Of a DNA stretch of 64,000 nucleotides, positions 1 to 64,000 are shown piece after piece. The translations under genes were made by a program, and so were the position numbers. How positions within the stretch are numbered: the stretch's first letter is position 1; the number at the start of each line of letters is the position of its first letter. The notes beneath the pieces are model-generated. The model ran no database searches. It saw only the letters and a list, made by a program, of their open reading frames with translations, and had not been told where the DNA came from. The DNA comes from Methylocystis silviterrae (lineage in GTDB: Bacteria > Pseudomonadota > Alphaproteobacteria > Rhizobiales > Beijerinckiaceae): assembly GCF_013350005.1 (NCBI RefSeq), contig NZ_JABVWW010000004.1:248001-312000 (forward strand), given 5' to 3'.

Positions 1-2
1 AG

Positions 3-221
3 GTTGACGTCCACTCCGGCTATTTCCTGAAGCCCAGCCTGGTACGTCGGCTCATTTATCGATTCGCGTCCATCGGCTATGGCGATACTCAGGAGCTTTA
101 CGGTGGCCTCGCAGCGTTGAGCGCGGAATGTGAAAAATATCAGATCAAGGCGCTGAAACCGGGCCAGCGCAGCGTCGCCGCCGCTGCGGCCGAAGACGCG
201 AAAGCGGCCGTGTCGCCATGA
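3..221 (+). CDS. C-terminal end of an unrecognised protein (5' truncated by window edge)
   Basis: The frame is open from the first bases of the window and gives 72 residues ending in AAVSP before a TGA. The visible part contains KPSLVRRLIYRF and LYGGLAALSAECEKY followed by an Ala-rich tail. No family is recognised, and the start and most of the protein lie outside the window. Its TGA overlaps the ATG of the next gene (ATGA), which suggests the two are translationally coupled and in one operon. The coding call rests on that coupling and on the continuous frame only. Confidence 0.5.
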   Translation, partial: VDVHSGYFLKPSLVRRLIYRFASIGYGDTQELYGGLAALSAECEKYQIKALKPGQRSVAAAAAEDAKAAVSP

Positions 222-703
222 TCGGCCTCATCGTCGCGCTCTTCAGCGTGCTGCTGCCGCTGGCGCATCTGGCGCTAAGCAAAGTCGCAAGGACTCGCGC
301 GCGCGTCGTTCGCCTGCTTCTGCTGTACGCGCTGGTTCTCGACGTCGGAGTCATCGGCCTGCCGCTCGGCTTCGTCCCGCATGTGTTCTTCGCCGATGAG
401 ACCGCGCGCAGCATCGGCTGGGCGCCGGGAAGCCCGTTCCAGTTCGAAGTCGGCGTTCACGACGGCGCCTGGGGCGTTCTCGGTTTTCTCTGCATTTGGA
501 TCCGCGGCGCCTTCTGGCTCGCCACCGGGCTTGGATGGTCGTTGTTCATGCTCGGGGCGACCTACGGCCACATCGAGCAGACGCTTCGCGCAGGGGACTA
601 TGCGCCCTACAACTTTTTGACGATTTTCTCCGACGGCTTTATCGCCGTTTGGCTGCTCCTGCTGCTTTACCTTCGCCATCGATGGGGCGCGGAGAAAGGC
701 TAG
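218..703 (+). CDS. DUF6790-type integral membrane protein
   Basis: The 161-residue protein has about four or five hydrophobic segments: roughly residues 1-20, 32-56, 80-112 and 138-152. A short basic stretch KVARTRARVVR follows the first segment, consistent with an inner-membrane protein. The conserved HDGAWGVLGFLCIW segment and the GATYGHIEQ motif resemble the small membrane family annotated as DUF6790, whose function is unknown. The start overlaps the stop of the preceding gene by four bases. No catalytic motif is visible. Confidence 0.7.
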   Translation: MIGLIVALFSVLLPLAHLALSKVARTRARVVRLLLLYALVLDVGVIGLPLGFVPHVFFADETARSIGWAPGSPFQFEVGVHDGAWGVLGFLCIWIRGAFWLATGLGWSLFMLGATYGHIEQTLRAGDYAPYNFLTIFSDGFIAVWLLLLLYLRHRWGAEKG

Positions 704-764
704 GCGCAGATGAAGGGCCGCGCGGAGTCACGCATGCGGCGACCGAATGCCGTCAGAGGGTGAG

Positions 765-1508
765 ATGGAAACGAAGGTCGATGAAATCGCCGAGCGCATC
801 TATCGCCTGTCGACATATGTGCCGGAGATCGCCGCGCCGGCCGGATTCACCTTCAACCAGTTCCTCGTCGACGCCGACGAGCCGCTGCTGTTTCACTGCG
901 GGCCGCGTTCGCTGTTTCCATGCGTATCGAAAGCCTTGGCCGCGATCATGCCGATCGAACGGCTGCGCTGGATTTCCTTCGGCCATGTTGAAGCCGATGA
1001 ATGCGGCGCGATGAATCTCTGGCTCGCCGCCGCGCCGCGGGCGCAGGTGGTTCATGGCCAGACCGCCTGCATGGTGTCGCTCAACGATCTCGCCGACCGA
1101 CCGCCGCGCGCCCTTGCGAATGGCGAAATCATGGACATCGGCGGAAGGCGCGTGCGCTACATCGATACGCCGCATGTGCCGCATGCGTGGGAATCGGGGC
1201 TGATCTACGAGGAGACGACCCGCACGCTGTTCTGCGGCGATCTCCTCACGCAGATCGGTCAAGGACCGGCCGTCACGACGGAGAGCGTGCTTGAAGCCGC
1301 AATCGCGGCGGAGAACGCCTTCCAGGCCACCTCGCTGACGCCGATGACCGGCCCGACGATCCGCATGCTCGCGGCGCTCGAGCCCCGCCGCCTCGCCATA
1401 ATGCACGGCTCGAGTTTCGAAGGCGACTGCGCCGCCCTGCTCTCGCAGCTCGCCGATTTTTATGACGCGGCGCTTGCAGCGAAAAGTTCGCGCTCACCCT
1501 CCCCTTGA
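765..1508 (+). CDS. MBL-fold metallo-hydrolase (flavodiiron-like ODP domain)
   Basis: This is a metallo-beta-lactamase-fold protein of about 247 residues. Where classical members have HxHxDH it has HVEADE, the HxExD pattern of flavodiiron-type oxygen-binding di-iron domains. Further metal-ligand candidates are the His of VVHG, the Asp of FCGDLL and the His of IMHGSS near the C-terminus. No flavodoxin domain follows, so it is a stand-alone ODP-like domain whose substrate cannot be inferred. I prefer the ATG at 765, which has GAGGG just upstream, to the ATG at 747, which has no Shine-Dalgarno sequence. The last codons (SPSP and stop) lie in a palindromic repeat, so the native C-terminus may have been altered by repeat insertion. 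Confidence 0.85.
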   Translation: METKVDEIAERIYRLSTYVPEIAAPAGFTFNQFLVDADEPLLFHCGPRSLFPCVSKALAAIMPIERLRWISFGHVEADECGAMNLWLAAAPRAQVVHGQTACMVSLNDLADRPPRALANGEIMDIGGRRVRYIDTPHVPHAWESGLIYEETTRTLFCGDLLTQIGQGPAVTTESVLEAAIAAENAFQATSLTPMTGPTIRMLAALEPRRLAIMHGSSFEGDCAALLSQLADFYDAALAAKSSRSPSP

Positions 1509-1671
1509 GGGGGAGGGTCGCATTGCGCAGCAATGCGGGGTGGGGTGATCGCCGGGAGAAATTCGTCAGAAAAGGTGCAGCGGACCGCGCGGCTTACGAC
1601 ATCGAGTTGAGTTGTCGCTCCACCCCACCCCGGCGCTTCGCGCCGACCCTCCCCCTCAAGGGGAGGGTGGG
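1493..1671. repeat. Compound palindromic repeat, copy 1
   Basis: Two inverted arms flank a short unique core. The left arm (about 1493-1549) has a CCCTCCCCTTGAGGGGGAGGG hairpin core, then CGCATTGC-GCA-GCAATGCG and GGGGTGGGGTGA. The right arm (about 1616-1671) is CACCCCACCCC, a GGCGC-TTC-GCGCC hairpin, then the inverted hairpin core. A near-identical copy lies at 2069-2243 and a partial one at 2312-2364. Such elements are common dispersed intergenic repeats in Hyphomicrobiales. It overlaps the 3' ends of the MBL and DUF559 genes. Confidence 0.85.
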
Positions 1672-2027
1672 TAAAGCGCCGCATGGATCGTATCCAGCAC
1701 GCCATCAATATTGTCGAAGACGTCTACATTCCAAAAGCGCAGAACACGGTAGCCTTCACTTTCAAGCCATGCCGTGCGGCGCGCATCTTTCTCCTCCGCG
1801 CCTGGTTCCGTATGCGACGGTCCGTCGAGTTCGATCACAAGCCGCGCGCGCAGCGAGACGAAATCGACGACATAAGGGCCGATCGGCGCCTGACGCCGAA
1901 AATGCGTCTTGACGAGCGGCACGCGTTCGAGCGCGCGCCACAGGCGATCTTCGGCGCTCGTCGTATTGGCGCGAAGCCGCTTCGCATTGGCTCGACGAAA
2001 GCCGCTAAGTTTGTCGTTCGTTCTCAT
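1656..2027 (-). CDS. DUF559 domain protein (Vsr/restriction-endonuclease-like fold)
   Basis: The 123-residue protein belongs to the DUF559 family, predicted to share the very-short-patch-repair/type II restriction endonuclease fold. Visible family features are RLRANTTSAEDRLWRAL near the N-terminus, FRRQAPIGPYVVDFVS (putative catalytic Asp), LVIELDGPSH (Glu-x-Asp) and RFWNVDVFDN in the C-terminal part. The final residues YPPSP are encoded in the right arm of repeat copy 1. The gene sits between two copies of the same palindromic repeat, an arrangement that suggests the gene and repeats move or are inherited together. Nuclease activity is inferred from the fold only. Confidence 0.88.
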   Translation of the reverse strand: MRTNDKLSGFRRANAKRLRANTTSAEDRLWRALERVPLVKTHFRRQAPIGPYVVDFVSLRARLVIELDGPSHTEPGAEEKDARRTAWLESEGYRVLRFWNVDVFDNIDGVLDTIHAALYPPSP

Positions 2028-2068
2028 CGAGCTTCATTCTTACGCTTCTTTGAGCAAAGGGCGTAACC

Positions 2069-2243
2069 TCACCCTCCCCTTGAGGGGGAGGGTCGCATTG
2101 CGAAGCAATGCGGGGTGGGGTGACCGCACGGATCAATCCGTCAACAGGCGCGCGTCGAGCCGTGCGCTTAACGACAATGATTTGCGATGCGGCTCCACCC
2201 CACCCCGGCGCTTCGCGCCGACCCTCCCCCTCTAGGGGAGGGT
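2069..2243. repeat. Compound palindromic repeat, copy 2
   Basis: The arrangement is the same as copy 1. The left arm is at about 2069-2122, with the GCATTGC-GAA-GCAATGC inner hairpin. The right arm is at about 2192-2243, with the GGCGC-TTC-GCGCC hairpin and the CCCTCCCCCTCTAGGGGAGGG core. The core between the arms differs from copy 1. Only intergenic sequence is affected. Confidence 0.85.
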
Positions 2244-2311
2244 GAAAGCGCGCAAGTGGGATCGAACGCTATCGTCAAGAGAGTTTTCGTCGAGCTTCGT
2301 GCATCGGTTAG

Positions 2312-2364
2312 CCACCCTCCCCTATCAGGGAGGGTCGCATTGCGAAGCAATGCAGGGGAGGGTG
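2312..2364. repeat. Partial copy of the palindromic repeat (left arm only)
   Basis: An ACCCTCCCCTATCAGGGAGGGT hairpin variant is followed by the CGCATTGCGAAGCAATGC unit and GGGGAGGGTGA. It matches the left arm of copies 1 and 2 but has no right arm. It lies about 70 bases upstream of the ABC transporter operon and may lie within its leader. Confidence 0.75.
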
Positions 2365-2431
2365 AAGGCGCAGACGCATCGACGATATGTCGAACCTGCG
2401 GTAAGACGTTCCGAGAAACCTAAGGAAAAAC

Positions 2432-3415
2432 ATGCAACGCTTCTTCGTCGCTCTCGCCGCCTGTCTCGCCAGCGTCTTTCTCCTCGCCGCGCCGGCGCAG
2501 GCGGAAAAACTGCGTATCGCGCTGCAGAAAACCGGCACGCTCGGCTGGGAACTCGCCGTCGCTAAGGCGTTCGGCCTCGATACGGAAGCCAAGCTCGACA
2601 TCAACGCCACCGAGCTCGCCTCGACCGACGCCGGCAAGATCGCCATCCAGGGCGGCGGCGCCGACCTCATCATCTCCGATTGGCTATGGGTCGCCCGCCA
2701 GCGCGCGCAGGGCGCGAAGCTGACCTTCTACCCGCACTCATCGGCGATCGGCGCGGTGATGACCAAGAACCCCGCGATCAAGAGCGTCAAGGACCTCGTC
2801 GGCAAGAAACTTGGCGTCGCCGGCGGGCCGCTCGACAAAAGCTGGCTGATGCTCAAAGCCTATGCGCTTAAACATGGCGTCGATCTCGACAAGACCGCAA
2901 CGGTACTCTATGGCGCGCCGCCGCTCATCGCCGAAAAGGCGCTGCAGGGCGAGATCGACGCGGCGCTCGAATTCTGGAATTTCGCCGCCGATCTTGAGGC
3001 GCAAGGCTTCACGCGCGCCGTCGAACTCACCGACGTCGAAAAGGCGCTCGGCGCCAAAGGCGACGTCGTCGTCACCGGCTATGTCTTCGACGAAGGTTTC
3101 GCGGCGAAGAACAAGGACGCGCTGGCGCGGTTCTTCTCGATGACGAAGAAAGCCAAGGAGCTGATCGCGACATCCGACAGGGCCTGGGGCGCAGTCATCG
3201 CGCAGCGCCTCGGCGGCAGGGACGCCAAGACAGTCGACATCTATCGCAAGCGCTATGTCGCCGGCGCGCCGAAACGCTCGATCGCGCAGGAAGAGGCCGA
3301 CGCCCGGACGCTCTATGGCGCGCTCGCCGCGCTTGGCGGCGCAAAGCTTGTCGGCCCCGGCAAAACGCTCGATCCCGGAACCTTCTACAAGGACGCCAAG
3401 GGCAAGCCGCGTTGA
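2432..3415 (+). CDS. NitT/TauT-type ABC transporter, periplasmic substrate-binding protein
   Basis: The 327-residue protein has a clear Sec signal peptide (hydrophobic residues 5-20, cleavage likely after AQA at about 24). The mature part has the type II periplasmic binding fold of the nitrate/sulfonate/bicarbonate family: LRIALQKTGTLGWELAVAKAFGL at the start, the GGGADLIISDW ligand-loop region, DLVGKKLGVAGG, and EIDAALEFWNFAADLEAQGF. The ligand cannot be read from sequence. The gene is first in an operon with a permease (overlap TTGA) and an ATPase. ABC importers of this family move sulfonates, nitrate, pyrimidine precursors and other small molecules. Confidence 0.88.
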   Translation: MQRFFVALAACLASVFLLAAPAQAEKLRIALQKTGTLGWELAVAKAFGLDTEAKLDINATELASTDAGKIAIQGGGADLIISDWLWVARQRAQGAKLTFYPHSSAIGAVMTKNPAIKSVKDLVGKKLGVAGGPLDKSWLMLKAYALKHGVDLDKTATVLYGAPPLIAEKALQGEIDAALEFWNFAADLEAQGFTRAVELTDVEKALGAKGDVVVTGYVFDEGFAAKNKDALARFFSMTKKAKELIATSDRAWGAVIAQRLGGRDAKTVDIYRKRYVAGAPKRSIAQEEADARTLYGALAALGGAKLVGPGKTLDPGTFYKDAKGKPR

Positions 3416-4167
3416 TCCGTTTCATCTCGCTTGCGGCTCTGCTCCTGCTTTGGCAAATCGGCGCGTCTCTGTCCGATCCGCGCCGACTTCCGGGACCCAC
3501 GGCCGTCTTCGAGAAGATTTACGAAGAGGCGGTCTCCGGCGGGCTGTTCTTCAATCTCACGATCACGCTCGCGCGCGTCGTCGCCGCCTTCGCGCTCGCC
3601 ATGAGTTTCGGGTCGGCGATCGGCTATGTCATGGGTCGCAACAAGCTCGCCGACCGGCTGCTCGATCCTTGGCTCGTCACGCTGCTCAATCTGCCGGCTT
3701 TGGTCGTCATCGTGCTCGCCTATGTCTGGGCCGGCCTCACGGAAGTCGCCGCGATCGGCGCCGTCGCGCTCAACAAGCTGCCCAACGCCATCGTCGTCGT
3801 GCGCGAAGGCGCGCGGGCGCTCGATCCGCATCTTGAGGACATGGCGCATGTCTTTCGCTTTTCGCCCGCCGCGCGTTTCAAGCATCTCGTCCTGCCGCAG
3901 CTCGCGCCCTATCTGGCGGCGGCGACGCGCTCCGGCCTGTCGCTCGTCTGGAAGATCGTCCTCGTCGTGGAGCTGCTGGGGCGCTCCAACGGCGTCGGTT
4001 TTGAAATCAACATGGCCTTTCAGCTCTTTGACATGAAGCTTCTGCTTGCTTACGCGCTTCCCTTCGTCGCGCTGATGCTCGGCGTCGAAACTTTTCTGGT
4101 GCAGCCACTTGAACGACACGTCTCGCGCTGGCGGCGCGGCGTCTCTCGACGTCTCGATCGCGTCTAA
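3412..4167 (+). CDS. NitT/TauT-type ABC transporter permease
   Basis: The inner-membrane permease has 251 residues and about six transmembrane segments. Family signs are the LPGPTAVFEKIYE segment after the first helix, the FNLTITLARVVAAFALA helix, and the cytoplasmic EAA-type loop DMAHVFRFSPAARFKHLVLPQLAPYL, which contacts the ATPase. It starts at a TTG that overlaps the stop of the binding-protein gene (TTGA), implying translational coupling. Its 3' end overlaps the start of the ATPase gene by 59 bases. Confidence 0.85.
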   Translation: MIRFISLAALLLLWQIGASLSDPRRLPGPTAVFEKIYEEAVSGGLFFNLTITLARVVAAFALAMSFGSAIGYVMGRNKLADRLLDPWLVTLLNLPALVVIVLAYVWAGLTEVAAIGAVALNKLPNAIVVVREGARALDPHLEDMAHVFRFSPAARFKHLVLPQLAPYLAAATRSGLSLVWKIVLVVELLGRSNGVGFEINMAFQLFDMKLLLAYALPFVALMLGVETFLVQPLERHVSRWRRGVSRRLDRV

Positions 4168-4858
4168 GGATTATTATTCCGCCGGCGGCGGCCCGCTTCG
4201 CGCGCTGCAAGATTTGCGGCTGACGCTGCCCGCGGGACAGGCGGGCGCGGTCGTCGGCCCTTCCGGCTGCGGCAAGACGACTCTGCTGCGGCTCATCGCC
4301 GGACTCGACAAGGACTACATCGGAACGATCGTCCTGCCCGAACACGGCCGGCTCGGCATGGTTTTCCAAGAGCCGCGTTTGCTGCCCTGGCGCAGCGTCA
4401 TCGATAATATCCGCATCGCCGCGCCGCATGCGCGCGAAGACGACATCGCCGCGCTCCTCGACGAACTCGGTCTCGCCGAGCACGCATCGCATTTCCCGCG
4501 CGAACTCTCGCTGGGGCTCGCCAGACGCGTCGCGCTTGCGCGCGCGCTCGCGGTCAAGCCGGACCTGCTGCTGCTCGACGAGCCGCTTGTTTCGCTCGAC
4601 GCGGCGCTGGCCAAGGATCTGCGCGAGATGATCGCAAGGCTCATCGACGAGCGGCGCATCACCACGCTGATCGTGACTCACGATCTGCGCGAGGCAATTG
4701 CGCTCGCGGACAGAATCTTCCTTTTATCGCCGCGTCCGGCTCGCGTCGTCGCGACGCTCGAGGTGCCGGCGCCACGAAAACAACTGGAAAGAGAGGCGGC
4801 GGCGAAAATCGAGGCGCAGGCGCGGGCCATTCACCAGGGAATCTCTTCGCCGCGATAG
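4109..4858 (+). CDS. ABC transporter ATP-binding protein (NitT/TauT type)
   Basis: The 249-residue ATPase energises the adjacent permease. Visible motifs in order are Walker A GPSGCGKTT, Q-loop VFQEPRLLPW, a degenerate signature ELSLGLARRVALARAL where LSGGQ is expected, Walker B LLLLDEP, D-loop SLDAA and switch histidine THD. The signature deviation (SLGL for SGGQ) is unusual, but the other motifs are intact. The TTG start at 4109 places it inside the permease gene. A later start cannot be excluded because the first about 12 residues are poorly conserved. The 3' end overlaps the convergent SDR gene by 28 bases. Confidence 0.85.
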   Translation: MNDTSRAGGAASLDVSIASKDYYSAGGGPLRALQDLRLTLPAGQAGAVVGPSGCGKTTLLRLIAGLDKDYIGTIVLPEHGRLGMVFQEPRLLPWRSVIDNIRIAAPHAREDDIAALLDELGLAEHASHFPRELSLGLARRVALARALAVKPDLLLLDEPLVSLDAALAKDLREMIARLIDERRITTLIVTHDLREAIALADRIFLLSPRPARVVATLEVPAPRKQLEREAAAKIEAQARAIHQGISSPR

Positions 4859-5508
4859 TCGAGATAGCGGCGCGTGTCGGCGAACGTCAACGACTCGGCG
4901 ACTTGAATGACGCCCGCCACGCTGTCGCGCACGTCGAGCGGCGCGTCCGGCCCGCCCATGTCGGTGCGCACCCGCCCTGGACTGAGGGCGACGACGACGA
5001 CGCCTTCCGCCTTCAGATCGTCAGCGAGACATTGCGCGATCTTGTTCAACCCTGCCTTTGAGACGCGGTAGGCGACATTGACCGTCCCGCCCAGCGACAT
5101 CGAGCCCAATCTGCTGGTCATCAACACGATGCGGGGACGGGCGCTCCGTTTCACCAGCGGCAGGAAGGCCTGAACGACGCGCAGCGGACCCAGCGTATTG
5201 ACCGAGAGAAGATCGAGCGCGCCTTCGAAATCCATGTCGGTCGAGGATTGGCGCTGTGGCCCATAGGCGCCGGCGTTGGCGATCAGCACGTCGATCGGAT
5301 CGCAGACTTGCCCGGCGGCGGCGCTGATCGCCGCCGCGTCGCGAACATCGAACTGCAAAGTCGCCGCGTCGGGCGCGGCCGCTTTGAGCGCCGCCAGGCC
5401 CGCCGCGCTGCGCACGCTCGCGGTCACGCGCTCCCCTCGCGCCGAAAGCTGACGCGCAGTTTCAAGTCCGATGCCGCGGCTGGCGCCGACAATGAGCCAG
5501 TGAGACAT
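4831..5508 (-). CDS. SDR-family oxidoreductase
   Basis: This is a short-chain dehydrogenase/reductase of 225 residues. The Rossmann dinucleotide motif is GASRGIG at residues 8-14; FDVRD marks the adenine-ring loop and IANAG the structural NAG motif. The catalytic triad is the Ser of LMTSRLGS, then YRVSK (Tyr and Lys), followed by LSPGRVRTDMGG. It resembles the C-factor/YciK-like carbonyl reductases that act on small aldehydes or ketones with NAD(P)H; the substrate is unknown. The gene converges on the ABC transporter ATPase gene. Confidence 0.88.
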   Translation of the reverse strand: MSHWLIVGASRGIGLETARQLSARGERVTASVRSAAGLAALKAAAPDAATLQFDVRDAAAISAAAGQVCDPIDVLIANAGAYGPQRQSSTDMDFEGALDLLSVNTLGPLRVVQAFLPLVKRSARPRIVLMTSRLGSMSLGGTVNVAYRVSKAGLNKIAQCLADDLKAEGVVVVALSPGRVRTDMGGPDAPLDVRDSVAGVIQVAESLTFADTRRYLDYRGEEIPW

Positions 5509-5697
5509 GTCGCTGTTCTGGCGCGCCCCCAGTTCCTCACCAATATAGAGCGAGCGAAGGCTTGGGGCAGGTGCAACAGCTCTGGTGAGTTCGTGCGACT
5601 TTTTGCGGAGAGCAGACCGACTTGGCGTGATCGGACTGAAAGGCGCGGCGCGCTTCTTGCGCCGCGTCGTTCAATCGTGCCTCGGATTCCGGAGCCG

Positions 5698-6582
5698 TTA
5701 CGCCGCCGGCGCCGCCGCCGACTCGATACGCGCGACGCCGTCGCGCACCGCCGCCTGCACCTTCTCGAAGGCGCGCACCTCGATCTGGCGCACGCGCTCA
5801 CGCGACACGCCGAATTCCTCGGACAGCGTTTCGAGCGTGACCGGATCGTCGGACAGTCGCCGCGCCTCGAAGATGCGCCGCTCGCGCGGATTGAGCACAT
5901 CAAGCGCGCCGCGCAGCGCCTTCAGGCGATTGTCGCTTTCTTCGTGGGCGACGAGCAGATGCTCCTGATCGACGCTGTCGTCGACGAGCCAGTCCTGCCA
6001 TTCGCCTTCGCCCTCCTCGCGCAAAGGCGTGTTGAGCGACGCGTCGCCGCCCATGCGGCGATTCATGTCGATGACGTCCTGCTTGGACACGCCAAGCCGA
6101 TGCGCGATCTTCTCGACGTTCTCGGGCTTCAGGTCGCCTTCCTCGAAGGCGGAGATGCGGCTCTTGGCCTTGCGAAGATTGAAGAAGAGCTTCTTCTGAC
6201 TCGCGGTGGTGCCCATTTTGACGAGCGACCAGGAGCGCAAAATATACTCTTGGATGGAGGCGCGGATCCACCACATTGCATAGGTCGCGAGGCGGAAGCC
6301 GCGCTCGGGCTCGAAGCGCTTGACGGCTTGCATGAGGCCGACATTGCCTTCGGAGACGATTTCCCCGATCGGCAAGCCGTAACCGCGATACCCCATGGCG
6401 ATCTTCGCCACGAGCCGCAGATGCGACGTGATCAGGTCCTGCGCGGCTTTAGCGTCTTCATGCTCGCGCCAGCGCTTGGCAAGCATATATTCCTGCTGCG
6501 GCTCCAACATTGGAAACCGCCTGATTTCAGATAGATAGCGGGCTAGGCCGTCTTCTGAGACGATTGGCAAGGCATTCGCCAT
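5698..6582 (-). CDS. rpoH: RNA polymerase sigma-32 factor RpoH (heat shock)
   Basis: The 294-residue protein directs RNA polymerase to heat-shock promoters. Region 1.2/2.1 starts at DGLARYLSEIRRFPML, region 2 contains GNVGLMQAVKRFEPERGFRLATYAMWWIRASIQEYIL, the RpoH-specific box is QKKLFFNLRKAKSR, and region 4 ends with the helix-turn-helix VSRERVRQIEVRAFEKVQAAV. The start at 6582 is chosen because AGGAGG lies six to ten bases upstream; the frame remains open for 38 more codons but that part is not RpoH-like. Alphaproteobacteria often have several RpoH paralogues, and this window cannot show which one this is. The GC-rich leader (6583-6760) could form structure, but no thermometer motif was identified. 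Confidence 0.95.
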   Translation of the reverse strand: MANALPIVSEDGLARYLSEIRRFPMLEPQQEYMLAKRWREHEDAKAAQDLITSHLRLVAKIAMGYRGYGLPIGEIVSEGNVGLMQAVKRFEPERGFRLATYAMWWIRASIQEYILRSWSLVKMGTTASQKKLFFNLRKAKSRISAFEEGDLKPENVEKIAHRLGVSKQDVIDMNRRMGGDASLNTPLREEGEGEWQDWLVDDSVDQEHLLVAHEESDNRLKALRGALDVLNPRERRIFEARRLSDDPVTLETLSEEFGVSRERVRQIEVRAFEKVQAAVRDGVARIESAAAPAA

Positions 6583-6763
6583 AAGTCCCTCCTGGCGAAC
6601 CCCCTGAGTATGGCGGGTCCGCAAAGCGCGGCCACGAAACGCCGGCCGCGACAGGGGGACATTATAGGGCGCCCCTAGAGGGCTGGAAAATGACAATTGC
6701 GTGAAGGGAGGCTAAAGCACGGATTAAGATTCAGCAATGTGAATGGCGCGCTCAAAAGAACAG

Positions 6764-6979
6764 TCACGCCACTTTGGCGACTCGCACGGGCAATGAAATC
6801 GTCTCAAGTGTGGTGAGATCGAGTTTTTTCGAGGCGTGGTCGATATCGAGTCCGACCACGTCGCCAGACGCGTCAATATCCACGTTGAGGCCCGACACAA
6901 CCTCTCGCGTCTCCGTTCCTGGACCGGACTTCAATTCTATGTAGAGACTGTCGGTCTCAGGGTAGTAGTGCAGTTTCAT
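6764..6979 (-). CDS. DUF2283 domain small protein
   Basis: The 71-residue protein has the DUF2283 pattern: MKLHYYPETDSLYIELK at the N-terminus, then GLNVDIDASGDVVGLDIDHASKKLDL. Family members are small beta-rich proteins often encoded beside another tiny gene in toxin-antitoxin-like pairs. Here the start codon overlaps the stop of the upstream gene by four bases, so the two are co-translated. Function is unknown. Confidence 0.85.
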   Translation of the reverse strand: MKLHYYPETDSLYIELKSGPGTETREVVSGLNVDIDASGDVVGLDIDHASKKLDLTTLETISLPVRVAKVA

Positions 6980-7179
6980 TGGTCTTCTTTCCTAAAATCT
7001 CGGTCAAAAAAGGCGTTGTGCAGGGTTTCGCCGTCCTCGAGCGTGATGACCCTCAATATACGCTCATTTCCGTCGCGTGTGTCGACCACCGATCCCCAAT
7101 GACGAAGCCGACCATCTGGTTGGACCAGCCGCTTGAGCGGTGACGCTATAACGGCCTTGCACATCGACTCATTAATCAC
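6976..7179 (-). CDS. Small protein paired with DUF2283 gene
   Basis: The frame encodes up to 67 residues with a GTG start at 7179; an ATG at 7164 would give 62. The conserved-looking C-terminal part is RILRVITLEDGETLHNAFFDRDFRK. By position and overlap it is the partner of the DUF2283 protein. Such two-gene units are sometimes predicted as toxin-antitoxin modules, but nothing in this sequence proves toxicity. The upstream start lies within a 17-base tandem duplication (7160-7193), so the real start is uncertain. Confidence 0.65.
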   Translation of the reverse strand: MINESMCKAVIASPLKRLVQPDGRLRHWGSVVDTRDGNERILRVITLEDGETLHNAFFDRDFRKEDQ

Positions 7180-7193
7180 ATCGACTCATTAAT
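7160..7193. repeat. 17-bp perfect tandem duplication at the start of the small gene pair
   Basis: The 17-mer CACATCGACTCATTAAT occurs twice back to back (7160-7176 and 7177-7193). It covers both candidate start codons of the minus-strand small gene. It could be a replication-slippage duplication or a direct-repeat operator used for autoregulation. Confidence 0.85.
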
Positions 7194-7298
7194 ATAGGGT
7201 CGCTTGCGCAGCACTTGTTCAGAAAAATAGCGCGTCGACTTCATCACGACGTCCATGTCAACGAATGGATTCGATGGCCGTCCTGATTTCGCCCGAAT

Positions 7299-8816
7299 TC
7301 ACTTCGACATTCCGCCCAGCACGCCGCGCAGAATTTGGCGCGCGATCTGTGTGCCGGCGGACCGCGCCGCCGATTGGATCGCGGCGCGCGCCGCAAGTTC
7401 CACGGGCGACATGCGTTTCTTGTCGCCCTTGCCAAAGATGCCCCCCAATATGCGGCCGAGCGCGCCGAGCAGACCGCCGCCTGCGCCGCTTTCGGCCGCA
7501 CCCTTGACGGCGCGCGCCTGCAGCATTTCGAAAGCGGATTCGCGATCCACCATCGTGTCGTATTTTCCCCCGAAGGCGCTCGCGGCCATGACGGCCTTCC
7601 GCTCCTGCGGCGATATCGGTCCAACGCGGGCGGACGGCGGCGCGATCAGCGTTCGTTCGACGACTTCCGGCGTTCCCTTGGCGTCGAGCATTGAGACGAG
7701 CGCTTCGCCGACTCCAAGCTGCATGATCGCCTCGGCTTCCTCGAGGGCGCGATTGTCGCGAAAGGTCTCGGCGGCGGCGCGCACCGCCTTCTGATCGCGG
7801 GGCGTGAATGCGCGCAGCACATGTTGGATGCGATTGCCGAGCTGGCCCAGAACCGTGTCCGGCACGTCGAGCGGATTTTGCGTGACGAAATAAACGCCGA
7901 CGCCTTTCGAGCGGATGAGACGCACGACCTGCTCAATCGCGGACAGCAGCGCCTTCGGCGCGTCGTTGAACAGAAGATGCGCCTCGTCGAAGAAGAAGAC
8001 GAGCTTCGGCTTTTCGAGATCGCCCACTTCCGGCAGGGTTTCGAACAGCTCGGAAAGCATCCAAAGAAGGAAGGTCGCGTAGAGCCGCGGCGCGCGCGAC
8101 AGCCTGTCGGCCGCCAGAATATTGATCACCCCGCGGCCGTCGCGATCGACGCGCAGGAAATCCATGATGTCGAGCGCCGGCTCGCCGAAGAAATTTGCGC
8201 CGCCCTGCGTCTCCAGCACCAACAGCTGCCGCTGAATGGCGCCGACGCTCGCGGGCGCCACGTTCCCGTGTGTCTGCTTGTATGTCGCGGCGGCCTCCGC
8301 AACATGCGCGAGCATCGCCCGCAGATCCTTCAAGTCGAGCAGCAACATGCCCTGCTCGTCGGCCGCCTTGAAAACGATATTCAGAACGCCCTCTTGCGTG
8401 TCGTTCAGATCAAGCAGGCGCGAAAGCAGCAGCGGCCCCATTTCCGAGATCGAAGCCCGAACCGGGTGTCCCTGTTCGCCAAAAACGTCCCAGAAGGCGA
8501 CGGGAAACCGATCAGGCTCGTAAGCAACGCCAATCTCCTTGGCGCGTGCGACGAAGGCCGACTTGCCTTCGCCCGGCTGCGACAATCCCGCGAGATCGCC
8601 TTTGACGTCGGCGAGAAAGACGCAGGTTCCGGCGTTCGAGAAGCCTTCGGCGAGCAGCTGCAGCGAAACGGTTTTGCCGCCGCCGGTTGCGCCCGCGATC
8701 AAGCCATGGCGATTGCCAAGCGCGAGCAGAAGGTAGCGGTAAGCGCGCGGTTTTCCGTCCGTTACGCTTGCGCCGACGAGGATTTTGCCTGGAGCGGGGC
8801 TCGGAGTTTCGCTCAT
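7299..8816 (-). CDS. HerA-like helicase/ATPase (DUF853, YjgR-like)
   Basis: The 505-residue P-loop NTPase is related to the FtsK/HerA superfamily and to E. coli YjgR. Walker A is GATGGGKT at residues 42-49, [11 protein letters not shown] follows, Walker B is [13 protein letters not shown], and the sensor region is [31 protein letters not shown] is typical of DUF853. The C-terminus has a Gly-rich stretch ([21 protein letters not shown]). HerA proteins pump DNA in repair or defence complexes, but no NurA nuclease partner is adjacent, so the cellular role is open. It is transcribed divergently from the secreted-protein/SCO genes. Confidence 0.88.
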
Positions 8817-8969
8817 GGTTAAAGCGCTTTCACAGTCAGGAATCGCAATTGCGCGAAGCTACACCATCGGCGCGGGACGCGCATGTTCGGCCGGTTCGGC
8901 GTGGTCTCGGCGCGACAGCGCTTGGCGAATGCAAAAGGGCGGGATAAGTTCCCGCCGGGAGAAGGTCCA

Positions 8970-9320
8970 ATGAAGCTACGCTTGGCGATGATCGGCGTCA
9001 TCGCCGCCGCCGGCGTCGCGCAGGCGGTCGGCGCAACGAAGCCGCGAACGGCGCCGGCGAAGCTGGCGCAAACCGTCGATCTGGAGAACCAGCGTCCCGT
9101 GCCGCTGAAAAGCTTCGAGATCGTCATGGCGGCAAAAGATAAGTCCCCGGAAGCCATCGTCGGCAAGCTCGATACGCCGCTGGCCGCGGGAGGCCGCATG
9201 CGGTTTCCGATCACCGGCGCCAGAGGTTGCCGCTTTCAGGCGCGTTGGGCGTTCGACGACGCGAAGGATTCAGGCGACGTGGACTTATGCAATGACGCCC
9301 ATATAGTTTTCGCGGACTGA
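8970..9320 (+). CDS. Small secreted hypothetical protein
   Basis: The 116-residue protein has a signal peptide (hydrophobic core LAMIGVIAAAGVAQAVGA). The mature part contains VDLENQRPVPLKSFEIV, VGKLDTPLAAGG, GCRFQARWAFDD and DVDLCNDAHIVF, with two cysteines that could form one disulfide. The ATG at 8970 is chosen because GGGAGAAGG precedes it; the frame extends upstream without a comparable ribosome-binding site. Likely periplasmic, function unknown. It lies just upstream of the SCO gene in the same direction. Confidence 0.7.
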   Translation: MKLRLAMIGVIAAAGVAQAVGATKPRTAPAKLAQTVDLENQRPVPLKSFEIVMAAKDKSPEAIVGKLDTPLAAGGRMRFPITGARGCRFQARWAFDDAKDSGDVDLCNDAHIVFAD

Positions 9321-9391
9321 TCCTATCCGCGGTTCGCGAAGCGGACCCGCTGCGGCGCGCGCCGCCCATGACAACAATCAGGAAACGCACG

Positions 9392-10039
9392 ATGGCCAAC
9401 GGATCGAAGGGTGGCGCAAAGGGAATGAAGCGCAGCGCAAAGGGCGCACAATCCGCCAGCGGACCAGGCATCTCGAGGCCGCTGCTGATCGGCGTCGGCG
9501 CTGTCTTCGCGCTCATGTTCGGCGCCTTTGTCTACTTCACCAGCGGCAAGCCGACGACGTCGACGGAAATCATCGGCGGACCTTTTCAGCTCACCGCGCA
9601 TACCGGGCAGCAGGTGACAGAGCAGGATTTTCTCGGCCGCCCCTTCCTCGTCTTCTTCGGCTATACGCATTGTCCCGATATTTGTCACACCACGCTCTTC
9701 GAGATGTCGGAGATCTTGCGGGCGATGGGACCGGATACGAAAGTCGGCGCGCTGTTCGTCACCGTCGATCCGGAACGGGACACGCCAGAGGCTCTCAAAG
9801 ACTATCTCTCCAATTTCGATCCGCGCATCATCGGCGTCACCGGTCCGCGCGCTTCGATCGATCCCGTGTTGCGGGAATATCGCATCTTCTCTAAGCGTGC
9901 GCCTGGCAAGGACGAGGACTATTCCGTCGACCACACCACCGTCGTCTATCTGATGGACAAGAACGGCCGCTTCGTGAGCCCGTTCAACGTGGCGCGACGC
10001 CCTGCCGAAGGCGCGCGTGAGCTTGAACGCCATCTGTAG
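9392..10039 (+). CDS. SCO1/SenC-family copper protein (cytochrome oxidase assembly)
   Basis: The 215-residue protein is anchored by one N-terminal transmembrane helix (about residues 35-55) and has a periplasmic thioredoxin-like domain. The copper site is complete: the CxxxC motif in GYTHCPDICHTT and the distal His in YSVDHTTVVYLMD. TVDPERDTPEALKDYL is also typical. SCO proteins deliver copper to the CuA site of cytochrome c oxidase or act as thiol reductases there. No oxidase genes are adjacent. The start at 9392 has AGGAAA six bases upstream; the ATG at 9368 has none. The N-terminus is Lys/Gly-rich. Confidence 0.92.
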   Translation: MANGSKGGAKGMKRSAKGAQSASGPGISRPLLIGVGAVFALMFGAFVYFTSGKPTTSTEIIGGPFQLTAHTGQQVTEQDFLGRPFLVFFGYTHCPDICHTTLFEMSEILRAMGPDTKVGALFVTVDPERDTPEALKDYLSNFDPRIIGVTGPRASIDPVLREYRIFSKRAPGKDEDYSVDHTTVVYLMDKNGRFVSPFNVARRPAEGARELERHL

Positions 10040-10147
10040 CGCGCGCGGTCGCCTGCATCGCAGAGCGCGCAAAAAAGCAACGCAAGGGAAATATTTTCAT
10101 CACGCCGCAATTTTGGAACTCGCGACTCATATGGCCTTTGCGCTAGC

Positions 10148-10924
10148 ATGAGCGCTATGCTTCGACTCCTGCGCGAAGGACCGGCGCCAACTGGCGGCGC
10201 GTCGATTCTCACATTGGTCCACGCCGGCGAAACGATCCTCGTCGCTTTGCGTCGGTCACAGAATGCGCGGCGATTCACTTTGCGCGTGCGCTTCGCCGCA
10301 CGCGATGCGGTGTTGACGATGCCGAAGCGGGCGTCGTTGCGCGATGCGAGAGATTTCGCTCAGCGCCACGCCGCCTGGCTCGCTTCGCGTCTCGACAGGC
10401 TTCCTGCAACCATTCCTTTCGCGCATGGTTCGGTCGCGCCTCTTCGCGGCATCGATCATATGATCGCCCATCATCCGGACCGCCGCGGGGTCACCTGGAT
10501 CGAGCCAAGAGACGACGCTGAGGCTCCCTTCGCGCTTTGCGTCGCCGGTCAGACCGAACATGTGCACCGCCGCGTTCAGGACTATTTGAAGCGGGAGGCG
10601 CGGCGCGACCTTGAGGAGGCGGTCGCCCGTCATACCGGCGCGCTCAGTCTGCCGCCCCGCGGCGTCGGCCTGCGCGATCCGATCAGCCGATGGGGATCGT
10701 GTTCGGCCTCCGGCTCGCTGAACTTTTCCTGGCGGCTGATCATGGCGCCGCCGTTCGTGCTCGATTACCTCGCCGCCCACGAGGTCGCGCATCTCGTGCA
10801 TCTCGACCATTCGCCGCGATTTTGGAAGCTGACGCGGCGGCTCTGCGCCGACACGGATCACGCCGAAGCCTGGCTCTCCGCCCATGGCGCGCACCTTCAC
10901 AAATATGGAGCCAAGCCGCGATGA
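10148..10924 (+). CDS. YgjP-type zinc metallopeptidase (DUF45, M48-related)
   Basis: The 258-residue predicted metallopeptidase has its zinc site in AAHEVAHLVHLDHSPRFW: HExxH-like HEVAH plus a downstream His, as in the YgjP/DUF45 family. SRWGSCSASGSLNFSWRL is another family hallmark. The first about 60 residues contain RRSQNARRFTLRVRF, and no signal peptide is seen, so it is probably cytoplasmic. The physiological substrate of this family is not established. Its stop overlaps the start of the next gene (ATGA), implying coupling. Confidence 0.9.
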   Translation: MSAMLRLLREGPAPTGGASILTLVHAGETILVALRRSQNARRFTLRVRFAARDAVLTMPKRASLRDARDFAQRHAAWLASRLDRLPATIPFAHGSVAPLRGIDHMIAHHPDRRGVTWIEPRDDAEAPFALCVAGQTEHVHRRVQDYLKREARRDLEEAVARHTGALSLPPRGVGLRDPISRWGSCSASGSLNFSWRLIMAPPFVLDYLAAHEVAHLVHLDHSPRFWKLTRRLCADTDHAEAWLSAHGAHLHKYGAKPR

Positions 10925-11448
10925 TCGACCGCCGCCGCCTGCTCGGATTCGCCCTGCTCCTGACCCTGCCGCTGTCGCAAGCCGCGTCGGCGCTGGCCGA
11001 AGAGCCGCGCAACCGGCTGCTCGTTCTCGATTTCGAGCTGGTCGACACGTCAAACGAGCCTGTCGACCAAAGCGCCGAACATGCAAAAAGACTGGCGCGG
11101 GCGCGTGACGACATCGGCGCGGGACTCGCCGCGCGGCGCGTCTATGAGGTCGTCGACCGAGCCCCGATCGCGGCGGATCTCGACGCGATCTTGAAACAAA
11201 CCTACATTCGCACCTGCAACGGCTGCGAATTGTCGCTTGCCCGCAAGGCCGGGGCCGATCTCGTTCTGACGGGCGTCGTCAATAAAGTCAGCACGCTGAT
11301 CCTCAGCATGGGCGTTTCAATCGCGCGCGTTTCGACGGGCGAGCTGATCTATCATCAGGGGTTCGATTTTCGCGGCGATAATGATCAATCCTGGGCGCGC
11401 GCGACGAAATTCTTCGTCGATCGCATCGCCCGCGATCCGCCGAATTGA
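10921..11448 (+). CDS. Secreted DUF2380/DUF3280-like protein
   Basis: The 175-residue protein has a signal peptide (RRRLLGFALLLTLPLSQAASALA, possibly Tat-like because of the Arg run). The mature part begins NRLLVLDFELVDTSNEPVD, contains CNGCE, and has a C-terminal beta-rich part, LVLTGVVNKVSTLILSMGV then GELIYHQGFDFRGDNDQSWARA. This matches the DUF2380 family of periplasmic proteins, members of which occur near methanol-oxidation genes in methylotrophs; no such genes are visible here. The start codon overlaps the stop of the metallopeptidase gene by four bases. Function is unknown. Confidence 0.75.
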   Translation: MIDRRRLLGFALLLTLPLSQAASALAEEPRNRLLVLDFELVDTSNEPVDQSAEHAKRLARARDDIGAGLAARRVYEVVDRAPIAADLDAILKQTYIRTCNGCELSLARKAGADLVLTGVVNKVSTLILSMGVSIARVSTGELIYHQGFDFRGDNDQSWARATKFFVDRIARDPPN

Positions 11449-11463
11449 GCGAAGGAGGCCCGT

Positions 11464-12456
11464 ATGAGCCAGAGCGCTGGCTGTGAACCGACGGCGACGT
11501 CGCGCCCGCCCTGGTCCATGGTGGCGCAAGCCCGCACGCGCGGCGCCTTGCTTGACGCGCTGGTGCGTCGGGCGCAGGCGCTGCCGCCCATCCGCATGGG
11601 CGTCATCCATCCTTGCGACGCGCGCTCGGTCGAAGGCGCGATCGCCGCGCGCGACAAAGGGCTGATCGTCCCGACTCTCATCGGACCACGAGCGAAGATC
11701 GAGGCGGCCGCGCGCGCGAGCGGCGTCTCGCTCGAAGGCGTCGAGATCGTCGACGCGCCACACAGCCACGCCGCCGCCGATCAAGCGGTGGAGCTCGTGC
11801 GCCGCGGCCGGCTGCATGCCCTGATGAAAGGCGCGCTGCACACGGACGAGCTGATGACCGCGGTCATACGCGACGGGGCCGGCCTGCGCACGGACCGGCG
11901 GATCAGCCATGTCTTTGTGATCGACGCGCCGTATTATCACAAGTTGCTGCTCGTCACCGACGCCGCGATCAACATTGCGCCGACGCTCGACACAAAGCGC
12001 GACATCGTGCGCAACGCCGTCGATCTCGCGCATGCGATCGGCATCGAGCGTCCCAAAGTGGCGCTGCTTTCGGCCGTGGAGACGGTCGAGGGGAAAATCC
12101 CGTCGACGATCGAAGCGGCGGCGCTCTGCAAGATGGCCGACCGCGGCCAGATCGCCGGCGCCGAGCTTGACGGACCGCTGGCCTTCGACAACGCCATCTC
12201 GCGCGAAGCGGCCGACGCCAAGCACATTGAGTCCAAGGTCGCCGGCGACGCGGACATTCTGGTCGCGCCCGATCTCGAGGCAGGCAATATTTTGGCGAAG
12301 CAGCTCGTGTTCCTGGGCGGCGCCGATACGGCGGGGCTGGTCCTCGGCGCGCGCGTCCCGATCGTGCTGACGAGCCGCGCCGACGACGTCGATTCGCGCG
12401 TCGTCTCTTCGGCGCTGGCGCAGATTTTCACGCATCGGCCGCGCGCCGCGCCGTAG
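11464..12456 (+). CDS. pta: Phosphate acetyl/butyryltransferase
   Basis: The 330-residue enzyme belongs to the short PTA/PTB class, which interconverts acyl-CoA and acyl phosphate. Family blocks are MGVIHPCDARSVEGAIAA, HALMKGALHTDELM, RRISHVFVID, LVTDAAINIAPTLDTKRDIV and DILVAPDLEAGNILAKQLVFLGGADTAGLVLGARVPIVL. The length and the lack of an N-terminal regulatory domain separate it from the long E. coli Pta. Its N-terminal part also resembles the second half of enoyl-CoA hydratase/phosphate acetyltransferase fusions, but no hydratase domain is present. AAGGAGG precedes the ATG. No acetate kinase gene is adjacent, so the route (acetate overflow or acetyl phosphate) is inferred. Confidence 0.85.
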   Translation: MSQSAGCEPTATSRPPWSMVAQARTRGALLDALVRRAQALPPIRMGVIHPCDARSVEGAIAARDKGLIVPTLIGPRAKIEAAARASGVSLEGVEIVDAPHSHAAADQAVELVRRGRLHALMKGALHTDELMTAVIRDGAGLRTDRRISHVFVIDAPYYHKLLLVTDAAINIAPTLDTKRDIVRNAVDLAHAIGIERPKVALLSAVETVEGKIPSTIEAAALCKMADRGQIAGAELDGPLAFDNAISREAADAKHIESKVAGDADILVAPDLEAGNILAKQLVFLGGADTAGLVLGARVPIVLTSRADDVDSRVVSSALAQIFTHRPRAAP

Positions 12457-12517
12457 AGCGCGCTGCGAATAAGTGGAACCCGGTTTTTCGCGCAAAGCGG
12501 GCGCGCCCAAATGCAGC

Positions 12518-12543
12518 GCGATCTGTCGTTCTCGACAGATCGC
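12518..12543. terminator. Perfect 11-bp hairpin after the phosphotransacetylase gene
   Basis: GCGATCTGTCG, a TTCT loop and CGACAGATCGC form a perfect stem-loop about 60 bases downstream of the stop codon. There is no T-run after it, so it may act as a 3'-end stabiliser or a factor-assisted terminator rather than a classical intrinsic terminator. Confidence 0.5.
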
Positions 12544-12602
12544 CCTCCGCGTGGCAGAACGCGGCGCAAGATTTCCCGAAAAGGGCGGCTGACCTTCGCC
12601 CG

Positions 12603-12719
12603 CATGCTTCGAGACGGCTCCTGCGGCGCCTCCTCAGCATGAGGGCGCAAGCGGCGCGCTTTACGTTTCCTCATCCTGAGGAGCCCGCGGAGCGGGCGTC
12701 TCGACGGACGAGGAAACGT
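12603..12719. repeat. Two opposed copies of a dispersed CATCCTGAGG-type palindromic repeat
   Basis: 12603-12643 carries the repeat in one orientation (CATGCTTCGAGACGG to CTCAGCATGAGG). 12663-12719 carries the other orientation, with arms ACGTTTCCTC and GAGGAAACGT around CATCCTGAGGAGCCCGCGG and the GGGCGTCTCGACGGACGAGG unit. This repeat family is frequent between genes in Hyphomicrobiales. It fills the gap before pheS, which otherwise holds nothing I recognise. Confidence 0.75.
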
Positions 12720-12736
12720 CCACATTAGAAACCAAT

Positions 12737-13816
12737 ATGACCGACCTCGCCAAACTCGAAGAAGACACGCTGCGCCAGATCGACGAGGCCGCCGACGAGG
12801 CGGCGCTCGAAGCCGTGCGCCTCTCCTCGCTCGGCAAGAAGGGCGCGATTTCGGCGCTGCTCGCAACGCTGGGCAAAATGTCGCCCGAGGACCGCAAGAC
12901 CGAGGGCGCGAAGATCAACGCGCTGAAAGACAAGGCGGCCGAGGCGATCGCCGCGCGGCGCGAACAGCTTGCCGAAGCGGCTTTGGAGACGCGCCTTGCG
13001 GCCGAGACGCTCGATATGACGCTGCCTGCGCCGGCGGGACCGCTGGAGCGCGGTCGCATCCATCCGATTTCGCAGGTCACGGACGAGCTCTCCATCATCT
13101 TTGCCGATATGGGCTTTGCGGTCGCCGAGGGGCCGGACATCGAGAGCGACGACTATAATTTCACCAAGCTCAACTTCCCGGAGGGGCATCCGGCGCGGGA
13201 GATGCAGGACACGTTCTTTCTGACCGCCGAGTCAGGAGAGAAGCGGCTGCTGCGCACCCATACGAGCCCGGTGCAGGTGCGCACCATGCTGTCGCAGACG
13301 CCGCCGATCCGGGTCATCTGCCCGGGCCGGGTCTATCGCTGCGACTTCGACCAGACGCATACGCCGATGTTCCATCAGATCGAAGGACTCGTCATCGATG
13401 AGACGACGCATCTCGGGCATCTCAAATGGACGCTCGAAGAATTTTTAAGGAGCTTCTTCGAGGTGAAGGGCGTCAAGCTGCGCTTTCGTCCCTCCTTCTT
13501 CCCCTTCACCGAGCCCTCGATGGAGGTCGACGTTCAGTGCCGGCGCCAGGGCGGCGAAATCCGCTTCGGCGAGGGCGAAGACTGGATGGAGATTCTGGGC
13601 TGCGGCATGGTGCATCCCAATGTGCTGAGAAATTGCGGGATCGATCCCGACCGCTATCAGGGTTTCGCCTTCGGAGTCGGCGTCGACCGCCTCGCCATGC
13701 TCAAATATGGCATGTCGGATCTACGCGCCTTTTTCGACGCCGACACGCGCTGGCTGGAGCACTATGGGTTCAGGCCGCTCGATTTCCCGACGCTGGCGGG
13801 CGGATTGAGCGGTTAG
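12737..13816 (+). CDS. pheS: Phenylalanyl-tRNA synthetase alpha subunit
   Basis: The 359-residue alpha subunit of the (alpha-beta)2 enzyme charges tRNA-Phe in the cytoplasm. The N-terminal coiled-coil tRNA-binding arm covers about residues 1-90 ([17 protein letters not shown]). The class II catalytic core has [22 protein letters not shown], motif 2 in [26 protein letters not shown], and motif 3 in [32 protein letters not shown] is the phenylalanine-pocket region. pheT follows 191 bases downstream with palindromic repeats in between. The length is normal for the family. Confidence 0.97.
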
Positions 13817-13830
13817 CAACAACCTCGCGG

Positions 13831-13965
13831 CGTCATGGCCGGGCTTGTCCCGGCCATCCACGCAAAGATCACCAGTCATAGAGACACGAAGCAAATGACG
13901 CCGCTCACTTTCATTATTCCGCAGCCTCACGGCGTGGATGCCCGCGACAAGCGCGGGCATGACGC
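13831..13965. repeat. Pair of inverted dispersed palindromes between pheS and pheT
   Basis: 13831-13863 (CGTCATGGCCGGGCTTGTCC and onward to CCATCCACG) and 13931-13965 (GCGTGGATGCCCGCGACAAG to GGGCATGACGC) are inverted relative to each other. Each contains a GGCCGGG/CCCGGCC-type or GCCCGCG/CGCGGGC hairpin. This repeat unit is widespread between genes in Hyphomicrobiales. Together they could fold into one large cruciform in the pheS-pheT spacer. Confidence 0.8.
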
Positions 13966-14007
13966 GCCCTTGGCGCCGGCGCTCGACAACTTCAAAGTTC
14001 TCAACAA

Positions 14008-16422
14008 ATGAAACTCACCCTCTCCTGGCTCAAGGAACATCTCGACACGTCGGCTTCGCTCAGCGAGATCGTCGAGACGCTGACGCGCATCGGCCTTGAA
14101 GTCGAATATGTGCACGACCCCGCCGCGCAACTTAAAGACTTCACCATCGCGCAAGTGATCGAGGCGAAGCCGCATCCAAACGCCGACCGTTTGCGGGTCT
14201 GCATGGTCGACACGGGGAGCGGCGCGCCCGTGCAGGTGGTCTGCGGCGCGCCGAACGCGCGCACCGGCATGAAGAGCGTCTTTTCAGCGCCAGGGACATA
14301 CATTCCCGGAAAGAAGATCACGCTCGGCAAGGGCGTCATCCGCGGCGTCGAATCGCTCGGCATGCTGTGCTCTGCGGCCGAACTCGAACTTTCCAACGAT
14401 CATGAAGGCATCATTGATCTGCCGGAAGACGCGCCGGTCGGCGCCGTCTATGCGCAATGGGCCAGGCTCGACGATCCCATTATCGAGATCAATCTGACGC
14501 CGAACCGGCCGGACGCCGCCGGCGTCTACGGCATCGCGCGCGACCTCGCGGCGGCGGAGCTCGGCGTCCTTAAGACCAAGGACATTGCGCCCGTTGAGGG
14601 TGAATTCCCCTGCCCCGTCGGCGTGACGCTGGACTTCGCGCAAGAAGACAAATATCTCGCGCCCTTCTTCGGCCTGCGTCTCGTGCGCGGCGTCAAGAAC
14701 GGACCCAGCCCCGCCTGGCTGCAGGCGCGCTTACGCGAAATCGGCCTTCGCCCGATCAACGCTCTGGTCGACATCACCAATTTTCTCACCTTCGACCGCG
14801 CTCGGCCGTTGCATGTCTTCGACGCGAAAAAGGTGAAGGGCGATCTCGTCGTGCGCCGCGCGAAGATGGGCGAGACGCTGCTCGCCCTCGACGGACGGAC
14901 CTATGAACTCGACGAGAGCATGGTCGTCATCTGCGACGACAACGGGCCGGAATCGCTTGCGGGCGTCATGGGCGGCGAGGCCTCAGGCTGCGATGACTCG
15001 ACGACCGACGTGCTGATCGAAACGGCGCTGTGGGACCCGATGAATATCGCGCACACCGGCCGCAAGCTCGGCATTGTCACCGACGCGCGCTACCGTTTCG
15101 AGCGCGGCGTCGATCCGGCCTTTGCGCTGCCGGGGATCGAGCTTGCGACGCAGCTCGTGCTGGAATTCTGCGGCGGCGAGCCGTCCGAACTCACGCTCGC
15201 GGGCGAACTGCCGCTGCTCTCGCGCGCCATCAATTTTCCCTGGAGCGAAACCAAGCGGCTCACGGGTATCGACGCGCCGCGTGAAGACGCGGCGAAGATT
15301 CTCGAGCGCCTCGGCTTCAGCGTCGAGAGCGCCGGCGCCGACATCGCCCATGTCGCCGCGCCGAGCTGGCGTCCGGATATCGAGGGCAAGGCGGACATCG
15401 TTGAGGAAGTCGTGCGCATGATCGGCGTCGACAATGTGCCCTCAACGCCGCTGCCGCGCGCCGAGGGCGTCGCGCCGCCCGTGCTGACGATGATGCAGAA
15501 ACGCGCCCGCAACGCCCGCCGCGCGCTCGCCAGCCAGGGCCTCGTCGAGGCGGTGACGTGGTCCTTCGTCTCCAAGGAGCAGGCGGAGGCGTTTGGCGGC
15601 GGCAAGCCGTCGCTGGCGCTCGCCAATCCGATCGCCGCCGATCTTTCCGACATGCGGCCGAGCCTGTTGCCGGGCCTCGTCGCGGCCGCCGGCCGCAACG
15701 CCGCTCGGGGGCTTGGCGATCAAAACCTGTTCGAAGTCGGCCAGATCTTCTTCGACGCCGCCGATACCGGCCAGCGCCTCGCAGCGGCGGGCGTGCGGCG
15801 CGGCCTCGCCGGCGCAGGCCGTCACTGGTCGGCGCCGGCGCGCGAGGCCGCCGCCTTCGACGCCAAGGCCGACGCCATCGCGCTGCTGAATGCGCTCGGC
15901 GTCGCTGCCGGCGGCTTGCAGATCGTTTCCGGCGGGCCGGCGTGGTTTCATCCCGGCCGCTCGGCGACGCTGCAATTCGGGCCGAAGAACATCGTCGGCC
16001 ATGTCGGCGAATTGCATCCGCGCGCGCTGAAAATCATGGATGTCGAGGGGCCGGTCGCGGCGTTCGAGATCATTCTCGACGCGCTTCCCGCCCCCAAGGC
16101 GAAGCCGACGAAGATCAAGCCGAAGCTGGAGATTTCCGATCTCCAGCCGGTTTCGCGCGATTTCGCCTTCATCGTCGATCGCACAGCGGCGGCCGGCGAT
16201 CTGGTGAAGGCGGCGCAGGGCGCCGACCGGACCCTGATCGCCGATGTCTCCGTTTTCGACGTCTATGAGGGCAAGGGCGTCCCAGAGGGCAGAAAATCGA
16301 TCGGCCTCGCCGTCACGCTGCAGCCGCGTGAAAGGACCCTAACGGACGCGGAAATCGAGACGGTGGCGCAGAAGATCGTGGCGGAGGCGCAAAAGAAATG
16401 CGGCGCGACGCTGAGGGGATGA
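14008..16422 (+). CDS. pheT: Phenylalanyl-tRNA synthetase beta subunit
   Basis: The 804-residue beta subunit has the full bacterial domain set. There is an N-terminal domain ([10 protein letters not shown]), then an EMAP-like tRNA-binding domain at about 40-150 ([19 protein letters not shown]). The B3/B4 editing domain is at about 210-385 ([28 protein letters not shown]). The B5 domain follows at about 405-480, then the catalytic-like core with [16 protein letters not shown]. The C-terminal anticodon-binding FDX-ACB domain ([32 protein letters not shown]) is last. It pairs with the upstream pheS product. Its stop overlaps the start of a small downstream gene. Confidence 0.97.
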
Positions 16423-16811
16423 GCCGCCGTCATCTCCAGCGCCATGAAGCCGTCCAAAGCCGTGAAGCGGCCGCTGGATGGCTTTTTCGCGAAGCTCCTC
16501 GTCACGGCTTGACCGTGGCGGTTGCGGCATTCCTTGCTGTCCTCGCTGCTCCGGCGCTCGCCGCGCCGCGAAGCATCGACGATTGCGAAGCGATCAAGGA
16601 GGCGGACGCCTATAACCGCTGCCTCGCCTCCTTCGGGCCGATGCGCGGCCAGCATGGGGCGACCTATCCCGGCGTCGCCAGCGAGGGCGGCCACAGCGGA
16701 AAAGCTTCGGGCCGCAGCGTCTCTCGTCCCGCGTCGCGCTCCGGGCGCGCCGAGCTTTCGCGCGGGCGCGGCGGCCGCGTGCGGATGGAGTTCACGCCGG
16801 GGCGGCGGTAA
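16419..16811 (+). CDS. Small secreted hypothetical protein downstream of pheT
   Basis: The 130-residue frame starts at an ATG overlapping the pheT stop (ATGA). A hydrophobic stretch [21 protein letters not shown] at about residues 35-55 looks like a signal sequence, but it lies further in than usual, so the true start may be internal. After it come [23 protein letters not shown], with two cysteines, and then a Gly/Arg/Ser-rich tail ending [10 protein letters not shown]. The [20 protein letters not shown] motif recurs in small exported alphaproteobacterial proteins of unknown function. Another short frame (ATG at 16444) runs into the same region, so an upstream frameshift is possible. Confidence 0.6.
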
Positions 16812-17311
16812 CGCCGCTGAACTGGGTGAGAAACATCGTTTTCCCTCTTGGCAAACCGCTCCACTCCCCTTAAATAGACGATCCGGGGCTGGCCAATCGA
16901 CGTGCGGCCCCATTTTCAGATTTGAGCTTCCGCCTCGACCCAAGCCGCTACAGGACTTAGGAAAAGGCGGTGGATAGGCCGGCGGACCCGGGGGTTCTCC
17001 CTCGTGTCCCGTCCGGCCATGTCCTGTCCGAGACTGCCGGCGCACGCAAGGGGTTTCAACCCTGTAGCGGCTCAATCGGCCCAAGGGAAGGCGGAGCGAT
17101 CCGTCGTCTTGAAGGCGGCCTGCACAGACGGGGAAACCGGAATTTTAAAGGCCGCAAGCGGGCTTCCCGCGAGCGTCCTTCGAATTTGGTTCGCGCCCCT
17201 TCAACCGCCGCGGCGTTGCGCCGTGACGGGGACAGGATCTACGGCGTCGCTCGCCTCAAGCGAGCGGCATGTCGCAACCGGCGGGATTCCCGCCAGTTAG
17301 AGAGAGCAACC
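16812..17311 (+). promoter_or_regulatory. 500-bp non-coding leader of the rplJ-rplL-rpoBC operon with inverted repeats
   Basis: No convincing gene is present. AGCCGCTACAGG (16943-16954) and CCTGTAGCGGCT (17061-17072) are a perfect 12-bp inverted repeat 106 bases apart. A GGGTT-TC-AACCC hairpin abuts the second arm. Nearer the gene, CGCTCGC-CTCAA-GCGAGCG (17248-17266) and GGCGGG-ATT-CCCGCC (17280-17294) are perfect hairpins, the last ending 17 bases before the rplJ GTG. Ribosomal L10-L12 operons are known to be autoregulated through leader RNA bound by L10(L12)4. I infer the same here, but I cannot match this leader to a known Rfam fold by eye. Confidence 0.55.
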
Positions 17312-17827
17312 GTGGACAGAGCGGAGAAAAAGGAAGCGGTCGCGGCGTTGCGCGAAGTCTTTTCGAAGACCGGCGTCGTCGTCGTCGCTCACTACTCCGG
17401 CCTGACCGTGGCCCAGCTGCAAAACCTGCGCAAGCAGGCTCGCAATGCTGGCGCGACGGTCCAGGTCGCGAAAAACCGCCTCGCCAAGATCGCTCTCGAT
17501 GGCGCCGACGTCGCCTCCATCGCGCCCCTGCTCAAGGGGCCGACCCTGATCGCCTATTCAGACGATCCGGTGGCGGCGCCGAAAGTCGCCGTGGCCTTCG
17601 CTAAGGACAACAGCAAGTTTGTCATCCTCGGCGGCGCCATGGGCAAGACTGCTCTGAATCCGGACAGCGTCAAGTCGCTTGCGACGATGCCGTCCCTCGA
17701 CGAACTGCGCGCCAAGCTCGTGGGCCTCATCCAGGCGCCCGCGACCAAGATCGCTCAGCTCTCGACCGCGCCAGCCGCCAAGCTCGCGCGCGTCTTCGGA
17801 GCCTACGCCAATCGAGACGCGGCCTAA
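17312..17827 (+). CDS. rplJ: 50S ribosomal protein L10
   Basis: The 171-residue stalk-base protein anchors the L7/L12 dimers on the large subunit. Family sequence is clear: [38 protein letters not shown], then [13 protein letters not shown] and [47 protein letters not shown]; the C-terminal helix binds L7/L12. The GTG start at 17312, with AGAGAGCAA just upstream, gives the expected N-terminus; the frame is open further upstream but is not L10-like. rplK and rplA, which precede rplJ in many bacteria, are not adjacent here. Confidence 0.96.
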
Positions 17828-17869
17828 GAGGCCGAGAACCAGACAAACCAAATTCAAAGGACGCAACAA

Positions 17870-18247
17870 ATGGCAAATCTCGAAAAGATCGTCGAAGACC
17901 TCTCGGCGCTGACCGTCCTCGAGGCGGCTGAACTCGCGAAGCTCCTCGAAGAGAAGTGGGGCGTTTCCGCCGCCGCAGCCGTCGCCGTCGCCGCCGCTCC
18001 GGGCGCCGCCGCCGCCGCGCCGGTCGCGGAAGAGAAGACCGAGTTCAACGTGATCCTGGCCGCGACCGGCGAGAAGAAGATCGAGGTCATCAAGGAGGTC
18101 CGCGCGATCACCGGCCTCGGCCTGAAGGAAGCCAAGGACCTGGTCGAAGGCGCGCCCAAGCCCATCAAGGAAGGCGTGAGCAAGGACGAGGCCGAGAAGA
18201 TCAAGGCCGCTCTCGAAAAGGTCGGCGCCAAGATCGAACTCAAGTAA
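17870..18247 (+). CDS. rplL: 50S ribosomal protein L7/L12
   Basis: The 125-residue stalk protein recruits translational GTPases. The N-terminal dimerisation domain ([29 protein letters not shown]) is followed by an Ala/Val hinge of about 30 residues and the C-terminal factor-binding domain ([47 protein letters not shown]). It lies 42 bases after rplJ with an AAAGGA-type ribosome-binding site, as usual for the operon. Confidence 0.97.
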
Positions 18248-18254
18248 TTGCCGC

Positions 18255-18303
18255 CGCCTTTGGCGGCGTCGCGATCGTCGCAGCCCCGGCGCGCCGGGGC
18301 TGC
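18255..18303 (+). terminator. Probable attenuator hairpin between rplL and rpoB
   Basis: GCAGCCCCGGC (18280-18290) and GCCGGGGCTGC (18293-18303) form an 11-bp perfect inverted repeat, preceded by a smaller GCCGCC/GGCGGC hairpin at 18255-18266. No long T-run follows. In many bacteria a partial terminator at this point lowers rpoBC transcription relative to rplJL; this hairpin is in the right place, and its function is inferred. Confidence 0.5.
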
Positions 18304-18428
18304 GGCCAATGATAAAAGAAGGCGCTCACGGACGCGGGAATCACGCCGCAATGACGAGCGCTTGACGGGCAAAGGACCTCTCGCAGCGGGACGGTCGGCC
18401 CAACGAAGAAAGAGGCTCGAAAAGCGAC

Positions 18429-22568
<4,140 letters not shown>

Positions 22569-22591
22569 TCCCTGCCGATGAAGCTGCAGAA

Positions 22592-22653
22592 CGTCATTGC
22601 GAGCGAAGCGAAGCAATCCTGGATTGCTTCGCCGTTTCGCTTTTCGCGGTGAC
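22592..22653. repeat. Dispersed palindromic repeat between rpoB and rpoC
   Basis: The element begins CGTCATTGCGAGCGAAGCGA. Its centre is CGAAGCAATCC-T-GGATTGCTTCG (22609-22631), a perfect 11-bp inverted repeat, and it ends in GGTGACG. CGTCATTGCGAGCGAAGCGA-type units are a common intergenic repeat family in Hyphomicrobiales. Being inside the rpoBC spacer, it is transcribed in the operon mRNA and would form a stable hairpin there. Confidence 0.8.
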
Positions 22654-22725
22654 GGCCTGAATAAGGATTTCACGGCGCGCGGAATAAGGCTCGAAGCCGC
22701 ATTCGCAGCGCCCTAGGAGAAGACC

Positions 22726-26907
<4,182 letters not shown>

Positions 26908-26929
26908 GATCGCCTACACACTGAGACCG

Positions 26930-26960
26930 AAAAAGGCCGCCCTCGTCGGGCGGCCTTTTT
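26930..26960 (+). terminator. Intrinsic terminator of the rplJL-rpoBC operon
   Basis: The sequence reads AAAAAGGCCGCCC, a TCGTC loop, then GGGCGGCCTTTTT. The 8-bp GC stem, the A-run before it and the T-run after it make a textbook rho-independent terminator that would work in both directions. Confidence 0.95.
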
Positions 26961-27001
26961 CAATATAACGCCGAGTTTCGTTTTCGAATTCCGACTGGCG
27001 G

Positions 27002-27508
27002 ATGATGATCGTGACTACGCATCAACCCACCCTCCATTTGGTCTGCGGCAAGATTGCAGCCGGCAAATCGACGCTCTGCAATCGCCTCGCCGCGGCGCCG
27101 GCGACCTTGCTGGTCAGCGAAGACAGGTGGATGAAACGCCTTTACGGTCCAGAGATGCATTCGGTAAAGGATTATGTGCGTTACTCGGCGCGCTTCCGCG
27201 ATGTAATGGGCCCGCATATAGAGGATGTGATGCGCGCGGGACTGTCGGTCGTCCTGGATTTCCCGGCGAACACCGTCGCTACTCGGCAATGGATGCGCGG
27301 CATTTTCGAGAACGCCGGCGTCGCGCATCAGCTTCATTATCTGAAGGCTTCAGACGCTCTTTGCAGGGCGCGCATGCATGCGCGTTACGCTCGCGGCGAG
27401 CACGAGTTCCTTGTAACAGACGATCAGTTCGACTTAATCACGAGCTATTTTGCGCCTCCGGCGCAGTCTGAGGGTTTCAATACCATCGTCTATCGAGAAT
27501 CGGACTGA
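27002..27508 (+). CDS. AAA-family P-loop kinase (zeta-toxin/polynucleotide-kinase-like)
   Basis: The 168-residue protein has an N-terminal Walker A GKIAAGKST, a lid-like region RWMKRLYGPEMHSVKDYV, the Walker B-like strand VVLDFPAN, and HYLKASDALCRARMHARYARGEHEF with the Arg residues typical of small kinases. It matches the AAA_33-type family that includes zeta toxins, chloramphenicol phosphotransferases and gluconate-kinase-like proteins. No antitoxin gene is adjacent, so a metabolic or antibiotic kinase is equally possible. Substrate unknown. An ATG also lies three bases further on. Confidence 0.8.
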   Translation: MMIVTTHQPTLHLVCGKIAAGKSTLCNRLAAAPATLLVSEDRWMKRLYGPEMHSVKDYVRYSARFRDVMGPHIEDVMRAGLSVVLDFPANTVATRQWMRGIFENAGVAHQLHYLKASDALCRARMHARYARGEHEFLVTDDQFDLITSYFAPPAQSEGFNTIVYRESD

Positions 27509-27629
27509 TGCATACCCGCCCAATTCCCAGGAAACACGATCCTTCCCAATTCCTCCTGCGCGGCCATCTCGCTCAGGCCCGGGAAATGTATCGCGCGCCC
27601 TTCAGATTCACGTCCGGCGGAAATAGATT

Positions 27630-27992
27630 GTGTTTGTGCCGACCCTCCTTGCCCTGCTGCGATCCCTGCCCGCTCGCGCGGCGCGCGCGCTGATCTTCGT
27701 CTATCGCGTCACCTTCTCGGCCTTCGCGGGACGCTTCTGCCGCTATGCGCCCACCTGCTCGGAATACGCCGACGAAGCCATCGCGAAACATGGCTTATGG
27801 GCTGGCGGTTGGATGGGGTTCGCGCGCATCTGCCGCTGCCGTCCGGGCGGCGGCGCGGGTTTCGACCCCGTGCCCGAAACCCTGCGCGCCGATGCGCGCC
27901 CGCTTACGCCCTGGCGCTACGGCGTTTGGCGCCAGCGCTTGGTCTGCGAAGCCGTCGCGCCCGAGGACAAGGTGAACGCCGGGCGCCCTTAA
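27630..27992 (+). CDS. yidD: Membrane protein insertion efficiency factor YidD
   Basis: The 120-residue protein carries the YidD signature: an N-terminal amphipathic/hydrophobic segment ([17 protein letters not shown]), then [20 protein letters not shown] and [18 protein letters not shown]. YidD assists YidC-dependent insertion at the inner membrane. The start is a GTG at 27630. The usual neighbours yidC, rnpA and rpmH are absent, which is common in alphaproteobacteria. The 3' end overlaps the convergent L,D-transpeptidase gene by four bases. Confidence 0.92.
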
Positions 27993-28558
27993 TTGAGCAC
28001 GACGACTTTCGTCCCGACCTTAACGCGACTGTAGAGATCGACGACGTCCTTGTTGGTCATGCGGATACAGCCCGATGACACGGCGGCGCCGATCGTGTCC
28101 GGCTCGTTGGAGCCATGAATGCGATATTGGCTCGAGCCGAGGTAGAGCGCGCGCGCGCCAAGCGGATTTTCCATGCCGCCGGCCATATGGCGCGGCAAAT
28201 CCGGTCTGCGCTTGAGCATCTGCGGCGGCGGACTCCAGTCCGGCCACTCGCGCTTGCGCGATATCGTTTTCACGCCGGACCAGGTGAAGCCCATTCGACC
28301 GACGCCGACGCCATATTCAATCGCGCGTCCGTCGCCGAGCACGTAATAGAGCCGACGGTCCTTGGTCGAGATGACGACCGTGCCGCGCTTGAATTGCGGA
28401 TGGCGCCAATAGACGGCCTGCCGCGGTATCGCCTGCTCGCGAAATACGTTGAGGAAGTCGGCGAGCGGACCGCGATTGATCGGGCTGTCGAAAGCCTGCG
28501 CCGGGGCCGCCGTGAAGAGAAGCGCGGCAAAAATGATCGATCCGCTGTTTTGGCGCAT
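27989..28558 (-). CDS. Periplasmic L,D-transpeptidase (YkuD domain)
   Basis: The 189-residue enzyme has a signal peptide ([16 protein letters not shown], cleavage near residue 22). The YkuD catalytic domain spans about 58-188, with [23 protein letters not shown] containing His148 and the nucleophile Cys164. It forms 3-3 cross-links in peptidoglycan or attaches proteins to it. The domain is not followed by a peptidoglycan-binding module. The gene stands alone between yidD (convergent) and the phosphoribosyltransferase operon. Confidence 0.93.
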
Positions 28559-28660
28559 GGTTGATCTCCCAAAAGCCGCGGACCGAGCTTTTTGGGCAAT
28601 TATGGCTGATTTCAGGTGGCTGATATCGACGACATAGATGCGATACGCTCCGTCGGCTGC

Positions 28661-29332
28661 TCAGATCGTCGCGTTCGACGCGTCCCCGGCCTTCTTGGCG
28701 CATCGGTTGAGGATTTCGATCACTTCCTCATCGCTGATCTGGCGAAAATCACGGTAGAAAAACCCTATCGCGCCGAACGCGCGATGCGTCTCAAGACAGA
28801 CAATCTCGTCGACTTCAGCGCTAAGAGACTCCAGCGTATCTGGAGGCGCGACTGGCACGGCCAGCACAAGCTTCTTCGGCGCACGTGCGCGGACGGCGCG
28901 CAGCGCCGCGCGCGTCGTCGCGCCGGTGGCGACGCCGTCGTCGACGACAATGGCGATGCGCCCTTTCGCCTCCGGTCGCTCGCGGCGGCCAAGATAGAGC
29001 TGCCGGCGCCGCTCGATCTCCTCAAGTTCGCGCGCGCACACGCTCTCAAACTCCTGTTCGCTCACATCCGCCATGGCGATCACGTCCTCATTGCGCACGA
29101 TCACCGGCGCGCCGCCATCCGCCACGGCGCCCATCGCCAGCTCCGGCTGGAAGGGCACGCCAATTTTCCTGACAAGCACGAGATCGAGAGGCGCCTTCAG
29201 CAAAACCGCGATCGGCTCGGCGACGGGCGCTCCGCCGCGCGGCAGGGCGAAGACGACAACATCCTCGCCCTTGAATTTCTCAAGCTCGGCGGCAAGGCGA
29301 CGCCCAGCGTCGGTTCGGTCGTAAAAGGACAT
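28661..29332 (-). CDS. Predicted phosphoribosyltransferase (COG1926 type)
   Basis: The 223-residue type I PRTase-fold protein has the PRPP-binding loop in IAIVVDDGVATGATTRAAL; other family segments are FYDRTDAGRRLAAELE, VFALPRGGAPVAEPIA and LVRKIGVPFQPELAMGAVADGG. COG1926 proteins are often fused to, or near, a dienelactone-hydrolase domain; a separate hydrolase of that kind is encoded at 33033-33689. The base or acceptor is unknown. The ATG at 29332 is seven bases after the stop of the upstream kinase gene with GAGGGCG before it. It is last in the rtcB operon. Confidence 0.87.
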   Translation of the reverse strand: MSFYDRTDAGRRLAAELEKFKGEDVVVFALPRGGAPVAEPIAVLLKAPLDLVLVRKIGVPFQPELAMGAVADGGAPVIVRNEDVIAMADVSEQEFESVCARELEEIERRRQLYLGRRERPEAKGRIAIVVDDGVATGATTRAALRAVRARAPKKLVLAVPVAPPDTLESLSAEVDEIVCLETHRAFGAIGFFYRDFRQISDEEVIEILNRCAKKAGDASNATI

Positions 29333-29339
29333 GGCGCCC

Positions 29340-30404
29340 TCACTTCCCCGTCCGATTGTCGGCGGCGAGCGCCGATTGCGCAAGATTCAGATAGCGCGTC
29401 GCCAGCGGTTCCCACTTCGATGGCTCACGTGGCGATTCATCGAGAAGATGCGCCACAGACTGCCGCGCGCGCAGCACCGCGCGCCAAGCCGCGTAAAGCG
29501 ACACCAGGCGTCGCGGGGGTGCGCAGGAGAGTCGCTGCGCCACTTTGTCGACGAGTTCGACGCCGAGCGCATTCGCGCCAAGCAGCGCACATTCGACGCC
29601 AAGATAGGCGAGCTCATCGAAGGGATCGACCTGGCGCAGTTCGGCGTTGAACTCCAGACAGTCGAATATGGCGATGGGGTCGCGAAAGCAGATATGCTCC
29701 GGGCGCAAGTCGCCATGTCCGTCGACGACCTGGCCCTGAAAGACGCGCTCCTGCAACAGTGATCGGCTGGCCGCCAGTCGTGCGTCGAGAAGGTCGAGAA
29801 GAATGGGCGTGCGCCCATGGTCGAGCGCGAAATCCCGCCGCGTCAGAACGTCTCGATTCTTTTCCTGCTCGCGAAAAAACCGCAGCGCATAATCCTCGGC
29901 GCTGATCGAGGAGCGTTCCACGCCGCGATAGAACGCCGCCAAGGTGTCGCAGAGCATGTCGATCTGCGCCGCGCTCAAGCGATCTTCGGCGATCAGCCGA
30001 TCGAGCATCGCGTCGCGCGGCAGGCGGCGCATCACGACAAGCCAGTCGACGACGGCGCCATCGCCGCCGAGCGCCATGCGGCGAATCGGACCACAGGTCA
30101 ACGGCGCGACGCCCAAATACACGTCGTCCGCGAGCCGGCGGTTGAGGCGCACCTCCTCGCGACAATTGTGTTCGCGAGCATCGATCGTCGAGAAGTCGAG
30201 AAAAGGATAGCGAACGGGCTTCTTGAGCTTGTAGACCTTATCGCCTGCCAGAAAGACATAGGACATATGCGTTTCCAGCACCGCCACCGACGCCGGAGCG
30301 TGCGAATAGGCGCCGGGCGCGCTAAGAAATCGAACCTTCTCGGCAATTGAGGGCAAGTCCGCCTCGCCAATGGCGCTCGCTCCGCTATGGGGGATCGACT
30401 CCAT
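29340..30404 (-). CDS. COG2187-type phosphotransferase (aminoglycoside-phosphotransferase fold)
   Basis: The 354-residue protein has a kinase-like fold: THMSYVFLAGDKVYKLKKPVRYPFLDFS gives the nucleotide lobe with candidate ATP-binding lysines. The catalytic loop is VDGHGDLRPEHICF, with IAIFDCLEFNAELRQVDPFDELAYL acting as the metal-binding segment. In some bacteria this domain is fused to a P-loop kinase (COG0645), but here it is alone. The substrate is unknown and antibiotic resistance should not be assumed. It sits 14 bases after rtcB and just before the PRTase gene, so these products are probably made together. Confidence 0.82.
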   Translation of the reverse strand: MESIPHSGASAIGEADLPSIAEKVRFLSAPGAYSHAPASVAVLETHMSYVFLAGDKVYKLKKPVRYPFLDFSTIDAREHNCREEVRLNRRLADDVYLGVAPLTCGPIRRMALGGDGAVVDWLVVMRRLPRDAMLDRLIAEDRLSAAQIDMLCDTLAAFYRGVERSSISAEDYALRFFREQEKNRDVLTRRDFALDHGRTPILLDLLDARLAASRSLLQERVFQGQVVDGHGDLRPEHICFRDPIAIFDCLEFNAELRQVDPFDELAYLGVECALLGANALGVELVDKVAQRLSCAPPRRLVSLYAAWRAVLRARQSVAHLLDESPREPSKWEPLATRYLNLAQSALAADNRTGK

Positions 30405-30418
30405 GTCGCGCTGCTTTC

Positions 30419-31849
30419 TCAGCCCTTGACGCAGATGAGCGGTTTCAGAAAGGCGACCTTTCGCGCCAATCCTGCCGCCTCGGCGGAATCGACGACCGCG
30501 CGAACGTCCTTGTAGGCGCCAGGCGCCTCTTCAGCGACGCCGCGCAGCGACGGACTCTTGACGATGATCCCCTGTGCGCGAAGATCGTCAACGACTTGGC
30601 GTCCGCCCCAGGTCCGCGTCGCCGCATGGCGGCTCATGCGTCGGCCCGCGCCGTGACAGGCGGATGAAAACGCCTGGGGCTCGCTCGTCTTCACGCCGGC
30701 GAGAACATAGGAGCCCGCGCCCATGCTGCCGCCGATCAGCACCGGCTGCCCATAAGGCCGCAGCGCCTCCGGCAAACCTTCATGGCCGGGACCGAACGCG
30801 CGCGTCGCGCCCTTGCGATGAACGAAAAGCTGGCGCGTCTCGCCGTCGATCGCATGGCGCTCGACCTTGCATGTGTTGTGGGAAACATCAAACATGAGCG
30901 GCAAGCCTTCCTGCGCGAAAAATCTGGCGAAGACCTGTCGCGCCAGATGGCCGATGATCTCGCGATTGGCGAGCGCGCAATTGATCGCCGCGCGCATGGC
31001 GCTAAGATATTTCTGGCCGAGTTCCGATTTGATCGGCGCGCAGGCCAATTCACGATCGGGCAACTCAATCCCGTAATTTGGCGCCGACAGCACCATCTCG
31101 CGCAAATATTCCGTGCCGATCTGATGGCCGAGGCCGCGCGAGCCGCAATGGATCGTCACAACGCACTCGCCTTTGACGAGGCCATATGCGGCGGCGATTT
31201 CATCATCGAAGATTTCGGCGACTTCTTGCACCTCCAGATAATGATTGCCCGACCCCAACGTGCCCATTTCGCGCCGCTGGCGTTTTCGCGCATGTTCCGA
31301 CACTGCGGCGGGGTCGGCGCCCGACGCGCATCCTCTCTCTTCGATGCGATCGAGATCCTCGGGCCGCCCGAAGCCGCGCTCGATCGCCCATTGCGCGCCG
31401 CCGAGCAGCATGGCGTTCATGCCCTGCGCATCGAGGGCGATCTCGCCCTCTGAACCGACTCCAGCCGGGACATGCTCAAAGAGCGCGTCGGCGAGTTCCT
31501 GCTGAACGGAAACGACCTGCTCGCGCGTCAGATGCGTCAGATGCGTGCGTACGCCGCAGGAGACGTCGAACCCGACGCCGCCAGCGGACACCACGCCGCC
31601 TTCGTCTGCATCAAAAGCAGCAACGCCGCCGATCGGAAAGCCATAGCCCCAATGCGCGTCGGGCATGGCGTAGGAAGCGCGCACGATGCCCGGCAATTTC
31701 GCGACATTGGTCACCTGATCGAAGACCTTGTCATCCATTTCCGTCATGAGGTCTTCAGTCGCATAAACGATCGCCGGCACGCGCATGCCCTCGAAGGGCG
31801 CAATTCGCCACGCCGTCTCCGAGAGCTTTTCGAAACGTGAAACGTCCAT
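30419..31849 (-). CDS. rtcB: RNA-splicing ligase RtcB
   Basis: The 476-residue RNA ligase joins 2',3'-cyclic phosphate or 3'-phosphate ends to 5'-OH ends using GTP and Mn. Metal-site and family motifs are MPDAHWGYGFPIGGVAAFD, GGVGFDVSCGVRTHLT, GTLGSGNHYLEVQ, VTIHCGSRGLGHQIG, MFDVSHNTCK, and the guanylylated His in SSACHGAGRRMSR. The C-terminus has KDVRAVVDSAEAAGLARKVAFLKPLICVKG. Length and motifs are complete, so it should be active. The archease gene lies 15 bases upstream. GGGAGG precedes the ATG. RtcB repairs cleaved tRNA or rRNA after stress. No RtcR-type sigma-54 activator is seen nearby. Confidence 0.97.
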   Translation of the reverse strand: MDVSRFEKLSETAWRIAPFEGMRVPAIVYATEDLMTEMDDKVFDQVTNVAKLPGIVRASYAMPDAHWGYGFPIGGVAAFDADEGGVVSAGGVGFDVSCGVRTHLTHLTREQVVSVQQELADALFEHVPAGVGSEGEIALDAQGMNAMLLGGAQWAIERGFGRPEDLDRIEERGCASGADPAAVSEHARKRQRREMGTLGSGNHYLEVQEVAEIFDDEIAAAYGLVKGECVVTIHCGSRGLGHQIGTEYLREMVLSAPNYGIELPDRELACAPIKSELGQKYLSAMRAAINCALANREIIGHLARQVFARFFAQEGLPLMFDVSHNTCKVERHAIDGETRQLFVHRKGATRAFGPGHEGLPEALRPYGQPVLIGGSMGAGSYVLAGVKTSEPQAFSSACHGAGRRMSRHAATRTWGGRQVVDDLRAQGIIVKSPSLRGVAEEAPGAYKDVRAVVDSAEAAGLARKVAFLKPLICVKG

Positions 31850-31864
31850 CGCATCCTCCCGCGC

Positions 31865-32317
31865 CTAAACGTCGATGACGCACTGCGCGCGCCAAAGTCC
31901 TGGCCTATCCTCGACGAAGGCAAGTTCGGTGTAGGTCGCGCCTTTCACTTCCACGGCGGGCGCGTGTCGCGCGCGCGACACTGCCTCGCCAAGAGCGCGG
32001 CCCTTGAGACGATCGTTCTCGATCTTTACATGGAACGCGCCAAACACCATCCGACGCTCCGCCATTTCGTATATGAGCGCGTTAAGCCAGTCGACGAGCA
32101 GCAGGTCGAGGCGGGGCGCTTCGAGCGCAAAGTCTACCGTCTGCTCAAGCCGAACGGTCGCCGGATCAAGGATCGCCGCCATCGTGGCCAAGGCGGCCTG
32201 TTCGCAGGCTTCGCCGGGCGTCGCGCCATAGCCGCGGACGCCGATGTCGGCGTCGTGCGGAAAATGCTCCCACCGCACGGTCGCCGAGTGATCGCCGAGG
32301 ACAGCCATCACGGCCAA
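31865..32317 (-). CDS. Archease (RtcB activator)
   Basis: The 150-residue archease-family protein speeds RtcB guanylylation and allows multiple turnovers. It shows WEHFPHDADIGVRGYGATPGEACEQAALATMAAI, with the conserved acidic HDADIG segment, then LLVDWLNALIYEMAERRMVF and the C-terminal VKGATYTELAFVEDRPGLWRAQCVIDV ending in a conserved Asp-Val. It lies immediately upstream of rtcB and two bases after the stop of the hibernation-factor/cold-shock fusion gene. Confidence 0.94.
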   Translation of the reverse strand: MAVMAVLGDHSATVRWEHFPHDADIGVRGYGATPGEACEQAALATMAAILDPATVRLEQTVDFALEAPRLDLLLVDWLNALIYEMAERRMVFGAFHVKIENDRLKGRALGEAVSRARHAPAVEVKGATYTELAFVEDRPGLWRAQCVIDV

Positions 32318-32319
32318 GC

Positions 32320-32883
32320 TCAGGCGGCGTCGCGGCCGAGCGGAGTGACGCGGCTTGCTTGTGGGCCTTCTTGGCCCTCCTCCTCCCTGTAGCGAACGCG
32401 CGCGCCAGGTTTCAACGCGTCAAATCCGGGTTCTTCGACGCTGTTGCGGTGGAAGTAGATCTCTCGGCCGTCGGGAGCTTCGATGAAGCCATAGCCATCC
32501 TCGGCCACCATTTTCTTCACGACGCCGGTCGGCGGCGTCTCGTGATGCTTCACCTTGCCGCGCATGCGCCGGACCTGGTCCTGCAACCGGCGACGCGCCC
32601 GTTTGAACACGTCATTGAGCGCGAAATCGAAATCCTGGAACCGCTCGTCCTGATGGGGCGTGCGCTCGATCGCAACCTCGCGCTTGTCGGGCAGGACGAG
32701 ATGCAGATTGATCTCGTAGAGCCCGCCCGTGTGATGATGCGCGCCCGGACCCTTCACGACGACGCGACAGGCTGTCGCACGTCCGTAGCGATCCTCGAGC
32801 TTTTCTATCTGTCGCATGATTTGTTCTTGCTGGCGGGATGAGGGCTCAACGCCCTGGAAATCTATCTTCGGCTGCGTTTGCAT
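32320..32883 (-). CDS. Ribosome hibernation factor (HPF/RaiA-like) fused to a cold-shock domain
   Basis: The protein has 187 residues in two modules. Residues 1-105 resemble HPF/RaiA (IDFQGVEPSSRQQEQIMRQIEKLEDRYGRATACRVVV, then HHTGGLYEINLHLVLPDKREVAIERTP), which binds the decoding region of idle ribosomes. Residues 120-187 form a cold-shock/S1-like domain with RNP1 DGYGFIEA and RNP2 EIYFHRNSV. Start 32883 is fixed by AGGGAGG directly upstream; the longer frame has no such site. It is first in an operon with archease, rtcB, a kinase and a PRTase, linking ribosome protection to RNA repair. Confidence 0.88.
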   Translation of the reverse strand: MQTQPKIDFQGVEPSSRQQEQIMRQIEKLEDRYGRATACRVVVKGPGAHHHTGGLYEINLHLVLPDKREVAIERTPHQDERFQDFDFALNDVFKRARRRLQDQVRRMRGKVKHHETPPTGVVKKMVAEDGYGFIEAPDGREIYFHRNSVEEPGFDALKPGARVRYREEEGQEGPQASRVTPLGRDAA

Positions 32884-32978
32884 GCGAACCTCCCTCTGAA
32901 CTGAGGCGGACAAGCGAGCGTCCTTAAGGGAATATGGCGAGGGCTCAGCGGTTTCTCCACACAGAAGATTCATGCTGC

Positions 32979-33002
32979 GACGCCATTTAGGACGCCATGT
33001 AG
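32979..33002. promoter_or_regulatory. Tandem 12-mer in the divergent promoter region of the stress operon
   Basis: GACGCCATTTAG and GACGCCATGTAG are adjacent direct repeats matching at 11 of 12 positions, in the 149-base gap between the divergent hibernation-factor and hydrolase genes. They could be a regulator-binding site, although no TTGA-N6-TCAA FNR/FixK box is seen. Function is inferred from position only. Confidence 0.35.
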
Positions 33003-33032
33003 GCTGAAACGTCCAATCTGCACGAGGTCCCT

Positions 33033-33689
33033 ATGACGCGCGACTTCACGACCGCCGACGTCGCAATCGGCCCCCATCGATTGGAGGGATCGCTGTACCT
33101 GCCTCAATCGCCACAGGGGCTCATCATTTTCGCGCATGGCAGTGGCTCCTCGCGCTTTAGTCCGCGCAACAGATATGTCGCCGAGCGGCTCGTCGCGCAG
33201 GGATTCGCCTGTTTGCTGTTCGATCTCCTGACCGCCACGGAAGGCGAACTCCGCCGCAATGTTTTCGACATTGAACTGCTCGGCGCGCGCGTCGGCGAGG
33301 CGATCGCCTGGACCGCAGAAAGTGACGCCGCTCGCTTGCCCATCGGGCTGTTCGGGGCGAGCACGGGCGCCGCCGCCGCGCTCGTCGCCGCAGCCGACGA
33401 ACCACGCGTCGCCGCCGTCGTCTCGCGCGGCGGTCGGCCAGATCTTGCAGGCGACGCGCTGCGGCGGGTTCAAGCGCCGACGTTGCTGATCGTCGGCGGA
33501 CTGGATTATGGCGTGATTGAACTCAATCGCAGCGCGCAGCAGCTGCTCAGATGCCGGAACCGTCTCGACATCGTTCCCGGCGCCACCCATCTCTTCGAGG
33601 AGCCCGGCACATTGGAGAGCGCCGTCGAGCGCGCGACCAAATGGTTTGTCGAGAATCTTTGCGCGAGTCGCGGCGCGGTGGATGAATGA
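33033..33689 (+). CDS. Alpha/beta hydrolase (dienelactone-hydrolase-like)
   Basis: The 218-residue hydrolase has an oxyanion region in IIFAHGSGSSRFSPRNRYVAERL, nucleophile elbow GLFGASTGAAAAL (Ser of GASTG), acid residue in IVGGLDYGV and catalytic His in PGATHLFEEPG, so the triad is complete. It matches the DLH-like domain that in actinobacteria is fused to a COG1926 phosphoribosyltransferase; here the PRTase is encoded separately at 28661-29332. The true substrate is unknown. It is divergent from the hibernation-factor operon and 30 bases upstream of the PRPP synthetase gene. Confidence 0.87.
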   Translation: MTRDFTTADVAIGPHRLEGSLYLPQSPQGLIIFAHGSGSSRFSPRNRYVAERLVAQGFACLLFDLLTATEGELRRNVFDIELLGARVGEAIAWTAESDAARLPIGLFGASTGAAAALVAAADEPRVAAVVSRGGRPDLAGDALRRVQAPTLLIVGGLDYGVIELNRSAQQLLRCRNRLDIVPGATHLFEEPGTLESAVERATKWFVENLCASRGAVDE

Positions 33690-33719
33690 CGTCATTGCAA
33701 CGAAAGAAGGTTTCAAGAA

Positions 33720-35240
33720 ATGACGACGATGGCGCAGACCGAACCACCGCTCAAGCGGCTTTTCGACCGTCTGGACTTCGCGCCTCAGCCGAAACGACTG
33801 GAACTCGATCTCATACATGAGCGCTGGGAGGCGGCGCGCGCCGGCGCTGTCGCGCCTCGGCGAAGCGCGATCAGCTTTGCGCCGGAAGAGCGCGGCGCCG
33901 CCGAAACCTTGTTCGTTCATCGATTCGAGGGACCGGACGACGACGGCGTCCTGACCGAAGGCGCGTCGGCCGCGGCGATGTTATTGGGCCCCTACCGGAT
34001 CGGCGACAGGCTGAGCGAAGCGGGAAATCGCCGCGGCGCAGTGCGGCTGCGTCGTCTGTTCAAGGAGGTGCGGCGAACCGGCCAACCCGTGCTCGCGCAA
34101 TACACCAGCGCGGAACGTGGACGCGATCGCGCCATTGTGGAAATTCTGGTGGCACCGCTTTCGGAAGACGGGAGCACGATCGACTCGGCGCTCACCGCGA
34201 TTTCGGCGCATGTTCTGGATGGCGCGCCCAGACGGACGACGCGCGAAACAGCGGAGAGCAGCCTTGCGCTATTTGCGCTCGGCGCAAGCATATCTGCTGG
34301 CGAAGACGTCGCACAGGCGCTTGGCGCTGAACTCGCGCCGCTGGAAGACCGCGAGTTCGAAGACGGCGAATATAAGATCAGGCCGCTCGAAAATGTGCGC
34401 GGCCGCGACTGCTACATCGTCTTCACCCTGAATGGCGATCACATCGCGAGCAGCGCCGACAAGCTCTGCAAACTGCTGTTCTTCGTCGGCGCGCTGAAGG
34501 ACGCAGGCGCTCAGTGCGTCACGGCCGTCACGCCCTATCTGTGCTTCGCGCGCAAGGACCGGCGCACCAAGCCCCGCGATCCGGTCACCACGCGCTATGT
34601 CGCGCAGCTGTTTGAAGCGCTTGGAACAGATCGTGTGGTCTGCGTCGACGTACATAACATCGCCGCTTTTCAGAACGCCTTTCGTTGCGAGACGGTTCAC
34701 CTTGACGCTCAGGCGTTGTTTGCGCGTCATGTCCTGGCCAACATCGGGGACAGGCCTGTCGCCGTCGTCTCTCCCGATCTTGGCGGCGAGAAGCGCGCGG
34801 AGCTTTTTCGGCTGCGGCTTGAACGCATGCTGAAGCGGCCCGTGGCCAAAGCCTTCATGGATAAATACCGAAGCGAGGGCCACGTCGTTGGCGATATTTT
34901 CGCGGGCGACGTCAAGGATCGCACCGCGATCATCATCGACGACCTGATCGCCGGCGGCGGCACGGTGGCGCGCACCGCTGCGGCCTGCCGCGCCAATGGC
35001 GCGGCGCACGTCTGGGTCGCGGCGACTCACGGCGTCTTTTCCGAAAAGGCTGCGTCCGCGCTAAAGAACGCGCCGATCGACCAGCTCATCATCACCGATT
35101 CCGTGCGGCTGCAACCGTCTATGGCCGCCGCGCTTGGCGATCGTTTGATTGTGGTCAGCGTCGCCGGTCTCCTGGCCGAAGCGATCAGACGCCTGCACGC
35201 AAATGGTTCGATCACGCAGCTTCTGGAGGACGGACCCTAG
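33720..35240 (+). CDS. prs: PAS-like domain fused to ribose-phosphate pyrophosphokinase
   Basis: The protein is 506 residues, about 190 longer than ordinary PRPP synthetase. Residues 1-165 (LDLIHERWEAARAGAVAPRRSAISFAPEE and then MLLGPYRIGDRLSEAG) resemble the alphaproteobacterial PAS_5-type sensor fold. From about 181 a PRPP synthetase domain follows: LFALGASISAGEDVAQALGAEL, CFARKDRRTKPRDPVTTRYVAQLFEALG (ATP-binding loop), VDVHNIAAFQNAF, VSPDLGGEKRAELFRLRLE and the PRPP loop IIIDDLIAGGGTVARTAAACRANGA. It makes PRPP from ribose 5-phosphate and ATP; the N-terminal domain may regulate it. It is a divergent paralogue of the housekeeping type, and catalytic competence is likely but unproven. Confidence 0.87.
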   Translation: MTTMAQTEPPLKRLFDRLDFAPQPKRLELDLIHERWEAARAGAVAPRRSAISFAPEERGAAETLFVHRFEGPDDDGVLTEGASAAAMLLGPYRIGDRLSEAGNRRGAVRLRRLFKEVRRTGQPVLAQYTSAERGRDRAIVEILVAPLSEDGSTIDSALTAISAHVLDGAPRRTTRETAESSLALFALGASISAGEDVAQALGAELAPLEDREFEDGEYKIRPLENVRGRDCYIVFTLNGDHIASSADKLCKLLFFVGALKDAGAQCVTAVTPYLCFARKDRRTKPRDPVTTRYVAQLFEALGTDRVVCVDVHNIAAFQNAFRCETVHLDAQALFARHVLANIGDRPVAVVSPDLGGEKRAELFRLRLERMLKRPVAKAFMDKYRSEGHVVGDIFAGDVKDRTAIIIDDLIAGGGTVARTAAACRANGAAHVWVAATHGVFSEKAASALKNAPIDQLIITDSVRLQPSMAAALGDRLIVVSVAGLLAEAIRRLHANGSITQLLEDGP

Positions 35241-35293
35241 CCGCCGGGCGCGCTTTGGTTGCGTCCTGCAGCGACTCGCGCCACAAGCCTCGC

Positions 35294-36136
35294 ATGAACT
35301 TGGAAGACATCGTCATTCGCCGAATGTCCGTGAGCGAAGTTGATCGCGCGCTCGATTGGGCCGCGGCCGAGGGCTGGAATCCCGGACTTTATGACGCGGA
35401 GTGTTTCTACGCCGTCGATCCGAAAGGGTTCTTCATCGCCGAGCGCGCGGGCGAGCCACTGGGCTGCGTCTCCGCCGTCGCCTATGACGAGTCCTTCGGC
35501 TATGTCGGGCTATTCATCGTTCGGCCGGCTCATCGTGGACAGGGCGTCGGCCTTCGGCTCTTGAACGTCGCGCTGCGGCATGTGCAGGGTCGCAATGTCG
35601 GGCTCGACGCCGCGATCGACCTTCAGCAGACATATGCGCGATACGGATTCACATTCGCCTATCGCAACATACGTCATCGATGCGTGGGCGGCGGCGAAGC
35701 GCCTCCCGACGTGACTGAATTGGCCGAAGTCCCCTTCGACGAGATTGTGCGTTATGACCAAACGGTCTTTGCCACATCGCGACCAAATTTTCTTTCGCGC
35801 TGGATCGCTCAGCAGCAGAGCGCGGCGCTCGCCGTGGTGAAGCAAGGCCGGCTCGCCGGCTATGGCGTGCTGCGCACGTGTCGCGACGGCTACAAGATCG
35901 GGCCGCTGTTCGCGGATGATTTACAAATCGCCGACGCTCTGTTTCAAGGCTTATGCGCGCGAGCCGCGGGTGCGCCGGTGTTTCTCGATACGCCCGAAGC
36001 GAACTCCGCCGCCATCGCGCTGGCGCAGCGACGCCAGATGACCGCCGTGTTCGACACGGCGCGCATGTATACGGAAGGACCGCCGCCGGGACGCATCGAC
36101 CGCTGCTACGGCGTCACGACCTTCGAACTCGGGTGA
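35294..36136 (+). CDS. GNAT N-acetyltransferase (two-domain, YitH-like)
   Basis: The 280-residue protein has an N-terminal GNAT domain with acetyl-CoA motif A LFIVRPAHRGQGVGLRLLNVAL and LQQTYARYGFTFAYRNIRHR, then a C-terminal Acetyltransf_18-like domain (LSRWIAQQQSAALAVVKQGRLAGYGVLRTCRDGYKIGPLFADD). It fits the family of two-domain acetyltransferases acting on small amines or amino acids; the substrate is unknown. The ATG at 35294 gives the natural N-terminus MNLEDIVIRRM. Its 3' end overlaps the convergent SRAP gene by 31 bases. Confidence 0.86.
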   Translation: MNLEDIVIRRMSVSEVDRALDWAAAEGWNPGLYDAECFYAVDPKGFFIAERAGEPLGCVSAVAYDESFGYVGLFIVRPAHRGQGVGLRLLNVALRHVQGRNVGLDAAIDLQQTYARYGFTFAYRNIRHRCVGGGEAPPDVTELAEVPFDEIVRYDQTVFATSRPNFLSRWIAQQQSAALAVVKQGRLAGYGVLRTCRDGYKIGPLFADDLQIADALFQGLCARAAGAPVFLDTPEANSAAIALAQRRQMTAVFDTARMYTEGPPPGRIDRCYGVTTFELG

Positions 36137-36849
36137 TTCGCTTCGCCGGACAGGGCGCCTAGGCGATCGATAAGATCAGAGGCCGTGAGGCTCGGGGCGA
36201 TCAACGTCGGATCGTCGTCGGCGTCGCCCGAACGGTTGACGCGCGGCGACACGATCCATTCCTGCAGAGCCTCGTCGGACGGCGCGCGAAGCAACGCCCC
36301 GGGATCCTCGCCCGACATCCATGCATTCGCGTCGCGCCAGTCGAGGATGACCGGCATGCGATCATGGAAGCGGCGCATCCAGCCATTCGCTGGACCGACG
36401 ATGATCGTCGCGGACTCGATCTTCGCATCGCTTTCAATATCGCGACAGCTCTCGCACAAGCCGGCGAATGCGAGCGGGGCGCCGTCGGGCGCCGTGAAAT
36501 AATGCGGAGTCTTGGCGCCTTTCGCCCCGGTCCATTCATAGAAGCCCGACGCGGGGATGATGCAGCGCCGAGATGCGAAGGCCGAGCGAAACATCGGTTT
36601 TTCGGCGACCGTCTCGGCGCGCGCGTTGAAGGTTGCAGGCAGTTCGCGCAGGGGCTTCTTCCACCAGGAGGGCGCAAAGCCCCAGCGCATCTGGACAAGC
36701 TCATGTCCCGCCGGCGTCGGTCTGATGACCTCGATCATCGTCGTCGGCGCCACATTGTAGCGCGGCTGCAGATTGCGCGGCTGGCCGATCAAATCGGCAA
36801 GCCGCTGGAGCTCCTCCCAGGAAAGATGCTGCGTGAAGCGCCCGCACAT
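36106..36849 (-). CDS. SOS response-associated peptidase (SRAP/HMCES family)
   Basis: The 247-residue protein forms protective DNA-protein cross-links with abasic sites in single-stranded DNA. The catalytic Cys is residue 2 (MCGRFTQ), so the start at 36849 is certain even though the frame is open upstream. Other conserved features are LQPRYNVAPT (Asn), MRWGFAPSWWK, FNARAETVAEKPMFRSAFASRRCIIPASGFYEW (Glu), and RMPVILD following a His-containing FHDRM. It is convergent with the acetyltransferase gene and is not near lexA or recA. Confidence 0.94.
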   Translation of the reverse strand: MCGRFTQHLSWEELQRLADLIGQPRNLQPRYNVAPTTMIEVIRPTPAGHELVQMRWGFAPSWWKKPLRELPATFNARAETVAEKPMFRSAFASRRCIIPASGFYEWTGAKGAKTPHYFTAPDGAPLAFAGLCESCRDIESDAKIESATIIVGPANGWMRRFHDRMPVILDWRDANAWMSGEDPGALLRAPSDEALQEWIVSPRVNRSGDADDDPTLIAPSLTASDLIDRLGALSGEANHPSSKVVTP

Positions 36850-36868
36850 TAAGCGAGACCGTCCTGTC

Positions 36869-37153
36869 TCAGTAGTAGTAGTGCCTGTGACGGCGGTAAT
36901 ATGGGCGCGGCGCCGTCGCGGCGCCAATGATCGCGCCGCCCGCTGCGCCGACCGCCGCAGTGGCGAGCGTCGGACCGGCGAGTCCGCCCGAAGCAAGCGC
37001 GCCAATGCCGGCGCCGCCCAGACCGCCGATGACGCCGCCGCCGAGAGCGCGCTCCGCGGGCGTGTAGCAGCCATAAAGCGGCATTGAGGCCGTCAGAAGC
37101 GTCGCAAGGACGAGGGCTTTCTTGACCCGGCGGGGCGTGGCGATGCTGTGCAT
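36869..37153 (-). CDS. Small glycine-zipper lipoprotein
   Basis: The precursor is 94 residues with a lipoprotein signal ending in LYGC (lipobox Cys). The mature part is rich in Gly and Ala (GGGVIGGLGGAGIGALASGGLAG, then AAVGAAGGAIIGAA), forming a glycine-zipper hydrophobic hairpin, followed by a basic/aromatic tail RRHRHYYY. Such proteins sit in the outer membrane or periplasm; the function is unknown. Start 37153 is preferred because AAGGGA lies six bases upstream; ATGs at 37159 and 37171 are alternatives in the same frame. Confidence 0.75.
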   Translation of the reverse strand: MHSIATPRRVKKALVLATLLTASMPLYGCYTPAERALGGGVIGGLGGAGIGALASGGLAGPTLATAAVGAAGGAIIGAATAPRPYYRRHRHYYY

Positions 37154-37171
37154 TTTCATTCCCTTATTCAT

Positions 37172-37556
37172 TGGTCGCGCCGCGTTGGGGCTGAAGCCAG
37201 GCCTTCGCGGCGTATTGTCGAATGAACCCAGATTTGCGCCGGAACGATGGCCCCGTCGTGAAGGCCACAGGCCAGAACGATGGCCTCGAGAAGGCCCCGG
37301 TCGGCGGCGCCGATGACGACGTGCAACGCTGATGTCTTGTGTTCCTTCTAATTGGAATATTTCGCAAATAAGAACGCTTCGGACGGCGCTTTCTGAAAGA
37401 CTTCCGATAAGGGATCAATTGTATTGACGCAGGAAGTCGCCTGCTAAATCTTTCGAGCATACACGCGGCGCCGCTGAGACTTTCGGCATCGAACCCTCAA
37501 GCAAAGGATCAGGGCGCGCAACCCCACGCGTGACGTGTCGGACCCTCAAGGAGATA
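37172..37556. other. 385-bp gap with no recognised gene
   Basis: The region between the lipoprotein and the small Cys protein gene becomes AT-richer towards 37340-37450 (TTCTAATTGGAATATTTCGC and nearby), consistent with a promoter for the downstream oxidative-stress genes. GGAAT at about 37353 followed 16 bases later by CGCT resembles, but does not match, an EcfG promoter. Open frames here look like shadows without family resemblance. Confidence 0.5.
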
Positions 37557-37799
37557 ATGATGTGCGAACTGGCGCGCGAGAGAAAACGCATTGACTCGAT
37601 TCTCGCCGAAGCGATGAACCAAAACTCGGTTCGACTGTCGATCAATGAAGTCGAACTCGCCGGCTATGGGCTCGCGGCGCTGCGCAGCCACTATGCGCTT
37701 TCCTGTTCTGATGAATGCATGCGCAAGAGATGTGACGAATTCGCCGCGCTCGTCGCGCTGTCGCGTCGTGCGCAGCAGCATGCGTGGCAGACGCCATGA
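37557..37799 (+). CDS. Small cysteine-containing hypothetical protein
   Basis: The 80-residue protein (MMCELARERKRIDSILAEAMN at the start) has a C-terminal cluster CSDECMRKRCDEF. AAGGAGA just upstream supports the start; a second ATG lies three bases later. It does not match a family I know. It precedes, and nearly touches, a monooxygenase-like gene and a peroxiredoxin gene, so a role in redox or metal handling is possible but is only inference. Confidence 0.6.
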   Translation: MMCELARERKRIDSILAEAMNQNSVRLSINEVELAGYGLAALRSHYALSCSDECMRKRCDEFAALVALSRRAQQHAWQTP

Positions 37800-37831
37800 A
37801 ATATTCGGCAACAGGAAAGAAGGAACGCGCG

Positions 37832-38137
37832 ATGTTCATGGCCTCGAACCAGTTCAAGGTCGTCAAGGGCTGCGAAGAAACATTCGAAGCGGCTTGGCGA
37901 GAGACAAGCGTCCGGCTGCGGGAAGCGGCCGGTCTCATCGGCTTTCAATTCCATAGGGGAAAGGAGTGCGGTCCGCACGTGCTCTATTTCTCGGTGACCA
38001 TGTGGGAGACGGAAGAGCGCTTCATCGATTGGCGACGCGCCGAACTCTATGGCCTGCCGAGCGGCGACACTGGACCGCGCTGCGCCTCGAGGCTGGAGGA
38101 GTTCGATGCGACCGTCTCCAGAAGCAATCCGCAATAA
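37832..38137 (+). CDS. ABM-domain monooxygenase (antibiotic biosynthesis/IsdG-like)
   Basis: The 101-residue protein has the dimeric ferredoxin-like fold of the ABM superfamily: MASNQFKVVKGCEETFEAAWRETSVRLREAAGLIGFQFHRGKE, then VLYFSVTMWETEERFIDWRRAE. The pattern resembles heme-degrading IsdG/HmoA-like proteins, but catalytic residues (Asn, Trp, His) cannot be confirmed by eye. AAGAAGGA precedes the ATG at 37832. It is followed 29 bases later by a peroxiredoxin gene, which fits a heme or oxidative-stress role. Confidence 0.78.
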   Translation: MFMASNQFKVVKGCEETFEAAWRETSVRLREAAGLIGFQFHRGKECGPHVLYFSVTMWETEERFIDWRRAELYGLPSGDTGPRCASRLEEFDATVSRSNPQ

Positions 38138-38166
38138 GCGCCGACGGCGTTTTCTAGGAGAAAGAC

Positions 38167-38724
38167 ATGTTGGGAATTGGGGACAGCATACCGCCTTTCG
38201 TTGTTACCGGCGTTAAGCCGGGATTTAACGAGATCGAAGAAAACGGCGAGACAGCCTTCGAAACGCTCAGCGAGACGAGCTTTCCGGGCATGTGGAAAAT
38301 CATCTTCTTCTATCCGAAGGACTTTACTTTCGTTTGTCCGACGGAAATCGCGGCCTTCGCGCGCTTGTCGAAGGATTTCGCCGAGCGCGACGCCGTCGTT
38401 CTCGGCGGCTCGACCGACAATGAGTTCGTGAAGCTTGCTTGGCGGCGCGACCACCGTGACCTGAAGAGCCTGCCGATCTGGCAGTTCGCCGACTCGAGGG
38501 GCGATCTGATCGATGGCCTCGGCGTGCGCGCGCCTTCAGGCGTCGCCTATCGCGCCACCTTCGTCGTCGATCCCGACAATGTCATTCAACATGTCTATGC
38601 GACGAATCTCGACGTCGGCCGCGCGCCGGACGATACGCTGCGCGTGCTCGACGCCTTGCGGACCGGCGCGCTTTGCCCCTGTAGCCGGCCGGTCGGCGGA
38701 GAAACGCTTATCCCCGCGGCATGA
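38167..38724 (+). CDS. ahpC: Alkyl hydroperoxide reductase AhpC-like peroxiredoxin (mycobacterial type)
   Basis: The 185-residue peroxiredoxin has its peroxidatic Cys57 in FYPKDFTFVCPTE. The C-terminal pair Cys170-Pro-Cys172 in GALCPCSRPVGGETL is the CxC resolving motif of the Mycobacterium tuberculosis AhpC type, rather than the single resolving Cys of enteric AhpC. That type is normally reduced by AhpD, whose gene is not in this window. It removes organic peroxides in the cytoplasm. The 3' end overlaps the convergent guanidino-hydrolase gene by 17 bases. Confidence 0.92.
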   Translation: MLGIGDSIPPFVVTGVKPGFNEIEENGETAFETLSETSFPGMWKIIFFYPKDFTFVCPTEIAAFARLSKDFAERDAVVLGGSTDNEFVKLAWRRDHRDLKSLPIWQFADSRGDLIDGLGVRAPSGVAYRATFVVDPDNVIQHVYATNLDVGRAPDDTLRVLDALRTGALCPCSRPVGGETLIPAA

Positions 38725-39664
38725 CCGCGGACGCGGCGCCCGGCAACTGCAGCGTCAGACATTTCGCGGCGCCGCCCGCCTTCATGAATTCCGAGAGCGG
38801 CGTGACGACGGGCGTGAAGCCCGCGTCGATCAGGCGCGATCGAAGATCGTCGGAACAGGCGTTGAGGAAAACGCGCCCGGCGACTTCGACAGCATTGCAG
38901 GCGAAAGAGAGCGCGTCTTTCTCGCCGACTTCGATCCGCTTCTCCGCTGGCGCGATGGCTCGGATCGCTTCCCGTGACGCGATATCGAAGGCCGCCGGGT
39001 AATACATCAGCCAGCCGCCCCTCAGCGGGCAGAAGCAAGTGTCGAGATGATAGAAGCGCGGATCGACGAGCTTCAGCGCGACGGCGCGCAGACCGAAGAT
39101 CTTTTGAAGATGCTTGGGCGCTTCCTCGCCTGAGCGCCAGCCGTATCCGCACCAGACAATACCCCGCGCGTGATCGAGGAGCGCGTCGCCGGCGCCCTCA
39201 AACGGAACGTTCTCCGGCCAGGGCGCGATTGAATAGCCTTGCGCTTCGAACCATTCGCAAAACAGACGCTCCTCGGGCCGCCGCTCCTTGGCGTGGAATC
39301 GACTCACGACGGCCATGTCGCCGATCGCAAGCCCCGCATTAGCGGTGAAGACCATGTCCGGCAGGCCGGGCGTCGGCGCGACGAAAGCAATATCGCTATG
39401 CGCCGCCAGCTTGCTGCGCAAGTTCTTCCACTGCGCCTGCGCGCGCGGCAGCGCTGCTTGCCCGATCTGATTTTCCATCCACGGGTTGATGATGTAATCG
39501 ACGCCGAAATAGTCCGGCGCGCACATCAGTAGCGCGCGACGCGCAGGCGCAGGCCGTGGCGGCGCAGCCTCGCGCGCGTCGCCTCGCGGCGTATCGTTCA
39601 ATACAGCGGCATCAGCGTCGAAGTTCATCAGCGTCACCTCTGGCGTCGAGCGACCGTCGATCAT
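38708..39664 (-). CDS. Arginine-guanidine hydrolase family protein (DDAH/ArgZ/CtlX-like)
   Basis: The 318-residue amidinotransferase-fold protein has DYFGVDYIINPWMENQ and LPDMVFTANAGLAIG (substrate-binding Asp/Asn), FEGAGDALLDH, RFYHLDTCFCPLRGGWLMYYP (catalytic His), and the nucleophilic Cys in GGAAKCLTLQLP. These match the ArgZ/dimethylargininase/CtlX group acting on arginine-like guanidines. Its gene overlaps the stop of ornithine cyclodeaminase (ATGA). That pairing parallels cyanobacterial AgrE, in which an arginine dihydrolase and an ornithine cyclodeaminase are fused, and suggests arginine to ornithine plus ammonia. Citrulline or dimethylarginine cannot be excluded as substrate. Confidence 0.85.
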   Translation of the reverse strand: MIDGRSTPEVTLMNFDADAAVLNDTPRGDAREAAPPRPAPARRALLMCAPDYFGVDYIINPWMENQIGQAALPRAQAQWKNLRSKLAAHSDIAFVAPTPGLPDMVFTANAGLAIGDMAVVSRFHAKERRPEERLFCEWFEAQGYSIAPWPENVPFEGAGDALLDHARGIVWCGYGWRSGEEAPKHLQKIFGLRAVALKLVDPRFYHLDTCFCPLRGGWLMYYPAAFDIASREAIRAIAPAEKRIEVGEKDALSFACNAVEVAGRVFLNACSDDLRSRLIDAGFTPVVTPLSEFMKAGGAAKCLTLQLPGAASAVMPRG

Positions 39665-40737
39665 GCGGGCTGTTCCGTCCTTACGAGAGTTGCGACGTCC
39701 TGCTCCGCGTCGAGCGGATGCAGCAGTGAGAACAGATCCTTGGGGTCCGCGGGTTCCGCGATCAGCTCGATCGTGCGGCCGACGCCGGTCTCCCGCGCGA
39801 GATCCCGCAACAGGCGCAACACCGAAAAATCCTCGATGGCGAAGCCGACGCTATCGAAGATGGTGATCGCGTCTTTAGAGGTGCGCCCTGGTCGATGACC
39901 CGCAAGAACCTCCCGCAGCTCCGTCACCGGATGATCCGGGTCGAGTTGCTGAATTTCGCCCTCGCTGCGCGTCTGCGGCGCATATTCGACACATATCTCG
40001 GAACGCAGCAGCAGTTCGCGCGCAAGTTCGGTCTTGCCCGGGCAATCGCCGCCGACCGCATTGATATGGGTTCCAGGCTGAACCATGTCGTCGGCAAGTA
40101 TCGTGGCGAATTTCTTATCCGCCGTGATCGTCGTAATGATGTCTGCGCCGGATGCGGCGCTGCGCGCGTTGGCGCACCGAATGATCGTCAGGCCGAAGTC
40201 GGCCATGTTGCGCTCGAACTTCTCGACGGCGTAAGGGTCGACATCGAAGACGCGAAGCCGGTCGACGCCAAGAACGGCGTGAAAGGCGCAGGCCTGAAAC
40301 TCCGACTGGGCGCCAAGGCCAATCAGCGCCATCGTCTTGCTGTCGGGCCGCGCAAGATGCGCCGCCGCCAGAGCCGAGGTCGCGCCGGTGCGAAAGGCGG
40401 TGGCGAGCGTCATGTCGGCGATGAGCGTCGGATAGCCGGTCTCGACGTCGGCGAGGGCTCCGAAGGCGACGACGGTCTGCAGGTTGAAGTGCGTGTTGCC
40501 GGGATGACCGTTGACGAATTTAAAGGCGAAAGCCTCGCCGTCGCTCGTCGGCATCAGTTCGATGACGCCGCGCGGCGAATGGCTCGCGTAACGCGGCGAC
40601 TTCTCGAATGCCTCCCAGCGCATAAAGTCGTGACGCAGATAGTCGACGAGCCGCGACCAAAAGCGTCGCGCGCCCACTTCTCCAACGATGCGGGCGATGT
40701 CTCGCGCGCTGAGAAACGTCACCATGCCTTCTCCCAT
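39661..40737 (-). CDS. Ornithine cyclodeaminase (mu-crystallin family)
   Basis: The protein has up to 358 residues; an ATG at 40725 gives 354. It converts ornithine to proline and ammonia with NAD. Family features are the N-terminal substrate part GVIELMPTSDGEAFAFKFVNGHPGN, LIADMTLATAFRTGATSALAAAHLARPDSKTMALIGLGAQSEFQ (dinucleotide fold), VFDVDPYAVEKF and GTHINAVGGDCPGKTEL. It is divergent from an Lrp/AsnC regulator and co-translated with the guanidino hydrolase. The extended C-terminus (ELIAEPADPKDLFSLLHPLD) suits the OCD rather than the alanine-dehydrogenase branch. Confidence 0.9.
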   Translation of the reverse strand: MGEGMVTFLSARDIARIVGEVGARRFWSRLVDYLRHDFMRWEAFEKSPRYASHSPRGVIELMPTSDGEAFAFKFVNGHPGNTHFNLQTVVAFGALADVETGYPTLIADMTLATAFRTGATSALAAAHLARPDSKTMALIGLGAQSEFQACAFHAVLGVDRLRVFDVDPYAVEKFERNMADFGLTIIRCANARSAASGADIITTITADKKFATILADDMVQPGTHINAVGGDCPGKTELARELLLRSEICVEYAPQTRSEGEIQQLDPDHPVTELREVLAGHRPGRTSKDAITIFDSVGFAIEDFSVLRLLRDLARETGVGRTIELIAEPADPKDLFSLLHPLDAEQDVATLVRTEQPA

Positions 40738-40794
40738 CGATCCATGTCGGGAGACTAGAACGCGGCAACGCTAATCAAAATCGCCATAAACTAT

Positions 40795-40837
40795 CGAAAT
40801 GACTGTATTTTTGTAATTTCGGTCATAGATATTGACC
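40795..40837. promoter_or_regulatory. Candidate Lrp/AsnC operator between divergent genes
   Basis: CGAAATGAC (40795-40803) and GTAATTTCG (40813-40821) are inverted with eight of nine matches around an AT-rich centre. GGTCAT and TTGACC (40821-40837) form a second imperfect palindrome. Both sit in the 121-base AT-rich gap between ornithine cyclodeaminase and the Lrp-family gene, where an autoregulatory and operon-controlling operator is expected. Confidence 0.5.
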
Positions 40838-40858
40838 GTTTCCACAGAGACATAGGTC

Positions 40859-41275
40859 ATGGACGATCTCGACCACCGACTGATCGCGCTGCTGCGGACC
40901 GACGCGCGCGCCTCCTTGTCCCAGCTCGCCAAGGCGCTCGGCGTCTCGCGCGGGACGGTCCAGAACCGCCTCGATAAGCTGATCGCGTCCGACGTGATCC
41001 TGGGCTTTACGGTTCGGCTGAAAAATCCCGCCGCATCCGATCGCATCCGGGCGATCATGATGGTCGAAGTCTCCGGCAAGAATTCCCGCCGCGTCGCTCA
41101 GGCGCTGCGTGGACTCCCGCAGATCCACACGCTTTACAGCACCAACGGGCCTTTCGACCTCATCGCGGAAATCGAGTGCGCCAATCTCGAGGAATTCGAT
41201 CGGGTGCTGTCGGGCGTGAGGATGATCGAGGGCATCGCCAGAAGCGAGACGAGCCTGCTGCTTGCGCCCGCATGA
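40859..41275 (+). CDS. Lrp/AsnC-family transcriptional regulator
   Basis: The 138-residue regulator has an N-terminal winged helix-turn-helix (LDHRLIALLRTDARASLSQLAKALGVSRGTVQNRLDKLIASDVILGF) and a C-terminal RAM ligand-sensing domain (IMMVEVSGKNSRRVAQALRGLPQIHTLYSTNGPFDLIAEIE). It is divergent from the ornithine cyclodeaminase operon, so it most likely controls that operon in response to arginine, ornithine or proline. This is inference from context. The length is slightly short but complete. Confidence 0.92.
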   Translation: MDDLDHRLIALLRTDARASLSQLAKALGVSRGTVQNRLDKLIASDVILGFTVRLKNPAASDRIRAIMMVEVSGKNSRRVAQALRGLPQIHTLYSTNGPFDLIAEIECANLEEFDRVLSGVRMIEGIARSETSLLLAPA

Positions 41276-41373
41276 ACGCGCCCTGGCTGTAGTTCGGGCG
41301 CGCTTCGAGACTGCTCAGCAGAGCGCCCTCCTCGCGCATGCATCAGCGGCGCATGAGGACCGTTCGATATCGT

Positions 41374-42810
41374 TCAGAAGAGCGCCGGCGCGGCCTTGTC
41401 CGTCGGAAACAGCTTATCGTCCCCTTCCACCGCGCGGGGCAGACAGACACGCGCGATCAGCCCGTTGGGCTCCCGATCGAGCAGCGACACGGATCCGCCG
41501 TGGTTCTCGACAAGCGAACGCACAATCGATAGGCCGAGTCCAAATCCGCTGTGCTCGTCAAGCGTTCGTCCCGGCTGACCGCGAACGAAGGGCTCAAATG
41601 CGGTGTTCTTGCCCTCCGCTGACATTCCCGGTCCGTCGTCAACGACGTCGACCTCGATGAGCGCTCCCGGGCCTTCCGCGATGTAGATGTCCACGGTCTT
41701 CGCGTGATGCGTCGCGTTTTCGACGAGATTGGTGAAAATGCGTTGCACGTCGCAAAGCGATCCGAAGACCATTTGGTGACCGTCGCCATGGTAGGTCACA
41801 TGATGCCCGAGGTCGCAGAACTCGTCGGCGACCGTTTGCAGAACGCTGTCGAGATCGACCAGGGAACAGTCGGATTTGTCGTCTCCTTCAGCGCGCAAAT
41901 ACTGCAAATTCTTGAACAGCATTGCGTCCATGAGATCGACGTCGCGCATTATCCGCTGCTGAAGGCTTTGATCTGACACAAATTCTGTTTTCAGCTTCAA
42001 CCGCGTGATGATCGTTCGCAAGTCATGACTGACCGCCGCGAGCACATGGGCGCGCGCGGCGATCATCTTGCTGATGCGCGCCTGCATGCGATTCAGCGAG
42101 CGGGTCAATTCGCGAACTTCCTGAGGACCTCGCTCCGGGAGCTGCGCTTTCGTATCGACATCGCTCGGAATCTGCTCAGCATATTTTGCCAGTCGTCGCA
42201 GCGGCGCCATGATCGCGTTCAGCGCCCAGAACACGAAGATCGCAGTGAATATGATGAAGGACAGGGCCGTTCGCGCGCCCTGAGTCAGGATGAACGGTTC
42301 GTCATCGGCATGCTGCCAAAGCCATCGCCATATCGAACCGGGAGATTTTTGATGCTCGGCGATTGAGACCGTCGCATAGCCGCCCTTATGCAATTCGACG
42401 GCGAGGACGCCGTAATCTCCGGGCGTTGAACTTTCGACCTCGAACACATCTGCGCCGCCCCACAACAGCGAGTCGATGTGACGAATTTCGTTTTCAAAGG
42501 CGAGATCGCCGCCGCCGGTCGAAGATGTCGCCGACGGAGGGCGCGACTCCTGAATCTCGATACTGGCGTAGGGTACGGCGTGAGAGAGCGCTGAAATGAC
42601 ATTGGCTCTCTCTGAGAGCGGAGCGACGTCCAAAGCGAGGATTATGCTCGCGATGAAATCTCCTTGGTCGACGATGTGCCGCCTACCGAACACATGGAAC
42701 ATGCCGATGACGATCGTTTGGAACGCCACGATCGACACGAAAATCAGCAGCGTGATTTGAACGGCCAGTTTGTTGAGCCGGAAACGCCAGGGAAGGCGAG
42801 CAGGGTTCAT
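41374..42810 (-). CDS. Sensor histidine kinase (OmpR/EnvZ-type two-component system)
   Basis: The 478-residue inner-membrane kinase has TM1 at about 15-42, a periplasmic sensor of about 140 residues, TM2 at about 182-200 and HAMP at about 201-253. The phosphoacceptor His262 is in AAVSHDLRTIITRLKLKTEF. The ATPase has N-box NLVENATHHA, G1 DVVDDGPGM and G2 SGFGLGLSIVRSLVENHGG. The ATG at 42810 overlaps the response-regulator stop (ATGA). The pair is divergent from the SulP/complex-I-like operon and is the obvious candidate regulator; the periplasmic signal is unknown. Confidence 0.92.
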   Translation of the reverse strand: MNPARLPWRFRLNKLAVQITLLIFVSIVAFQTIVIGMFHVFGRRHIVDQGDFIASIILALDVAPLSERANVISALSHAVPYASIEIQESRPPSATSSTGGGDLAFENEIRHIDSLLWGGADVFEVESSTPGDYGVLAVELHKGGYATVSIAEHQKSPGSIWRWLWQHADDEPFILTQGARTALSFIIFTAIFVFWALNAIMAPLRRLAKYAEQIPSDVDTKAQLPERGPQEVRELTRSLNRMQARISKMIAARAHVLAAVSHDLRTIITRLKLKTEFVSDQSLQQRIMRDVDLMDAMLFKNLQYLRAEGDDKSDCSLVDLDSVLQTVADEFCDLGHHVTYHGDGHQMVFGSLCDVQRIFTNLVENATHHAKTVDIYIAEGPGALIEVDVVDDGPGMSAEGKNTAFEPFVRGQPGRTLDEHSGFGLGLSIVRSLVENHGGSVSLLDREPNGLIARVCLPRAVEGDDKLFPTDKAAPALF

Positions 42811-43526
42811 GCGCGCGCCACGTGAGTGGAGAAAATATAGCCCTCGGAGCGAACCGTCTGGATGAACGCGGGCTTTTTTGGATCCGCTTCTATCTTCTGT
42901 CGAAGCCGGCTGATCAGAACGTCGATGCTGCGCTCGAAGGGCCCAGTCGTCGGTCCATGCGTCATGTTGATCAGTTGCTCGCGCGTCAACACCCGATGGG
43001 GATTTTCGCACAAAGCATGCAACAGATCGAATTCGGCGCCGGTCATGGCCACCTTTATGCCGCATGGCGCGACGACCTCCCGCGCCAGCACATCGACGCG
43101 CCAGCCCGAGAAAAGATACGCTTGCCGTACGGCGCGCCCGTCGACGGCGTTCGGGTTTTCAGTTCGTCTCAGTACGGCGCGGATGCGCGCCAGCAGTTCG
43201 CGCGAATTGAACGGCTTGACGATGTAATCGTCGGCCCCGAGCTCCAGACCCAATATTTTATCGATATCCTCCGACTGCGCCGTCAGTATGATTATAGGGA
43301 TGCGTCTCTCGGATCGCACCCGCCGGCAGATCGACAAGCCGTCTTCGCCGGGAAGATTAAGATCGAGGATCAGCAGGTCATAAGCCCCGGCGCTGAACGC
43401 AGCGTCCATTGCCTGGGCGTTTGCGGCCACCTTTGTCTGAATATCATGCGCCGCGAGATAGAGGGAGACGAACTCGCCGATTTCGGCGTCATCCTCGACG
43501 ATCAGTATTGAAATGGGAGGGGTCAA
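42807..43526 (-). CDS. OmpR-family response regulator
   Basis: The 239-residue regulator has a receiver domain at 1-120: acidic EDD near residue 11, phosphorylation site Asp55 in LLILDLNLPG, conserved Thr in ILTAQ and Lys in IVKPFNSREL. A winged-helix DNA-binding domain follows (MTGAEFDLLHALCENPHRVLTREQLINM and RSIDVLISRLRQKIE, SEGYIF). It is cotranscribed with the histidine kinase. A 263-base divergent region separates it from the SulP gene. Confidence 0.95.
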   Translation of the reverse strand: MTPPISILIVEDDAEIGEFVSLYLAAHDIQTKVAANAQAMDAAFSAGAYDLLILDLNLPGEDGLSICRRVRSERRIPIIILTAQSEDIDKILGLELGADDYIVKPFNSRELLARIRAVLRRTENPNAVDGRAVRQAYLFSGWRVDVLAREVVAPCGIKVAMTGAEFDLLHALCENPHRVLTREQLINMTHGPTTGPFERSIDVLISRLRQKIEADPKKPAFIQTVRSEGYIFSTHVARA

Positions 43527-43789
43527 AGGAGGCGCAATCGCTTTCGTTGGAGCTCGCCGGAACGTAATAATGCAATGTTTCTAGAGTGTTTCCAGCACAA
43601 AAAAACCTCCGCACCGCGACGCTTCAGTAGCTCTGGTCTGATCTCGTCGGATTTGGGAAATGAATCAGAAACAATCTCTGTGGCCTGAAAAACTGGAGAA
43701 ACACCACAGCCACTGGCCTGTCCTATGTTGCGGCCGCGCTAACCTGTCGGCGCCAAGGTTTCGACTGAGCGCGATGGCGAGGACACCCT

Positions 43790-45580
43790 ATGAAAAGCAA
43801 AGCTCAGGCTGTCACCCACGACCTGGAAGCGGTCGCGGCAGAGACGAGCGCCTCTCAGCGTCCCAGTTCGTCGTCGCAAGAATGGCTGGGCGAGGACCTG
43901 GGCGGACCCGCCGCGGATGAGAATCGCCCAAATTTCACAGGGACGATTCCAGCCCGGTTCACGCCGAAGACCGGCCTCGCCGGATTGGCCGAAAATTGGC
44001 GCGCCGACGTTCTGTCCGGCTTTCTGGTGTTTCTTATCGCGCTGCCGCTATGCCTTGGCATTGCGATGGCGTCGGGTTTTCCGCCCCAGGCGGGCATCAT
44101 CACCGCCGTCGTCGGCGGCCTGCTGGTGTCACGAATCAATGGCTCCTTCGTCACCATCACCGGCCCGGCGGCGGGCCTCATCGTGGTCATTCTGGACTCG
44201 GTGCAGGCGCTCGGCGACGGCGACGCCAAAGCCGGCTACCACTACACCTTGGCGGCGATTGTATGCGCCAGCGTCATTCAGATGCTGATGGGCATCATGA
44301 AAGCCGGCAAGATGAGCGCCTTTTTTCCGTCCTCGGCCGTGCATGGCATGTTGGCGGCGATCGGCATCATCATTATGGCCAAGCAGATTCACGTCATGCT
44401 CGGCGTGAAGCCGGATGCGCAGTCTCTGTTTGAGACAATCGGCGCCATCCCCGCTAGCCTGCGCGACATGAATCCGGAGGTCGCCATTATTGGCTTCATT
44501 GGGCTTTTGATCCTGATCGCCTGGTCGTTGGTGAAGAGTCGCCGACTAAAAATGATCCCGGCGCCGCTCGTCGTCGTCATCATCGGCATGGCGCTCGCGC
44601 AATATTATGATCTCGACGATGAACATATCTATCTCTTCCTGCCGGACTATCCGTTTCTGCCGCATCACGAATTCACGATCGGTCCGAAATTCCTTGTCTC
44701 GATTCCGCAGAACTTCCTGTCCGGCTTCGCCTTCCCGGATTTCTCGCTGATCGGCTCCAGCATGTTCTGGCAGCAAGTCTTCGCCATCTGTCTCGTTGGC
44801 AGCCTGGAAAGCTTGCTCAGCTCGGCGGCGGTCGATAAGCTCGATCCCTATAGGCGCACCTCAGATCTCAACCGCGACCTCGCGGCGGTCGGCTTCGGCA
44901 ATATTATATGCGGCCTGATTGGCGGTATGCCGATGATCGCAGAAATCGTCCGCAGCTCCGCCAATGTGAATAATGGCGCGCGCACGGGGTGGGCGAATTT
45001 CTTCCACGGATTGTTCCTGCTGACCTTCGTCGCGCTTTTCCCGAGGGTCATTCACGAGATCCCGCTTGCCTCGCTCGCGGCGCTGCTGGTGTTCACCGGC
45101 TACCGACTTGCATCGCCGCTCGAGTTCAAGAAGACGCTGGCGATCGGCTGGGACCAGCTCACCGTTTTCGTGATTACGATCATCGGCGTGCTGGGGACCG
45201 ATCTCTTGATCGGCGTCGCCATCGGCATCGCCGCCGAGTTCCTGTTCCACTTCTGGCGTAGCGTTAACTGGGGACAGGTGTTTAAGCTGCATCGCGACGT
45301 CGTGGAGCGCGCGCCCGGCGTTTATCAGGTCAAGATCGGCGGCGCGGCCTTTTTCGCCAACTACCTCGCGCTCAAGGGCGATCTCGCCAAGCTCCCAAAG
45401 GGCAAGACGGTCATCTTTGATCTCTCAGACTCCTGGTGCGTCGATCATACGGTGATGGAGAACCTTCATCACTTTTGCGAGGACTATGAAGCAAACGGCG
45501 GCCACGCAGAGATTTGCGGACTGGATCAACACGTTGCGACGTCAAAGCATCCTCTCGCCCCACGCAAGCGCAGCGTCTAG
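43790..45580 (+). CDS. SulP-family anion transporter with STAS domain
   Basis: The 596-residue protein has a hydrophilic N-terminus of about 65 residues, then the SulP core at about 70-490. Core features are ADVLSGFLVFLIALPLCLGIAMASGFPP, INGSFVTITGPAAGLIVVILDSVQAL, and SLESLLSSAAVDKLDPYRRTSDLNRDLAAVGFGNIICGLIGGMPMIAEIVRSSANVNNGA. A C-terminal STAS-like domain is at about 500-580 (VYQVKIGGAAFFANYLALKGDLAKLPKGKTVIFDLSDSWCVDHTVMENLHHF). The family carries sulfate, bicarbonate (as in cyanobacterial BicA) and other anions. It is followed 57 bases later by six complex-I-like genes in the same direction, an association suggesting a joint function. Confidence 0.92.
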   Translation: MKSKAQAVTHDLEAVAAETSASQRPSSSSQEWLGEDLGGPAADENRPNFTGTIPARFTPKTGLAGLAENWRADVLSGFLVFLIALPLCLGIAMASGFPPQAGIITAVVGGLLVSRINGSFVTITGPAAGLIVVILDSVQALGDGDAKAGYHYTLAAIVCASVIQMLMGIMKAGKMSAFFPSSAVHGMLAAIGIIIMAKQIHVMLGVKPDAQSLFETIGAIPASLRDMNPEVAIIGFIGLLILIAWSLVKSRRLKMIPAPLVVVIIGMALAQYYDLDDEHIYLFLPDYPFLPHHEFTIGPKFLVSIPQNFLSGFAFPDFSLIGSSMFWQQVFAICLVGSLESLLSSAAVDKLDPYRRTSDLNRDLAAVGFGNIICGLIGGMPMIAEIVRSSANVNNGARTGWANFFHGLFLLTFVALFPRVIHEIPLASLAALLVFTGYRLASPLEFKKTLAIGWDQLTVFVITIIGVLGTDLLIGVAIGIAAEFLFHFWRSVNWGQVFKLHRDVVERAPGVYQVKIGGAAFFANYLALKGDLAKLPKGKTVIFDLSDSWCVDHTVMENLHHFCEDYEANGGHAEICGLDQHVATSKHPLAPRKRSV

Positions 45581-45637
45581 CCTGTAAAGTTCACGCAAGG
45601 CGCGACCGACCGCCGCGCCGATTCGAAGGTGACACGT

Positions 45638-47635
45638 ATGCCGCTCTACCTGGCGCTGACCTGTGTCAGCGCGCTGCTCGCCGTCAGCGTCTACGCCATC
45701 GTCGACAGGCGGAACCACGACGTCAGCCGTAACGTCTATCGCCTTTGCATCGGCCTCTGCGGCGTCCTCTTCCTCGCGGCGGTCATGCCAAGGGGCGCTC
45801 ATGTCGTTTCGACGGCTTTGCCGCTCGGACTGCCGTGGATCGGCATGCATTTTCGCATCGACGTCCTGACCGCCTTTTTTCTCGCCGTCGTCAATCTGGG
45901 CGGCGCGGCGGCGAGCGCCTATGCGATCGGCTATGGCGCGCATGAGAAAGAGCCGATGCGCGTGCTGCCGTTCTATCCAGCTTTTCTCGCTGGCATGAAC
46001 CTCGTCGTGCTGGCCGACGACGCCTTCACTTTCCTCGTCGCTTGGGAGTTCATGTCGCTTACTTCTTGGGCGCTCGTGCTGACGCATCATCATGAGGAGG
46101 AGAACAGGCGGGCCGGCTTCGTCTATTTATTGATGGCGAGCTTCGGCGGGTTTGCGCTGTTGATGGCGTTTGGCGTTCTCGGTGGCGTCGCCGGCGCCTA
46201 CGACTTCGCCTCGATTCGCGAGTCGACCAAGGAGGGATGGAAGACGGGCCTCGTCCTGGCCCTCGCGTTAGTCGGAATGGGGTCCAAAGCGGGACTCGCG
46301 CCCTTGCATATCTGGCTGCCGCTCGCCCATCCGGCGGCGCCAAGCCACGTCTCGGCGCTGATGAGCGGCGTCATGACGAAGGTCGCCATCTACGGCTTCA
46401 TTCGGGTTGTGTTCGATTTGCTTGGGCCGCCGGCCTTCTGGTGGTCGGTCGAGCCGATGACCTTTGGCGCAGCGAGCGCCCTCATCGGCGTTCTCTTCGC
46501 GACGATTCAGAGCGATCTGAAGAAGCTGCTCGCCTACAGCACCATCGAAAACATCGGCATCATCTTCATCGCGCTCGGTCTTGCCTTGGCGTTCAAGGCC
46601 AATGGCATGGCGCTGCCGGCCGCGCTCGCCTTCACCGCGGCGCTCTTTCACGTTTTCAATCATTCGCTGTTCAAGAGCCTGCTGTTCTTTGGCGCCGGCG
46701 CGGTATTGAACGCGAGCGGCGAAAGAAGCATCGAACGGCTCGGCGGTCTTATTCACTCCATGCCGAAAACGGCGTTCCTTTTTCTCGGCGGCTGCGTCGC
46801 CATCGCCGCCCTGCCGCCGCTGAACGGCTTTGTGTCGGAATGGCTGGTCTTCCAGGCGATCTTGCTGAGCCCGTCGCTGCCGCAATGGACCGTGAAGCTC
46901 CTCGTTCCGGCGGTCGGCGTGGCGCTGGCGCTGAGCGCGGCGCTCGGCGCCGGCTGCTACATACGCGCCTATGGCGTCGCCTTTCTGGGGCGCCCCCGCA
47001 GCGAAGCGGCGCGCGCGGCGCATGATCCGGATCGCTGGTCGCTTGGGACCATGGCGGTTTTGCTGACGCTGTGCCTCATGGCCGGTCTGCTGCCGAGCCT
47101 CCTCATCGACATGATTTCACCCGTGGCGAAAGATTTTGTCGGCGGCCGCATGCCGACGCAGGCTGAACTCTCCTGGCTCTCGATCGCGCCCGTGGCCGAA
47201 AGCCGCAGCTCCTACAATGGACTTCTGGTCTTCGCGTTCATTCTCTTCTCCGCCTATTCGGCGAGATGGGTCATCCACAAATTTGGCACGGCGCGGTCGC
47301 GGCGCGCGCCGGCCTGGGACTGTGGCTACATCGAAACCAGTCCCATGACGCAATACACCGCCAGCAGCTTCGCGCAGCCGATCCGGCGCACCCTTGGCGT
47401 CATCGCCTTTTCGGTGCGGGACCGCCTCGACATGCCGGCGCCGGGCGATACGCGGCCCGCGCGCTTGAGCGTCGACATCAAGGATCGGATCTTCGACTAT
47501 CTTTATGCGCCCCTCACGCGGGCGGTGGAATCCTGCGCCGCCGGGCTGAACATCCTCAGTCTCCTGACGATCCAGGAATATCTCGCGCTGGTTTTCGCGG
47601 CGCTCGTCTTCCTCCTGGTCCTGGTGGCGATATGA
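45638..47635 (+). CDS. hyfB: Hydrogenase-4/complex-I-like membrane subunit B (antiporter-like)
   Basis: The 665-residue NuoL/HyfB-like protein has about 16 transmembrane segments. Proton-channel residues are kept: Glu137 in VAWEFMSLTSW, Lys217 in GMGSKAGLAPLHIWLPLAHPAAPSHVSALMSG, Lys248 in GVMTKVAIYG, and DLKKLLAYSTIENIGI. FNHSLFKSLLFFGAG and the cytoplasmic WDCGYIE motif are typical of HyfB. ATG 45638 is preceded by GAAGGTGA with good spacing; a GTG at 45629 is an alternative. Its TGA overlaps the ATG of the next gene. It should pump or conduct protons (or Na) as part of an Ehr-like complex. Confidence 0.93.
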   Translation: MPLYLALTCVSALLAVSVYAIVDRRNHDVSRNVYRLCIGLCGVLFLAAVMPRGAHVVSTALPLGLPWIGMHFRIDVLTAFFLAVVNLGGAAASAYAIGYGAHEKEPMRVLPFYPAFLAGMNLVVLADDAFTFLVAWEFMSLTSWALVLTHHHEEENRRAGFVYLLMASFGGFALLMAFGVLGGVAGAYDFASIRESTKEGWKTGLVLALALVGMGSKAGLAPLHIWLPLAHPAAPSHVSALMSGVMTKVAIYGFIRVVFDLLGPPAFWWSVEPMTFGAASALIGVLFATIQSDLKKLLAYSTIENIGIIFIALGLALAFKANGMALPAALAFTAALFHVFNHSLFKSLLFFGAGAVLNASGERSIERLGGLIHSMPKTAFLFLGGCVAIAALPPLNGFVSEWLVFQAILLSPSLPQWTVKLLVPAVGVALALSAALGAGCYIRAYGVAFLGRPRSEAARAAHDPDRWSLGTMAVLLTLCLMAGLLPSLLIDMISPVAKDFVGGRMPTQAELSWLSIAPVAESRSSYNGLLVFAFILFSAYSARWVIHKFGTARSRRAPAWDCGYIETSPMTQYTASSFAQPIRRTLGVIAFSVRDRLDMPAPGDTRPARLSVDIKDRIFDYLYAPLTRAVESCAAGLNILSLLTIQEYLALVFAALVFLLVLVAI

Positions 47636-48585
47636 CGCTTCTTTTCAACATCCTGGCGCAAGGCGTCCAAATGCTTTTGGTGCTTGCGCTGGCGCCGCTG
47701 CTCATCGGCTTTGTTCGAAAGCTGAAGGCGCGCCTCCTGCGCCGCAAAGGGCCGCCGATCATTCAACCCTGGCTCGATCTCATTCGCCTGCTGCGCAAGG
47801 AGGTCGTCCTCGCGGAAAACGCGTCGTGGCTGTATCGCTGGGCGCCCTATCTGATCTTTGCGATGATCTGGGTCGCCGCATCGCTCGTGCCGACGTTCGC
47901 CACGGGACTGACGTTCAGCTGGTCGGCCGATCTCATCGCCATCATCGCCCTGCTCGGCAGCGCCCGTTTCTTCCTTGCTCTCGCGGGCATGGACATTGGA
48001 ACGAGTTTCGGCGGCATCGGCTCGAGTCGCGAGGCGATGTTCGGCTCGCTCGCGGAGCCGGCGATGATGATGATCGTCTTCACCGTCTCCTTCGTCGCCG
48101 GAACGACGCAGCTGTCTGAAATTGCAGCCTACATGGTCGCGAATATGGAATTGCGCGCCTCGGTCGGGATGGCGCTCGTCGCGCTCCTCATCGTCGCCAT
48201 CGCAGAGAATGGACGGATTCCCGTCGATAATCCCGCGACCCATCTTGAGTTGACGATGGTGCATGAGGCGATGGTTCTCGAATATTCCGGGCGCTATCTC
48301 GCGCTCATTGAACTCGCCGCGGCGCTCAAGCTGCTCCTTTATCTCTCGCTCATCGCCTGCGTCTTTTTCCCCGTCGGGCTCGCCTCGCATGATGCGGGCG
48401 CGGAGGCGATGATGATTGGGCTTTGCGCTTACGTCCTGAAGCTGGCGATCGGCGGCGGCGCGCTCGCGCTGTTTGAGACAACCACAGCCAAGATGCGCAT
48501 CTTCCGCGTTCCCGACTTTCTCGGCGCGGGGCTGATGCTTGGCCTCCTTGCGACGCTGCTCGTTTTCGTGACACGGAGCCTCTGA
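47632..48585 (+). CDS. hyfC: Hydrogenase-4/complex-I-like membrane subunit C (NuoH-like)
   Basis: The 317-residue protein is homologous to NuoH/HycD, the subunit that docks the hydrophilic arm on the membrane. The conserved cytoplasmic loop is LLRRKGPPIIQPWLDLIRLLRKE, and the charged loop is AENGRIPVDNPATHLELTMVHEAMVLEYSG, with the Glu/Asp residues of the E-channel. There are about eight transmembrane helices. It overlaps hyfB by four bases (ATGA), and its stop shares one base with the start of hyfE. Confidence 0.93.
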   Translation: MTLLFNILAQGVQMLLVLALAPLLIGFVRKLKARLLRRKGPPIIQPWLDLIRLLRKEVVLAENASWLYRWAPYLIFAMIWVAASLVPTFATGLTFSWSADLIAIIALLGSARFFLALAGMDIGTSFGGIGSSREAMFGSLAEPAMMMIVFTVSFVAGTTQLSEIAAYMVANMELRASVGMALVALLIVAIAENGRIPVDNPATHLELTMVHEAMVLEYSGRYLALIELAAALKLLLYLSLIACVFFPVGLASHDAGAEAMMIGLCAYVLKLAIGGGALALFETTTAKMRIFRVPDFLGAGLMLGLLATLLVFVTRSL

Positions 48586-49247
48586 TGGAGCTTTTGACAA
48601 TCGACATCGCCCATGTGCTCGCGGGCGCGCTCCTGCTGACGAGCTTCATGCTGCTGTATCAGGATCGACTGTCGGGGCTGATCAATATCTACACGCTCCA
48701 CGCCGTCATCCTGTCGCTGTCGGTCGCCTGGCAGGCCTATTACCAGGACGCACATCATCTCTATCTAACGGCTGCCATCGCGGCGATCTTCAAGGCGCTG
48801 ATCATTCCCTTCAGCCTTCGCCACATCATCAAGCGTTTGCGCATCCATCGCACCGTGGAGGTCGTTGGCGGCGTCGGCATCACCATGCTCATCGGCATAT
48901 TTCTCGTGGCGCTGTCGCTCGTCGTCATGCTGCCGGCGACCGCCTCCGCTGATCCGCTGTCGCGCGAAGACATCGCATTCGCCTTGGCGATCGTGCTGCT
49001 GGGGCTGTTGATGATGGTGACGCGACGCAACGTCGTGAGCCAGATTATCGGTTTCATGTCGCTGGAAAATGGTCTGGTTTTGGCGGCGGCAGGGGCGAAC
49101 GGCATGCCACTCGTCGTCGAGATCAGCGTCGCCTTTTCCATTCTCATCGCCTTCATCGTGATCGGCATCTTCCTGTTTCGCATCCGTGAGCGATTCGACA
49201 ACGTTGAGCTTTCTGAACTCGATCGCGTGCGCGGAGGACGTTCATGA
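48585..49247 (+). CDS. hyfE: Hydrogenase-4/complex-I-like membrane subunit E (NuoK-like)
   Basis: The 220-residue HyfE-type subunit has six or seven transmembrane helices; its C-terminal part resembles NuoK (VVSQIIGFMSLENGLVLAAAGANGMPLVVEISVAFSILIAFIVIGIFLFR), with the conserved Glu in LENG and Glu in VEIS. The N-terminal extension (GLINIYTLHAVILSLSVAWQAYY) is typical of HyfE. Its TGA/ATG junctions with hyfC and hyfF show translational coupling. Confidence 0.9.
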   Translation: MELLTIDIAHVLAGALLLTSFMLLYQDRLSGLINIYTLHAVILSLSVAWQAYYQDAHHLYLTAAIAAIFKALIIPFSLRHIIKRLRIHRTVEVVGGVGITMLIGIFLVALSLVVMLPATASADPLSREDIAFALAIVLLGLLMMVTRRNVVSQIIGFMSLENGLVLAAAGANGMPLVVEISVAFSILIAFIVIGIFLFRIRERFDNVELSELDRVRGGRS

Positions 49248-50692
49248 GTTCCGATCTCTTCCTGGTCTCGAACGCGCTTGTCGGCATTCCCGCCGTCGCG
49301 GCCATTGCCGTTGCGCTTGAACCGGCCTACCGACGCTCGGCGATCATCAACCTCTGCGCCTCCGGCGCGACGTTTCTCTTCGCGCTTGTGCTTCTCGTCG
49401 TCGAGCCCGAAAGCGGCGGCTATCTCTTTGTCGACGACCTCAACATCGTCTTTGTTGTGCTCTCGACCTTCATCGGCTTCACCACGAGCGTCTATAGCGC
49501 GAGCTATATCGACCATGAGATCGAAACTGGCCGACTGACCACGAGAAACGTCCGCTTCTATCACGCGATGTATCAGTCGCTGATGTGCGCGATGAATCTG
49601 GCGCTGCTCGCCAGCAACATCGGCCTCATGTGGGTCGCGGTCGAAGTCGCGACCCTGACAACCGTGTTGATGGTCGGCATGTACCGCACGCCGCACGCTC
49701 TCGAGGCCGCTTGGAAATATTTTATCCTCGGCAGCGTCGGGATCGCGCTGGCGCTCTTCGGCACGATCCTCATTTACATGGCGGCCGAGCCGGTTCTGGG
49801 ACAGGGCTACGACGCCATGGTCTGGACGACGCTGATGCAGAAAGCGCCGCAGTTCAATCCGCGGATGCTCAACGTCGCCTTCGTGTTCCTGATGCTCGGC
49901 TACGGCACGAAGGTTGGGTTGGCGCCGATGCACGCCTGGCTTCCGGATGCGCACGCGGAGGGCCCGACGCCGATCTCGGCGGTCTTGTCCGGCCTCCTGC
50001 TCAATGTCGCGCTTTACGCGGTGCTGCGGTTCAAGATGCTGCTGACGGCCAATGCGGCGGCGATTACGCCCGGCCCGCTGATGATCACGCTCGGCCTTGC
50101 ATCTCTCATCATGGCGGCCTTCATGCTTTACCGCCGTGGCGACATCAAGCGGCTGTTCGCCTACTCCTCCATCGAGCACATGGGCATTATCGCCTTCGCT
50201 TTCGGCATGGGCGGACCGCTCGCCAACTTCGCCGGTCTGCTGCACATGACGATGCACAGCCTGACGAAGTCCGCGATCTTCTTCTCGGTTGGTCACATCG
50301 CGCAGGTCAAGGGCACGCAGAGAATCGCCGACATCAGAGGACTGACGCAGAGCCAGCCGGCGCTCGGCTGGTCCCTCGTCGCTGGCGTCGTCGCAATTAT
50401 CGGTCTGCCGCCGCTGGGCATCTTCATGAGCGAATTTCTCGTCGTGAGCTCGACCTTCGCACGCCAGCCGCTCCTCGCTATCCCGCTGGTTTTCGGCCTC
50501 CTTCTCGCCTTTGGCGCCTTGCTGTTGCGGCTCACCGGGATGGCGTTCGGTGAGCCAAGCCGCGACCAAGGCGAGGTGAAGGCGTCGATGTGGCCTGTCT
50601 ACGCCCATCTATCCCTTGTGCTGCTGGCCGGAATCTATCTCCCGTCTCACGTCGTGACCTGGTTCCAGAACGTCGCGCGACTGTTAGGCTGA
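49244..50692 (+). CDS. hyfF: Hydrogenase-4/complex-I-like membrane subunit F (NuoM/N-like antiporter)
   Basis: The 482-residue second antiporter-like subunit has about 14 transmembrane segments. Channel residues are present: Glu in WVAVEVATLTT, Lys in GYGTKVGLAPMHAWLPDAHAEGPTPISAVLSG, DIKRLFAYSSIEHMGI, MTMHSLTKSAIFFSVGH, and the discontinuous-helix region IIGLPPLGIFMSEF. It overlaps hyfE by four bases. With hyfB this gives two antiporter-like subunits in the complex. No hyfD is present, so the membrane arm is smaller than that of hydrogenase-4. Confidence 0.92.
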   Translation: MSSDLFLVSNALVGIPAVAAIAVALEPAYRRSAIINLCASGATFLFALVLLVVEPESGGYLFVDDLNIVFVVLSTFIGFTTSVYSASYIDHEIETGRLTTRNVRFYHAMYQSLMCAMNLALLASNIGLMWVAVEVATLTTVLMVGMYRTPHALEAAWKYFILGSVGIALALFGTILIYMAAEPVLGQGYDAMVWTTLMQKAPQFNPRMLNVAFVFLMLGYGTKVGLAPMHAWLPDAHAEGPTPISAVLSGLLLNVALYAVLRFKMLLTANAAAITPGPLMITLGLASLIMAAFMLYRRGDIKRLFAYSSIEHMGIIAFAFGMGGPLANFAGLLHMTMHSLTKSAIFFSVGHIAQVKGTQRIADIRGLTQSQPALGWSLVAGVVAIIGLPPLGIFMSEFLVVSSTFARQPLLAIPLVFGLLLAFGALLLRLTGMAFGEPSRDQGEVKASMWPVYAHLSLVLLAGIYLPSHVVTWFQNVARLLG

Positions 50693-50709
50693 GTTCGAAG
50701 GATGAAAAG

Positions 50710-52227
50710 ATGAACTTCGCCAGCAAACAAATACCGGCCCAGCCATCGCCGCCGACGTGTCTGCCCTGGCCGCGTGAGATCGTCGACAGAGCTGGTTGGC
50801 TCGCTTTCGCCGAAAGTCTTGCGAGAGGCGAGCGCGAACTCCTCAGCCTCTGGGGCGAGAGTTCGAGCGTTCACATGGCGGTGCTCGAAGAGCGGGAGCC
50901 GCGCCTGCGCATTGTCACGTTGGACTGCCCCAAGGGCTCCTTTCCATCCGTCGGGCGATTGCATCCGCCGGCGTCGAGGCTCGAGCGCGCGATCCGCGAT
51001 CTTTATGGCCTGCGAGCCGAAAACGCGCCCGACGAGCGGCCCTGGCTCGATCATGGCCGTTGGGGCGTGCGTCATCCTTGCAACGACCCCGAAAAGATCG
51101 ACTCCGCCAGTGACAGCTACGCGTTCCTTCCCGCAGAAGGCGAACCGCTCCACCAGATACCGGTCGGACCCGTGCACGCCGGCATTATCGAGCCGGGCCA
51201 TTTCCGCTTCTCAGCCAATGGCGAAACCGTCGTGCGGCTTGAGGAGCGGTTTGGCTTCGTGCACAAGGGCGTCGATCAACTGATGGCCGGCGCCTCGATC
51301 GAGCGCGCCGCGCGTCTCGCGGCGCGCGTGTCCGGCGACAGCACGGTCGCCTATAGCCTCGCCTTTTCGCAGGCGATCGAAGCGGCGTTCGACGTCAATG
51401 TTCCGCCGCGCGCGACATATCTGCGCGCGCTGATGGCTGAACTCGAACGGCTCGCCAATCATTTCGGCGATATCGGCGCCATCTGTAACGACGCGGCCTT
51501 CGCATTGATGCATGCGCAGTGCGGCATCGTCCGCGAACGCATCTTGAGAAAAGCGGCAAGTTGCTTCGGGCACCGCCTGATGATGGATCGCATCGCGCCG
51601 GGAGGCGTTGTCGTCGATTTGGAGCAAGAGAACGTCGCGGCGCTTTTCACGCTGATCGAGTGGATCGAGCTCATGACTCCGCGCCTGATCGCGCTCTTCG
51701 GCGACACGACGTCGCTGCAGGATCGAACCGTCGGAACCGGCGTCGTCAGTGAGGCGCTCGCAAAGCAATATGCGTGCGGGGGCTATGTCGGACGCGCCTC
51801 CGGCCGGACATTCGACGCGCGCAAGGCGATCGGTTACGCCCCCTACCCGCAGCTGACGTTCGAGATCGGCGCCGCGAAGGGAGGCGACGTCGACGCGCGC
51901 GTCTGGGTCCGGTTCGATGAAATCCGAGCCTCGCTGCGAATCGTCAGACAGATTCTCGACGAGGCGCCGGAGGGTCCGATCATCGCCGCATGGACGCTGC
52001 CCGAAGACTGGACGCGCGAAGGCGCCGCGCTCGTCGAAGGATTTCGCGGCGATATATTTGTCTGGCTGCGCATTCGCGCTGACGGCGTGGTCCAGCGCTG
52101 TCATTTGCGCGATCCGTCCTGGTTCCAGTGGCCGCTGCTCGAAGCGGCGATCAAGGACAACATCGTCGCCGACTTCCCCCTCTGCAACAAATCTTTCAAC
52201 TGTTCCTACTCGGGGCATGATCTCTAG
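50710..52227 (+). CDS. Hydrogenase-like large subunit lacking Ni-Fe ligands (NuoC-NuoD/HycE-like)
   Basis: The 505-residue protein fuses a NuoC-like part (about 45-120) with a NuoD/HycE-like large subunit (HFRFSANGETVVRLEERFGFVHKGVDQLMAG onward). In active group 4 hydrogenases the N-terminal motif is RVCGxC; here it is RVSGDS, with Ser208 and Ser211 and Tyr215 where His is usual. The C-terminal DPCxxC is replaced by NCSYSG (residues 497-502), so those cysteines are Ser499 and Gly502. All four metal-binding cysteines are gone and no protease-cleaved tail follows. It cannot hold a Ni-Fe site and belongs to the energy-converting-hydrogenase-related (Ehr) group. AAGGAT precedes the ATG. Confidence 0.9.
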   Translation: MNFASKQIPAQPSPPTCLPWPREIVDRAGWLAFAESLARGERELLSLWGESSSVHMAVLEEREPRLRIVTLDCPKGSFPSVGRLHPPASRLERAIRDLYGLRAENAPDERPWLDHGRWGVRHPCNDPEKIDSASDSYAFLPAEGEPLHQIPVGPVHAGIIEPGHFRFSANGETVVRLEERFGFVHKGVDQLMAGASIERAARLAARVSGDSTVAYSLAFSQAIEAAFDVNVPPRATYLRALMAELERLANHFGDIGAICNDAAFALMHAQCGIVRERILRKAASCFGHRLMMDRIAPGGVVVDLEQENVAALFTLIEWIELMTPRLIALFGDTTSLQDRTVGTGVVSEALAKQYACGGYVGRASGRTFDARKAIGYAPYPQLTFEIGAAKGGDVDARVWVRFDEIRASLRIVRQILDEAPEGPIIAAWTLPEDWTREGAALVEGFRGDIFVWLRIRADGVVQRCHLRDPSWFQWPLLEAAIKDNIVADFPLCNKSFNCSYSGHDL

Positions 52228-52239
52228 GACACGCGCGCG

Positions 52240-52755
52240 ATGCAGAAATTCTTGCTTCAGGGCCTGCTCCGCCGCGCTCTGACCGAACAGGCCCCCATTC
52301 CGAATCCGACGTCGATCGCGGAACTTGGCTACACGCTGGGACGCACCGCGCGCCAAAAACTGGGCCGAAGTCTGTCGATCCGCGAAGTCGACGCGGGCTC
52401 CTGCAATGGTTGCGAGCTGGAGATCCACGCGCTCAACAACGCCTATTACGATCTCGAGAGATTCGGCATGCGCTTCGTGGCGTCGCCACGTCACGCCGAC
52501 GTCTTGCTCGTCACCGGACCGGTGACGAAAAACATGCGCGAAGCGCTTGAGCGAACCTATGCGGCGACGCCGGATCCAAAATGGGTGATCGCCGTCGGCG
52601 ACTGCGCCTTTGACGGCGGCGTTTATTGCGAGAGCTACGCATGCGTCGGCGCCGTCGCGAAAGTCGTCCCCGTCGATCTTCATATTCGCGGCTGTCCGCC
52701 TGATCCGACGACGCTGCTCAAGGGGCTGATCGCCTTCGTTGAAACGATGAGCTGA
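52240..52755 (+). CDS. Complex-I/hydrogenase-4-like small subunit (NuoB/HyfI-like, [4Fe-4S])
   Basis: The 171-residue protein is homologous to NuoB/HycG. The cubane ligands are intact: Cys55 and Cys58 in AGSCNGCELE, Cys122 in VGDCAFDGGVYC and Cys152 in IRGCPPDPTTLL, matching the proximal/N2 cluster. Two extra cysteines (130 and 135) lie between. It starts 12 bases after the large-subunit stop and ends the tightly packed operon. No HycB/HyfA/HyfH-type ferredoxin gene follows, so the electron donor or acceptor of the cluster is unknown. Confidence 0.92.
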   Translation: MQKFLLQGLLRRALTEQAPIPNPTSIAELGYTLGRTARQKLGRSLSIREVDAGSCNGCELEIHALNNAYYDLERFGMRFVASPRHADVLLVTGPVTKNMREALERTYAATPDPKWVIAVGDCAFDGGVYCESYACVGAVAKVVPVDLHIRGCPPDPTTLLKGLIAFVETMS

Positions 52756-53012
52756 ACGACTCCGCCGAGACCCGCTTCGGCCGCGAATGTGGCGATGTGC
52801 TGTCCCCCGGCCGATTCTCGAAATGCGCGAGCAATATTTCCTCGCACGAGAAAAACTCGGGAAAAACCTACGTACGAAAACTTGGCTAGAACGAGAGCGC
52901 GCTTCGCGCTTCGCATATGCGAGTCGCGGCGTTCCACGCGATGAACTTGCTGTCTTGATCCGCGGCGAAGCGCACGCCGTTCACGCGAATAAAGACGCAA
53001 TCGGGGCTAGTC

Positions 53013-54761
53013 ATGAATCTCCCAGGCTGGAAGCATGTCGCGGCAAGCGGGCTTGTCGCGGTTTTCTCGACAACGGCGGCGCATGCCGCCTCAAGCGACG
53101 CGATTGAGGCGAGGCTGCGAGTGCTGGAGGCGGAGATTGCAAAACTGCGGCGAGAGGCTCGCCAGGCCAAAGCAGAAGCCCAGCAGGCGACTCAGTCCGC
53201 TCAACGAAGCGTGGCGAAGGCCGAGGCGGCGCAAACCGCGACGCCGCTCATGCCGCCGGTTTTTGTCGCATTCAAGAACGGCCTGTTCGTCGAAAGCGCG
53301 GACAAAGCCTACAGCTTCAAGATTGGCGGGCGCATGCAGTTCGATGGCGGCGGCGCGGCGCAGCCGCTCAATGGCTGGTCAGGCCAGGCCGGCGTGCGCC
53401 AGGTGCGTCTCGAAGTGGAGGGCAAGGCTGCAAAATACTGGTTCTACAAACTGCAATATGATTTCGCCGGCTCGCAATATGGCACGCCCTTCAATGCGCC
53501 AGTTCAGGGAGGCATTCGCGACTTCTATCTTGGCGTACAACATCCCATTCTCGCGCTGCCATTCACGAAGGAGCCAGCCTTCATCCATATCGGCAGCTAT
53601 TTCGAACCCTTCAGCCTCGAATTCACCGCGTCCTCGCGGTTCCGCGACTTCATCGAACGCGCCATGGCGGTCGAAGCCATCGCGCCCAGCCGCCACCTTG
53701 GCGCGGCGATCGGCGCTTATGGCGACAATTGGACCGCCAAGGGCGGCATCTTCACCACGAGCTTCGAAGATTTGAACACAAACCCCGCAGTCGGCGCGCC
53801 GCCGTTAATCGGCATTCCGGCGCGCGCCGGTTGGGTCCCCACAGGCGGCGGCCAATATTTCGATCTGACAGGCCGATTGACCTACGCGCCGATCATGACT
53901 GAACATGATCTGCTGCATGTCGGCGTGTCGGGCCGCTATCACCAGCCAAACAGCGCCACGGGATTATCCGACGATCGCGTGCTGCGGATCGGCAACCGCA
54001 TTCGCTCGGAAGCCTATATCCTCAATCAAGGGCTGCTCGGCACGCCGGATCTCTCGTGTGGCTCCGTCGCTCTGCCGGGATGGACGTCGGCCGCCGCGGC
54101 GCATTGCGTCAATAGCGTCGAGTCCTTCGGCGTGGAGCTGTCCGCGGCGCATGGGCCGTTCTCGCTGCAGGCCGAGTATCTGGGGCAGCAGGTCAATCGC
54201 AACACGACCAATATCGCGCTCGCGCGCCTCGCGGGCGCTTTCGCGCCGGGCGGCGCCTCGCATTATTTCAGCGGCTTTTATCTCTACGGGCAATGGTACC
54301 TGACCGGCGAGGAGCGCGCCGCCGCATATGACGTGACGAACAAAATCGGCGCGAACTTCAATCAGATCACGATCAAGCATCCGATGAGCGCCGGCGGCTT
54401 TGGCGCACTTGGGCTCGCCGCGCGCTACAGCGCGCTCAATCTCAACAGCGGACCCTATAGCGGCTCAAGCCTCTACAACATGCTCGCCTATACGACGCTC
54501 ATCGCGCCCAATCCAGCCGCGGCCTCCTATATCGCCAACGCTGGCGTGGTCGGCGGCCGCCAGCAAAACGTCACTCTGGGACTCAACTGGTATCCCGACA
54601 ATGGATTCCATTTTCAGTTCAACTGGGTCCATGTGCTGCAGGCCTCCGCGCCGCTCAATGATTACGCCTTGTTCACAACCGGCGTTCCGACGCGGCAAGG
54701 CCCCTATTTCAACGGCGCCCATCCCGATCTCTTCGAAGCGCGCGCGCAGGTCTATTGGTAG
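53013..54761 (+). CDS. OprO/OprP-like outer-membrane porin with N-terminal coiled coil
   Basis: The 582-residue protein has a signal peptide (GLVAVFSTTAAHAAS, cleavage near 25) and a coiled-coil segment at about 28-75 (AIEARLRVLEAEIAKLRREARQAKAEAQQATQ). A beta-barrel follows, starting FKIGGRMQFDGG and containing RQVRLEVEGKAAKYWFYKLQYDFAG and FIHIGSYFEPFSLEFTASSRFRDFIERAMAVEA. It ends in a terminal aromatic (QVYW) as BAM substrates do. This is the phosphate/anion-selective OprP family pattern; selectivity is unproven. It lies 257 bases after the complex-I-like operon in the same direction, so an anion-uptake link is attractive. The ribosome-binding site is weak. Confidence 0.85.
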   Translation: MNLPGWKHVAASGLVAVFSTTAAHAASSDAIEARLRVLEAEIAKLRREARQAKAEAQQATQSAQRSVAKAEAAQTATPLMPPVFVAFKNGLFVESADKAYSFKIGGRMQFDGGGAAQPLNGWSGQAGVRQVRLEVEGKAAKYWFYKLQYDFAGSQYGTPFNAPVQGGIRDFYLGVQHPILALPFTKEPAFIHIGSYFEPFSLEFTASSRFRDFIERAMAVEAIAPSRHLGAAIGAYGDNWTAKGGIFTTSFEDLNTNPAVGAPPLIGIPARAGWVPTGGGQYFDLTGRLTYAPIMTEHDLLHVGVSGRYHQPNSATGLSDDRVLRIGNRIRSEAYILNQGLLGTPDLSCGSVALPGWTSAAAAHCVNSVESFGVELSAAHGPFSLQAEYLGQQVNRNTTNIALARLAGAFAPGGASHYFSGFYLYGQWYLTGEERAAAYDVTNKIGANFNQITIKHPMSAGGFGALGLAARYSALNLNSGPYSGSSLYNMLAYTTLIAPNPAAASYIANAGVVGGRQQNVTLGLNWYPDNGFHFQFNWVHVLQASAPLNDYALFTTGVPTRQGPYFNGAHPDLFEARAQVYW

Positions 54762-54861
54762 ACGATCCGCCGACGCCCCCACAGCTCTTCAGCCCGTAGA
54801 AGGAACGGGCGCTCAAGACGCGCGCCGTATCGCTGTTTTGGAGCGCGCTTGCCCATGCGCT

Positions 54862-55887
54862 TCATTGTTCGAAAGCCCATATCCGGCTCCAATCGCTTTT
54901 CATGCTGATGACGAACCAACCCTGCCGCTTCGCCTCATCATGCAAAGACTGAGGAAAAGCCCCAATTCTGGTGTCGGGCAATCCGAGCGCCGGACCATAG
55001 GCGTATTCGCGCTGAGCGTCGTCGTGCAAAACCAACATTCCGAATCGCGCGCCGTCCCCCGACGTCGTGTATTCAAGCATCTGCCGGTCGCCCGTTGAGT
55101 TCCCGAATGCGGCGCGCGGCCGACGACCGATCATCAAATGGATGGCCTCCGGCTTGCCGACTCCGACGTCGCTGAGCAGCGTTTCGGGGCTCTCGATCAG
55201 AACGGGACGCCCGCGCTTGTCATAACGGTAGCTTACGCTCTCGAGAGTCCCGACAACCTGCTCGGGCGGAACGCCATAGGTCTGCTCTGCATAGACTCGC
55301 ACGAAATCTTGCCCGCCTCCGGTGACGATGTAGGTCTTATAGCCGTTGGCGCGCAGATGCTTCATCAGCTCGAGCATCGGCAGATACGTCAGTTCGGTGT
55401 AGCGGCGACCCCAGCGCGGGTGTCTCGCTGTCTCGAGCCATTTTTCCGCGTCGGCTCTAAACTGCTCTACGCTCATGCCGCTGAGCGGCGCGGTCATGAT
55501 CTTGATGAGGTCCTTCGTCGAAAGCTTCGATATCGCCTCCATGTTGCGTGAGAGCGCCGTCTTGAAGGGCTCGACCTTCGCTAGCGCCGGTTTCGCCTTT
55601 ACGACGGCGGGCAGGCGATCCAGGCAATACATCAACTGCGGATATATCGGATGAGACGCCCATAGCGTGCCATCCTGATCGAAGACCGCGATGCGCTCCT
55701 CGGGCGGGGCGAATTTTGTACTGGATGGATCGGTCGTCGCTCGAATGAATTCAACGATTGCATGTTTGGTCGGACCTTCGTTCCATGACGGAAGCGGATC
55801 GCTTCCCGCCCTGACAGACGATCCCGCCAACAGGAATGCTGTGGCCATCACAGCAAACAGGAAGCCTAATCTAACCAGCGCTTTCAT
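54862..55887 (-). CDS. Secreted HAD-family acid phosphatase-like hydrolase
   Basis: The 341-residue protein has a signal peptide (MKALVRLGFLFAVMATAFLLAGSSVRA). The HAD core has motif I IAVFDQDGTLW (nucleophile and acid Asp), motif II TYIVTGGGQDF and motif III/IV in GVGKPEAIHLMIGRRPRAAFGNSTGDRQMLEYT. It fits a nonspecific periplasmic phosphatase that frees phosphate from small phosphoesters. GGGAGGA precedes two adjacent ATGs (55890 and 55887); the second has better spacing. It converges on the porin gene, so the two may serve phosphate or anion acquisition. Confidence 0.85.
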   Translation of the reverse strand: MKALVRLGFLFAVMATAFLLAGSSVRAGSDPLPSWNEGPTKHAIVEFIRATTDPSSTKFAPPEERIAVFDQDGTLWASHPIYPQLMYCLDRLPAVVKAKPALAKVEPFKTALSRNMEAISKLSTKDLIKIMTAPLSGMSVEQFRADAEKWLETARHPRWGRRYTELTYLPMLELMKHLRANGYKTYIVTGGGQDFVRVYAEQTYGVPPEQVVGTLESVSYRYDKRGRPVLIESPETLLSDVGVGKPEAIHLMIGRRPRAAFGNSTGDRQMLEYTTSGDGARFGMLVLHDDAQREYAYGPALGLPDTRIGAFPQSLHDEAKRQGWFVISMKSDWSRIWAFEQ

Positions 55888-56169
55888 CATTCCTCCCTTA
55901 AGCCGAAAGTCGTCCAAAGAGCGCCTCTCGCGAGGTCGCATGTCCGCGCTAACCAATGGTTGGCGATAGACGATGGGCGGGGCCATTTACAAGCGATTTG
56001 CGTGGTCGATTGTGGTCGTCATCCCCATCGCGAAACATGAATCGCCTTCGAGCCCGGCGCCGCGTCTTTTGGAGCAGTTGCTTCGCCCGAAGATCTATTG
56101 AGAGCCATAAGCGCCGCGACAAATTTGCAACGCTTGGCGCAATTCGTCGATGAAAGACGCGAGAAGATC
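55888..56169. other. Intergenic region with no recognised gene
   Basis: About 280 bases lie between the HAD phosphatase start and the EcfG-type promoter. It should contain the phosphatase promoter on the minus strand. I see no convincing small gene, repeat or RNA in it. Confidence 0.5.
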
Positions 56170-56194
56170 GGAACAGAGCTTGATTTCATTCGTT
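56170..56194 (+). promoter_or_regulatory. EcfG-type (general stress response) promoter
   Basis: GGAAC at 56170-56174 and CGTT at 56191-56194 are separated by exactly 16 bases, the consensus spacing and sequence of alphaproteobacterial EcfG/SigT promoters. It points at the 58-codon gene starting at 56257, about 60 bases downstream. No other site of this quality was seen in the intergenic regions I scanned. Confidence 0.7.
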
Positions 56195-56256
56195 GTTAGG
56201 ATGACGCTCCTAAATAGGTTGTTCAGTGGTCCGTCTCTTAAAGAAGGAGATTTCCA

Positions 56257-56433
56257 ATGACCGCCAGGAAGCTTCAGCGAAGGCGAAGCGCGATCAGATC
56301 GCTTCTCCAGAACCTCGAAACGCGTCCATTCTGCGAAGATCATTTGCCGCACTCCGGCGGATGGCTGAGCCAGCCTCGGCCGAAGCTGTCGCGCGGCTCA
56401 TCCAGCGTCGGCAGCCAAGGCGATCGCCGATAG
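56257..56433 (+). CDS. Small 58-residue protein under an EcfG-type promoter
   Basis: AAGAAGGAG ends seven bases before the ATG, an excellent ribosome-binding site, and an EcfG promoter lies further upstream. The peptide (MTARKLQRRRSAIRSLLQNL at the start, ending GSQGDRR) is basic, with one Cys and no transmembrane segment. No family is recognised. Its coding status rests on the promoter, ribosome-binding site and ATG together rather than on homology. A hairpin at 56502-56537 could end its transcript. Confidence 0.5.
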   Translation: MTARKLQRRRSAIRSLLQNLETRPFCEDHLPHSGGWLSQPRPKLSRGSSSVGSQGDRR

Positions 56434-56501
56434 ATATTTGCCGCGGCGCTTGTGAGCGTCTCAGCCGCGCCAGCATTGGACGCGGAGAGCGTTCCGCAAA
56501 C

Positions 56502-56537
56502 GAACGCCCCGACCGTCGATGTAACGGCGGGGCGTTC
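56502..56537. terminator. Hairpin between the small stress gene and the convergent HWE kinase
   Basis: GAACGCCCCG (56502-56511) and CGGGGCGTTC (56528-56537) form a perfect 10-bp stem with a 16-base loop between convergent genes. There is no T-run, so it is a structural or factor-assisted terminator at best. Confidence 0.5.
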
Positions 56538-56623
56538 TGCGTAGAGCGGCAAAGGTCGCATGCAGCCTCGATAGAGGGGCCTTGGAGGCGGCAGCAGCTG
56601 TTGCTGCGGCGCTACTTTTCGGC

Positions 56624-58882
56624 TCAGGGGGATTCCGGGGCCTCCAGCACATTCTCAATCGGGCAGTCGAAGTCCCAGACGACGCCTGCGCTGTCGTATT
56701 GGAGCCTTGCATCCCCTCTGAGGTTCAGTCTGATCATGTCACGAATGACTATGGACCCGAAGCCGTTACGCGCGGGCGGAACGACCGTGGGACCCTCCGT
56801 CTCACGCCAGCGCATCGTGAAACGCCGGCCTTCGCCATCGTGCTCGCGGACGCCCCATTCGATGTCAACGCGGCCATCCGAGTTGGACAGAGCGCCATAT
56901 TTGACGGCGTTGGTCGCCAGCTCATGCAGCGCCATGCTGAAAGATTGCGACGCCGCGGCCAAGATGATCAGCGGCGGGCCGTTTAGCCCGATGCGATCGC
57001 CGATCAAATCCTCCAGATGAGCGAGCTGCGAGCGCACGAGATCGCTTAGCGGGACGCCTTGCCAATCGCTGGCGACCAGCAGGTCCTGGTTCGCGGCGAG
57101 AGACAAAATGCGCTCTTGAAACGTCTCCTCGAAGTCGCGTCCTGGATTGCCCGCGGTCGCTCGTGCGATGGCCAGCACGATGCTCAACATGTTTTTCGAG
57201 CGATGATTGAGCTCGCGCATGAGAAGAGCGCGCTGTTCCTCCGCGCGCACGCGCTCAGTCACGTCCCTCGACAGCACGGCGACTCTTGGGCTTTCCGCTT
57301 CCTCGACGCGGAAGACAAAGGCGTCGTAGATCTTGCCGAGCGCGCGCGCTCTGCGGACGCGTTCGGCGTTCCCGGACACCCCGACTCTGCCGATCGTATC
57401 GATCCAGTCCTTTTCCAGGCTGGGCGCAAGCTCGCGACCGCTCCGCCCTTCAACGTTCTTCAGCCCGGTAATAGCCACAAATGCTGGATTGACTTCAAGG
57501 AAGCGGTAGTCGACCGCATGGTCATAGAGCGGCTCGACCACCGTGAAGCTTTCGTCAATGGATTCGAACAGCAGGCGATAGCGCGACTCGCTGGCGCGCA
57601 GCGCCTCCTCCGCGCGCGCCCGCTCAATCGCCGACCACGTTCGCTCGGCGACATCTTCGGCGACCGCCGCCTGAGCGGCGCTCCACGTCCGCGGTCGCCG
57701 CGAGTGAACGGTAACCACCGCGACCAGCCGGTCGTCCTTGACCAGCGGCGCGGCCAGAAAAGCGGAAATCGAACGGCTTTCGAATGACCTTAGGGTCTCA
57801 GGCGCCGCCGTGCGCGGGTCGTTGCGAACGTCGCTGACGACGATTGTTCTGCCGCGCTTGAGGTCCGCGATCAGGGCCTCTCCCCAACTCTCGAGACGAT
57901 GGCGCCCGGCGTTGCTTGGCGCCGCGCCGTCGTTCCAGTCGTGCTCAACAGTTGCGTAGTCGCCGGTCTCGTCGATCTCCGCATAGGCCGCTTGGGTGGC
58001 CTTGAGATGTCGGCCCAGGACCTCGCTGGCCGCAGCCTGAATCGCCACGGGATCCGCCAACGGGCGCAATCGGTCATTCAGATCGATGAGGAGATTTTGC
58101 CGAACCTCGCGGTCCCGACGGTTCACCTCGCACGTCAGTTGCTCCATCGTGTCACTTATGGCGAGAACGATCAGGTTAAGCTGGTCGAGCCGACGGCCGT
58201 TCACCAGCATCACCCGAGGACCGAACCCTTGGACCACATGTTCGATCTGGTAGTCGTCGAAACTCTGGCGGCGAGGGAGAATGTCCTCAAGCAGCCGTCG
58301 CAGCTCCGGGGTGTCCCACTGGCCATTGTCCAGCTCGTAAACGAGACGTCCTTCCGTCTCCTTGGGATCTCCCCCGAAGAGTCGATAGAAGGGCCGATTC
58401 GCCGAGTGAACCGTGAGGTCCGCGTGGAGAACCAGCAGCGCTTCACGCACGCTGTCGATCAGTTTCTTTGAAAATTCGATCTGGCCTTCGAGTTCACGAC
58501 GAAGCCGCTCACACTCGCTCTCGTCGGATATCGCAAGCAGGATGCAATCTTTTTCATCTGGCCTGCGGATGCGCTTGGCGTTGAGCCGCATGATGCGACG
58601 GCCGACACGTTCGAAGTCATGTTCGACGCGGCAATCCTCGACCGTACTGCTTCGCTCAACAATTTGCTCTAGCAGCCGGCGCAGCTCCGGGATGTCCCAC
58701 AGCCCGTCGCAAAGCTCATAAACCGGCCGGCCGACTGTCTCCTCGCGCGTCATCTGAAACTGACTGAGGAACGCGTCATTGGCGACCTCGACCGTGAGCT
58801 GTGAATCAAGCGCCAGCAGCGGCAAGCCCACGGTCTCAAGGATCGAGCTCGCATAGGCGGAAATGTCCGTCTCGGTTGACAT
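56624..58882 (-). CDS. HWE-family sensor histidine kinase with PAS and GAF domains
   Basis: The cytoplasmic kinase has 752 residues and no transmembrane helix. Modules in order are PAS1 about 10-120 (LALDSQLTVEVANDAFLSQFQMT), PAS2 about 140-250 (LVLHADLTVHSANRPFYRLFGGD), GAF about 275-430, PAS3 about 440-560 (YRFLEVNPAFVAITGLKNVEG) and the HWE kinase domain. The HWE domain has phosphoacceptor His in LMRELNHRSKNMLSIVLAIAR, N-box ALHELATNAVKYGALSN and the WxE signature in MRWRETEGP. HWE/HisKA2 kinases commonly feed the PhyR-NepR-EcfG stress pathway. The ATG at 58882 is preferred; a TTG at 59017 lacks support. PAS1 and PAS2 share the EGRxVYELxxGxWDxPELRRLLE motif, which suggests an internal duplication. 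Confidence 0.9.
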   Translation of the reverse strand: MSTETDISAYASSILETVGLPLLALDSQLTVEVANDAFLSQFQMTREETVGRPVYELCDGLWDIPELRRLLEQIVERSSTVEDCRVEHDFERVGRRIMRLNAKRIRRPDEKDCILLAISDESECERLRRELEGQIEFSKKLIDSVREALLVLHADLTVHSANRPFYRLFGGDPKETEGRLVYELDNGQWDTPELRRLLEDILPRRQSFDDYQIEHVVQGFGPRVMLVNGRRLDQLNLIVLAISDTMEQLTCEVNRRDREVRQNLLIDLNDRLRPLADPVAIQAAASEVLGRHLKATQAAYAEIDETGDYATVEHDWNDGAAPSNAGRHRLESWGEALIADLKRGRTIVVSDVRNDPRTAAPETLRSFESRSISAFLAAPLVKDDRLVAVVTVHSRRPRTWSAAQAAVAEDVAERTWSAIERARAEEALRASESRYRLLFESIDESFTVVEPLYDHAVDYRFLEVNPAFVAITGLKNVEGRSGRELAPSLEKDWIDTIGRVGVSGNAERVRRARALGKIYDAFVFRVEEAESPRVAVLSRDVTERVRAEEQRALLMRELNHRSKNMLSIVLAIARATAGNPGRDFEETFQERILSLAANQDLLVASDWQGVPLSDLVRSQLAHLEDLIGDRIGLNGPPLIILAAASQSFSMALHELATNAVKYGALSNSDGRVDIEWGVREHDGEGRRFTMRWRETEGPTVVPPARNGFGSIVIRDMIRLNLRGDARLQYDSAGVVWDFDCPIENVLEAPESP

Positions 58883-59047
58883 GCCTACCGAACTCAGATC
58901 GACGATCGCCCTCGCGAAAGGTAACGCGTTTTGACGTGAGAGGAACCCCGTAATGCGAAAGGTAGGCGGGCAAGGGGGTGCGATCGTCTGGCGAATCTCG
59001 ATTATGATGTCCTTCAATCGCCATTAACTGTCGATTCGAGGGGAACC

Positions 59048-59818
59048 GTGCTTTTAAAATTCTGGATGTCGCAGACGACGCTCGTCATGGCGCTCATGCT
59101 CACATTCGCCATGGCCGCAGTCGCGCTTTTCCTGTGCTGGCTTAGCTTCGCCTCGCGCTTTGCCGCCTATGTGCAGAACTGGAAAGGCGTCGTGCCGCCC
59201 TTCGTCGCCGTTCCGGCAACCCTGTTTGGCCTGCTGATGACCTTCCTCTCGCAGGACGTCTGGGAAGCAAATCGCAGCGCCTATCGCGCCATCGCCATGG
59301 AGCGCGAGCAATTGGCGACGCTCGCGGCGCTTTCGGGCAATCATGGACTCAACGCGGACGATATTCCGCGCGCCGTGCGTGACTATGTGGAAACCGCCGT
59401 TGGCCTCGAATGGAAGACCATGGAAGACGGCAAAGAATCGCCGGAAACCGAGGCCGCTCTGAACAGACTCACGCGCGCGGTCGCCAGCGCCAGAATCGAG
59501 CCGGCCTTCCAGCGCGCGCTCGTCGATACGGTGATGCGTTTGCGATCGGCGCGGGAACAACGACTCGCGATTGCGGGGGCCTTTCCCGACGATCGCAAAT
59601 GGGCGGCGGTGATCATCATCGCTTTCATCACGCAAATCGCCCTTGCCATCGTGCATCTCGACCGCCCGAGGCCTCAGCTTCTCGCGCAGGCGATTTTCGC
59701 TTTGGCGGCGATCGTCCCGATATCGCTGGTGGCATCCGTGGACGATCCTTATTCGCCGCCCAGTGCGGTGAGTTCGGAGCCGCTTGCGCAACTGCTGGAG
59801 CGCTATCCGCAAAAGTGA
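59048..59818 (+). CDS. DUF4239 (bestrophin-like) membrane protein
   Basis: The 256-residue protein has about four transmembrane segments: two near the N-terminus (about 10-32 and 48-68) and two near the C-terminus (about 185-203 and 213-230). A helical soluble region with LATLAALSGNHGLNADDIPRAVRDYVETAVGLEW lies between. This layout is that of DUF4239, a family distantly related to bestrophin channels. The GTG start at 59048 has GAGGGG upstream; the ATG at 59066 is an alternative. It is divergent from the HWE kinase. Function unknown. Confidence 0.75.
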   Translation: MLLKFWMSQTTLVMALMLTFAMAAVALFLCWLSFASRFAAYVQNWKGVVPPFVAVPATLFGLLMTFLSQDVWEANRSAYRAIAMEREQLATLAALSGNHGLNADDIPRAVRDYVETAVGLEWKTMEDGKESPETEAALNRLTRAVASARIEPAFQRALVDTVMRLRSAREQRLAIAGAFPDDRKWAAVIIIAFITQIALAIVHLDRPRPQLLAQAIFALAAIVPISLVASVDDPYSPPSAVSSEPLAQLLERYPQK

Positions 59819-59909
59819 CCGGGCCGCCCTCTGTGAGAGCGCCCTGCAAACGCAGCTAAGAGTTAACCTTCAACGAACGCCGGAACGCGTTTCTGCGCCG
59901 AGACAGCCA

Positions 59910-60740
59910 ATGGTCGAAATTCAAAAGGTGGTGGGAACCGCTTTTGTCGTGGCGGAATTCCGCAATGACGAAAACAAGCAAGCTCATCCGCTCTACCGCG
60001 ATCCCTTCGTCCACCTGTTCCTCAATCGGGAATCGAAAGAGGCGGCGGATCGCATTTCCCAGTCGTTCCCGCCGATACGAAATAATGTGCGACTGAGGAC
60101 GCGCTACTTCGACGACCGGCTTCGTCATCAGATCGACCGAGGGCGCCGACAGATCCTCATACTTGGCGCCGGTCTCGACACAAGGCCGCAGCGGATCGCG
60201 GCCGAAGGCGTCGCCTATTTTGAAATCGACGCTCCAGAAACCCAGGCGTTCAAGAAGGCAAAGCTCGAAGCAAGCGATGTTGATCCCAATACGAAATATA
60301 TTGGGGCGGATTATGTGACGGATGGAATGATCGGTCTCCTTCGTCGAAACGGATTTGATTTCAAACGTCCCACGCATGTCATATGGGAAGGGAACACAAT
60401 GTATTTGGATGAAGCGGCGGTCTGTCAGATCTTGACGGACCTCATGCGCCATATCGAGAGCTGCTCGGTGTCCTTCGACTACTTCGCCGAGGATGTGATC
60501 CAGAACGCAACCGGCGATCCTGAAATCACCAGCGTCGTTGAAAGATTCGCCGCAATGGGCGCCCCCTGGACGTACGGGATCGAGAATCTTGCGGAGCAAG
60601 CCGCGCGGTGCGGGGCGAGCGTGCTCGATCGTTGCACAGTCGCCGACCTTCATCGGACCTACTGGCCGGATCAGCCGTTGGCGTCGCCCCTTTACGGGCG
60701 ATATTCGCTTTGCACGCTGCAGAACGCGGTGGCGTCGTAA
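59910..60740 (+). CDS. Class I SAM methyltransferase (LCMT/PPM family)
   Basis: The 276-residue protein has the SAM-binding loop in QILILGAGLDTRPQRI, the acidic strand FEIDAPETQAFKKAKLE, and the THVIWEGNTMYLDEAAVCQILTDL segment diagnostic of the leucine carboxyl methyltransferase-like family, which in bacteria includes polyketide and small-molecule O-methyltransferases. The ATG at 59910 gives MVEIQKVVGTAFVVAEFRN. The substrate is unknown and no biosynthetic cluster surrounds it. Confidence 0.85.
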   Translation: MVEIQKVVGTAFVVAEFRNDENKQAHPLYRDPFVHLFLNRESKEAADRISQSFPPIRNNVRLRTRYFDDRLRHQIDRGRRQILILGAGLDTRPQRIAAEGVAYFEIDAPETQAFKKAKLEASDVDPNTKYIGADYVTDGMIGLLRRNGFDFKRPTHVIWEGNTMYLDEAAVCQILTDLMRHIESCSVSFDYFAEDVIQNATGDPEITSVVERFAAMGAPWTYGIENLAEQAARCGASVLDRCTVADLHRTYWPDQPLASPLYGRYSLCTLQNAVAS

Positions 60741-60849
60741 TACGCGCGTCGCGGCCCGCGCCGGGGGAACGAGCGTAAACGCCGTAAAGATCGTCAGGGA
60801 GACGGCCCAGCGCTACATGAATATCAAAGTCGTAAGACAGGAGACCCCC

Positions 60850-61119
60850 ATGCCAAAAGGCATTCTGTTCACCGGCGATTTTGAGGTATCTGCGATGCCC
60901 GCGCTCATTCCTGGCAGCTGGTATATTGGATTTGCGTGCAAACAGTGCCGACAACGCTTTGCTTTTCTGAGCGAGCTGACAGGCACGGGCGCTCTGGAGA
61001 TATCCGGGCCCGCCACATTTAAGGTGACGTGCCCGAACTGCGGAGCGCGCGGAGAATATTCGGCCACCGAGGTCGTACAGTTTCAGGCCGCTCAGGGTGG
61101 CCCATCGTCGACCGCCTAG
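60850..61119 (+). CDS. Small zinc-ribbon-like protein
   Basis: The 89-residue protein has two CxxC pairs, CKQC in IGFACKQCRQRFAF and CPNC in VTCPNCGARGEY, which can form a single zinc ribbon. ACAGGAGA lies five bases before the ATG at 60850; an in-frame ATG at 60818 is less well supported. A cytoplasmic metal-binding protein is likely; the function is unknown. Confidence 0.7.
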   Translation: MPKGILFTGDFEVSAMPALIPGSWYIGFACKQCRQRFAFLSELTGTGALEISGPATFKVTCPNCGARGEYSATEVVQFQAAQGGPSSTA

Positions 61120-61123
61120 AGCG

Positions 61124-61157
61124 CTTATCGATCACATCGAATCATGTGATCGATAAG
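61124..61157. terminator. 14-bp perfect inverted repeat between convergent genes
   Basis: CTTATCGATCACAT and ATGTGATCGATAAG are separated by six bases. The hairpin lies between the zinc-ribbon gene and the convergent tryptophanase gene and could serve both transcripts as a 3' structure. There is no T-run, and a regulator-binding palindrome is possible. Confidence 0.55.
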
Positions 61158-61222
61158 GGCCGCCTCTAAGGCGAGTTACGCCGCCCTCACGTAACCTCAC
61201 TTGCCGCCGCAGCGCTCGCGGC

Positions 61223-62599
61223 TCAACCGACTCGTTCGTAATGGGCGGTGAAGTGCCGCAGAAATGGCGCCTGTTCGGTGATCCGGTAGGCTGCGATTGA
61301 TTCGCGCTGGCGGCCGATGGCGTCCAGCACTTCAATCAGATAGTCGAAATGGCTCTGCGTATAGACCCGGCGAGGGAACGCCAACCGCACCAATTCGTGC
61401 GACGCTGCGATTTCCTCTCCCCCCTCTGACGCAGGCTTTCCGAACATGACGCTGCCGAGCTCGACGGCGCGAACGCCGCCTTCAAGATAAAGCGCATTGA
61501 CGAGCCCGATGCCGGGATAGTCGCTGGCCCTCAGATGCGGGCAAAACGCGGCGGCGTCGATGAATATGGCGTGGCCGCCGGCGGGGCGCACGATGGGGAT
61601 GTCGCGGGAGATCAGCGCCGACGCCACATATTCGACGGTCGCATGCCGATAGCGCTGATAGTCGTATTCCAACGCTTCCAACAAGCCGACGGAGATTGCC
61701 TCCAGATCACGGCCGGCGAGACCGCCGTATGTCGGAAATCCTTCCGTCAGGATGAGCAGGTTACGGAAGTCATCGGCCCAAGAATCATTGTTGCAGGCCA
61801 GAAATCCTCCGATATTTGCGAGCCCGTCCTTCTTTGCGCTCATCGTCGCCCCATCGGCGAATGAAAACATTTCCCGCGCAATTTCCAACAGGCTCCGATC
61901 GGCGAAGCCCTGCTCGCGTTCTTTGATGAAGAATGCGTTTTCCGCAAAGCGGCATGCGTCAATTATCAGCGGGATGTTACGCCTTTCCAGGATTTGCTTG
62001 ACGCTCCGGACGTTCTCCATCGACACCGGCTGGCCTCCGCCGGTGTTGTTGGTCACTGTCAGCATGCAGAAAGGAATATTTCCGGCGCCTTCGATCTCGA
62101 TCAACTGTTCGAGTCGCGCGAGGTCCATATTTCCCTTGAACCGTTTTTCAGATTGCAGATCGCGCGCTTCGGCCGACGGCAGATCCGTCGCGACGGCGTC
62201 GACATATTCGATGTTCGCGCGCGTCGTATCGAAGTGACCGTTGTTGGGAACGACGTTCCCCTTTTTCAAACGCGTCGCAGCCAGAATGCGCTCAGCGGCG
62301 CGTCCCTGATGCGTCGGGAAAATGTGTTTGAAACCGGTAATCTCGCGCACGGTTCGCTCGAATCGTCGCCAGGAGCGACTGCCGGCATAGCTTTCGTCGC
62401 CGAGCATGAGAGCCGCCCATTGGCGGTCGGACATGGCCCCCGTGCCGCTGTCGGTCAGCAAGTCGATGGTGACGTGGTCGGCGTCCAAAAGGAAGACGTT
62501 GTTGAACGCCCTTGCAAGAAGGACTTCGCGCTCGCTGCGCGTGGTGATGGGCAGCGCCTCCGTCATCTTGATGCGAAACGGCTCGATGATCGTTCTCAC
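61223..62599 (-). CDS. tnaA: Tryptophanase
   Basis: The 458-residue PLP enzyme cleaves tryptophan to indole, pyruvate and ammonia. The beta-eliminating-lyase family is shown by EPFRIKMTE at the start, IDLLTDSGTGAMSDRQW, FPTHQGRAAERIL, and the PLP lysine in TMSAKKDGLANIGGF (Lys256-Lys257). It is tryptophanase rather than tyrosine phenol-lyase: the phenol-lyase Arg in MERG is replaced (VELGS, as in tryptophanase VEIGS), and GHFDTT keeps the tryptophanase Asp. The start is a GTG with a weak ribosome-binding site. No tnaC leader with a critical Trp and no tnaB permease were found in the adjacent sequence. Confidence 0.88.
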   Translation of the reverse strand: MRTIIEPFRIKMTEALPITTRSEREVLLARAFNNVFLLDADHVTIDLLTDSGTGAMSDRQWAALMLGDESYAGSRSWRRFERTVREITGFKHIFPTHQGRAAERILAATRLKKGNVVPNNGHFDTTRANIEYVDAVATDLPSAEARDLQSEKRFKGNMDLARLEQLIEIEGAGNIPFCMLTVTNNTGGGQPVSMENVRSVKQILERRNIPLIIDACRFAENAFFIKEREQGFADRSLLEIAREMFSFADGATMSAKKDGLANIGGFLACNNDSWADDFRNLLILTEGFPTYGGLAGRDLEAISVGLLEALEYDYQRYRHATVEYVASALISRDIPIVRPAGGHAIFIDAAAFCPHLRASDYPGIGLVNALYLEGGVRAVELGSVMFGKPASEGGEEIAASHELVRLAFPRRVYTQSHFDYLIEVLDAIGRQRESIAAYRITEQAPFLRHFTAHYERVG

Positions 62600-62875
62600 G
62601 GGAATGCTCGCGTTTGAAAACCGAAACCGACCGGGCTGTCGGCCACGTGCACTTCAAATGGGCCTCATCGCACGCTGGTCCACTTCCAAACGCGAACGGC
62701 AGGCATCGACGCCTCCTTCAGAGCGGCGCGCGAGCTTCTGCTCCCTCGTAGATTATTCAGCGGGGATCATCGGGCAGTTTGTGCGCCGCCAGGCGTTCGC
62801 GCGTTTGACGCGGCAAGTGCATCGCGCCGGCGGCGACGATCAATTGTGGGCGAAAGCGTCGATCAACGGCGATCG

Positions 62876-64000
62876 TTACTGCCTCTCCCCGAGACGCCCG
62901 AAAAACTTGCGAAGCGAATTCGCGGTGCGCTTCAGAAAGGTGGAGAGGCCGTCGGCTTTCCGAGAGGCGTGACGGCTGGCGTTCCTGTCCTTGGCTTGAT
63001 GCTTGGGTTTGGCGTCCACGCCGGCATTGACTGCTCCGCGCTTTGACTCAGAGGCGTTTTGCTCTTGTTCGGGCCTGATCTGCTCACGCGATCTTTCCGG
63101 CGCCACGGCCGCAGGCTCCGCATTTGAATTCTTGTCCGGCTTTGCAGGCGCGGCGGCTTCCGGAGCGGCCCGCGGAACCGGCGCCGGCAGAGTCGCCGCT
63201 GGCGCAGCCTCATTGCCATGGAGAGCCTTGTCTCCCTGCTCACGCTCTTGGAAGGGAGACGGCGCTTTGCTGCCCTGCCCGGCGCCCGGCGCAACCGGAC
63301 TCGGCTTCGAGTTTTCCGGCGTTGCGGCCGGAGGCGCGGCAATGATTGCGGCGTCGCTCGGCCCTGCCGGCGCGGCGCCGCTCGAATGTGTCGTCGCGTC
63401 GTTTTTCGGCGCGCTTCCATTCTCCATGGGCTTTAGCGCCGGGGCGTCGGACGTCTCCGCCTTGGGCAATGCGCTCTGGCTGCGATTAGTCTTTTCCGTT
63501 TTTTTCTGCGGCGCGCCGGGCGCATTGGCGTCATTGGTCGAGCCGACAGGGCCCCACAGCGCTGTTGTGACGCCGATGACGGAAACCAAACCGCCAACAA
63601 CGATGAGGCCGGCGATCATGATGGTTCGGCCGGCGCGGCGCGGCGGCTTGTCGAGAACCGTTCCGTCGTGGCGGCTTACAAGAGGCACAAGGGCTGTTGC
63701 TGAAGCTTCATCATTGGCGCCTGTCGCCGCGTCTTGGTTCGCAGATCCGCGATCCTCGGACAGGCTGATGCGCTCCACCGCGACGCCGCCATCCGACGGC
63801 GACGAGTCCAGATCTGAAATGGAATTGTCGTCGCCACCGCCCGGCGCTCCTTCATCAGATCTGGCGATCGTTTCTTGTCGCCGTTCTTCTTGCTGGTGAC
63901 GCTTGAAGCCCTCGATGAGCCAGTTATCGACGGGAACTTCCTTGCTTGCCGCATGCGTATGCGCGCTACGGGATTGATGCCTCGCCGCTTTTTCGCGCTC
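62876..64000 (-). CDS. Pro/Ala-rich single-pass membrane protein (5' end outside window)
   Basis: The minus-strand frame is open from 62876 to the end of the window with no stop, so the protein is longer than the 375 residues visible. The upstream part has KEVPVDNWLIEGFKRHQQEERR, a segment rich in Asp/Ser/Gly and then LVPLVSRHDGTVLDKPPRR. One transmembrane helix, TIMIAGLIVVGGLVSVIGVTTALWG, follows, then about 170 low-complexity residues rich in Ala, Pro, Lys and Glu, and a basic C-terminus (LSTFLKRTANSLRKFFGRLGERQ). This is TolA/TonB-like in composition only. Function unknown. A GTG at 63778 is a possible internal start, but the upstream frame looks coding. Confidence 0.6.
   Translation of the reverse strand, partial: EREKAARHQSRSAHTHAASKEVPVDNWLIEGFKRHQQEERRQETIARSDEGAPGGGDDNSISDLDSSPSDGGVAVERISLSEDRGSANQDAATGANDEASATALVPLVSRHDGTVLDKPPRRAGRTIMIAGLIVVGGLVSVIGVTTALWGPVGSTNDANAPGAPQKKTEKTNRSQSALPKAETSDAPALKPMENGSAPKNDATTHSSGAAPAGPSDAAIIAAPPAATPENSKPSPVAPGAGQGSKAPSPFQEREQGDKALHGNEAAPAATLPAPVPRAAPEAAAPAKPDKNSNAEPAAVAPERSREQIRPEQEQNASESKRGAVNAGVDAKPKHQAKDRNASRHASRKADGLSTFLKRTANSLRKFFGRLGERQ

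What the first reader, a model, noticed from the sequence alone, without database searches (positions are those of the whole stretch)
43790..52755. SulP anion transporter in a putative operon with a complete complex-I-like Ehr membrane machine
Seen: SulP gene, 57-base gap, then hyfB, hyfC, hyfE, hyfF, a large subunit without Ni ligands and a [4Fe-4S] small subunit, with ATGA or one-base overlaps between the membrane genes. Known: SulP proteins such as BicA take up bicarbonate; NuoL-like proteins power other carbon uptake systems (DabAB); Ehr complexes resemble group 4 hydrogenases without Ni-Fe ligands. Inference: the complex may energise anion (bicarbonate, sulfate or other) uptake through redox- or proton-driven coupling, or use the anion gradient. 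I know of no characterised system of this composition.
Basis: partly seen in the sequence, partly recalled or inferred. Interest (0 to 1): 0.85.

Follow-up and report, generated by a model that had tools for sequence, protein, structure and literature searches.

The report
Methanotroph operon: anion carrier plus Ehr
In one genus of methane-eating bacteria an anion transporter, possibly for bicarbonate, sits conserved directly in front of the genes for a nickel-free complex-I-like membrane machine of unknown function, which gives a testable lead on what that machine does.

Summary
In detail: SulP (43790-45580) is followed on the same strand by a six-gene Ehr cluster, hyfBCEFGI (45629-52755), without Ni ligands but with the [4Fe-4S] cysteines and the antiporter Glu/Lys residues kept. 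The genome is a methanotroph, probably Methylocystis.

Outside this genus SulP is rarely beside Ehr: 2 of 157 loci examined (some genomes twice). There the commonest recurring neighbour is an HTH gene upstream of hyfB. Inside the genus SulP lies directly upstream of hyfB in 29 of 39 genomes. The HyfG tree fits one gain, kept while HyfG diverged to 63% identity, once on a contig with plasmid rep genes.

The SulP groups with all eight carbonic-anhydrase-linked SulPs tested against DauA (100/99), including both paralogues of this genome, though its exact place is weakly supported. Bicarbonate is the likeliest cargo, not shown. RuBisCO and DabA were not found. Whether Ehr energises SulP is untested; co-regulation alone is the main rival. 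A new variant built of known parts.

The parts
43790..45580 (+). SulP-family anion transporter, 596 aa, with a weak STAS-like C-terminal part
   Evidence: PF00916 4.2e-62, STAS 8e-5; placed in the tree
45629..47635 (+). HyfB, antiporter-like membrane subunit (NuoL-like); start GTG 45629 or ATG 45638
   Evidence: NF005086 829.9 bits; equivalents of NuoL Glu144, Lys229, Lys342 kept
47632..48585 (+). HyfC, NuoH-like membrane subunit, 317 aa, ATGA overlap with hyfB (the longer mechanical ORF begins at 47266)
   Evidence: PF00146 1.5e-37; start seen
48585..49247 (+). HyfE, NuoK-like membrane subunit
   Evidence: NF008556 87.6 bits, PF00420 4e-5, both below their cut-offs
49244..50692 (+). HyfF, second antiporter-like subunit
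   Evidence: NF005043 838.7 bits; Glu/Lys/Lys kept
50590..52227 (+). HyfG-like (NuoCD-like) large subunit without Ni ligands; start unsettled (GTG 50590 or ATG 50707)
   Evidence: PF00346 1.3e-38, PF00329 2.6e-7; motif loss
52240..52755 (+). HyfI/NuoB-like small subunit with one [4Fe-4S] site
   Evidence: PF01058 3.4e-34; four cysteines kept
53013..54761 (+). Porin O/P-type outer-membrane protein downstream; follows hyfI in some species only
   Evidence: PF07396 1.1e-37; found after hyfI in 11 of 26 SulP-type loci that hold hyfI, one of them partial, one locus holding only 1.1 kb downstream
42807..43526 (-). OmpR-type response regulator, divergent from SulP
   Evidence: PF00072 and PF00486; divergent within 3 kb of SulP in 21 of 26 loci with upstream sequence
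41374..43065 (-). EnvZ-like sensor histidine kinase; the mechanical ORF overlaps the regulator, so the true start is probably later
   Evidence: HATPase_c, HAMP; NF007004 172 bits, below its cut-off

Best explanation
SulP and hyfBCEFGI form one co-expressed anion-transport and ion-pumping unit in Methylocystis-like methanotrophs. Shown: gene order, loss of the Ni site, kept FeS and antiporter residues, a tree that fits one gain, and retention in the genus. Inferred: the six Hyf proteins assemble into an Ehr complex that couples a cytoplasmic redox reaction to H+ or Na+ movement, and SulP uses that gradient (or balances its charge or pH) to bring in bicarbonate, which serine-cycle methanotrophs need for PEP carboxylase (recalled). 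Coupling is more likely through the shared ion gradient and shared regulation than through a stable SulP-Hyf complex.
For: SulP directly upstream of hyfB on the same strand in 29 of 39 genus genomes. HyfG tree: genus Ehr one clade (100/100), HTH-type 100/99, SulP-type 99/93; all 27 rows of the last whose upstream is held have SulP, the 28th is cut off. HTH just upstream of hyfB in 0 of 28 SulP-type loci and in 4 of 4 other genus loci that show hyfB. Pair kept on a contig with repAB in G893 and in 5 loci where the regulator was not found. SulP groups with 8 of 8 CA-linked SulPs against DauA and the SulPs of L130 and L189, 100/99; 7 of 7 plasmid SulPs at 34-37% identity (four from one genus) and both own paralogues lie beside a beta-CA. 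A CysT sulfate permease is present, so sulfate uptake need not depend on SulP. Antiporter residues kept.
Against: Ehr occurs without SulP nearly everywhere else and in three genus genomes (G955, G964, G966), so its basic function does not need SulP. The 29 cases look like one inherited event. The sister place of the window clade to seven CA-linked SulPs has only 81/54 support and the program flags long-branch joins. The window clade itself has no beta-CA neighbour, and none was found on any locus held by then apart from the known CA-SulP pairs (two CA queries). PMC6458275 counts YchM, that is DauA, as a bicarbonate transporter too, so grouping away from DauA is not clean evidence. RuBisCO and DabA not found. 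No transcript, protein or transport data.
Confidence: 0.4

Rival explanations
1. Co-regulation only: SulP and Ehr answer to the same two-component system (redox, pH or carbon stress) but do unrelated jobs; SulP took the place of the HTH regulator gene at the promoter.
For: The response regulator is divergent upstream in 21 of 26 loci; HTH upstream and intact SulP were not seen together; Ehr elsewhere mostly lacks a shared metabolic neighbour.
Against: In 5 of 26 loci the pair is kept although the regulator was not found within 3 kb. The downstream porin is kept less well (11 of 26) than the pair (27 of 27 readable rows of the SulP-type clade).
Confidence: 0.32
2. The cargo is formate or another small carboxylate, and the Ehr complex works with a formate-oxidising enzyme, as in formate hydrogenlyase.
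For: The E. coli hyf region ends with the formate channel gene focB; no FocA-type channel was found in the genome; FDH-Ehr complexes have been proposed (PMC6349859, passages). Formate is central in methane oxidation (recalled).
Against: No formate dehydrogenase among the genes of the block; SulP groups with CA-linked SulPs rather than with DauA.
Confidence: 0.13
3. Ehr itself hydrates CO2, driven by redox or an ion gradient, and SulP handles the bicarbonate: Ehr stands where related SulPs have a carbonic anhydrase.
For: Beta-CA is the neighbour of the CA-linked SulPs. A NuoL-like protein takes part in CO2 hydration in DAB2 (PMC13144422, passages). A. caldus has one hyf cluster beside a beta-CA gene and another near carbon-fixation genes (PMC3826726, section 15).
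Against: No CO2-hydrating motif was identified. The C-terminal cysteines of HyfG are not strictly kept: C538 is Gly in the three gammaproteobacterial sequences read (L130, L189, L197) and both are replaced in L026. No beta-CA was found on the Ehr loci held (two queries).
Confidence: 0.08
4. SulP imports sulfate, molybdate or another oxyanion.
For: PF00916 family name; weak MFS_MOT1 match 5.7e-8.
Against: A CysT-type sulfate permease above its cut-off is in the genome; the SulP groups with CA-linked SulPs.
Confidence: 0.07

Closest known systems
Ehr complexes and hyf-like operons of Nitrospira
   Same: PMC5596200 (passages) describes hyfBCEFGI operons, which it calls a putative group 4 hydrogenase; PMC10284858 (passages) describes Ehr in comammox Nitrospira, near group 4f, without the Ni-binding CxxC motifs and of unknown function
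   Different: Here preceded by SulP and, in most loci, by a divergent two-component system instead of an HTH gene
E. coli hydrogenase 4 / formate hydrogenlyase
   Same: Homologous B, C, E, F, G and I subunits; an anion channel gene, focB, lies in the hyf region after hyfR
   Different: No Ni site; no HyfA, HyfD, HyfH or HyfJ between sulP and the porin gene; SulP instead of FocB
can2-sulP modules (A. ferrooxidans; clade C of PMC6458275)
   Same: Related SulP next to the gene of a partner
   Different: Partner is the Ehr cluster, not carbonic anhydrase; the window SulP was not placed on that paper's own tree. The paper assigns bicarbonate by phylogeny, synteny and transcripts, not by a transport assay in the passages seen
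DAB / MpsAB inorganic carbon systems
   Same: A NuoL-like (PF00361) subunit in a proposed carbon-uptake setting
   Different: DabA (PF10070) was not found in the genome; here a six-subunit Ehr cluster is present

Membership tests
Ehr complex | Group-4-like large subunit without the Ni-binding cysteines | tested here: met
   Both CxxC motifs lost against HycE and E. coli HyfG; same in the 16 aligned relatives by eye
Ehr complex | Small subunit with [4Fe-4S] cysteines, and antiporter-like membrane subunits | tested here: met
Ehr complex | Coupling of a redox reaction to ion translocation | not testable with these tools
   Only sequence evidence: antiporter residues kept
Group 4 [NiFe] hydrogenase | Four Ni-binding cysteines | tested here: not met
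Respiratory complex I (quinone-reducing) | Quinone-site tyrosine of NuoCD (the Y in RIEYLG; its role is recalled) | tested here: not met
   Aligned to Gly in RVSGDST
SulP family | PF00916 domain above cut-off | tested here: met
   210.5 bits against 23.2
CA-linked SulP (clade C type) | Adjacent or fused beta-carbonic anhydrase | tested here: not met
   None on the window by two beta-CA queries
CA-linked SulP (clade C type) | Phylogenetic grouping with CA-linked SulPs | tested here: inconclusive
   With all eight against DauA, L130 and L189 at 100/99, but sister to seven of them at 81/54, midpoint root
CA-linked SulP (clade C type) | Bicarbonate transport | not testable with these tools
   No assay
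BicA | NCBIfam NF050096 above its cut-off | tested here: not met
   120.6 bits against 880
DAB complex | DabA (PF10070) in the genome | tested here: not met
   0 matches

The most novel reading that the evidence does not exclude
SulP-Ehr is a dedicated bicarbonate-uptake machine of methanotrophs in which a nickel-free complex-I relative powers, or chemically feeds, a SulP carrier: a further kind of complex-I-related inorganic-carbon device beside cyanobacterial NDH-1 and DAB, and a first physiological partner for an Ehr complex.
Probability: 0.18. Interest if true: 0.85.

Novelty: new variant of a known kind. Interest (0 to 1): 0.55.

Why it matters
Ehr clusters of this type occur here in many alphaproteobacteria and some gammaproteobacteria, are described in Nitrospira, and the texts I saw call their function unknown or unclear. 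A lineage in which the cluster has kept an anion carrier as first gene gives a genetically testable lead, in organisms that matter for methane and CO2 turnover.

Tried and rejected
A universal SulP-Ehr system: rejected. With a panel of seven SulP proteins (tblastn, over 60 bits) a SulP was on the stretch in 2 of 80 named, 0 of 25 alpha and 1 of 53 gamma loci.

A carbon-fixation neighbour of Ehr: none recurred among clustered flank ORFs of the 80 named loci plus the window's flanks or of 45 loci, 44 gamma and L130. One search did show, besides the HTH cluster (26 loci), an ABC-ATPase family at scattered distances (15 loci), two short-ORF clusters (13 and 11 loci) that look like shadow ORFs, and one of 7 loci; I did not follow these. 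No beta-CA was found on the loci held except beside the own-genome and Klebsiella-plasmid SulPs. RuBisCO and DabA: no match. Promoter and terminator scan: no more than in shuffles.

The SulPs of L130 (Competibacteraceae MAG; overlaps hyfI by four bases) and L189 (split cluster) group with DauA, not with the window SulP: sporadic pairings, not support for the same unit. A SulP 57% identical on a Methylomagnum plasmid lies after amoABC; no Hyf match on the 25.6 kb fetched.

Structure prediction was not run: its stated output holds confidence and secondary structure, no coordinates.

Changed on checking: confidence from 0.42 to 0.40, novel case from 0.20 to 0.18 and co-regulation from 0.30 to 0.32, because the SulP sister grouping is weaker (81/54) than I had first written.

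Full report
What is there. On the + strand a SulP gene (43790-45580) is followed by hyfB, hyfC, hyfE, hyfF, a NuoCD-like large subunit and a NuoB-like small subunit, ending at 52755, then a Porin O/P gene (53013-54761). Divergent from SulP lie an OmpR-type response regulator and an EnvZ-like kinase.

The machine. Aligned with E. coli HycE, HyfG and NuoCD, the large subunit has lost all four Ni-binding cysteines and has Gly where NuoCD has its quinone-site tyrosine (a role recalled, not tested); the small subunit keeps all four [4Fe-4S] cysteines. HyfB and HyfF keep the equivalents of NuoL Glu144, Lys229 and Lys342. No gene for a ferredoxin-type subunit or HyfD lies between sulP and the porin gene. 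By anatomy it is an Ehr cluster: antiporter-like parts kept, one FeS site, catalytic centre unknown. PMC10284858 (passages) calls the function of such complexes unknown; PMC5596200 (passages) calls the role of the hyfBCEFGI cluster unclear in two comammox genomes, while proposing formate hydrogenlyase in others.

The organism. The genome (3.85 Mb, 64 contigs) has two PmoA/AmoA-family genes and no match for RuBisCO or DabA. A contig of a genus relative (G893:C2) matches an IS5 element of Methylocystis iwaonis plasmids at 93% and repAB of a Methylosinus plasmid at 80%.

Wide context. So outside the genus: 1 of 79 named, 0 of 25 alphaproteobacterial, 1 of 53 gammaproteobacterial loci, together 2 of 157, some genomes twice. 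An HTH gene lies just upstream of hyfB in 38 of 80, 8 of 25 and 10 of 53; hyfB itself was seen in 69, 21 and 40. 'XRE-type' is my recalled label; Pfam gives HTH_31 and HTH_3 for one member. No carbon gene recurred beside Ehr, and no beta-CA was found on the Ehr loci held (two queries).

Genus context. In 39 genomes SulP directly upstream of hyfB was found in 29: the window and 28 fetched loci. All are on one strand; hyfB begins 14-202 nt after the SulP stop at the first start listed in 27 of 28. In the other, L311, earlier starts overlap SulP and hyfB aligns in two pieces, so a frameshift is possible. Three genomes have only an HTH-type Ehr (G955, G964, G966). G952 and G981 have both kinds; the second copy in G952 lacks hyfB, hyfC, hyfE and most of hyfF. 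G971 is cut off. Six show neither HyfG nor this pair (G963, G973, G982, G983, G984, G987), three of them under 90% complete. HTH just upstream of hyfB: 0 of 28 SulP-type loci, 4 of 4 other genus loci that show hyfB.

One gain. In a HyfG tree of 57 rows, with 24 outside rows that I chose, the genus forms one clade (100/100), split into an HTH-type clade (5 rows, 100/99) and a SulP-type clade (27 SulP rows plus the cut-off L329; 99/93). L331 and L334 were not in the tree. Whether L329 lies inside the SulP rows is unresolved (54/64). The simplest reading is one replacement of the HTH gene by SulP and retention while HyfG diverged to 63% identity from the window's (range 63-96%, 26 loci). The 28 fetched loci were picked for having SulP, so the count that is not circular is the tree's: 27 of 27 rows whose upstream is held. 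Flanks are kept less well: the regulator in 21 of 26 loci with upstream sequence, the porin in 11 of 26. In G893 the cassette lies on a 68-kb contig with repAB, presumably a plasmid.

What SulP carries. Both other SulPs of this genome lie just after a beta-carbonic-anhydrase gene on the same strand (Pfam-checked for one). Of nine plasmid SulPs found, the seven at 34-37% identity, four of them Caballeronia, lie beside a beta-CA; the two closest, Methylomagnum 57% and Persicobacter 44%, do not. In a tree of 28 SulPs, midpoint-rooted, the window clade and all eight CA-linked SulPs lie together against DauA and the SulPs of L130 and L189 (100/99); the nearer grouping, sister to seven CA-linked ones, has only 81/54 and long branches are flagged. 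PMC6458275 (passages) puts can-linked SulPs in a bicarbonate clade by phylogeny and synteny, but also counts YchM (DauA) and BicA as bicarbonate transporters and says SulPs outside its clade C carry STAS; the window SulP has a weak STAS match and was not placed on that tree. The genome has a CysT sulfate permease above its cut-off and no FocA-type channel. Bicarbonate is the best guess; formate stays open.

How it may work. Serine-cycle methanotrophs use bicarbonate in PEP carboxylase (recalled). I think it most likely that Ehr makes or spends an ion gradient and SulP uses or balances it to move bicarbonate, both expressed together. Gene order, residues and phylogeny are shown; every energetic step is inferred. 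Mere co-regulation is the main rival.

Known or new. Searches of the open-access library showed no paper on SulP beside Ehr in their listings, which are capped (20 of 12,746; 15 of 15; 25 of 42; 20 of 727; 20 of 334; 15 of 132; 0 of 0); most subscription papers are missing there. Two Methylocystis papers list hydrogenase groups 1, 2, 3 and 1h/5 and no group 4 or Ehr in the passages seen (PMC12566213, PMC7716213); a third held none of my Ehr or group 4 terms (PMC12319191). PMC10880623, a review of inorganic-carbon toolkits, held 'SulP' but not 'hydrogenase' or 'complex I'. The parts are known; the combination is new as far as I could see.

Noticed in passing
L062:6705-8981 and L063:6941-9193 (own genome, contigs C3 and C22): Both other SulP genes of this genome sit just after a beta-carbonic-anhydrase gene on the same strand (one Pfam-checked, one by tblastn).
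   Followed up: yes
L325 (G952, second Ehr copy): HTH gene followed almost at once by hyfG and hyfI; hyfB, hyfC, hyfE and most of hyfF are missing, a degenerate copy.
   Followed up: partly
L330:9078-10636 (G981): Downstream of an HTH-type Ehr lie a SulP fragment on the other strand and a response-regulator gene, perhaps a trace of how the modules came together.
   Followed up: no
L130:1208-3501: In a Competibacteraceae MAG a SulP that groups with DauA begins inside the last four bases of hyfI, a separate SulP-Ehr pairing.
   Followed up: partly
L189:173-6679: A gammaproteobacterial contig has a TauE-type permease, SulP, hyfF and hyfG in a row; hyfB, hyfC, hyfE and hyfI were not found on the stretch.
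   Followed up: partly
L235, L332, L333, L335-L338: Seven loci of the genus hold a second SulP, 75-78% identical to the window's, without Ehr; four of them were put in the tree and form their own clade. Neighbours look by eye like a short-chain dehydrogenase and a lipoprotein-like gene (not searched).
   Followed up: partly
L300:4756-6528: Where close relatives have the porin, this genome has a 591-aa ORF without a Pfam match; L304, L305 and L307 have similar-sized ones with only marginal likeness to the porin.
   Followed up: partly
G962:C1:2953523-2955157 (L273): The SulP-type hyfG of this genome shows one in-frame TGA; sequencing error or decay not decided.
   Followed up: no
L297:6788-13593: On a Methylomagnum plasmid the closest outside SulP (57%) follows amoABC, an MFS and a GST gene, near copper-related genes.
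   Followed up: no
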